From positions 1-35,485 of the forward strand of contig JAJQAJ010000034.1 in NCBI GenBank assembly GCA_021203865.1: a DNA stretch of 35,485 bases. Reading direction: 5' to 3'. The first letter of the stretch is position 1. Each line of letters starts with the position of its first letter. Positions 1 through 35,485 of this stretch are shown here, in pieces. The DNA is from Clostridia bacterium. Its GTDB lineage: Bacteria; Bacillota; Clostridia; Christensenellales; Borkfalkiaceae. Both the position numbers and the translations under genes were made by a program. Below the pieces are notes generated by a model. The model was not told the DNA's origin and ran no database searches. It saw only the letters and a program-made list of their open reading frames with translations.

Positions 1-189
1 ACCGTGACAATTTCTGCCGCTGACAACACCGGAACTCTCATTTTGTCAAAGTATGATTCAACGGATCTTTTCTATGTGATAATAGACTCAATCGAAACAT
101 TGACAATATCCGCCCGGTGCGTGAATCCTTCGCTTCACGAATGTGATAAGAAATTATATCTTTTGATAGCGTTGATGGATTGGAGTTAG
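1..189 (+). CDS. possible 3' end of an unassigned reading frame
   Basis: Frame 1 is open from the first base of the window to a TAG at 187-189, about 62 codons, so it may be the tail of a gene that begins outside. The predicted tail ends in LMDWS and has no domain I recognise. There is no Shine-Dalgarno sequence in front of the only early ATG-like codons, so it is unlikely to start here. It is followed by a hairpin at 207-233. It could equally be a chance open frame; I have low confidence that it is coding. Confidence 0.2.
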   Translation, partial: TVTISAADNTGTLILSKYDSTDLFYVIIDSIETLTISARCVNPSLHECDKKLYLLIALMDWS

Positions 190-206
190 TTCTGACTATA
201 ATGTAT

Positions 207-233
207 ACCCGGCATTACCTACTGATGCCGGGT
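207..233. terminator. 9-bp hairpin downstream of the first reading frame
   Basis: The arms ACCCGGCAT (207-215) and ATGCCGGGT (225-233) are perfect complements around a 9-nt loop. It lies 17 nt after the stop at 189. The following bases are AAAATATT rather than a clean T-run, so termination is plausible but not proven. Confidence 0.35.
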
Positions 234-267
234 AAAATATTCTTGTAGTAAGAATTTAAGATTGATG

Positions 268-316
268 GGCCAAAGTGGTTTTCCATTTTGGCCATGCTAA
301 CTTTTCCATTTTGGCC
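268..316. repeat. tandem 15-bp repeats resembling an insertion-sequence end
   Basis: TTTTCCATTTTGGCC occurs at 279-293 and again at 302-316, a 23-nt period. A partly inverted copy, GGCCAAAGTGG (268-278), can pair with CCATTTTGGCC (283-293) with a single mismatch. A further relative, AAAATGG, lies at 343-349. Multiple short repeats of this GGCCAAAATGG type are typical of the ends of IS21-family elements (family knowledge, from memory). No transposase is visible in the window, so this may be the edge of an element lying to the left, or a relic. Confidence 0.4.
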
Positions 317-358
317 TTTTTCGGTCTTGTAGAGACTTATGCAAAATGGTCCAATAAA

Positions 359-416
359 TTGACATATCAGCTTGAATCATATATTCTTTTGATGTTTGAC
401 ACGTTTGGTTTATAAT
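359..416 (+). promoter_or_regulatory. candidate sigma-A promoters for the gene at 470
   Basis: Two overlapping candidates are visible. TTGACA (359-364) and TATTCT (382-387) are 17 nt apart. Closer to the gene, TTGATG (389-394) and a perfect TATAAT (411-416) are 16 nt apart. The second would give a leader of about 47 nt before the ATG at 470. Both lie directly after the repeat cluster at 268-316. Confidence 0.55.
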
Positions 417-469
417 GCGTGGGCTGTTGCAACGTTGTGTGCGTAAGTTTTGACAAGGAGATTATCCAT

Positions 470-943
470 ATGGCTTATGAAGATGATAACAGGTTAGAAG
501 AAGATATTTTCGCGGATGACGAAGAAGTCAGAGAGGAAAAGGACGAATTTTCTTTGTCAGAGGATGTAAAAGCCGATATTGAAAGCGTGGAGGAGGTTGA
601 CCTCAAAGAGATCCTCTGGAATCCAGAAGGACATGAAACCTTTGAACTGGAGTATTATCCCGGACAGAACGTCATTTACGAACAACTTGCGACCGTGGAG
701 TTAAAAGGCAAGACATACGCATATCTTCGCCCTGTTTCAAGGGTGACAAACAAAAAAGGGTCAAAGGAGATCAAATTCCCCGTTGACTCGACATTTTGCC
801 TTGATGAATCCGTCACGCCAAATGTTCTAAGACCTGTATCCAACATCGTCTCCTCCAACAAGGTTTTATCCGAATATTTCAGACTGGTCGCCGGAAAGAA
901 GACAAAGGGACGCGCGATTCTCAAAAAGAACATATACGGCTGA
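470..943 (+). CDS. small acidic protein of unknown function
   Basis: The 157-residue product is not recognised. The start at 470 is chosen because AAGGAG (455-460) lies 9 nt upstream; an in-frame ATG at 419 has no such site and lies at the promoter's -10. Residues 1 to about 50 are strongly acidic, rich in Asp and Glu, and probably disordered. Residues 65-130 look like a compact beta-rich domain (YEQLATVELKGKTYAYLRPV). The C-terminus is basic (ending KKNIYG). The layout faintly recalls small DUF1292-type proteins, but I cannot confirm that. No membrane segment or signal peptide is seen. It stands alone, facing the minus-strand SWIM/SNF2 pair. Confidence 0.75.
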   Translation: MAYEDDNRLEEDIFADDEEVREEKDEFSLSEDVKADIESVEEVDLKEILWNPEGHETFELEYYPGQNVIYEQLATVELKGKTYAYLRPVSRVTNKKGSKEIKFPVDSTFCLDESVTPNVLRPVSNIVSSNKVLSEYFRLVAGKKTKGRAILKKNIYG

Positions 944-1059
944 GACATTGTTTTTTTTCGGATTTCCGCATGAACTTATGAGAGTGAATGAGTTTTCAGC
1001 GATGAAATTAATACGTACCGCTACATATTCGGCCGTCCGCATGTTTATAGCTATTTATG

Positions 1060-1086
1060 TTAAATGAGGCAAAATGCCTCATTTAA
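1060..1086. repeat. perfect 12-bp inverted repeat
   Basis: TTAAATGAGGCA (1060-1071) and TGCCTCATTTAA (1075-1086) flank an AAA loop. It lies between two convergent transcription units, so a bidirectional terminator is likely, though neither side carries a strong T-run. Confidence 0.6.
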
Positions 1087-1121
1087 AATTTCCTTTTTAA
1101 AATTTTGCCGTGATAAATTCT

Positions 1122-1143
1122 CCATGGTTAAAATTAACCATGG
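1122..1143. repeat. 10-bp palindrome with a 2-nt centre
   Basis: CCATGGTTAA (1122-1131) and TTAACCATGG (1134-1143) are exact complements separated by AA. Its core, GGTTAAAATTAACC, is the reverse complement of GGTTAATTTTAACC, which recurs at 9849-9862 and 21435-21448. It may be part of a termination structure or a protein-binding site. Confidence 0.5.
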
Positions 1144-1192
1144 CGTGTAAAAGTCCGATAGCCCTCGCGGCTCCAAAATATAAGAGATGTTG

Positions 1193-1217
1193 TCCGGTTT
1201 CGCGCCGGGCTTTTTTG
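1193..1217 (+). terminator. Rho-independent terminator-like hairpin
   Basis: GTCCGG and CCGGGC form a 6-bp stem around TTTCGCG and are followed directly by six T residues. It is oriented for plus-strand transcription arriving from the gene at 470-943, which ends 250 nt upstream, and would protect the opposing SWIM gene from antisense transcription. Confidence 0.55.
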
Positions 1218-1234
1218 TATGCGGCAAACCGGTG

Positions 1235-1951
1235 TCATTCCAGCCCGAAGATTTTCCATGCGTCATCATCGTCAATTATGCGGGGAGAGGGGTTCGACTC
1301 GTTCGCGAGCATGTCGTCCACTTTGCTTTTAGCCGCTTTTTCTATGAACGAGCTCGGGTCAACTCCGCGAAGAATGAAAAACAGCATTGGGTCTTCGTCG
1401 AATCTCGCTCCTATGCCGTATAAAACAGCCGCGACGTGTTTGCACATATAGGCTATGTCCGGACAGGAGCAGTTGAATTTTATTTCCTTAGGGGAAGGGA
1501 AGAGGCCATCTCTTCCCAGTATGACGTCCTGCATCTCGGGAGGAATGTCGCCTTTGAGAAGGCCTTCCATCGTCTGTATCTTTTTGCCGCATTTTTCGAT
1601 TATGGCGTTAGTTTTTTCATCAGAGAGGGGGTCTATCATGATGAGAACTTTGTACGGCGTCCTTCTGGAGCCCTGTACTTTCGCTTCGACTCGTCCTTTG
1701 TCGATTTTGAGGTCTATGACAGTGCCGGACCTCACGTACGATCTTCCCCTCGCTATCCTGTTTTCGTAGTCGGCGTATCTTTCAAGGTTTTCGCACCATG
1801 CGTTTCCCCACCAGGTCTTGGTGATTTTTCTGCCTTCTATTATGACGGGCTCCATCGTTTTACCGCTTTTTTCGGCCTGCATTCTGGAAGCCGCACTCTT
1901 TCTTTCCAGCTCATATTTGGAAGGCTGGCTGAAGTAATCGTCGTATCCCAT
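1235..1951 (-). CDS. SWIM zinc-finger protein
   Basis: The 238-residue product carries the SWIM zinc-binding signature CxCx6CxH near its C-terminal third: C161, C163, C170 and H172 (CSCPD...CKH), followed by the usual AAVLYGIG helix. The N-terminal part has the conserved TWWGNAWC motif of bacterial SWIM proteins found with SNF2 helicases. The start at 1951 is chosen because GGAG lies 6 nt upstream; an earlier in-frame ATG at 1981 would overlap the SNF2 gene. The SNF2 stop codon is one base away, so the two are translationally coupled and likely act together on DNA. SWIM domains are thought to bind DNA or protein; the exact role of this one is unknown. Confidence 0.88.
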   Translation of the reverse strand: MGYDDYFSQPSKYELERKSAASRMQAEKSGKTMEPVIIEGRKITKTWWGNAWCENLERYADYENRIARGRSYVRSGTVIDLKIDKGRVEAKVQGSRRTPYKVLIMIDPLSDEKTNAIIEKCGKKIQTMEGLLKGDIPPEMQDVILGRDGLFPSPKEIKFNCSCPDIAYMCKHVAAVLYGIGARFDEDPMLFFILRGVDPSSFIEKAAKSKVDDMLANESNPSPRIIDDDDAWKIFGLE

Positions 1952-1952
1952 G

Positions 1953-4607
1953 TCATTCTCCGTATTCACTGACGTTTTCAAGTCTTAGTAGATTCATGAG
2001 TTCGTCTTTTTCGAGTTCTGTTATCCATTCCTCGCCGCTTTCGCCTATGACGTTTTCCGCGAGTTCGGTTTTGGAATTTATGAGCCCGTCTATCTTTTCT
2101 TCAATCGTTCCCTCACAGACGAGTTTGTGGACTATGACAGTTTTTTTCTGACCTATTCTGTACGTTCTGTCGGTCGCCTGATTCTCAACGGCGGGGTTCC
2201 ACCATCTGTCAAAGTGCACGACGTGATTGGCGTTCGTGAGGTTCAGACCGAAGCCTCCGGCCTTCAAAGATATCACCATATAAGGTATGTATTCGTCGCT
2301 TTGAAACCTTTCGACCATTTCGGTTCTCTTCGTTGCCGGGGTCGCTCCGTGCAATATGAAGCCTTCTTTCCCGAAGACGTCTTTTAAAAGGTCCGATAAA
2401 GCCGGAATTATTTCCTTAAACTGTGTGAAGACAATGACCCGCTCTCTTTTTTCCAAGATGGTCTCGCAGATTTTTCTGAGCATCTGCATCTTTCCGCTCT
2501 CTTCGGAGTCGTAAGCGCCCTCTCCGAGATACTGGTCGGGGTGGTTGCATATCTGTTTGAGTTTTGTGAGTGTGGCGAGGACGTTTCCTTTTTTCTTAAT
2601 GCCAAAGGAGTCGACTTCCATCATCTTCTTTTCGAGCTCATCCAGAGCTTCGTTGTAAAGCACGACCTGTTTTTTTGTGAGAGATACGTAGTCCACGCTC
2701 TCGAATTTGTCGGGAAGGTCGGATATTATCTTTTTGTCCGTTTTAAGGCGTCTCAGTATGAACGGTGAAACAATGTTTTTGAGTCTTGCGTAGCCCGTGG
2801 GACTGTCGTCAAGGCATTTCAAAAATCCGGAAAACTCTGAAATTGTGCCCAAAAGCCCCTTGTTGAGAAAGTCAAATATGGACCACAGGTTGGAAAGATC
2901 GTTTTCAATGGGAGTGCCTGTCATGGCGATGCGGCTTTCGGCTTTAATTTTTTTTATTTCGTGCGTCTGTTTCGTGCCGGGATTTTTTATTGCCTGCGCT
3001 TCGTCTAAAATTAGCGTGTCCCATTGAATCTCTTTGAGTGATTGGAGCCTCGCGGCCATGCCGTATGTGGTGATGGTGAGATATGCGGGACCTTTTTTGA
3101 GTTTTTCGTTAAGCTCTGCGGATGGCGCTCCGTGTAGGGGCAGAACCTCAATTTTTGGCGCGAACCTCATGGCTTCTTTTTGCCAGTTTCCGACAAGAGA
3201 AGCGGGGACAATGAGGAGGTTTTTGGCGTCCGGGTTTTCTTCTCTCAGTTTTTCAAGGTACGCGAGGACCTCCAATGTCTTTCCGAGTCCCATGTCATCC
3301 GCGAGGCAGGCTCCGAAGCCGCACTTAGACATTTGCCTAAGCCAACCGTAGCCCACCTTCTGGTAAGGCCGGAGAGTCGCGTTGAGACCTTTCGGTACGG
3401 CAACAGCCTTGTTTTTTTCGGGCTTTTTGAATGATTCAAAAAAGTCGTTCACCCATTTCCCGTTGGATATTTCTTCAGTGTCATCTTCATTCCCGTTTTC
3501 GGCTTTCAGCTCCATTTTGAGAGCTTCCAAGAGCGTCATCTCGCCGGGAATTTCCTCCATCCTCTTTAAAAGTTCTTTCAGCTTATCATGGTCGACCTCA
3601 ATCCACTTGCCTTTCAAAAAAGCGAGACCCTCGGTCTGGGAGAGAAGGTACCTTATGTCCTCTTCCGTGAGGGGGACGCCGTCAATTACAAGTTTTGGTC
3701 TCACGGAGAGTATGGCTTTGAATCCTAGACCCGCCTTGCTCTCATCCCCGATTTTTATGGAAAGTGTGGGTGAAAAGCTCTTTCTTTTCCACCAGTTCGG
3801 AATACGACACAAAATACCGGTTCTTTCTATGTCCTCGACTTCTTTTAAAAACTTGTAAGCCTCGTCTGATGTGAGCTTTAAAGGATGAAACATCTCTCCG
3901 CTCGTGACAAACGAGGAAATCAGCGGAGAAACCTCCGCAGCCCTATTCAGGCATGACAAAAGCGACACGAGCTTCGCGGTGTCCCCGCCGTACTCCGTGA
4001 GTGCGTATTTCAACGGCAAGTGTCTCGTCTTCTTTCCTTCCGTCTTTGTCGCGTATGTGGCAAGGAATGCAAATGGGTATTTTTCATCCTTGTTGTCGAC
4101 GAGATGGAAGTATATTCTTTCCGGAACGTGCAGACGCTGCGTTTTCTCCGCGAGATACATGGCGACAGTGCCGTCATATTTCTTTATGTCCTCGGCGTAT
4201 ATTTTTTTGAGCTCTTTGAAAATTTTTGTAACCCATTTGTTGGTGACATGCTCGGATCCCAAGACATAAGGCACAGAACTTAAAAGTGTCTCCATGACCT
4301 CGTCGGGGGTTATTTCAAGTCTTTCTCTCGCGAGCTCAATCTCCGGTTTTTTTGTCAGAAGATCGGAGAAGGTGACGGATACAAGGTACAGGAAGTTCGC
4401 GGAAGGCGTGATTTTCTCGGGCTTTTTTTCAAAACCCATGCCGTAAAGAGCCCTGTATTTGTCATTTCTGAATATTTTCGCCGATTCTTCCATAGGCGTG
4501 TTTCCCGCGTCGTCTAAAATGAAAGAGTTTTCAGTGAAAATGAAGTTCAGCGCTCCGAAGCCGCCTGACGCGGCGTATTTTCCAGTTGTTTTTTTCTGAT
4601 ATGCCAT
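1953..4607 (-). CDS. SNF2/RapA-family DNA-dependent ATPase
   Basis: The 884-residue product is a bacterial SNF2 helicase-like ATPase, a DNA translocase that remodels protein-DNA complexes. An N-terminal region (about 1-400) matches the bacterial SNF2-associated layout. The ATPase core has Walker A DMGLGKT (438-444), Walker B DEAQ (535-538) and motif III TGTPIEN (563-569). The helicase C-domain has VIVFTQF and, near residue 800-838, the GGFGLNLT, DRWWNP and TYRIGQ motifs. The start is set at 4607 rather than an earlier in-frame ATG at 4679, because the promoter at 4639-4667 lies between them and would give a leader of about 25 nt. The ribosome site is weak (GGGG). It is the first gene of a two-gene unit with the SWIM protein. 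All key ATPase motifs are intact. Confidence 0.93.
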   Translation of the reverse strand: MAYQKKTTGKYAASGGFGALNFIFTENSFILDDAGNTPMEESAKIFRNDKYRALYGMGFEKKPEKITPSANFLYLVSVTFSDLLTKKPEIELARERLEITPDEVMETLLSSVPYVLGSEHVTNKWVTKIFKELKKIYAEDIKKYDGTVAMYLAEKTQRLHVPERIYFHLVDNKDEKYPFAFLATYATKTEGKKTRHLPLKYALTEYGGDTAKLVSLLSCLNRAAEVSPLISSFVTSGEMFHPLKLTSDEAYKFLKEVEDIERTGILCRIPNWWKRKSFSPTLSIKIGDESKAGLGFKAILSVRPKLVIDGVPLTEEDIRYLLSQTEGLAFLKGKWIEVDHDKLKELLKRMEEIPGEMTLLEALKMELKAENGNEDDTEEISNGKWVNDFFESFKKPEKNKAVAVPKGLNATLRPYQKVGYGWLRQMSKCGFGACLADDMGLGKTLEVLAYLEKLREENPDAKNLLIVPASLVGNWQKEAMRFAPKIEVLPLHGAPSAELNEKLKKGPAYLTITTYGMAARLQSLKEIQWDTLILDEAQAIKNPGTKQTHEIKKIKAESRIAMTGTPIENDLSNLWSIFDFLNKGLLGTISEFSGFLKCLDDSPTGYARLKNIVSPFILRRLKTDKKIISDLPDKFESVDYVSLTKKQVVLYNEALDELEKKMMEVDSFGIKKKGNVLATLTKLKQICNHPDQYLGEGAYDSEESGKMQMLRKICETILEKRERVIVFTQFKEIIPALSDLLKDVFGKEGFILHGATPATKRTEMVERFQSDEYIPYMVISLKAGGFGLNLTNANHVVHFDRWWNPAVENQATDRTYRIGQKKTVIVHKLVCEGTIEEKIDGLINSKTELAENVIGESGEEWITELEKDELMNLLRLENVSEYGE

Positions 4608-4638
4608 GCGCGAATGCCCCAAAAGTTTTGATGTCCTA

Positions 4639-4667
4639 ATGATAAGACAAGCACCTTTTTGTGTCAA
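4639..4667 (-). promoter_or_regulatory. promoter of the SNF2/SWIM unit
   Basis: Read on the minus strand, TTGACA (4667-4662) and TATCAT (4644-4639) are separated by exactly 17 nt. Transcription would begin near 4632, which fixes the SNF2 start at 4607. Confidence 0.8.
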
Positions 4668-4689
4668 GAACATAGGCAACTTTACGAAA

Positions 4690-4725
4690 ACAGGAAGGTA
4701 TGCCGGTATTTCCGCATTTTCCTGT
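4690..4725. repeat. imperfect hairpin in the divergent region
   Basis: ACAGGAA (4690-4696) pairs with TTCCTGT (4719-4725), and inside it ATG/CAT and CGG/CCG add six more pairs around a TATTT loop. No T-run follows. It lies upstream of the SNF2 -35 box and could be an operator or chance symmetry. Confidence 0.35.
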
Positions 4726-4840
4726 GTCCCGACTTTTGTTATGTTTTGCCCGAATGAAAAGCTTTTGATTGGGTTTTTTCATCAAACCATTTTTCCCGTC
4801 CGGGCAGGATGAGAAACCCTTCACCTTTGAATAGTCTTGA

Positions 4841-6313
<1,473 letters not shown>

Positions 6314-6333
6314 CACAAATTTTTTAAAACATG

Positions 6334-6366
6334 AACCCGGTGCGTTTTGTGCAATCCGGGTTTTTT
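6334..6366 (+). terminator. gdhA terminator
   Basis: AACCCGG (6334-6340) and CCGGGTT (6356-6362) form the stem, with T residues at 6361-6366. The flanks ATG and CAT extend the symmetry, so it could also act on the opposite strand. Confidence 0.8.
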
Positions 6367-6412
6367 CATGTTCTGTCACTTTTGATTTGGACCGCGGCCA
6401 CAGATTTTCCGC

Positions 6413-6441
6413 TTGAAAATTCGCTTGATTTGTAGTATCAT
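6413..6441 (+). promoter_or_regulatory. proBA promoter
   Basis: TTGAAA (6413-6418) and TATCAT (6436-6441) are spaced by 17 nt, giving a leader of about 55 nt before proB. Confidence 0.65.
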
Positions 6442-6500
6442 GTCGTTGTTTGAAAAGCTTTATGCGATGTGAAAGAATACATTGACAGGGTTAAAGGTTT

Positions 6501-7268
6501 ATGCGAATAGTCGTAAAGGTTGGTTCATCCACGATAACATACAGCACGGGGAGACTCAACATCCGGTTCTTTGACAGTTTCTCTAAAATTTTGAGTGACA
6601 TAAAAAACGAGGGCAATGAGATAGTCATCGTGTCTTCCGGTGCAATCGCTCTGGGTTCCGGAAAACTTAATCTTTCCGAAAGGCCTCATGACATGGTCTC
6701 AAAGCAAGCTGTGGCGGCCGTGGGACAGAGCGAGCTCATATACACATATGACAAGTCATTTTCCGAATATGACCATTCGGTAGCCCAGATTCTCGTCACG
6801 GCGGAGGACGTTGAGGACGAGGAGAGGAGCTGCCACGTAGTCGACACGATAAGCCGGCTTTTGGAGATGGGTATAATTCCTGTCATTAACGAAAACGACA
6901 CCGTTTCGACGTCCGAAATAACCTTTGGGGACAATGACAGCCTCGCGGCCATGATTTCAACCGCGATTAAAGCCGACATGCTGATTTTGCTCTCAGATGT
7001 CGACGGTCTGTACGATTCCGATCCGCATAAATCAAAAGACGCAAAACTCATAAAAGAAGTCACCGACATTGATGACGCGGTCATGTCTCTTTGCACGGGG
7101 TCGGTGTCGAAACACGGAACCGGAGGTATGGTGACGAAGGTCAACGCCGCGAAAACCTGCGCAGAGTCGGGTGTTGAGGTCGTTGTGGTGAATGGCTCAC
7201 ATCCGGAAAGAATATACAAGGCAATCTCTGGAGAGGACGCCGGAACAAGGTTCAGGGTGAAATCATGA
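6501..7268 (+). CDS. proB: glutamate 5-kinase
   Basis: The 255-residue enzyme phosphorylates glutamate to gamma-glutamyl phosphate, the first step of proline synthesis. It belongs to the amino acid kinase fold. K6 in VVKVGSST, SSGAI (45-49), the substrate signature NENDTV (from 130), FGDND (142-146), SDVDGLYDSDP (from 165) and GTGGM (206-210) are all present. The protein ends after the kinase domain, so it lacks the C-terminal PUA domain of the E. coli enzyme, as in many short Firmicute forms. The start at 6501 is preceded by AAAGG only 3 nt away, an unusually close and weak site. The last four bases overlap the start of proA, indicating translational coupling. Confidence 0.95.
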   Translation: MRIVVKVGSSTITYSTGRLNIRFFDSFSKILSDIKNEGNEIVIVSSGAIALGSGKLNLSERPHDMVSKQAVAAVGQSELIYTYDKSFSEYDHSVAQILVTAEDVEDEERSCHVVDTISRLLEMGIIPVINENDTVSTSEITFGDNDSLAAMISTAIKADMLILLSDVDGLYDSDPHKSKDAKLIKEVTDIDDAVMSLCTGSVSKHGTGGMVTKVNAAKTCAESGVEVVVVNGSHPERIYKAISGEDAGTRFRVKS

Positions 7269-8524
7269 CAACGAAGGAAATACTTATCGCAGCGAAAAAT
7301 GCCAAAGCGGCTGTTTCGATGTATACGACAAAAAAAAAGAACGATGCGCTTAATTTTGCAGCGGAAGAACTTCTATTATCCGAGAAGGAAATTTTGGCCG
7401 CTAACAGAAAGGACCTGGACGCCGCCAAAGGAAAAATTTCAGATGTCATGCTCGACAGACTGATGCTTAACCATGACAGAATTTCCGGCATGGCGGAGGG
7501 GGTCAGAAACGTCGCCTCTCTTGAAGACCCCAACGGTAAGATTTTGTCTTCCGTTGAAAGGGACGGGCTTAAAATAGACAAGGTCGCGACTCCGATAGGC
7601 GTCATCGCGATAATATATGAGTCGCGTCCGAACGTCACATCCGACGCCGCGGCTCTGACTCTCAAATCGGGAAACGTCTGCGTTCTAAGATGCGGGAAAG
7701 AGGCGCATTCAACGTCGGAGGCGATAATTTCGGCCATGAGACGCGGGCTCAAAAAAGCGGGAGTTGTAGAATCCGCGATTAACCTCATTGAGGACACTTC
7801 GAGGACGTCATCTGAGGAGATAATGTCCGCCGTGGGATATGTCGACCTTCTTATTCCGAGAGGTGGCGCGGGCCTCATAAAATCGTGCGTCGAAAATTCA
7901 AAGGTACCCTGTATTCAGACCGGCTCAGGTATATGTCATGTATACGTCGACAAGGACGCCGACTTTGACATGGCTTTGGACATCGTTGAAAACGCCAAGT
8001 GCTCACGGCCTTCGGTTTGCAACGCGGCCGAGGTCTGTCTCGTGCACGCCGAAATAGCCGAAAGGTTTCTTCCGCTTTTATGGGACAGACTTTACGCCAA
8101 AAGGACTACGGGAAAGGTGGAGATACGCGCGGATGAAAAGGCATATTTTCTTCTAAAAACCTATGACGGCGTGGTTCTCGCGGGTAAAAAGGATTTTGAC
8201 ACCGAATTTTTGGACTACATTCTTGCCGTCAAAGTCGTGTCCTCGGTGGAAGAGGCTACGGCGCATATATTGGAGCATTCCACCGGTCACAGCGAGGCCA
8301 TCGTAACAAAGAGTAGGGACACCGCGGCTTATTTCACGGGGGTTTTGGACAGCGCCGTGATATATGTCAACGCGTCCACGCGCTTCACCGACGGGGGCGT
8401 ATTCGGTCTCGGGTGTGAGATTGGAATTTCCACACAGAAGATTCACGCGAGAGGGCCCATGGGGCTTTCCGAAATAATGTCGTATAAATACGTCGTCGAA
8501 GGGAATGGGGCCGTAAGGAGGTAA
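7265..8524 (+). CDS. proA: gamma-glutamyl phosphate reductase
   Basis: The 419-residue enzyme reduces gamma-glutamyl phosphate to glutamate semialdehyde with NADPH, the second step of proline synthesis. Length is normal for the family. Visible signatures are ESRPNVT (119-125), GSGICHVYVD (220-229) and the catalytic cysteine C252 in RPSVCNAAE. It overlaps proB by ATGA. Its last sense codons GTA AGG AGG plus the stop form the ribosome site of the next gene. No proC is seen in the window. Confidence 0.95.
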   Translation: MTTKEILIAAKNAKAAVSMYTTKKKNDALNFAAEELLLSEKEILAANRKDLDAAKGKISDVMLDRLMLNHDRISGMAEGVRNVASLEDPNGKILSSVERDGLKIDKVATPIGVIAIIYESRPNVTSDAAALTLKSGNVCVLRCGKEAHSTSEAIISAMRRGLKKAGVVESAINLIEDTSRTSSEEIMSAVGYVDLLIPRGGAGLIKSCVENSKVPCIQTGSGICHVYVDKDADFDMALDIVENAKCSRPSVCNAAEVCLVHAEIAERFLPLLWDRLYAKRTTGKVEIRADEKAYFLLKTYDGVVLAGKKDFDTEFLDYILAVKVVSSVEEATAHILEHSTGHSEAIVTKSRDTAAYFTGVLDSAVIYVNASTRFTDGGVFGLGCEIGISTQKIHARGPMGLSEIMSYKYVVEGNGAVRR

Positions 8525-8526
8525 AA

Positions 8527-8778
8527 ATGATAAAAGTGATTTTGGGTGTGGAAGGCATGATGTGCGGCATGTGCGAGTCACATGTCAACGATGTCGTGAG
8601 AAAGTTGGGCGGCGTCAAAAAGGTTTCTTCATCACACATGAAGAACAGGACAGAAATAATTGCCGAGGATGACGCAGACATTGACGCCATGAAGGACGCT
8701 ATAGCCTCGCAGGGATATAGGGTTTTTTCCGTGGAAAAAGAAAACTACGAAAAGAAGGGACATCATTCAAAAAAATGA
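8527..8778 (+). CDS. HMA-domain (copper-chaperone-like) protein
   Basis: The 83-residue product is a single heavy-metal-associated domain. The metal-binding motif GMMCGMC places C13 and C16 in the classic GMxCxxC loop after the first strand. The C-terminus is short, basic and carries paired histidines. Such proteins bind Cu(I) or similar soft metals and pass them to ATPases or regulators, but no copper ATPase is visible here. Its perfect AAGGAGG site lies inside the last codons of proA, two bases separate the genes, and a strong terminator follows, so it is the third gene of the proBA unit. A functional link to proline synthesis is not evident. Confidence 0.85.
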   Translation: MIKVILGVEGMMCGMCESHVNDVVRKLGGVKKVSSSHMKNRTEIIAEDDADIDAMKDAIASQGYRVFSVEKENYEKKGHHSKK

Positions 8779-8859
8779 AGCTTGCGTGGCGACAACTTCT
8801 CCTTTTGAGATTTTTTTACCCCTTTATTACAGTTTTGTTAATCTTGTTTTGTGCTTTTT

Positions 8860-8884
8860 CCCCGGCGGGCAGCCGGGGTTTTAA
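8860..8884 (+). terminator. terminator of the proBA-HMA unit
   Basis: CCCCGGC (8860-8866) and GCCGGGG (8872-8878) form a 7-bp GC-rich stem with a 5-nt loop, followed by TTTT. Confidence 0.85.
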
Positions 8885-8901
8885 AATTTTGTTCTTTGTG
8901 G

Positions 8902-8927
8902 TTGACATTGCACAGAAAAGGTATAAT
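8902..8927 (+). promoter_or_regulatory. consensus promoter boxes with abnormally short spacing
   Basis: Perfect TTGACA (8902-8907) and TATAAT (8922-8927) are separated by only 14 nt. The usual spacing in this window is 17. The boxes precede a decayed gene at 9024, so a 3-bp deletion in the A-rich spacer may have disabled the promoter. A perfect GTGTTTT/AAAACAC hairpin follows at 8941-8957. Confidence 0.4.
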
Positions 8928-9023
8928 GGTTTATAGATTCGTGTTTTAATAAAACACTGTTTAATAAAGGATGATTCATATGCGTTCCAAACGTGACGTG
9001 GCCTTTCATCTTCCGGGGGATTT

Positions 9024-9291
9024 ATGTTCGTTGGACGAAATAAACAGAATGAAGCTTTAAACGATAAATATTCATCTGACAGAACGTAGTTCGGTGTTAT
9101 TTACGGGTGCCGAAGAATCGGCAAAACAGTATGGTTAAAAAATTTCTGGAAGGGAAAGAAAGCATATATTTTCAGGCGATTCCCTATAGAAATATGGATG
9201 CTAATGCTTCCTTATAAACGAGCATCTCTATTTAGCACAGCTTATTGCAACCCGAGCCAAATTTTTTGCGATTCCACAAAAGGGGCTGTAA
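9024..9291 (+). pseudogene. decayed AAA-type accessory ATPase (archaeal ATPase/DUF234-like), N-terminal fragment
   Basis: From ATG 9024, after GGGGGA, the frame reads MFVGR, then N-terminal residues typical of prokaryotic ATPases of the PF01637 group. A TAG at 9087-9089 interrupts it. The same frame continues with YGCRRIGKT, the Walker A region, up to about 9137. A one-base loss in the A-run near 9137-9142 then shifts the frame, and KFLEGKESIYFQAIPYRNMD follows, ending in TAA at 9215-9217. A third frame continues with EHLYLAQLIATRAKFF and stops at 9291. At least one nonsense and two frame changes are therefore needed to restore the protein, and the C-terminal part is missing. Family assignment is from memory of motif order. 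Confidence 0.75.
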
Positions 9292-9388
9292 ATAGTAACA
9301 AAATTTCACATTATTTTTATTGCTCATTAACGTAAGTTTCAGTTTTTTTTACTACAATGGTCATAAAGTTAGGTATAGGATGAGATGC

Positions 9389-11578
9389 ATGAAAAAGAAA
9401 TTTGTTTTGACCATTTCTTTGCTGTGTGTGTCGGTGGTTTTCTTTTTCTCCGCGTGCAGCGGCAATTTTTTTGGCGACAGGGAAAAATTTAACTCTGCCG
9501 TAGATTCCGGTATAGACACTGACGCCGGACGTCCGGATGATGAAAACCAGGATATGGACATTAACGTTGACGAAACGAAACATGACTATGTCTGCACGGA
9601 CATTGATGTTCAGTCAAAATCCACGACGTACACCTTTTTAAATGAAGATGAAGATGTAGAGGAGTTTGTCGTAGAGTACAGCAAGGGTTTAGTGGATTGT
9701 CTTTCTTTCAATGAAGAATCAAACATACTTACAATATCTGACGCCGATGATGATTCAGAATTCACCTTGTCCGGTTCTTTTCACGGTAGTGTCATAGTTG
9801 ACGCGACGAAGGATGGGGAAGATGTCGATGTCACACTGAATCTTAGTGGGTTAATTTTAACCTCATATGATTTGTGTCCCATAAATTTCGTTTCCGGTGA
9901 TGATGTGTCCATTTCCGCCAAAAATGGCACGGTGAATTATATTTATGATTTGAGGGATGAGGTCGGAGAAGATGACGAAGACAAGCAGGCTTCCGTATAT
10001 TCCGCCACGGACCTTAAACTGAAAGGCAAAGGCGAACTTTATATAAAATCAGTAAACAACAACGGCATACACTCAAAAGATGACCTATCGGTGCAAAATC
10101 TCACATTGTTTGTTGACTGCGTCGATAACGCACTCAAAGGAAATGATTCCGTTACCGTCGATTCTGGCGATATCACGCTCATCGCAAGAAAAGGAGACAC
10201 CATAAAAACCTCAAAAAGTGATGTGTCTTCCAAGGGGATACAGAAGGGCAGCATTGAAATTTATGGTGGTGACCTTCTTTTGTACGCCGCCTCAGACGGT
10301 ATGGACGCCGCGTATGACGTCATAATAGGAAAAGAGGACGACGAGGATTTTCCTTCCATAGAGATTTACACGGACAAATATTCAAAGTACTCGGAAGAGA
10401 TAACGGCGACCGAGGAGGGAAAATACTACATTCAATGCTCCTCGACGGATTACAAATATTCCATAAAGTATTTCAATGACGATGATGACATAGTCTGGAA
10501 AAATTCCTCCGACTGCATAGAAAAGACGTCCGGCGGAAGAAGATACTATTATTATCCCATAGAAAAACCGGAAGGATACGCAAATCTCCAGGTGTTCGTG
10601 TACACGGAAGATCAAAAACAGGGTCAGGAAAACGATTATTTCACAACGATGACGATGACTCCCAACGCCTCATATGACACTATTCACTTTTCTGTGTCCC
10701 AAGGATACGCTTTCAGCTGGACAAACTATTCGACGACAGAGGTTCAAGGCGGAAGATTCGGCCCAGGCTCGCAGCAAAGCGCCTCTTCGGGAGGTTCGGA
10801 TTACTCAACAAAGGGTATCAAAGCGGACAACAAAGTTGAAATTTACGGTTGCGCGCTCTTTGTGAGCTCGTATGACGACGCCATACACGCGAATAGCGAC
10901 GTTGTGCTTGAAAACGGGGTCTCACCCGACGGAGGAGTTTATATTCACGACGGGGACATTGAGCTTTACACAAACGATGACGGCGTGCACGCGGACATTG
11001 ATCTTTGCGTTGAGGGAGGCACGATTCTTATAGGCTCGTCTTATGAGGGTCTGGAAGGGAAAACAGTCTTTATTGGGGGCGGTGACATATCCGTCACGTC
11101 TTCAGACGACGGTGTGAACGGCACCTCGACATCGGGAATTGGGATAGAAATTTCCGGAGGAAATCTGTATGTGTACGCCGGAGGCGACGGGCTTGATTCC
11201 AATTCCAGAAGTTCATACCAGGGAATAGTCATCTCAGGGGGCAAATCCGTAATAATTTCCGTCGGCAACGCGGACTCCTCAATAGACAACGAAAACGGCT
11301 ATAAATACGAAGGAGGTTACATTTTAGGTGTCAGCGTGAGCGGAGGCATGAGCAAAGAATCAAAAAAATGCAATGAGTTTTCGACGAACGGCACGGAAAA
11401 AACGATGTCTCTTTCGGAAGGCGCGTATATTGAAGTTGACGGTTATGTCACCGTGCGGATGCCCGTAAAACTTAGCGCCTACGTCGTTTTCTTGTGTGAC
11501 AAAAACAATGTTTCCATAAGTTCAAAAAATTCGTCTGATAGGGCTTTCGATTCAAACGGAGTTTGCTGGACGGTCTGA
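9389..11578 (+). CDS. lipoprotein with beta-helix carbohydrate-binding repeats (DUF4353/Cthe_2159-like)
   Basis: The 729-residue product begins with a basic tip, a hydrophobic stretch and the lipobox FSAC with C23, so it is probably lipid-anchored on the outer face of the membrane. The rest has repeated short beta-helix rungs with phrases such as NGIHSKDDL, SGDITL, GGDLLLYAASDGMDA and DDGVHADIDLCVEGG, characteristic of the carbohydrate-binding family of Clostridium thermocellum Cthe_2159. It is very rich in Asp, consistent with calcium binding. Two helix-like halves (about 60-330 and 480-660) flank a non-repetitive insert (about 340-460) rich in Tyr. The start at 9389 is chosen for AGGA 8 nt upstream and the signal peptide. 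No convincing promoter is seen. Ligand and role are unknown; polysaccharide attachment is an inference. Confidence 0.82.
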   Translation: MKKKFVLTISLLCVSVVFFFSACSGNFFGDREKFNSAVDSGIDTDAGRPDDENQDMDINVDETKHDYVCTDIDVQSKSTTYTFLNEDEDVEEFVVEYSKGLVDCLSFNEESNILTISDADDDSEFTLSGSFHGSVIVDATKDGEDVDVTLNLSGLILTSYDLCPINFVSGDDVSISAKNGTVNYIYDLRDEVGEDDEDKQASVYSATDLKLKGKGELYIKSVNNNGIHSKDDLSVQNLTLFVDCVDNALKGNDSVTVDSGDITLIARKGDTIKTSKSDVSSKGIQKGSIEIYGGDLLLYAASDGMDAAYDVIIGKEDDEDFPSIEIYTDKYSKYSEEITATEEGKYYIQCSSTDYKYSIKYFNDDDDIVWKNSSDCIEKTSGGRRYYYYPIEKPEGYANLQVFVYTEDQKQGQENDYFTTMTMTPNASYDTIHFSVSQGYAFSWTNYSTTEVQGGRFGPGSQQSASSGGSDYSTKGIKADNKVEIYGCALFVSSYDDAIHANSDVVLENGVSPDGGVYIHDGDIELYTNDDGVHADIDLCVEGGTILIGSSYEGLEGKTVFIGGGDISVTSSDDGVNGTSTSGIGIEISGGNLYVYAGGDGLDSNSRSSYQGIVISGGKSVIISVGNADSSIDNENGYKYEGGYILGVSVSGGMSKESKKCNEFSTNGTEKTMSLSEGAYIEVDGYVTVRMPVKLSAYVVFLCDKNNVSISSKNSSDRAFDSNGVCWTV

Positions 11579-11765
11579 GCTGTAAGCCATATATAATTTA
11601 AACGCGTGAATTTTATGACATGCGCTCAAAATTTCTGAAATAAATCATTTCGTTTTATGCGAAAATGCAGTTGTCAATAAGCTTAAAAATTTGGGGGCGA
11701 GGAAAATTAAATTTGCCATGCGTTTTAGCCCAAGTCTCATTTTCAAATTTGATGTAAATTCTTCC

Positions 11766-11797
11766 ATTCCGGTTTCCGTGTGAGGCCGGAATTTTTA
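11766..11797 (+). terminator. terminator downstream of the lipoprotein gene
   Basis: ATTCCGG (11766-11772) and CCGGAAT (11786-11792) form the stem, followed by a run of T. It lies 188 nt after the stop codon. Confidence 0.7.
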
Positions 11798-11861
11798 TTT
11801 GGATGCCTTCGCGAGCTTCCGAATTGAGCGCAAAATATTTTTTGAGACATTATCGAAATCA

Positions 11862-11890
11862 TTGAGTTTAAAGTCAAAAAATGCTATCAT
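11862..11890 (+). promoter_or_regulatory. promoter of the PHP-whiA-dnaE unit
   Basis: TTGAGT (11862-11867) and TATCAT (11885-11890) are 17 nt apart. The transcript would start near 11897, leaving about 139 nt of untranslated leader. Confidence 0.6.
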
Positions 11891-12035
11891 ATAAGGGTGC
11901 GCGAGGGGCATGCGTAAGGCTGTTTGATGACATGTTCAAGCGATAAAAACCAATATATTCGCATGTTTCAACGTACTACGCGTGACATAAATTATCTATT
12001 GTGCTTTTAAATTGAATTCAAATCAGAGGTCATTC

Positions 12036-12815
12036 ATGCAACTTACCGGTGATTACCATACTCACACGATATATTCGGAAGGGAAAGGAAGCGTTCTCGG
12101 AAACGCCAATGCCGCCAAAGAAAAAGGGATTATGAATCTCGGAATAACAGACCATGGTTTCAATCACATTTTTTTCGGGCTGAGAAGAAGAAAGGTGCCA
12201 TATGAGAAGGCTGACATTGAAGAGGCGAAAGACATTACCGGCGTCAACGTTCTCATGGGCATGGAGAGCAATCTCATAGGTGTCGACGGCACTACTGACA
12301 TGAAAGTTAGCGACTACGTCAACATGGATATCTATCTTTTCGGCATTCACATCATGCCACTTTTCAAGTCGCCGAGGGACCGTTATTACATAATGTGGAA
12401 AAATTTCTGGGCGTCCAGAAAAGGTGTGCCTCCGAAAGAGAAGTTTGTCGAGACCACGACGAAGGCTTACATCAACTGTGTTAAGAAAAATCCCGTTGAC
12501 ATTCTCACGCACATAAATTACAAGTGTTTTTGCGATGTGGTGGAGGTCGCAAAAGCGTGCTCGGATTACGGCACATATCTTGAAATCAACACGAAAAAAG
12601 AGCACATAACCCCGGAGCAGCTCTCTGAAATTGAAGCTAAAACCTCCGTTCGGTTCGTCATAGACTCCGACGCGCACTGGCCTGAGCGTGTGGGTGACAC
12701 CAAAATCGCCGAGGATATGATAGAAAAGTCGGGCATATCTTTGGACAGGATTGACAACATAGAGGGAAGGACGCCGACTTTCAGGTTCGCCGAATACAAA
12801 TCAAGGAATTTGTGA
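12036..12815 (+). CDS. PHP-domain phosphoesterase
   Basis: The 259-residue product has the PHP metal-binding motifs: HTH at 8-10, ITDHG with D39 and H40, the middle histidine in THINYKC, EINTKKEH, and a final DSDAHW. Such enzymes bind two or three metal ions and hydrolyse phosphoesters; the substrate is unknown. The start at 12036 is preceded by AGAGG 6 nt upstream; an in-frame TTG at 12012 lacks a site. In many Clostridia a PHP gene sits in the murB-PHP-rapZ-yvcK-whiA cluster (established gene order), so this is most likely its orthologue. Here it abuts whiA directly, with TGATG overlap. Confidence 0.88.
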   Translation: MQLTGDYHTHTIYSEGKGSVLGNANAAKEKGIMNLGITDHGFNHIFFGLRRRKVPYEKADIEEAKDITGVNVLMGMESNLIGVDGTTDMKVSDYVNMDIYLFGIHIMPLFKSPRDRYYIMWKNFWASRKGVPPKEKFVETTTKAYINCVKKNPVDILTHINYKCFCDVVEVAKACSDYGTYLEINTKKEHITPEQLSEIEAKTSVRFVIDSDAHWPERVGDTKIAEDMIEKSGISLDRIDNIEGRTPTFRFAEYKSRNL

Positions 12816-13765
12816 TGCCATCTTTCACGGAAGACATAAAACAGGAGATCTCCTTACAAAAATTTGAGTCGAGGGAGGAAAAGCTCGCTCTTTTTTCGGG
12901 GTTTTTAAGAACCAGCGGCAGTGTGGCGTCCTCTGGCGGTGTTTTCGGGTTTGAGTATGTAACGGAAAACGAGAACATAGCGTACCTTTTCGAGGAGATG
13001 CTGACGAGGGATTTTTCATTGAACCTCAATTTGGGCACTAAGACCGACACTTTGAGCGGCAGGGACAAATACACGTTCTCGTGTTTTGATGGCTCATGCG
13101 CGTCTTTTCTTACAGAGCTCGGCGTTTTGGGTGAGGACAAAAAAGGAAGATACCTATCTCTCACCATTCCGGAAGACGTTATTTTAGACGACAACATGGC
13201 CGTGGCGTTCATTAAGGGCGCTTTTTTGGGTGGCGGCAGCTGCACCATCCCCGACGCGTCGACCTATTCTCCGTCGGGGTACCATCTGGAGTTTATTTTT
13301 TCACAAAAGTTTACGGCGGAGGATTTTCTCTCTCTTCTTTCAGGGGTGGAGATACTCGCGAAACTTGTCGCGAGGAAAGATGTTTTTGTCGTTTACGTCA
13401 AATCCAAAGAGGTCATAGCTGACATCCTCGCGCTTCTTTCCGCGTCAAGTTGTCTTGAAAGGCTAGAAGAAGTCATAAGGCAGAAAGAGATAATCAACAA
13501 TAACAACCGCGCCACCAACTGTTCGGTGTCCAACATAGACAAGACCATAACCGCGTCAATAACCCAAGTGAGGTCCATTGAAATTCTGAGGGAGACCATA
13601 GGCCTCAAATCACTTGACGAGCAGCTTTTCGAAGTGGCGGAAGCGAGGCTCGCTGACAAGAGCGCCTCAATGAATGAGCTCGCGGAAAGACTCGGCATAA
13701 CAAAAAGCTGCATAAATCACAGAATGCGCAAAATCATCGCCATGGCGAAGGAACTGGAGGAATAA
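12815..13765 (+). CDS. whiA: WhiA, sporulation/cell-division regulator homologue
   Basis: The 316-residue product has the two-domain WhiA layout. The N-terminal part is a degenerate LAGLIDADG-like fold, with FLGGGSCTIPDASTYSPSGY near its second half. The C-terminal helix-turn-helix has MNELAERLGITKSCINHRM. The phrase NRATNCSVSNIDKT is also typical. WhiA binds DNA, and in Bacillus it affects division and chromosome segregation. The ATG at 12815 is chosen with AGGA 7 nt upstream; a GTG one codon earlier is possible. It overlaps the upstream PHP gene and dnaE by one base each, so all three are probably co-translated. Confidence 0.95.
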   Translation: MPSFTEDIKQEISLQKFESREEKLALFSGFLRTSGSVASSGGVFGFEYVTENENIAYLFEEMLTRDFSLNLNLGTKTDTLSGRDKYTFSCFDGSCASFLTELGVLGEDKKGRYLSLTIPEDVILDDNMAVAFIKGAFLGGGSCTIPDASTYSPSGYHLEFIFSQKFTAEDFLSLLSGVEILAKLVARKDVFVVYVKSKEVIADILALLSASSCLERLEEVIRQKEIINNNNRATNCSVSNIDKTITASITQVRSIEILRETIGLKSLDEQLFEVAEARLADKSASMNELAERLGITKSCINHRMRKIIAMAKELEE

Positions 13766-16700
13766 TGTCTGACTTCGTTCACCTTCATCTGCACACCGAA
13801 TACTCGCTCCTTGACGGCGCGTGCAAGATTTCCGATCTCATAGAGCACTGCGTGAAGGAGAAGATAGACACCGTCTGCATAACCGATCACGGAAACATGT
13901 ACGGGTCTCTCGCCTTCGCCGAGGCCGCCGTCAAGGCGGGACTCAAATACATCATCGGGTGTGAGTTTTACGTTGTCGAAGATTTGACAAAAAAGGAGTT
14001 CGGGGAGAAGAGGGAACACCTTATTTTGCTGGCGAAAAACAAAAAAGGCTATCACAATCTTGTCAAACTCAACTCTGTGGCCTTTGTCGACGGCTTTTAT
14101 TACAAACCCCGCGTTGATTACAATCTTTTGAAAAAGTACTCAGAGGGCGTCATATGTCTGTCCGCCTGCATATTCGGCGGTGTGTCGCAAAGACTCGTGA
14201 GAGGCGAATACGAGGAGGCAAAAAAGCTCGCGCTTTACCTTCGGGGAATATACGGCGAGGATTTTTACATCGAGGTTCAGAACCATGGTTTTTCTGACGA
14301 ACTTCGCATTCTTCCGCAGCTCGTGAAGCTCGCCTCGGAAATAGGCGCCGAGATTGTCGCGACGAACGACGTCCATTATCTTCGCCGCGAAGATGCCGCC
14401 ATGCAGGACGTTCTCATGTGCATACAGATGAAGGACACCGTCTTGAATCCCGACAGGAAGTTTAAATTTGAGACGAGCGAACTATATTTCAAATCGGAAG
14501 AAGAGATGAAAAAGCTCTTTTCGGGTAATCCTGAGGCGGTGGAGAACACCAGAAAAGTGGCGGACAAGGTGGAGGAGCCCGTATTTGACCTTGACAAATA
14601 CGGCAATCCCGTGAGAAATGACCGCCTCATCCCGGGCTTCACGCCTCCGGAAGGTTTTTCTTCTGCCGCCGAATATATAAGGGATCTCACGAATAAGGGA
14701 CTTTGCCGCCGCTACGGTAAAGACGTTCCGGAAGAATATGTCAAACGCGCGGAATACGAGCTCGACATAATCTGCGGCATGCATTACGACGAATACTACC
14801 TCATCGTCTGGGATTTCATAAACTGGTCAAAGGAGCACGGCATCCCCGTGGGTCCCGGAAGGGGGTCGGGCGTAGGTTCAATAGTCGCATACGCCATAGG
14901 TATTACGGACGTCGACCCCATGAGGTACAACCTCATATTCGAGAGGTTTCTGAATCCCGACCGTGTTTCAATGCCGGACTTTGACGTCGATTTCTGCGCG
15001 AACAGGAGAGAGGAGACCATAGAGTACGTGCGTCAGAAATACGGCGTGGACAACGTGTGTCAGATAATAACCTTCGGCACCATGGCCGCGAAAAACTCCA
15101 TAAAAGACGTGGGGAGGGTGATGAGTGTTCCATACTCGAGGACCGACCTTCTCACGAAGCTCATGGACAACAAACACTCCATAAGTGACACTTTAGGGCT
15201 CGGGATAGAGCCTTTGCGCGACAAAATCCGGGCTGAAAGCGACCCTGAAAAGGTGAAGTCGCTCGAAGCTAAACTCGACGATCTCACAAAAGCGAGAAGC
15301 CAAGAGTTTTGCGACATTTACGCCGAAGATGACGAACTTAGACGGGTTGTGGACATGGCCATGAAGGTCGAGGGAATGCCCCGGCAAACCGGCATGCACG
15401 CCGCGGGCGTCGTCATATCTCGGGAAATGATATCTGACAATGTGCCCCTTTCCCGGAACGGAGAGGATGTCACTACCCAGTTTGTCGCGAAGGAGCTTGA
15501 AGCCCTGGGCATGCTCAAAATGGACTTCCTCGCGCTCATAACCTTGACCGACATAAGGATGTGCATGGATTACATAGAGGAGGAGCACGGAAAAAAAGTC
15601 GATTTCGACGAAATAGGATACACCGACGCCGGAGCTTACTCCCTCATCGCGGATGGCGACACCGAAGGCGTCTTCCAGCTCGAAGCGGGCGGCATGAAGA
15701 GGTTCATGAAGCAGCTTCGCCCGGAAACTTTGGACGACCTAATAGCGGGTGTCGCGATGTACAGGCCGGGACCCATGCAGTTCATAGATTCTTTCTGCGC
15801 GAGAAAACACGGCCAGGAGCCCATTGTGTATGACGCGCCCGAAGAAGAGGAAATCCTCGCCGTGACGTACGGCATCCCCGTCTACCAGGAACAGGTCATG
15901 CAGATTTTCCAGCGTCTCGCGGGATATCCCATGGGCGAGGCCGATGAAGTGAGACGCGCGATGGGGAAAAAGAACATGTCGGCGCTTGTGGCGCAGAAGG
16001 AATATTTCCTCTACGGCGGGGTGACGAAGAACGGAAAATACACCATTGACGGCTGTCAGAAGAGGGGAATATCGCCTGATATTGCCTCTAAAATCTTCGA
16101 CGATTTGACAAAATTCGGTGAATATGCGTTTAACAAATCCCACGCCGCGGCCTATGCCACGCTTTCATATCAGACCGCGTGGCTCAAAAAATACTACTGC
16201 AAAGAGTTCATCTGCGCGCTTTTGAACAACCGGATAGGCAAGATTGAAGAAACCATAAAATATGTGGTGTATTTAAGGTCCGCGGGCTACGACGTGAGAC
16301 CTCCGGACGTCAACATGTCAAAGACCTATTTCGCGGTTGAAGGGGAAGGGTTAAGATTTGGTCTTTCCGCCCTCAAAGGTGTCGGCGTGGGTGTAGTCGA
16401 CGCGCTCATCTCCGAAAGGGAGAAGAACGGCAAATTCCTGTCTTTTCCCGATTTCATGCAAAGATGTGCGGGGTCACTCACAAGGAAGGTCGTTGAAAAC
16501 CTCATTTTATGCGGAGCCTTCGATTCGATGGGGGTCAGCCGTTCACAGCTCATGGACGTGTATGAATCGGTCCTTGCGAGGGCGCAGGCGATAGCAAAAG
16601 AAAAGAGAGGTGACCAGATTTCTCTTTTCGGGTCGATCATAGAGGAGGATATCCTCGATGTTAAATACCCGGACATTCCCGAATACGACATATCGGAAAA

Positions 16701-17376
16701 GCTGAGGCTCGAAAAGGAGGTTCTTGGATTATACCTTAGCGGTCACCCGTTTGAAAAATATTCATATCTTTTGGATGAATGCTCTTTCAACTGTTCTATG
16801 CTCACCGACACGTCCGAGGACCCGGATGAGAGCGAAGAGGCTGTCACCGTCGTAAGTTACAATTCGATATATGACGGAGAGGAGGTGTCTGCCGCGGGGA
16901 TTATCTCGGGCGTCCGCCGGACGAAGACAAAAAAAGGTAACATCATGTGCGTATTCAGCCTGGAAGACGTCTATGGTGCGGTAGAGTGCGTGGCTTTCCC
17001 GCAAACTTACGAAAACCTGAGAGCCTTTATAGAGCCAGACGGCGTGGCCGTGGTGACCGGCAGAATAAGGATAAGCGACTCCGGGCAGGTTTCCATTGTC
17101 ATCGACGGTCTTGAAGACGGGACGAAAATAACGCACGCAAAAGGGTCCGGCGCGGGTGAAAAAAAGAGCAGGATTTTGTGGCTTAACGCGCAGGCTCTTT
17201 CCGACGCCGCCATCGAAGAGGTCGCCGCGATGCTTTCCGACTACCCCGGCGACACGAGGTGCGTCTTTGTGACCGCCGGAAAGAAAAGAAGGGAGGCGGG
17301 CCTTGTCAACTGGTGCAGGGCGCTTGCGGCCGAGCTTTCAGTGTATTTCAGGGAGAGCGACATAAAACTCCAGTGA
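13765..17376 (+). CDS. dnaE: DNA polymerase III alpha subunit, DnaE type
   Basis: The 1203-residue polymerase is of the DnaE1 class. An N-terminal PHP domain begins with HLHLHTEYS and keeps the metal-binding residues (ITDHGN, NDVHYL). The polymerase core has GRGSGVGS and the catalytic aspartates D407 and D409 in PDFDVDF, with the third at D587 in LKMDF. The fingers and beta-clamp regions follow, and an OB-fold nucleic-acid domain lies around residues 1010-1110. GGAGG at 13756-13760 sits 4 nt before the ATG, which overlaps the whiA stop. The intact PHP site suggests possible proofreading activity, as shown for other DnaE proteins. The order whiA-dnaE-pfkA is common in Clostridia. Confidence 0.96.
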   Translation: MSDFVHLHLHTEYSLLDGACKISDLIEHCVKEKIDTVCITDHGNMYGSLAFAEAAVKAGLKYIIGCEFYVVEDLTKKEFGEKREHLILLAKNKKGYHNLVKLNSVAFVDGFYYKPRVDYNLLKKYSEGVICLSACIFGGVSQRLVRGEYEEAKKLALYLRGIYGEDFYIEVQNHGFSDELRILPQLVKLASEIGAEIVATNDVHYLRREDAAMQDVLMCIQMKDTVLNPDRKFKFETSELYFKSEEEMKKLFSGNPEAVENTRKVADKVEEPVFDLDKYGNPVRNDRLIPGFTPPEGFSSAAEYIRDLTNKGLCRRYGKDVPEEYVKRAEYELDIICGMHYDEYYLIVWDFINWSKEHGIPVGPGRGSGVGSIVAYAIGITDVDPMRYNLIFERFLNPDRVSMPDFDVDFCANRREETIEYVRQKYGVDNVCQIITFGTMAAKNSIKDVGRVMSVPYSRTDLLTKLMDNKHSISDTLGLGIEPLRDKIRAESDPEKVKSLEAKLDDLTKARSQEFCDIYAEDDELRRVVDMAMKVEGMPRQTGMHAAGVVISREMISDNVPLSRNGEDVTTQFVAKELEALGMLKMDFLALITLTDIRMCMDYIEEEHGKKVDFDEIGYTDAGAYSLIADGDTEGVFQLEAGGMKRFMKQLRPETLDDLIAGVAMYRPGPMQFIDSFCARKHGQEPIVYDAPEEEEILAVTYGIPVYQEQVMQIFQRLAGYPMGEADEVRRAMGKKNMSALVAQKEYFLYGGVTKNGKYTIDGCQKRGISPDIASKIFDDLTKFGEYAFNKSHAAAYATLSYQTAWLKKYYCKEFICALLNNRIGKIEETIKYVVYLRSAGYDVRPPDVNMSKTYFAVEGEGLRFGLSALKGVGVGVVDALISEREKNGKFLSFPDFMQRCAGSLTRKVVENLILCGAFDSMGVSRSQLMDVYESVLARAQAIAKEKRGDQISLFGSIIEEDILDVKYPDIPEYDISEKLRLEKEVLGLYLSGHPFEKYSYLLDECSFNCSMLTDTSEDPDESEEAVTVVSYNSIYDGEEVSAAGIISGVRRTKTKKGNIMCVFSLEDVYGAVECVAFPQTYENLRAFIEPDGVAVVTGRIRISDSGQVSIVIDGLEDGTKITHAKGSGAGEKKSRILWLNAQALSDAAIEEVAAMLSDYPGDTRCVFVTAGKKRREAGLVNWCRALAAELSVYFRESDIKLQ

Positions 17377-17398
17377 CCGTGAAACAAAATGAATTCGG

Positions 17399-17428
17399 AA
17401 GCCGTTTTCTGGGGGTTTTGGCTTTTTA
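17399..17428 (+). terminator. weak terminator after dnaE
   Basis: AAGCC (17399-17403) and GGCTT (17420-17424) form a short stem with a 16-nt loop and a following T-rich stretch. Confidence 0.4.
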
Positions 17429-17471
17429 TTTATTTTTTCGCATGAATTTCGCATATATTTCACAGTAAGAC

Positions 17472-17500
17472 TTGAAATTTCGGACCGTTTTACTTATAAT
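17472..17500 (+). promoter_or_regulatory. pfkA promoter
   Basis: TTGAAA (17472-17477) and a perfect TATAAT (17495-17500) are separated by 17 nt. The leader is about 118 nt. Confidence 0.8.
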
Positions 17501-17560
17501 GGATAAGTGTTTTGAGAAAGCGCGGCTTAAATATATGACCCGTATGATTTTCGCGCGAAG

Positions 17561-17586
17561 GCCGCCCTTTTGGGGGAGCGGGCGGC
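17561..17586 (+). promoter_or_regulatory. GC-rich hairpin in the pfkA leader
   Basis: GCCGCCC (17561-17567) and GGGCGGC (17580-17586) form a perfect 7-bp stem with a 12-nt loop containing TTTTGGGGGAG. It ends 24 nt before the ribosome site. It may stabilise the mRNA or gate translation. Confidence 0.45.
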
Positions 17587-17624
17587 GACATGATTTTCCT
17601 ATGCGCGCGAGGGGGAGATGACCT

Positions 17625-18587
17625 ATGAAGAGAATCGGCTTATTGACAAGTGGCGGAGACGCTCCCGGGATGAATGCCTGCATAAGGGCTGTCGTTCGGA
17701 CGGCCATATATTACGGCATGGAAATTTACGGCATTGAGAGAGGTTACCAAGGTCTTATAGACGATGAGATGCAGGAGATGAACATGCGTTCGGTATCCGA
17801 CATCGTCCAGAGGGGCGGCACCGTGCTTCGCACCGCGAGATGTCTTGAAATGCTGACGCGCGAGGGACAGAAGAAGGCCGTGAGGACGCTGGAAAATCAC
17901 GGCATAGAGGGACTCGTGGTGGTCGGTGGCGACGGCTCTTTCCGCGGCGCCAAATGTCTTTCCGAGGACTACGGAATCCCCACGATAGGCATCCCGGGCA
18001 CCATAGACAACGACCTCGAATACACCGACTACACTTTGGGTTTTGACACGGCCGTCAACACCTGCATAGACGTCATAAACAAACTCCGCGACACGATGAC
18101 CTCGCATGAGAGGATTTCGGTTGTCGAAGTCATGGGAAGAAGGTGCGGAGACATAGCCCTGTACGCCGGAATATCTTCCGGGGCGGAGATTATAGTAGTG
18201 CCCGAGATAGTTTTTGACCTCGACGACATAGTCATAAAGATAAACCGTTCCCGCGCGAACGGAAAGCATTCCAACATCATAGTCGTGGCCGAGGGTGTAT
18301 GTTCGGCCGAGGATTTCGCCAAACAGCTTCAGAGCGTGACGACATACTCCGTGAGATCGACGACGATAGGCCACATCCAGAGGGGCGGCTCTCCGACAAT
18401 GGCCGACAGAATGCTCGCCGCGCAGTTCGGCAACAAGGCCGTGAGGCTTCTCTACGAGGGTGTCGGAAACAGGGTCGTGGGCATCCACAAAAACGAGATA
18501 ATAGACCTTGACATCTCAGAAGCCGTGAACATGAAGAAGAAATTCAACTACGAACTTTACCAAACTCTTCAAATGATTTCATTATAA
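17625..18587 (+). CDS. pfkA: ATP-dependent 6-phosphofructokinase
   Basis: The 320-residue enzyme converts fructose 6-phosphate to fructose 1,6-bisphosphate, the committed step of glycolysis. Length matches the bacterial PfkA family. Motifs are GGDAPGMN (10-17), GGDGS (101-105), PGTIDND (124-130) with catalytic D128, and MGRRCGDIAL. The Gly in GGDGS and in PGTIDND points to ATP rather than pyrophosphate as phosphoryl donor. GGGGGAG lies 7 nt before the start. Its own promoter precedes it and a terminator follows it. Confidence 0.96.
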   Translation: MKRIGLLTSGGDAPGMNACIRAVVRTAIYYGMEIYGIERGYQGLIDDEMQEMNMRSVSDIVQRGGTVLRTARCLEMLTREGQKKAVRTLENHGIEGLVVVGGDGSFRGAKCLSEDYGIPTIGIPGTIDNDLEYTDYTLGFDTAVNTCIDVINKLRDTMTSHERISVVEVMGRRCGDIALYAGISSGAEIIVVPEIVFDLDDIVIKINRSRANGKHSNIIVVAEGVCSAEDFAKQLQSVTTYSVRSTTIGHIQRGGSPTMADRMLAAQFGNKAVRLLYEGVGNRVVGIHKNEIIDLDISEAVNMKKKFNYELYQTLQMISL

Positions 18588-18593
18588 AAATGG

Positions 18594-18618
18594 CCGCCTC
18601 ACCTAAGGCGGTTTTTTT
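18594..18618 (+). terminator. terminator between pfkA and the PfkB-family gene
   Basis: CCGCCT (18594-18599) and AGGCGG (18606-18611) form the stem, followed by seven T residues. Only 35 nt separate the T-run from the next start codon. Confidence 0.85.
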
Positions 18619-18653
18619 AAGCAAAATAAGAATTTTACAAGGAACTTCAAGGT

Positions 18654-19586
18654 ATGATTCTGACGATATGTCCGAGTCCGTGCCTCGACATCGACATTGA
18701 GGTGGACTCTCTGAGCGTTGGGAAAAGCAACAGCGTCGTCACGAAGAGCGTGCTTTGCACGGGCAAGGCTTTGAACGTCGCGGTGGGTCTTTCGCGTCTC
18801 GGGTCCGAGAGTTTCGCCACCGGTTTCATGTATGAGGAAAACTCAAGACAGTTCGAGCATTACCTTCATCTTAACGGCGTGCCGTACAAATTCGTCTGGT
18901 GTGACGGACGGGTGAGGGAAAACTACAAAATCATCGACAACAAGGGCATGCTCACGGAGGTAAACGACGTGTCTCCCGCGGTGGGTGAGATAAAAGAGGA
19001 AGAGCTTTTGAAGCTCGTGACCGACATGTCGCCTTCGTGCAGCGCGGTTGTAATATCGGGTTCTCTTCCGAGGGACTTAGGACCTGAATTTTACGGCAGG
19101 GTTCTTTCCGTCGTTCCCCAGAATGTGAAAAAGGTGGTTGACACCGAGGGGGAAAGACTTTTTTCGGCGCTTTCCGCAGGCGGAGCTGCGCTCGTAAAAC
19201 CCAACATGGACGAACTTCGCCGTACGACCAAGATGCCGGTCAGGAACACGCATGAAGTTTTGGAAGCTTCTTACACGCTTCTTGCCCGCGGCGCCGGGAT
19301 TGTTCTCGTTTCAATGGGTATGGACGGCGCGATAATAACGGACGGAAGACGAAACTTTTTCGCGAAATCGGTGAATGTCGCCATGAACTCCACTTTGGGC
19401 GCGGGCGACGCCATGGTTGCGGGAGCCGCCGACGCTCTCATTAAGGGCGCTGAACTTAAAGAGATTCTGCTATGCGGCATGGCCGCGGGCACGGCTTCGG
19501 TGACACAGCCGGGTACGATATCCTTCACAAAGGAAAAGTACGACGAGGTTTTGACGTCGATTTCCGCCGAGGAAATTTTCGACTGA
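18654..19586 (+). CDS. PfkB-family hexose kinase, probably 1-phosphofructokinase
   Basis: The 310-residue ribokinase-fold enzyme fits the FruK/LacC subgroup: TGKALNVAVGLSRLG near residue 40, VKPNMDEL, and the C-terminal NSTLGAGD with the catalytic base D252. These enzymes phosphorylate fructose 1-phosphate, tagatose 6-phosphate or related sugar phosphates. No PTS or FruR gene is adjacent, so the substrate is uncertain. AAGGAA (18639-18644) is 9 nt before the ATG. There is no room for a normal promoter between the pfkA terminator and the start, so expression may depend on readthrough from pfkA. Confidence 0.88.
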   Translation: MILTICPSPCLDIDIEVDSLSVGKSNSVVTKSVLCTGKALNVAVGLSRLGSESFATGFMYEENSRQFEHYLHLNGVPYKFVWCDGRVRENYKIIDNKGMLTEVNDVSPAVGEIKEEELLKLVTDMSPSCSAVVISGSLPRDLGPEFYGRVLSVVPQNVKKVVDTEGERLFSALSAGGAALVKPNMDELRRTTKMPVRNTHEVLEASYTLLARGAGIVLVSMGMDGAIITDGRRNFFAKSVNVAMNSTLGAGDAMVAGAADALIKGAELKEILLCGMAAGTASVTQPGTISFTKEKYDEVLTSISAEEIFD

Positions 19587-19598
19587 CTTTTAATTTGC

Positions 19599-19627
19599 TT
19601 GATTTTAGACTTTTGTTGTCTTAAAAT
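19599..19627 (+). promoter_or_regulatory. promoter of the cysteine-rich protein gene
   Basis: TTGATT (19599-19604) and TAAAAT (19622-19627) are 17 nt apart, 57 nt before the start codon. Confidence 0.6.
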
Positions 19628-19684
19628 GTTTCTTACTTTATATTCCAGCGTTCAACAAATACTCACATGGTTCGGAGGTTATTT

Positions 19685-20044
19685 ATGTGGAGTGAAGGCA
19701 ATCTTAAAGGACTTATGTCCCAGCTTCCCAAGGTCATAAACGACGCAAATCTTTCAAGGATTCAGGAGTGCATCGATTATGACAAGTTCATATCGAGCTA
19801 TGATTTGGGTGAGGACCTTTGCGGCACGTACGCGCCTTTCTGCGAGGGCTGCGACAAGACGAGGGAATTTCCTTGCGCGTACGCCTATCTCAAAATGATT
19901 CAAAAGGAAGGTTCCGACATAAGGATGGAGGGGGAAAACGTCAAACCCACGGGAGACGCCGATTTCAGAGGCGACGGAGCGAGGGTGACGAGGACCACAA
20001 AGCCTAGGTCATCGACCGCGAAAAAGCCGGCGGTTAAAAAATAA
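19685..20044 (+). CDS. small cysteine-rich protein of unknown function
   Basis: The 119-residue product is not recognised. A start at 19685 is chosen because GGAGG (19674-19678) is 6 nt upstream; an in-frame ATG at 19667 lies before that site. Residues 1-45 look helical. Five cysteines occur at 29, 46, 53, 56 and 64, the last four spaced C-x6-C-x2-C-x7-C, which could bind a metal ion. The last 25 residues are rich in Lys, Arg, Thr, Ala and Pro, a probable flexible nucleic-acid-binding tail. It lies 33 nt upstream of the CNNM/CBS protein and may share its transcript. Confidence 0.75.
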   Translation: MWSEGNLKGLMSQLPKVINDANLSRIQECIDYDKFISSYDLGEDLCGTYAPFCEGCDKTREFPCAYAYLKMIQKEGSDIRMEGENVKPTGDADFRGDGARVTRTTKPRSSTAKKPAVKK

Positions 20045-20077
20045 ATTTAACAGGATAGAGGATTTGCAAGGGCGAAA

Positions 20078-21400
20078 ATGTCTGTTCCGTTATATATTGT
20101 CATAATTGTCATTCTGATTTTCTTTTCCGCGATGTTTTCCGGAGCGGAGACCATGTATTTTTCGCACAACAAAATAAGGATGAAGGCGCTCGCGGCAAAC
20201 GGAAACAAACGTGCGCAGCGCGTCATCAAAATGTGCGACAATCCCGACAAGCTCATCACGACCATCCTTGTCGGCAACAACATCTGCAACATCACCGCCA
20301 CGACGCTCTCTGGGATGATGTTCCTTAAAATCATAACCGAGAATGACGGACTCGCCGGCACGATTTCTACCATCGTGATGACCGTCATCATGCTTCTTTT
20401 CGGCGAGATCACGCCTAAGACTCTGTTCCAGAAGACAGCCGACACGGCGGCGATGCGTTTTGTCGACTTCATGATGTTCTTCTACATCATCCTGACGCCC
20501 TTTTCATGGCTGTTCGGACTCTGGCAGAAGCTTCTCAACAGGATGACGAGGAACCGCGGTAAAACAAAGATTACCGATGACGAGCTCATGACATATGTCG
20601 AAGAGGCGGAAAGCGGCGGCTCCATAAACGAATACGAGAGTGACCTCATACGTTCGGCAATTGAGTTTGACGACCAGAAGGTCAAAGAAATCTTGACGCC
20701 TAGGGTAGACGTCGACGCGCTTCCCCGCGGCACTGACGTGGAGACCGCACTAAGACTTTTTCAGGAGTCCGGTCACAGCAGACTTCCCGTGTATGACGGT
20801 ACGATTGACAACGTTGTCGGCATCCTGAACGTCAAGGATTTCTACAAAAGTTATCTGGAAGGCGCGAAGACCATAGATGCCGCCACGAGTGACAAGGTCA
20901 TTTATTCGACGCCGTCCATGAAGATATCCGAGCTCATGCGGATACTTCAAAAAGACAAAAACCACCTCGCCGTAGTCATTGACGAGTTCGGCGGCACGCA
21001 CGGCATCGTCTCCCTCGAAGACATTCTCGAAGAGCTTGTGGGAGAAATCTGGGACGAACACGACAAGGTGGTCGAATATTTCAAAGAGATAGGTGACAAA
21101 AAATATGAGGTGGACTGTTCGGTATCTTTTTCCGATTTTATCGACGAGTTCGGCCTTAAAATTGAAGAGGACGCCTACGACGTAACTCAGCTTTCGGGCT
21201 TCATCGCGGAAATCATGGCTAAAATTCCCGAAGAGGGAGACGAGGTGAATTTCCAGAACCTCGCGATAAAGGTCACGAAATGTCAGCACATGAAGGCCAT
21301 TACTTGTGAGATAGAAGTTCTCAAAAGCCCTGAGGGTGACGGCGGAGATGAAGAAGAGGAAGACGCCAACGACAAACTTTTGAAATTTTTGGAGAAATGA
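20078..21400 (+). CDS. CNNM/CBS/CorC-family membrane protein (hemolysin C-like)
   Basis: The 440-residue product has the three-part CorC/HlyC-family layout. An N-terminal CNNM (DUF21) membrane domain has hydrophobic segments at about 4-22, 62-82, 92-112 and 130-150. A CBS pair follows (about 200-320), with HSRLPVYDG and HLAVVIDEFGGTHGIVSLEDILEELVGEI. A CorC_HlyC domain ends the protein (about 340-425), and the tail is acidic. Family members are linked to magnesium/cobalt export or resistance; the name hemolysin is historical. AAGGG lies 5 nt before the start. A GC-rich terminator follows. Confidence 0.93.
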   Translation: MSVPLYIVIIVILIFFSAMFSGAETMYFSHNKIRMKALAANGNKRAQRVIKMCDNPDKLITTILVGNNICNITATTLSGMMFLKIITENDGLAGTISTIVMTVIMLLFGEITPKTLFQKTADTAAMRFVDFMMFFYIILTPFSWLFGLWQKLLNRMTRNRGKTKITDDELMTYVEEAESGGSINEYESDLIRSAIEFDDQKVKEILTPRVDVDALPRGTDVETALRLFQESGHSRLPVYDGTIDNVVGILNVKDFYKSYLEGAKTIDAATSDKVIYSTPSMKISELMRILQKDKNHLAVVIDEFGGTHGIVSLEDILEELVGEIWDEHDKVVEYFKEIGDKKYEVDCSVSFSDFIDEFGLKIEEDAYDVTQLSGFIAEIMAKIPEEGDEVNFQNLAIKVTKCQHMKAITCEIEVLKSPEGDGGDEEEEDANDKLLKFLEK

Positions 21401-21404
21401 TTTT

Positions 21405-21430
21405 GGCGCGGGACAACCCCGCGCCTTCAT
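21405..21430 (+). terminator. GC-rich hairpin after the CNNM/CBS gene
   Basis: GGCGCGGG (21405-21412) and CCCGCGCC (21418-21425) form a perfect 8-bp stem. The trailing sequence is TTCATT, a weak T-tract. The motif GGTTAATTTTAACC follows at 21435-21448. Confidence 0.6.
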
Positions 21431-21490
21431 TGACGGTTAATTTTAACCTTCTCTGAATGGCCTTTTTTTCTCATTTCCAGCTCATATGGT

Positions 21491-21519
21491 TTGACTTGAA
21501 CTTCTTTCACAAATATAAT
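21491..21519 (+). promoter_or_regulatory. promoter of the tRNA-Thr gene
   Basis: TTGACT (21491-21496) and TATAAT (21514-21519) are separated by 17 nt; the tRNA begins 17 nt after the -10 box. Confidence 0.85.
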
Positions 21520-21536
21520 AAAAAGGTAATTCACTT

Positions 21537-21612
21537 GCTGCTGTGGCTCAGATGGTAGAGCACATCCATGGTAAGGATGGGGTCGGCGGTTCAAGTCCGC
21601 CCAGCAGCTCCA
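21537..21612 (+). tRNA. tRNA-Thr (anticodon GGT)
   Basis: The 76-nt gene folds as a complete cloverleaf. The acceptor arms are GCTGCTG (21537-21543) and CAGCAGC (21602-21608), the D arm is GCTC/GAGC, the anticodon stem is CATCC/GGATG with loop ATGGTAA and anticodon GGT, and the T arm is GGCGG/CCGCC with TTCAAGT. The discriminator base is T and CCA is encoded. It reads threonine codons ACC and ACT. Confidence 0.96.
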
Positions 21613-21619
21613 AAGGAAG

Positions 21620-21648
21620 GCATTGAATTTTCGTTCGATGCTTTTTTT
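21620..21648 (+). terminator. terminator after tRNA-Thr
   Basis: GCATTGAA (21620-21627) pairs with TTCGATGC (21634-21641) with one G-T pair, followed by seven T residues. It ends 17 nt before the luxS start codon. Confidence 0.8.
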
Positions 21649-21665
21649 ATATCGGGGAGGAGAAC

Positions 21666-22133
21666 ATGGACAAAATAGAAAGTTTCAAAGTTGACCACGA
21701 AAGGCTGGAAAGCGGACTCTATGTTTCGAGAAAGGACTTTAAAGACGGCGTCGCTGTGACGACATTCGACATGAGGGTGACGCGTCCCAACCGCGAGCCC
21801 GTGATGGACATGCCGGCGATTCACACCATAGAACACCTCGGGGCTACTTTTCTTCGCAACTCAAAAATAGCAAAGGATGTAGTCTATTTCGGACCCATGG
21901 GCTGCCGCACGGGATTCTACATACTTCTTTTCGGTGACCTCGCGCCCGAAGACATCTTTTCCCTTGTCATGGAGATGACGGATTTTATAATCTCTTATGA
22001 GGGGGATATTCCGGGGGCAACGCCGGGAGAGTGCGGAAACTATTCCGAACAGAACCTTGACATGGCGAAGTTTTACATGAGAGAGTACAAAAAAAGACTG
22101 TGGGAAAATAAAAGCTTCACCTATCCCGAGTAA
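21666..22133 (+). CDS. luxS: S-ribosylhomocysteine lyase (AI-2 synthesis)
   Basis: The 155-residue enzyme cleaves S-ribosylhomocysteine to homocysteine and DPD, the precursor of autoinducer-2, in the activated methyl cycle. The metal ligands H53 and H57 lie in HTIEH and C123 in GECGNY, and the catalytic cysteine is C80 in GPMGCRTG. Length is normal for LuxS. GGGGAGGAG lies just upstream. There is no space for a promoter between the tRNA terminator and this gene, so readthrough from the tRNA-Thr transcript is likely. No pfs gene is adjacent. Confidence 0.96.
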   Translation: MDKIESFKVDHERLESGLYVSRKDFKDGVAVTTFDMRVTRPNREPVMDMPAIHTIEHLGATFLRNSKIAKDVVYFGPMGCRTGFYILLFGDLAPEDIFSLVMEMTDFIISYEGDIPGATPGECGNYSEQNLDMAKFYMREYKKRLWENKSFTYPE

Positions 22134-22139
22134 AAAACT

Positions 22140-22172
22140 GTGCCTCGTAAGAGCGCGGCACGTATTATTTTT
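22140..22172. terminator. terminator between convergent luxS and the DnaD-like gene
   Basis: GTGCC (22140-22144) and GGCAC (22157-22161) form a short stem followed by GTATTATTTTT on the plus strand. It overlaps the last codons of the minus-strand gene. Confidence 0.5.
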
Positions 22173-23859
22173 CACCGATGAGTTTTTTGAGACACTTGCA
22201 CGCGCGGCCTTTGGAGTCGTATCCCGTGTCGCCGCAGACGGGGCAGGAGTACTTGGGTTTGAGATCTTCTCTCACAAATCCCAGCCTTGAAAGTGCCTCG
22301 TCTTTTTTTTCGTCGTAAAATTTTATTTTCTCTTGGATAGGATCCGCGTTTTCGGGATTTCTGACCTCCGCGAAAGCGAGTTCAACTGAGAGCGCGGAAA
22401 GTTGTTTTTCCGCCGCGCTGAATTCTTCATCCTCCATGCAGATACGCAGGACATTTTCAGCTTTTTCTTCAGCGGTCTGGCGAAGCTCGGAGTAGTAAGA
22501 TTCTATCCTCGATTTGTCCCAGCCATGGCCGTTTTGTCCGCCCGCGCCTTCGGCTTCCTCTTTCGTGAAGACTCCGTCCGATTTCCAGCGCGACAAAATT
22601 TTGCTCATGTACGCGAGCGGTATGTTTTTGCTTTCGGACAATGAGGCGGCGTAAATTAGCATGTCGGAATCAAATCCCCAGTTTTTCCAGAGCGCGACTT
22701 TCTCCCTGTCACCTGAGGCGATGCCGCGCGTGAGACCGCATGCCGAAAGGATGGCGGACACTAGCTTGTCGTCCTCTATTTCGCGCGCGATGTGTTCTTC
22801 GACGGCGCCTTTGTCGACTATCCCTTCATTTATGAGTGTCTTTATGTATTCGTCCATGTCCTCAAAGCTTTTTTTGCCTTTGCGGAAACATCTGCTTGCT
22901 ATGAGTTTCAGAACGTCGCCAGTGTATCCCTCGTCAAACCAGCGGTTTACGAAAGTGTCGACGTAGGTGTCGGCGTTGCCCATGTACACCCCGAGGTTTC
23001 TCGCTATGTCTTTTGCCGCGGCGTATACCGAGCTTCTCGATTCATGAAACGCCCTTATTTCGACATCGTCGAATTTTTTGTTGTTGTAGAGCTCCCTAAG
23101 AATTTCGTCTATCTTTTCGACCGACTTCGTTTTGAAAAGCTTACCCGCAAGGGCTATGGATTTTTCCGGGAAGCCCATTTCCACCCATTTTCTGTAATAG
23201 TTGTCGTCGTCAAGCTCGGGTTTTCTTTTTATGCCCAGTTCGTTGAATATGCGTATCATCCCCGCGGAAACGTTGGAGAGGTACGCGAGCTTTTCCGACA
23301 CCTTCTCAGTCGTCACGCAACCTTCGTCAATGAAGGAGTGGATGACTTTTTTTATGTATGCGTGGCCTATGGCGTCACCTTTCAAAGTCACGCAGTACGC
23401 TATTATCTGCAAAAGCGCGTTGTCCTCTATGCCGTATTCGTCGAGAAAAAAAATGTAGTCGCGGTATTCGTTGGGAAGGACGTTGCGGCCCGAGATGATG
23501 GGCTGCACACTCTTGCAAAAATCCGCGTGTTCGTTTGTGCGCATGGTCTTGGGTTTTCCCATGAGGTTCGAGCAGTCTTCTATCTCGATTTCGAGCGGGG
23601 CCGTGGAAGTTATCGTGATAAGTTCATTCTGTTCGAGTTCACGAAAGACGGCCACCAGGTGTTCTTCCTCCATGTCAAGAGAGTGCGCGACGTCATACGC
23701 CGTGAAGGAGTCCATGGACGAAGCTCCCACGTAGAGCGCGTAGAGATAGACTCTGACGGCGTCTCCGGACAGGGTTTTCAGGTATTTCGAGATGAATTTG
23801 TTCTGCACGCTTGTGAACGCGCGCCCCTTCATGATGTCGCCCACTCTGACGAAAGCCAT
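22165..23859 (-). CDS. DnaD-repeat protein with a C-terminal helicase-loader-type zinc module
   Basis: The 564-residue product appears to have several DnaD/DnaB_2-like helical units: about 115-175 (DYIFFLDEYGIEDNALLQII), 190-250, 270-345 and 375-430 (WKNWGFDSDMLIYAA). DnaD-type proteins take part in primosome assembly at origins. The last 100 residues differ. They contain a long helical stretch, then FVREDLKPKYSCPVCGDTGY with C539, C542, C554 and C556, and end in KCLKKLIGEK. This matches the N-terminal zinc region of DnaC/DnaI helicase loaders, but no Walker A or AAA+ domain follows. The N-terminal 100 residues resemble the winged-helix part of DnaD. It is read from its own promoter at 23921-23949. 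Domain limits are judged by eye. Confidence 0.85.
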   Translation of the reverse strand: MAFVRVGDIMKGRAFTSVQNKFISKYLKTLSGDAVRVYLYALYVGASSMDSFTAYDVAHSLDMEEEHLVAVFRELEQNELITITSTAPLEIEIEDCSNLMGKPKTMRTNEHADFCKSVQPIISGRNVLPNEYRDYIFFLDEYGIEDNALLQIIAYCVTLKGDAIGHAYIKKVIHSFIDEGCVTTEKVSEKLAYLSNVSAGMIRIFNELGIKRKPELDDDNYYRKWVEMGFPEKSIALAGKLFKTKSVEKIDEILRELYNNKKFDDVEIRAFHESRSSVYAAAKDIARNLGVYMGNADTYVDTFVNRWFDEGYTGDVLKLIASRCFRKGKKSFEDMDEYIKTLINEGIVDKGAVEEHIAREIEDDKLVSAILSACGLTRGIASGDREKVALWKNWGFDSDMLIYAASLSESKNIPLAYMSKILSRWKSDGVFTKEEAEGAGGQNGHGWDKSRIESYYSELRQTAEEKAENVLRICMEDEEFSAAEKQLSALSVELAFAEVRNPENADPIQEKIKFYDEKKDEALSRLGFVREDLKPKYSCPVCGDTGYDSKGRACKCLKKLIGEK

Positions 23860-23880
23860 GCCGCATACTCCCCATATGGC

Positions 23881-23909
23881 TTGATTTTAGACAAGTCATA
23901 GTCTATAAT
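23881..23909 (+). promoter_or_regulatory. promoter of the ten-gene plus-strand unit
   Basis: TTGATT (23881-23886) and a perfect TATAAT (23904-23909) are 17 nt apart. Transcription would begin near 23916, about 90 nt before the hydrolase start. Confidence 0.75.
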
Positions 23910-23920
23910 GTGATAGTGTT

Positions 23921-23949
23921 ATTATAGATAAATCGGGTTGAAAAATCAA
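23921..23949 (-). promoter_or_regulatory. promoter of the DnaD-like gene
   Basis: Read on the minus strand, TTGATT (23949-23944) and TATAAT (23926-23921) are 17 nt apart. Its -10 box lies 11 nt from the -10 box of the opposing promoter, so the two are face to face and should interfere with each other. Confidence 0.75.
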
Positions 23950-24005
23950 TTTTTTTTGGGGACGCCGGTACATGGCCGGAGCGCCCAGATACCCGGGAGT
24001 TGAAA

Positions 24006-25691
24006 ATGTCTGACATAATGACACCTTTAAACATTTGGGACGGCTTGGACCTTGGCCTTGAGCCCAAGTGCAGGGTTTTAGAAGAATTTAAAGAAGACGA
24101 CGTGACCTTGCGTCACCTTATGTTTCTCGGAAGAGACACGGGAGAGGGAAGGGTTGAAATACACGGAGTGATGGCGTATTCAGGTGACGTACCTTCCGAC
24201 AGGGGGGTGCTGTATCTTCCCGACTCCGGGGACGCCGTCAGCGTCGACATTTTGAAGCTTTTCGCGTCAAAGGGGTATTCCGTTCTCGCCGTCGATTACC
24301 GCGGTGAGGGCTTCAAGGGCGAATATTTCACGAGATACCCTCAGAATGTGTCCTACGCCAATGTCAAAAAGGCGGGCAGGAGAAAGAATTTCGTTGACGA
24401 AACCGCGGACAGGACCTCATGGTACGAATGGTGTGCCGCGGCGCTTTACGGAAAGTCGCTTTTAGACCTTATCACGGGCTCAGCGCACACCGCCGTGGTG
24501 GGACACAAGGACGGCGGGGAGATAGCCTGGAAAATAATAACGAAGGGAGAATTTTCCTGTGCCGTGATAATTTCCGCCGCGGGCTGGGATTACTGCGAGG
24601 GACACAGCAAGTTTGACAACACCGAGCCCGCGCTGTCGGACGAAAGGTACAGGTTCATCGCGGGAGTTGACTCCCAGTCTTTCGCTGGTTACGCCGGATG
24701 TCCCGTCATGATGATCTGCACGCTCCACGACGAGGGTTTCGATTACGACAGGGCCTATGACACGTTCATAAGAATAAACGGCGAGCACGCCTCTGAAAGC
24801 GTCATCCTCTATTCTCTTCCATGTTTCAATTTCGTCTCCAGAAGGGCCACGAAGAACATGTTCATGTATCTCGATAAATTTGTCTCGGAAAGGCAGATAT
24901 TCATTCCTCGTTCCTCGGACGTCGAAATAGTCATGGACGAAGAGAAAAACCTCGTCGCCAAAGTTTCTTTGGACCCGGACGGTCAAAGAGAGCACTGTGA
25001 CCTTTATTTCGCGGAAGATGAACTGGATTTTAGGAAGAGGTTCTGGAATCAGGCGAAATTTTTGAATTCGGATCCCGAGAGCGGCATAACCTCGTTTTCT
25101 CTCGACATAGCGAAAGGCACAAGCCAGATATTCGTTCTCGCGAGGTCAAAGTACACGAACGGCTTCACCGTGTGGTCCAAAATTTACACAAAAAAAACAT
25201 CGGGTGTTTTTAAAAATTCAGCGTCCAGGCAAAAAGTTCTCTTTTTCGCGGACGGAAAAGACGCGTCCTGCGACGGGTTTTCCATGATTGACGTGAGATG
25301 CGGCGCCGTCGGCGGCGTTTTCGCCACCGACAAATCCTCTGGACCCAAAATAGTTGAAAGGGACGGACTTTTCGGCATAACCTCGCCACGGGGCATCACC
25401 ACATGGAAGATTTCCTCCAAAAGATACGCGCCCGGCGAGGGCGACTCATTAAAACTCGATCTTTACACCGACGAGGAAGGCGAGGTGACGGTAGAACTTT
25501 ACGACAGTGACCTTCGCGTGTATTACAGCGCGAAGATAAAGGCGCTGGGGAAGGTGTGGCAGGATGAAATACTTGACACCCGGGATTTCAAAAGCGACGC
25601 CGGGATGCCGCTACCTTCGTTTCTTCTCGCCGACAGGCTTTCCGTCTTTTCAAGGACACCGTTTGCGGTGAATAACCTCATGTGGCTCTAA
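24006..25691 (+). CDS. alpha/beta-hydrolase-fold protein, probably catalytically altered
   Basis: The 561-residue product has an alpha/beta-hydrolase core of the acetylxylan-esterase/dipeptidyl-peptidase-like type in residues about 20-290. Evidence is VLAVDYRGEG with an oxyanion-region context, an ISAAGWD segment, and a nucleophile-elbow sequence VVGHKDGGEIAWK (from residue 164). The usual GxSxG serine is replaced by Lys at 168. Residues after about 300 form a second, beta-rich region that ends at NLMWL. No signal peptide is seen. It is the first gene of the plus-strand unit. GGGAG lies 6 nt before ATG 24006; a TTG two codons earlier is less likely. Function is unknown; a substrate-binding or regulatory pseudoenzyme is possible. 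Confidence 0.75.
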   Translation: MSDIMTPLNIWDGLDLGLEPKCRVLEEFKEDDVTLRHLMFLGRDTGEGRVEIHGVMAYSGDVPSDRGVLYLPDSGDAVSVDILKLFASKGYSVLAVDYRGEGFKGEYFTRYPQNVSYANVKKAGRRKNFVDETADRTSWYEWCAAALYGKSLLDLITGSAHTAVVGHKDGGEIAWKIITKGEFSCAVIISAAGWDYCEGHSKFDNTEPALSDERYRFIAGVDSQSFAGYAGCPVMMICTLHDEGFDYDRAYDTFIRINGEHASESVILYSLPCFNFVSRRATKNMFMYLDKFVSERQIFIPRSSDVEIVMDEEKNLVAKVSLDPDGQREHCDLYFAEDELDFRKRFWNQAKFLNSDPESGITSFSLDIAKGTSQIFVLARSKYTNGFTVWSKIYTKKTSGVFKNSASRQKVLFFADGKDASCDGFSMIDVRCGAVGGVFATDKSSGPKIVERDGLFGITSPRGITTWKISSKRYAPGEGDSLKLDLYTDEEGEVTVELYDSDLRVYYSAKIKALGKVWQDEILDTRDFKSDAGMPLPSFLLADRLSVFSRTPFAVNNLMWL

Positions 25692-25707
25692 GCTTTGGGG
25701 ACGTGAC

Positions 25708-26367
25708 ATGGGCTCTCTTCCGCTTGCCAATAGATATGAAAAAAACGGGCGCGGTGACATAATTTTAGACATCGTCATAATAGTTTTGCTCGTCATAATT
25801 CTGGCGGTTGTCGCACTCTACAACTCTTTTATGTGTATAGAGGTCGCTGGTGTTTCGATGGAGCCTACGATATACGACGGTGACTATGTCATCATCAGGG
25901 ACAAGACCCCGACGTACGGCGATATTGTGGTGGTTGACGCCAAATATGAAGCGGACGGAGCGGTGAAAACGATGAGTATCATAAAGAGGGTCATAGCCTT
26001 AGGCGGGGACACCCTTTATCTCGACCGCGGAAAGCTTTTCATGAAGCACGAAGGCGAGGAAGAATTTTCATTTGTCGAAGAGGACTATCTAGATCCCGAA
26101 TACTGTGAAAACATGAGTGCCAACACGTACCCCAAGCTGTCTTCCGGCCGGGTCGACGAAGAAGGGTTCACGGTTTCCGAAGGCTGCATGTTTCTCATGG
26201 GCGACAACAGGGATTTAAGTTCGGACTCCAGAGACAAATTTGGAGAGGTGCCGGTGTCAAACGTCGTCGGAGTGGTCACTGACTGGTCTTTGAAACATGT
26301 CGGCGGCGTCACGGCCTGGTTTTCGTTCTGGAATAAATCATTGCCTCAGTTTTTTGGCATAAGTTAA
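25708..26367 (+). CDS. lepB: type I signal peptidase
   Basis: The 219-residue membrane protease removes signal peptides from exported proteins. One transmembrane helix lies at about 18-38, then the catalytic serine S50 in GVSMEPT, a general-base lysine K93 in IIKRVIALGGD, and the C-terminal GDNRDLSSDSRDKFGEVP box. It has the single-membrane-segment layout of Gram-positive SipS-type enzymes. It starts 16 nt after the hydrolase gene, with GGGGA 7 nt before the ATG. Confidence 0.95.
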   Translation: MGSLPLANRYEKNGRGDIILDIVIIVLLVIILAVVALYNSFMCIEVAGVSMEPTIYDGDYVIIRDKTPTYGDIVVVDAKYEADGAVKTMSIIKRVIALGGDTLYLDRGKLFMKHEGEEEFSFVEEDYLDPEYCENMSANTYPKLSSGRVDEEGFTVSEGCMFLMGDNRDLSSDSRDKFGEVPVSNVVGVVTDWSLKHVGGVTAWFSFWNKSLPQFFGIS

Positions 26368-26396
26368 GACAAAATTTTTAAGCGGAGAAAAAAATC

Positions 26397-26666
26397 ATGC
26401 GCGCGGTAGTTACGGTTGTGGGAAAGGACAAAACTGGGATAATCGCGAGGATATCCCAATTCCTTTCGGAAAAAGGAGCAAATATTTTAGACATATCCCA
26501 GACAATCATGGAGGAGTATTTCGCCATGATAATGCTTGTCGACCTCACGGAGGCGAAAGAGCCCCTCTCGGAGCTTTCGGAGGACTGCTCAAAGCTTGGC
26601 GAGAAAATCGGCATGTCAATACACATACAGCATGAAGAGATATTCAACGTCATGCACGACGTGTGA
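26397..26666 (+). CDS. ACT-domain protein (UPF0237)
   Basis: The 89-residue product is one ACT domain, close in length to UPF0237 proteins. The ligand-binding loop has VGKDKTGIIARISQFL, and the middle segment is ILDISQTI. ACT domains bind amino acids or other small ligands and usually regulate a partner. It is followed 10 nt later by a UPF0210 gene, a pairing conserved in Clostridia and some archaea, so the two are probably partners. The ligand is unknown. Confidence 0.9.
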   Translation: MRAVVTVVGKDKTGIIARISQFLSEKGANILDISQTIMEEYFAMIMLVDLTEAKEPLSELSEDCSKLGEKIGMSIHIQHEEIFNVMHDV

Positions 26667-26676
26667 GGTTTGAAAG

Positions 26677-28032
26677 ATGTTCAGTACGCAAGACGTTCTT
26701 GAAACTGTCAACATGATTGACAGGGAACACCTCGACATCCGCACCGTGACCATGGGCATATCGCTTCTTCCGTGCGTTCGCGAAAGCGCGCAAAAGACCG
26801 CGGACGCCGTCTATGACGAGGTGATGAAAAAAGCCGGGAACCTCGTGTCTGTCGCGGAGGCTCTGTCCCGTGAGTACGGCATTCCCATCGTCAACAAGAG
26901 GGTTTCGGTGACGCCCGTGAGCCTTGTCACCGCGGCATTCCCCAAGGCGTCGGGCCTTATCGCGAAGGCTCTCGACAAAGCCGCGAAAGATTTGGGAATT
27001 GACTTTTTGGGTGGGTACACGGCGCTTGTCCACAAGGGCATGACTTCGTATGAGAGAGATTTCATAAACACCATTCCGGAGGTCCTATCGTCCACGGAGA
27101 GACTTTGTTCGTCAGTCAACGTGGGCTCGTCCAAATCCGGCATCAACATGGACGCCGTGGCGCTCATGGGAAACATCATAAAGAAATGCGCGGAGGCCAC
27201 AAAGGAGAGATGCGGCTTCGGCTGCGCGAAGCTCGTCGTCTTCTGCAACGCTGTGGAGGACAATCCTTTCATGGCGGGAGCTTTCCACGGAGTGGGGGAG
27301 GCGTCCCCGGTCATAAACGTCGGCGTGTCCGGTCCCGGTGTCGTGCTGCACGCCATTGAGGCGGCGCCTGAAAGCAATCTCACCGAACTTTCCGAAACAA
27401 TAAAGAGAACAGCCTTCAAAATAACGAGGGCGGGACAGCTTGTCGCGAAAGAGGCCGCCAGCCGTCTGGGCGCGGAGTTTGGCATTGTCGATCTGTCGCT
27501 CGCCCCTACGCCCGCGAGAGGCGATTCCGTGGCGGAAATACTTGAAATGATGGGCCTTGAAAGAGTGGGCACCCACGGCACGACGGCTTGTCTCGCCATG
27601 CTCAACGACGCGGTGAAAAAAGGTGGTGTCATGGCAAGCTCCAAAGTGGGGGGACTTTCCGGCGCGTTCATTCCCGTGTCCGAGGACGCCGGCATGATAG
27701 ACTCCGTAAAAGAGGGCACGCTTGCACTCGACAAACTGGAGGCCATGACGGCTGTATGCTCCGTGGGGATTGACATGGTGGCCGTGCCGGGCGACACACC
27801 GGAGGACACGATTGCGGCGATAATAGCTGACGAGGCGGCCATCGGCATGGTGAACAACAAGACAACGGCCGTGAGGGTAATTCCCGCGCCGGGAAAGAAT
27901 GTCGGTGATGAGGTGAATTTCGGAGGTCTTCTCGGGAAGGCGCCCGTCATGCCCGTGCATCCTGAATCGTCTTCGGCGTTCATACGAAGAGGCGGACTCA
28001 TTCCCGCGCCGATACACTCGAATAAAAACTGA
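26677..28032 (+). CDS. UPF0210/DUF711 family protein
   Basis: The 451-residue product matches the UPF0210 (PFL-family) proteins in length and in repeated Gly-rich segments such as [20 protein letters not shown] and [15 protein letters not shown]. The structural family is related to the glycyl-radical fold, but the radical glycine and activating partner are not evident. Its biochemical role is not established. GAGG 8 nt upstream marks the start. The conserved ACT partner directly upstream suggests small-molecule control. Confidence 0.9.
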
Positions 28033-28048
28033 TTTTTTAGGAGAAAAC

Positions 28049-29827
28049 ATGAAAAGACAGGACGTTGAAAAAAACCGCACTTGGGCGATTGAAGACCTGT
28101 GTCCTTCCGATGAGGAGTGGGAAAGGCTCTTTGGTGAAGCCGAGGCTAAGATTGACTTTTCTTCATATGAGGGAAAGCTTTCCGACAAGAAAATTCTCTT
28201 GAAGTTTTTTAAGGCAACCGACGAGCTTGATGAGGAGATTTCAAGGCTCGCGGTCTACGCGAACATGCGTCATGACGAGGACACGGCGGTCGCCAAATAC
28301 ACCTCATGCAACGCGAGGGTGGGAATGCTCATTTCCAATTATTCGCAGGCGACAAGCTTTTTTGAAAGCGAGCTCACGTCCCTTTCCGACGAATATTTCG
28401 ATGAACTTTTGTCTGACAAAGATTTTTCCGATTACGATTATTCACTCAAAAAGTTGAAGGCCGGCAAAGCGCACGTCCTTACCGCCGCCGAAGAAAAGAT
28501 TGTGGCGCTCTCGTCTGAAACTTTGGGTTCGTTTTACGAGATTTTCGGCATGCTCGACAACGCCGATCTTCCCCTTCCCATGATATCAATAAACGGCGAG
28601 GAAACTAAACTTACGCACGGGCTTTACGGAGTGCTCCTGAAAGACGACAATAGAGACTTAAGACGCGAAGCGTATGAAAAGTATTACGCCACGTATGATT
28701 CTCTCATCAACACGCTCGCCGCGAATTATTACGGCAATGTCAGAAAGGATGTCTTCTCGGCGAGAGTATATAAATTCGACAGCTGCCTTTCCGCGGCGCT
28801 CTTCCGTGAGGATGTGAAACCTTGCGTGTACGAGAATCTTCTCAAATCTGTCGAAAAGGGATTTTCCGCCTTGCATAGGTACGTCGCGGACAGAAAAAAG
28901 ATTTTAGGTCTCGACAAACTTTATTTTTATGACATGTATGTCAGTCTTGTCGAAAACGCGGAGATGAAGCTTTCATATGACGAGGCGTACGACCTCGTGG
29001 TAGAAGGACTTGGCGTTCTCGGAAAAGACTACCAGACGCTTTTGAGACGCGCGCACGACGAAAGATGGATAGACGTCGAGGAGACGGAGGGCAAGCGCTC
29101 CGGCGCGTACAGCATAGGAATAAAGGGTTACCACCCGTATGTTCTTCTGAACTACAAACCCGCAACGAACGAGATCTTCACGATAGCGCATGAGATGGGG
29201 CATTCCCTGCACACGTATTTTTCATCTGAAAATCAGCCCTATCACAAGTCCGATTACAAGATTTTCGTCGCCGAGGTCGCGAGCACGGTCAACGAGGTGC
29301 TTTTGCTGAAATACCTTTACGGCAAATCGGACGATGTCACTTTGAAAAAATATCTTCTCAACTATTATTTGGAAATGATAAGGACCACGCTTTTCCGTCA
29401 GACCATGTTCGCGGAATTCGAGTATGAAGCGCACAGCGCCGTCGAGTCGGGGACACCGCTCACGAAGGACAATTTAAGCGACATGTACGCAACTCTCGGG
29501 AAAAAATACTACGGCGACGCCGTCGAACACGACCACAACATATCCATAGAGTGGGCGAGGATCCCTCATTTCTATCGCTCGTTCTATGTGTACAAATACG
29601 CGACCGGGATAACCGCCGCCATGAACATAGTGGGAAGGATTTTGACGGAAGGCGACAAAGCTATAAAAGACTACTTCGCTTTTCTCTCTTCCGGAGATTC
29701 CGCGGACCCCGTGTCTCTTTTAAGACTCGCGGGTGTTGACCTTGAAACGGAAGCGCCCTTCGAGTATGCGATGAAGGAGTTTGAAGACACGCTATCCGAG
29801 TTTGAACGGCTAAGTGGCATAGGGTAA
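28049..29827 (+). CDS. pepF: oligoendopeptidase F
   Basis: The 592-residue M3-family metallopeptidase degrades short peptides in the cytoplasm. The zinc motif HEMGH is at 381-385 and the third ligand is E409 in EVASTVNE. A helical N-terminal PepF domain precedes the catalytic part. Length is normal for PepF. GGAG is present just before the ATG. It sits 16 nt after the UPF0210 gene and 8 nt before dnaB, in the same unit. Confidence 0.95.
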   Translation: MKRQDVEKNRTWAIEDLCPSDEEWERLFGEAEAKIDFSSYEGKLSDKKILLKFFKATDELDEEISRLAVYANMRHDEDTAVAKYTSCNARVGMLISNYSQATSFFESELTSLSDEYFDELLSDKDFSDYDYSLKKLKAGKAHVLTAAEEKIVALSSETLGSFYEIFGMLDNADLPLPMISINGEETKLTHGLYGVLLKDDNRDLRREAYEKYYATYDSLINTLAANYYGNVRKDVFSARVYKFDSCLSAALFREDVKPCVYENLLKSVEKGFSALHRYVADRKKILGLDKLYFYDMYVSLVENAEMKLSYDEAYDLVVEGLGVLGKDYQTLLRRAHDERWIDVEETEGKRSGAYSIGIKGYHPYVLLNYKPATNEIFTIAHEMGHSLHTYFSSENQPYHKSDYKIFVAEVASTVNEVLLLKYLYGKSDDVTLKKYLLNYYLEMIRTTLFRQTMFAEFEYEAHSAVESGTPLTKDNLSDMYATLGKKYYGDAVEHDHNISIEWARIPHFYRSFYVYKYATGITAAMNIVGRILTEGDKAIKDYFAFLSSGDSADPVSLLRLAGVDLETEAPFEYAMKEFEDTLSEFERLSGIG

Positions 29828-29835
29828 GGATAAAT

Positions 29836-31290
29836 ATGGCAGACGGTCTGACAATGCCCGCGAGCCTTGAAGCGGAACAGTCGCTTTTAGGCTGCATGAT
29901 AATAGATAACGACATCTGCGTCGACGTTTTGGAGTCTCTCGATGAGATAGATTTCTACCAGCAGTCCCATAAATACATTTTGGAGTGCATGAAGGAGATT
30001 TACGCCGAGAGAAAACCCGTCGACCTTGTCACGCTCTCCGACAAAATGGAGACCAAGCAGTATCTCGACAAGTGCGGCGGGATGGAGTATCTCACAGAGA
30101 TAGCCTCGTCAATTCCCACGGCGGCGAACTTTCGGCACTATTTCGACATCGTGAGGCGCGACAGCACCAACAGGGCGCTCATACGCGCGGCCGGTGAGAT
30201 ACAGAAAAACGCCATGACTGTTGACGACGCCGAAAGCAACATCGCCGCCGCGGAAAAACTCGTCTACGACATCTCAGAAACCAGAGACACCTCCACGATG
30301 AAGGACATCAGGACGAGCGGAGGTGTCGCTGAGGTCATGGACAAGTTTCAGCTCATTCACAACGACAAAAACGCGCTGAAAGGCGTCATGTCGGGATTTT
30401 CCGGTCTTGACAGACTGACGAACGGATTTCAGAAAGGAGACCTCATCGTCATCGCGGCGCGCCCAGGAATGGGCAAGACCTCGCTTTCCATGAACATAGT
30501 CGAGAATGCGATAACAGGTTCTCAGAAAGCGGTATGCGTGGTCTTTTCACTTGAAATGCCGCAGATTCAGATTCTGCAGCGTCTCGTGTGTTCCAACGCT
30601 CACGTCTCCATGAAAAAGGCGCTCGCGGGAGAGCTTCTGCCCGAGGACTGGAAAAATCTCGCGAAAGCCCAGGCGAGACTTGAGGAGTGTTCGCTTTTCA
30701 TTGACGATTCGTCGAGGATGACCCCGGCCGAGGTGCTTTCCAAATGCCGGAGGATAAAGGCGAGCGAAAAAAGACTTGACCTTGTCATGGTTGACTACAT
30801 CCAGCTCATGACCCCGGGCGCGAATTACCGCCTGACCGAAAATAGGTCCGAGGAAGTCGGAAGAATTACGAGAGAGCTCAAAATTATAGCGAAGGAGCTG
30901 GACGTGCCCATTCTGGCCCTGTCTCAGCTTCGCAGAATAGAAGGCAACAAGGAGCCGCAGCTCTCTGACCTTCGCGAATCGGGCGCTATTGAGCAGGACG
31001 CCGACATTGTCATGTTCATAAACCGGCCCGACGTCAATCTCTCGGCGAAAGAACTCGCGGACAGTGTGGCAAGCGGGGCAGTGGTGAAAGACGAGGCGCA
31101 GCTTAAAATAGCCAAGCACAGGAACGGCGAAACCGGGACGGTCAAGCTTCACTTCAACGGCGAATTCACGCAGTTCGTCTCCGCGGCGACCTCAACGGAG
31201 GAAGATTACGCGTCCTCCAAATTCAGTAGTGCCAAGTCAAAGTCCGATGCGGCGCCAAAAAATTTCGACGACGACAACACGCCGTTTTGA
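29836..31290 (+). CDS. dnaB: replicative DNA helicase
   Basis: The 484-residue hexameric helicase unwinds DNA at the fork. The N-terminal domain begins PASLEAEQSLLGCMI, and a linker precedes the RecA-like ATPase. Walker A ARPGMGKT is at 208-215 with K214, Walker B is VMVDYIQLM, and the C-terminal signatures SQLRR and LSDLRESGAIEQDADIV are intact. AAGGA lies 6 nt before the ATG. The C-terminal 25 residues are low-complexity. Its usual neighbours in Firmicutes (rplI) are not present. A loader for this helicase is not seen in the window. Confidence 0.96.
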   Translation: MADGLTMPASLEAEQSLLGCMIIDNDICVDVLESLDEIDFYQQSHKYILECMKEIYAERKPVDLVTLSDKMETKQYLDKCGGMEYLTEIASSIPTAANFRHYFDIVRRDSTNRALIRAAGEIQKNAMTVDDAESNIAAAEKLVYDISETRDTSTMKDIRTSGGVAEVMDKFQLIHNDKNALKGVMSGFSGLDRLTNGFQKGDLIVIAARPGMGKTSLSMNIVENAITGSQKAVCVVFSLEMPQIQILQRLVCSNAHVSMKKALAGELLPEDWKNLAKAQARLEECSLFIDDSSRMTPAEVLSKCRRIKASEKRLDLVMVDYIQLMTPGANYRLTENRSEEVGRITRELKIIAKELDVPILALSQLRRIEGNKEPQLSDLRESGAIEQDADIVMFINRPDVNLSAKELADSVASGAVVKDEAQLKIAKHRNGETGTVKLHFNGEFTQFVSAATSTEEDYASSKFSSAKSKSDAAPKNFDDDNTPF

Positions 31291-31293
31291 GAC

Positions 31294-32301
31294 ATGACGA
31301 CGACAATTTACCCGCCTTGCGAAAATTCATTGTCACACGCCGCTCAAATCATAAAACGCGGTGGGCTTGTCGCGTTTCCAACGGAAACCGTCTACGGCCT
31401 CGGCGCGAACGCGCTTGATGACTTAGCCGTTAAAAAAATTTTTGAGGTCAAAGGCAGGCCTGGCGACAACCCTCTCATATGCCATGTGCATCCGGGATAC
31501 GACATAGGAAGGATAGTGTCATTCGTGCCTCCGTACGCTGAAAAGCTCAAAGCAGCATTCGTTCCCGGACCTCTTACCATGGTTTACAAATCGTGCGGCG
31601 CGGTTTCTTCCCTTGTGTCCGCAGGCCTTGACACGCTCGCCGTGAGAGTGCCTTCTCATCCTTTGGCGCAAAAATTTCTAGAACTTTGCGATCTTCCCGT
31701 CGCCGCGCCTTCCGCGAACGTTTCAAAACACGTCAGCCCCGTTACGGCACAGCATGTCGTTGACGATTTGGACGGTAAAATAGAATGCGTTCTCGACGGC
31801 GGAAAATGCGCGGGCGGCATAGAAAGCACGGTCATCGACTGTACGGGCGAATTTCCAATAATATTGCGGGAGGGCCTTGTGACGAGGCGTGACATAGAGA
31901 AGGTGACCGGAAGGTGCGACGTTCACACCCCAAAAGAAGGAGAGAAGGTTCGTTCTCCCGGCATGAAATACCGTCATTACTCTCCGAACTGCCCGGCGTA
32001 TCTTTTTCACGCGGAAAATTTAAGCGGCGCGCTGAAACTTTACGACGAACTCGCGAAAAAAGGCAAGAACCCCGTTCTCTTAACGGATGAAAAGGCTTCG
32101 ATGCTGACCGGTGAGAGAATGTGCGTCTCATTGGGTTCGACGGACAAAGAGGCCGCGAGCAGTCTCTACGGTGCGCTCCGCGAAGCGGAAAAATCGTCAG
32201 GTGCGATTATAGCCGTTGAACCATCCCTCATAGGCGGCGTGATGGACGGCGTTCTCAATAGGCTCAAAAAGGCGTGCGGAGGTAAATATGTCGGACAATA
32301 A
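31294..32301 (+). CDS. sua5: L-threonylcarbamoyladenylate synthase (Sua5/YwlC)
   Basis: The 335-residue enzyme makes threonylcarbamoyl-AMP from threonine, bicarbonate and ATP for the t6A modification of tRNAs reading ANN codons. The YrdC domain has GGLVAFPTETVYGLGANA and KGRPGDNPLICHV. The C-terminal Sua5 domain follows the SPGMKYRHYSP linker. The ribosome site is weak, and the gene starts 3 nt after dnaB. The order Sua5, YwlE, RpiB matches Bacillus subtilis ywlC-ywlE-ywlF (established). Confidence 0.95.
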   Translation: MTTTIYPPCENSLSHAAQIIKRGGLVAFPTETVYGLGANALDDLAVKKIFEVKGRPGDNPLICHVHPGYDIGRIVSFVPPYAEKLKAAFVPGPLTMVYKSCGAVSSLVSAGLDTLAVRVPSHPLAQKFLELCDLPVAAPSANVSKHVSPVTAQHVVDDLDGKIECVLDGGKCAGGIESTVIDCTGEFPIILREGLVTRRDIEKVTGRCDVHTPKEGEKVRSPGMKYRHYSPNCPAYLFHAENLSGALKLYDELAKKGKNPVLLTDEKASMLTGERMCVSLGSTDKEAASSLYGALREAEKSSGAIIAVEPSLIGGVMDGVLNRLKKACGGKYVGQ

Positions 32302-32767
32302 ACCCAAAAGAAAGAGAAAGTATGTCCTTTTCGTCTGCACGGGCAACACCTGCCGGAGCCCTATGGCCGAGGCTATTTTGAATAGTCTCATTAAAAAGAA
32401 CAAGATAACATGGTGGAAAGCGAAATCGAGGGGCGTTCAGGCGGAAGTTGGCGGTACGATAAGCAAAAACAGCTTCGACGCCCTTAAAGAGATAGGTGTG
32501 GACCCCGGAAAATTTAAACCTAAACAGCTCACGGAAAAAGATCTCGATTCGAGTTTTCTCGTTGTCTTCATGACGGCGCGCCAGCAGGCGATGTTCCCGG
32601 GACGCACAAACACATGCGCGATGTCGGATATAAGCGGCTGTGACGTACCCGACCCATACGGACTCGGACTTGACGCGTACAGAAAAACCCGCGACGCCAT
32701 ATATGACGCCTGCGAAAAACTAGTTGACATAATAAAAAAACACGATGAGGAGAATTTGGACCCATGA
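32288..32767 (+). CDS. ywlE: low-molecular-weight phosphatase, YwlE-type (protein-arginine phosphatase)
   Basis: The 159-residue product has the low-molecular-weight phosphatase loop FVCTGNTCRSPMAE, with catalytic C17, T21 and R23, and general acid D122 in PDPYG. In Bacillus YwlE the Thr at the T21 position gives specificity for phosphoarginine, so the same activity is inferred. A basic N-terminal tail (KPKRKRK) is an extra feature. It overlaps the end of sua5 by 14 nt; GGAGG is 5 nt before the ATG. No McsB kinase is in the window. Confidence 0.9.
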   Translation: MSDNKPKRKRKYVLFVCTGNTCRSPMAEAILNSLIKKNKITWWKAKSRGVQAEVGGTISKNSFDALKEIGVDPGKFKPKQLTEKDLDSSFLVVFMTARQQAMFPGRTNTCAMSDISGCDVPDPYGLGLDAYRKTRDAIYDACEKLVDIIKKHDEENLDP

Positions 32768-33213
32768 AAATTTGTCTCTGCTCGGACCACGGCGGGCTGG
32801 GCCTCAAAAAGGCTGTCATGAAATATCTCGATGATTCGGGCTATGAATACAAAGACTTCGGCTGTTTTAGCCAGGACAGCTGCGACTATCCCGATTTCGC
32901 CTATCCCGCGGCGAAAGCCCTCGCGAAGGGAGAATACGACAGGGGCATTTTCATCTGTTCCACGGGGATAGGGATGTCCATCGTCGCGAACAAGGTGAAG
33001 GGCGTGAGATGCGCGCACTGCCATGACGTGTACTGCGCCGAATTTACCCGCCGCCACAATGACGCCAACGCACTCGCGATTGGTGAAAAGGTAGTTGGGG
33101 AAGGCTATGCCCTTGAAATTGTCAAGGTCTTTTTGGAGACGGAGTTTGAGGGCGGCAGGCACGAGAGACGCGTGGGCAAGATATCAAAAATAGAGGATGA
33201 GGAGTTCAAGTGA
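32764..33213 (+). CDS. rpiB: ribose-5-phosphate isomerase B
   Basis: The 149-residue enzyme interconverts ribose 5-phosphate and ribulose 5-phosphate in the pentose phosphate pathway. The motifs SDHGG (7-11), the catalytic cysteine C65 in ICSTGIGMSIVANK and the following VRCAHCHDVY are present. Length is typical. It overlaps ywlE by ATGA and the next gene by GTGA, so it is translationally coupled on both sides. Confidence 0.95.
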   Translation: MKICLCSDHGGLGLKKAVMKYLDDSGYEYKDFGCFSQDSCDYPDFAYPAAKALAKGEYDRGIFICSTGIGMSIVANKVKGVRCAHCHDVYCAEFTRRHNDANALAIGEKVVGEGYALEIVKVFLETEFEGGRHERRVGKISKIEDEEFK

Positions 33214-34013
33214 CACTTGTAGATGTCCATCTCCATTCGAGATTTTCTTTTGACAGCGATGAGACGCAGTCAAACTACATAAAAAAGGCGAAAAAAATGG
33301 GTGCGGGCGTTCTCGGTTTTTGCGAGCATTTCGATTATGACGCTTATCTATACGGGGACGACATAGGACTTTGCGATCTCGACACCTATTTTGAAACCAT
33401 AGACTCGCTTCGCGTCAGACATCCGGACATAAAGATTCTGGCGGGGGTTGAGTTCGGCTACAGCGAAAAGGCCGAGGACAAATACATTGACCTTGAAAGA
33501 AAATACCCCTTCGACTATGTCGTCATGAGCGTCCACACTCTTCCGAAATACGGCGACTTTTTTAACGGCAAGGTTTTTGAGGACAGGACTTTGAATGGTG
33601 CCTACGACGACTACCTTTCGGCCGTCTTAAAATCTGTTCTTTCGCCCGCGGGGAGCGACATCATAGCCCACATAGGTTACCCGGAAAGATACTGCGAAAA
33701 GGAAAACTCCTCTTTGGTTTATTCTGAACACGCGGAAATTTTTGACAGCATTTTGACGGCAATCATTGAAACGGGCAAATGCCTTGAGATAAACACATCG
33801 ACTGCGGGCCTTGAAAAAGATTTCTTTCCCGACACGTCCGTTTTGGATAGATACATTGAGTTGGGAGGGAAAAAGTTTTCTTTCGGAAGTGACGCGCACA
33901 GCGCGCAAAGATTTATGGATAAGGCGGACGCTGTGAAGACGTATCTTACTTCACGCGGAATTGAAAAGATGCGTTATTTTGAAGCGAGAAAACAGGTCGA
34001 ATATTCCATTTAG
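33210..34013 (+). CDS. hisK: histidinol-phosphatase of the PHP family
   Basis: The 267-residue product belongs to the HisJ/HisK PHP family. Metal-binding motifs are HLH at 7-9, FCEHFD, SVHTL, IAHIGYPE and FGSDAH. Such enzymes dephosphorylate histidinol phosphate. No other histidine genes are nearby, so another phosphoester substrate is possible. The start is GTG at 33210, fixed by GAGGAG 5 nt upstream and by overlap with the rpiB stop. It is the last gene of the unit; no clear terminator follows. Confidence 0.85.
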   Translation: MTLVDVHLHSRFSFDSDETQSNYIKKAKKMGAGVLGFCEHFDYDAYLYGDDIGLCDLDTYFETIDSLRVRHPDIKILAGVEFGYSEKAEDKYIDLERKYPFDYVVMSVHTLPKYGDFFNGKVFEDRTLNGAYDDYLSAVLKSVLSPAGSDIIAHIGYPERYCEKENSSLVYSEHAEIFDSILTAIIETGKCLEINTSTAGLEKDFFPDTSVLDRYIELGGKKFSFGSDAHSAQRFMDKADAVKTYLTSRGIEKMRYFEARKQVEYSI

Positions 34014-34388
34014 TAGCCATATGCTGACGTGCGGTACGATGAGGTGTTCACTTGTTTTGGGGAAGCCAAATATCGCATGATCATTATTTGACTTTCCAAA
34101 GTGTTCTTTTTAATTGCGCAAATTGCTGAATCTGAGTTACAGATATGGAAGTCTACCGGTTTCTATGAAAACGTATCGTCTTACAAGTCATTGAAATTGT
34201 TATAAGACTTGCTTCATTTGTCGCATGGTTTTGCGTTCCATACTGAGTGATACCGAAATACAGCTTTGTGAATTTGGGATACTACATAACGGATTTTGCG
34301 GGAAAATGCAATGCCGCATGAGAAAGCAATGATTTGCGCACGTTTCTAAATTTCGGTGTCCGCGAAGGTGCCAAAAACTACGTCAGGA

Positions 34389-34417
34389 GCAAAATTAGCT
34401 CCGGAGCTTGATTTTGC
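34389..34417. repeat. 14-bp inverted repeat overlapping a -35 box
   Basis: GCAAAATTAGCTCC (34389-34402) and GGAGCTTGATTTTGC (34403-34417) are near-perfect complements that abut at CCGG. The right arm contains the -35 box at 34408-34413. It may be an operator for the downstream ATPase gene. Confidence 0.6.
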
Positions 34418-34437
34418 CTTTTAAAGTGTGCTATACT
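34408..34437 (+). promoter_or_regulatory. promoter of the accessory ATPase gene
   Basis: TTGATT (34408-34413) and TATACT (34432-34437) are 18 nt apart, about 46 nt before the start codon. Confidence 0.6.
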
Positions 34438-34482
34438 TTCCGCAGGTAAAGTATATTTTTAAAAAAGCGGATAGGAAAGGGT

Positions 34483-35485
34483 ATGGGTACGTATTTCAAT
34501 CCCGGGAACAAAAAATTCGAGACATATACTAAACGGAAAATATTTGTCGACAAAACGGGGATTATCGGATATCTTAATCAGTTCATGACGGAAGTTGACA
34601 AGTATGTATGCGTTTCCCGGCCGAGAAGGTTCGGCAAATCGGTCACCGCAGACATGCTCACGGCGTATTACAGCCGTGGGTGCGATTCGCGTACGCTTTT
34701 CGAAGGTCTTTACATCGCGAAAGGTCCTTCGTTTGAGGAGCATCTCAATAAGTATAATGTTGTGTATTTCGACGTCGCGCAGTTTATCAAAACCGACGTC
34801 AACGCGAAATGCGGAATTGAAAAACTTAGAAAAAATCTTTTTAAAGAATTGAGAAAAGAATACCCCGATATAGACTTCGGAGACCAAGATGACCTTATTT
34901 ATGTTTTTTCCGAAATCTATGAGGAAACCGATATTGGTTTTATCTTCATAATCGACGAGTGGGACAGTCCATTCCGTGAAAGGAAGAACGACAAGGACAG
35001 CCAGGAACTGTACATTCAGTTTCTTAAGGACATGTTCAAGAACCATGAATATATTTCTCTTGTCTACATGACCGGTATTCTTCCCATAAAGAAATATCTT
35101 ACGGGCTCCGCTCTCAACATGTTTTTTGAATATACGATGCTGGATCCCGGGCCAGTCAAGGAATACATCGGTTTTACCGCGGAGGAAGTTAAAAATCTCG
35201 CCGAAGGCACAGAAATCCCCTTCGACGATTTAAAATACTGGTATGACGGATACAACCTCGGAGGGGTCGAAATATACAACTCCAACTCGGTTTATAAAGC
35301 ACTCGCAAATAAAGATGTCCACGGATACTGGGAGAAGACGGAAAGTTTCGAGGACCTTCTGGGATATATCAAAGAGGACAGATTCGGGATACACAGGGTC
35401 ATACTTGATCTTTTAAGCGACATAAAACGGACAGTCAATTTTTCCGGCTACATGAACGACCTCGTGACGATAAACAATCTTAATG
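34483..35485 (+). CDS. AAA-ATPase-like protein (PF09820/DUF1703 type), cut by window end
   Basis: The open frame runs from ATG 34483 to the last base, 334 codons, and continues outside. The N-terminus has the family start GTYFNPGNKKFE and FVDKTGII. Walker A is RPRRFGKS (46-53), Walker B FIFIIDEWD (153-161) and a YMTGILPIKKY sensor region follows. WYDGYN near residue 250 is typical. Such proteins usually carry a C-terminal PD-(D/E)XK nuclease-like domain beyond the window. They occur in many copies in gut anaerobes and their role is unknown. GGAAAGGG precedes the start. Its promoter overlaps an inverted repeat. Confidence 0.88.
   Translation, partial: MGTYFNPGNKKFETYTKRKIFVDKTGIIGYLNQFMTEVDKYVCVSRPRRFGKSVTADMLTAYYSRGCDSRTLFEGLYIAKGPSFEEHLNKYNVVYFDVAQFIKTDVNAKCGIEKLRKNLFKELRKEYPDIDFGDQDDLIYVFSEIYEETDIGFIFIIDEWDSPFRERKNDKDSQELYIQFLKDMFKNHEYISLVYMTGILPIKKYLTGSALNMFFEYTMLDPGPVKEYIGFTAEEVKNLAEGTEIPFDDLKYWYDGYNLGGVEIYNSNSVYKALANKDVHGYWEKTESFEDLLGYIKEDRFGIHRVILDLLSDIKRTVNFSGYMNDLVTINNLN

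Follow-up and report, generated by a model that had tools for sequence, protein, structure and literature searches.

Organization of the locus

The window (the whole stretch of 35,485 nucleotides analyzed here) carries, on its minus strand, an open reading frame of 564 aa with an ATG at position 23859 and a stop at position 22165. The encoded protein combines a DnaD part with a C-terminal tail that corresponds to the N-terminal helicase-binding domain (HBD) of DnaC-type helicase loaders. The relevant features are:

22165..23859, minus strand: DnaD-DnaC(HBD) fusion gene, 564 aa (open reading frame list, Pfam, NCBIfam, homologues in the genus)
22525..23859, minus strand: DnaD part, residues 1-445, an N-terminal region (1-100) followed by DnaB_2/DnaD repeats (PF07261, weak HTH matches)
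22168..22515, minus strand: tail (residues 449-564), the helicase-binding domain known from the N-terminus of DnaC, with three long helices and a zinc knuckle (NF005304, AlphaFold, dN/dS)
22192..22245, minus strand: zinc motif C539-x2-C542 ... C554-x-C556 (invariant in 62 aligned sequences and 8 intact DnaC proteins)
21666..22133, plus strand: luxS, convergent downstream neighbor (PF02664, E = 9e-54)
29836..31290, plus strand: replicative helicase DnaB, on which the loader presumably acts (PF03796, E = 3.6e-90; PF00772, E = 2.5e-30)

The DnaD part matches the DnaB_2 (DDBH2, DnaD repeat) family PF07261 with an E-value of 5.9e-20. Three stretches exceed the threshold, the best one spanning residues 380-437. 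The initial annotation had counted four DnaD-like units; three of them are backed by the profile, while the fourth is visible by eye only and stays below the threshold. As to the N-terminal winged-helix DDBH1 domain of such primosome proteins, Pfam gave weak HTH matches at residues 49-99 (E about 0.005-0.03). The Inhibitor_G39P domain (PF11417) is not among the Pfam matches of the protein, and no entry was returned when its full sequence was searched against the PDB. The surroundings are as first described: the four zinc cysteines occupy the positions assigned to them in the open reading frame, luxS converges on the fusion gene and ends 31 bases from its stop codon, and dnaB lies about 6 kb beyond its start. 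Upstream of the fusion gene (24000-25691) there is an open reading frame of 563 aa without a Pfam match, and similar frames adjoin dnaD in three other loci (L045, L046, and L199).

The tail is a DnaC helicase-binding domain without its ATPase

Residues 449-560 match positions 6-121 of the 330 positions of NF005304/PRK06835 (clostridial DnaC, annotated as ‘ATP-binding protein’) in NCBIfam with an E-value of 1.6e-12. The remaining ~200 positions of this profile, which form its AAA+ part, have no counterpart in the window protein. In pairwise BLASTP alignments, the tail is 31% (E = 2e-13) and 32% (E = 7e-20) identical to the N-terminus of intact DnaC proteins from sister genera. At the level of sequence, the likeness between the tail and DnaC is well beyond chance. 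The assignment of the last ~100 residues to the N-domain of DnaC/DnaI loaders, as originally made, is thereby borne out, and the profile match rules out an unrelated zinc ribbon, which had been named as the competing assignment for residues 460-564. The missing AAA+ ATPase is likewise real: nothing in the protein matches it, and the short distance to the end of luxS leaves no space for an ATPase remnant.

The four zinc cysteines and a DTG/DxG signature are conserved in 62 aligned tails, and the cysteines are also invariant in eight intact DnaC proteins of sister genera, whose N-terminus shows the helical region and zinc knuckle of the tail. An AlphaFold model of the tail (pLDDT 95) consists of three long helices plus the knuckle. 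A fold search with this model gave only generic helical-bundle matches and no DnaI N-domain. For a domain that is itself a small helical bundle, this result is uninformative rather than negative; the homology to DnaC thus rests on sequence. In the three closest pairs, codon analysis yielded a dN/dS of 0.04-0.05 for the tail and of 0.05-0.07 for the head. The tail value is as low as that of the head, which indicates that the tail is maintained by purifying selection.

The DnaC/DnaI AAA+ loaders (NF005304/PRK06835, e.g., CD3654 of C. difficile) share with the window protein the helicase-binding domain and its CxxC...CxC knuckle, as well as a gene position next to or inside dnaD. However, the window protein lacks the entire AAA+ ATPase domain, and its HBD follows DnaD at the C-terminal end, whereas that of the loaders precedes an ATPase. 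With DnaD and B. subtilis DnaB-type primosome proteins (PF07261, e.g., CD3653), the window protein has the layout of an N-terminal region followed by DnaB_2 repeats in common, but it adds the loader HBD and lacks the C-terminal peptide of its unfused relatives.

No separate loader detected in the genome or the genus

The genome that contains the window (1.68 Mb, 95% complete) was searched with PF01695 and NF005304 for a stand-alone AAA+ loader, a check already suggested in the initial annotation. The only matches were DnaA (C61), PhoH (C1), a CDC48-like ATPase (C4), ClpX (C44), and the fusion tail itself, and no intact loader was found. Nor did any intact loader exceed the NF005304 cut-off in 61 genomes of the genus Candidatus Coproplasma. 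This cut-off is strict and misses many intact loaders of the order, so E-values were used for comparison. Across the order and family, intact loaders score from 1e-76 to about 1e-28, and the best loader-profile values in the 61 Coproplasma genomes are at the level of DnaA, typically 1e-18 to 1e-21, with one exception at 1e-29 in a contaminated bin of 2.8 Mb. DciA (PF05258) could serve as a substitute loader, but it was detected in none of these 61 genomes, including the genome of the window, and in 7 of 14 control genomes. Nearly all genomes compared in this study are metagenome assemblies.

Two states within Candidatus Coproplasma

A profile-based scan of the genus gave 76 loci, which fall into two states. 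State A is the fusion of 565-612 aa (61 complete loci and one cut at a contig end). State B is a tail-less DnaD of ~470 aa, directly followed by an open reading frame of ~196 aa (13 loci). One further locus is cut at a contig end. None of the complete loci has both the tail and the G39P-like neighbor described below, and none has neither. All 61 complete state A loci show the same ATPase-less fusion, with no intact AAA+ domain downstream; together with the synteny, they rule out that the window holds a frameshifted or broken copy. Counted by genome, the complete fused form is present in 64 of 93 genomes of the genus and a cut or gapped form in two (G021 and G087). Another 16 have a strong match to the state B gene and no chromosomal fused tail, and this gene lies beside dnaD wherever it was inspected. 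Neither form was found in 11 genomes, which may be due to assembly gaps.

A maximum-likelihood tree was computed by quick search from the DnaD part. In it, the B rows occupy two places inside A: 12 of them form one clade (support 100), and L132 is the partner of an A row (support 95). Constraining the B rows to a single clade was rejected (AU p = 0.007). State B thus arose inside state A at least twice, i.e., the tail was replaced at least twice. The case of L132 may reflect not a second domestication but a transfer in which the 3′ end and its loader moved together; under either view, loss of the tail and gain of a loader go together.

The gene behind the tail-less dnaD (L035:2933-3517; L036:851-1453; L132:6433-7017; L144:6416-7012; and others) resembles phage helicase loaders. 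The L036 protein matches PF11417 (loader and inhibitor of phage G40P) over the cut-off (E = 8.3e-5) and the L035 protein below it, and the gene also matches phrog_2289, annotated as ‘helicase loader.’ An AlphaFold model of the L144 protein (pLDDT 84) has SPP1 G39P (1NO1) as its top match in the whole PDB (probability 1.00, 67/67 residues, rmsd 1.9, Z 9.1), followed by the loader lambda P with a Z of 8.8, but at an rmsd of 8.0 over 151 residues. Relatives in phage contigs are located directly behind a phage replisome-organizer gene, and prophage-like loci in genomes with state A hold further relatives among phage replication genes (L197:3616-4218 in G062 and L198:2875-3486 in G087). Given the G39P fold and these relatives in phages and prophages, the ~196-aa protein is probably a domesticated phage-type helicase loader, and the B genomes look to have recruited it where the tail formerly acted. 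The replacement gene has the G39P fold, whereas the window protein lacks a G39P domain and derives from DnaC rather than from G39P.

The N-terminal G39P domain of these proteins has itself been exchanged in L142 (1773-2414) and L146 (6422-7021) relative to L140 (3902-4492), with C-terminal halves that are up to 91% identical. In the pair L142 and L140, identity amounts to 91% in the C-terminal half and 39% in the N-terminal half. Phage attack on the loader is possibly the driving force behind this exchange.

Origin of the fusion in the family

We sampled 161 genomes from 17 genera of the family. Nine genera encode dnaD and an adjacent, intact DnaC of 301-328 aa with a zinc knuckle and a Walker A motif, and eight genera encode the fusion and no intact loader. 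A loader match of E <= 6e-28 is present in 28 of 31 genomes of the unfused genera, while none of the 130 genomes of the fused genera has any loader match below 2.8e-25. One genome assigned to an unfused genus (G392, a contaminated bin, 7%) shows the fused form, and two other genomes of unfused genera gave no clear call.

The fused genera do not group together. In the tree, the fused genera g26, g109, and g117 group with the unfused g111 (99/99), and the side with Coproplasma groups with the unfused g114 and g115 (100/99). A single clade for all fused rows was rejected (AU p = 0.0008). The fused state is thus polyphyletic, and this simplification has more than one origin. A related arrangement was found in a different family, f16 (L161-L165). 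In all five of its genomes with the gene, the DnaC-like portion of DnaD is confined to the helices, and the protein ends immediately ahead of the zinc motif; no intact loader was found in f16 genomes. This family groups with f24, away from the family of the window, which suggests a further independent origin.

A C-terminal DnaD peptide of the YxxEEL type (YTKEELDxLIDDIDDIEF) is present in 21 of 25 unfused DnaD proteins and in none of 71 fused ones. We infer that this peptide putatively docks the separate DnaC and would have become superfluous after the joining. Two genomes with long open frames (G059 and G319) were candidates for a complete DnaD-HBD-AAA+ intermediate, but both contain two separate, adjacent open reading frames.

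The initial annotation had offered two alternatives, a gene fusion with loss of the ATPase or a different way of helicase loading in this lineage, and both are right. Sister genera still hold the unfused pair of dnaD and intact dnaC next to a genus with 61 equal fusions, and the ATPase-less fusion arose more than once, with some congeners having swapped its tail for a phage-type loader. In the wider order, ten genomes that are at least 90% complete gave no match to an intact DnaC (G123, G125, G219, G127, G209, G289, G160, G195, G171, and G172), which could be gaps or further losses of the ATPase.

Proposed mode of helicase loading

AAA+ loaders are the textbook route for placing the replicative helicase on DNA, although the role of their ATPase is debated. 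We propose that the fusion is an ATPase-free chromosomal helicase loader, composed of DnaD and the DnaC HBD and replaceable by an ATPase-free phage loader, and we assign this reading a probability of about 80%. It builds directly on the identity of the domains, the lack of a detectable AAA+ loader or DciA, the conservation of the tail under purifying selection, and its repeated origin and repeated replacement. The loading activity, the scaffold role, and the release step of the fusion would follow the model below.

In Firmicutes, DnaD binds DNA and DnaA and self-assembles. The DnaD part of the fusion could use the same properties to act as a platform, on which several tails, side by side, would grip the DnaB hexamer. 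The gripping tails would then open or stabilize the hexamer and deliver it to single-stranded DNA. A loader ATPase would take no part in this process, and release would occur via primase binding and the ATPase of DnaB itself. Chromosome replication in this lineage probably starts without the ATP motor of a loader, which has long counted as a hallmark of this loader class. As to its origin, an adjacent dnaD-dnaC pair would have become one open reading frame, with the C-terminal peptide of DnaD lost and the AAA+ domain deleted. Later, in some congeners, the tail would have given way to a phage loader of the G39P/lambda P type without ATPase, encoded just behind dnaD.

Several known systems can be compared with this model. 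The isolated HBD of E. coli DnaC loads DnaB in vitro at about half the efficiency of the wild type and stimulates unwinding nearly as well as the full protein (PMC8213410), so ATPase-free loading by the tail is feasible. That HBD is an artificial truncation, whereas the HBD of the window protein looks like a natural state, tethered to DnaD. The phage loaders G39P and lambda P are alike in the proposed mode, loading without an ATPase, and lambda P neither binds nor hydrolyzes ATP (PMC6391071). DciA helicase operators (PF05258) are also chromosome-encoded and share the ATP-independent loading proposed here, but their sequence is unrelated to that of the window protein. On the helicase side, the LH-DH module is the part used by DnaC, lambda P, and DciA alike (PMC9912922). 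Counting against an ATPase-free model, the loader-helicase complex of C. difficile needs ATP, even though Walker A mutants of the loader still bind the helicase (PMC5204125).

The strongest competing explanation is that the tail only recruits DnaB and that another AAA+ protein, most likely DnaA or an unrecognized ATPase, opens the ring in trans. DnaA is the best AAA+ match in nearly every such genome, the AAA+ domains of DnaC and DnaA belong to one clade, and no ATPase domain is more closely related to the lost one than that of DnaA. The same role in trans could fall to a distant AAA+ protein that NF005304 and PF01695 do not capture. However, DnaA is present in the unfused relatives as well, the E. 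coli HBD loads DnaB alone, and the best structural matches of the replacement protein are G39P and lambda P, the latter without any use of ATP. We therefore regard an ATPase acting in trans as unlikely. It is highly improbable that the tail is a functionless vestige and that DnaA and DnaD alone load the helicase: loss of the ATPase could be plain decay, and f16 has lost the zinc knuckle too, but the zinc cysteines are invariant in 62 sequences at a dN/dS of about 0.04, and tail loss always coincides with the gain of a loader-like gene. An assembly or annotation artefact, with the AAA+ part frameshifted off or lost at contig ends, has hardly any probability left. Many metagenome loci do end near the fusion gene, but in the window only 31 bases separate its stop codon from luxS, the same end is seen in 61 complete genes, many of which lie deep in long contigs, and whole-genome searches detect no loader ATPase.

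If the ATPase-free loader is real, a DnaD-tethered HBD would be a third cellular loading strategy besides AAA+ DnaC/DnaI and DciA. Beyond the window, we find it fairly likely that several lineages of gut Clostridia independently gave up the AAA+ motor and rely on a DnaD-tethered HBD to load their chromosomal replicative helicase. This module would then be traded time and again with phage loaders that lack an ATPase, a possible reason being that phages attack or hijack the loader of the host. According to a published survey, dnaC/dnaI replaced dciA and, where present, are shared by all species of an entire order, class, or phylum, except for two recent cases, Enterobacteriales and Alteromonadales (PMC5109545). 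The fused lineage departs from this pattern: its genera form a natural set in which the gripping domain was kept, the ATPase was dropped more than once, DciA was not regained, and the domain can be swapped for a phage protein. Sister genera with and without the ATPase allow a direct test of what the loader ATPase contributes, and the exchange with prophage genes documents the turnover of host and phage loaders in real genomes. Our literature search, which left most subscription journals and preprints outside its scope, found no paper describing a DnaD-DnaC fusion.

Tail-like modules in mobile elements

Tails of the DnaC type without an AAA+ domain are also found on winged-helix proteins (L066:1325-2401, L059:1698-2864, L067:2009-3145, and L058:1257-2357), with a degenerate zinc tail in L058 and L067. 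In prophage-like loci of Coproplasma, the mobile element encodes a DnaB helicase, and the gene of the tailed winged-helix protein comes immediately after the helicase gene. ATPase-less tails in such loci fit a portable helicase-gripping module. A further family of ~221-229-aa proteins ends in a DnaC-type helix-zinc region (L060:1697-2368, L064:1757-2428, L065:1570-2256, L068:1906-2595, and L075:1535-2200); its L060 member, the only one tested, has no Pfam match. Scanning viral contigs with the tail profile gave no confirmed relative, while tblastn revealed distant tails in fecal phage records.
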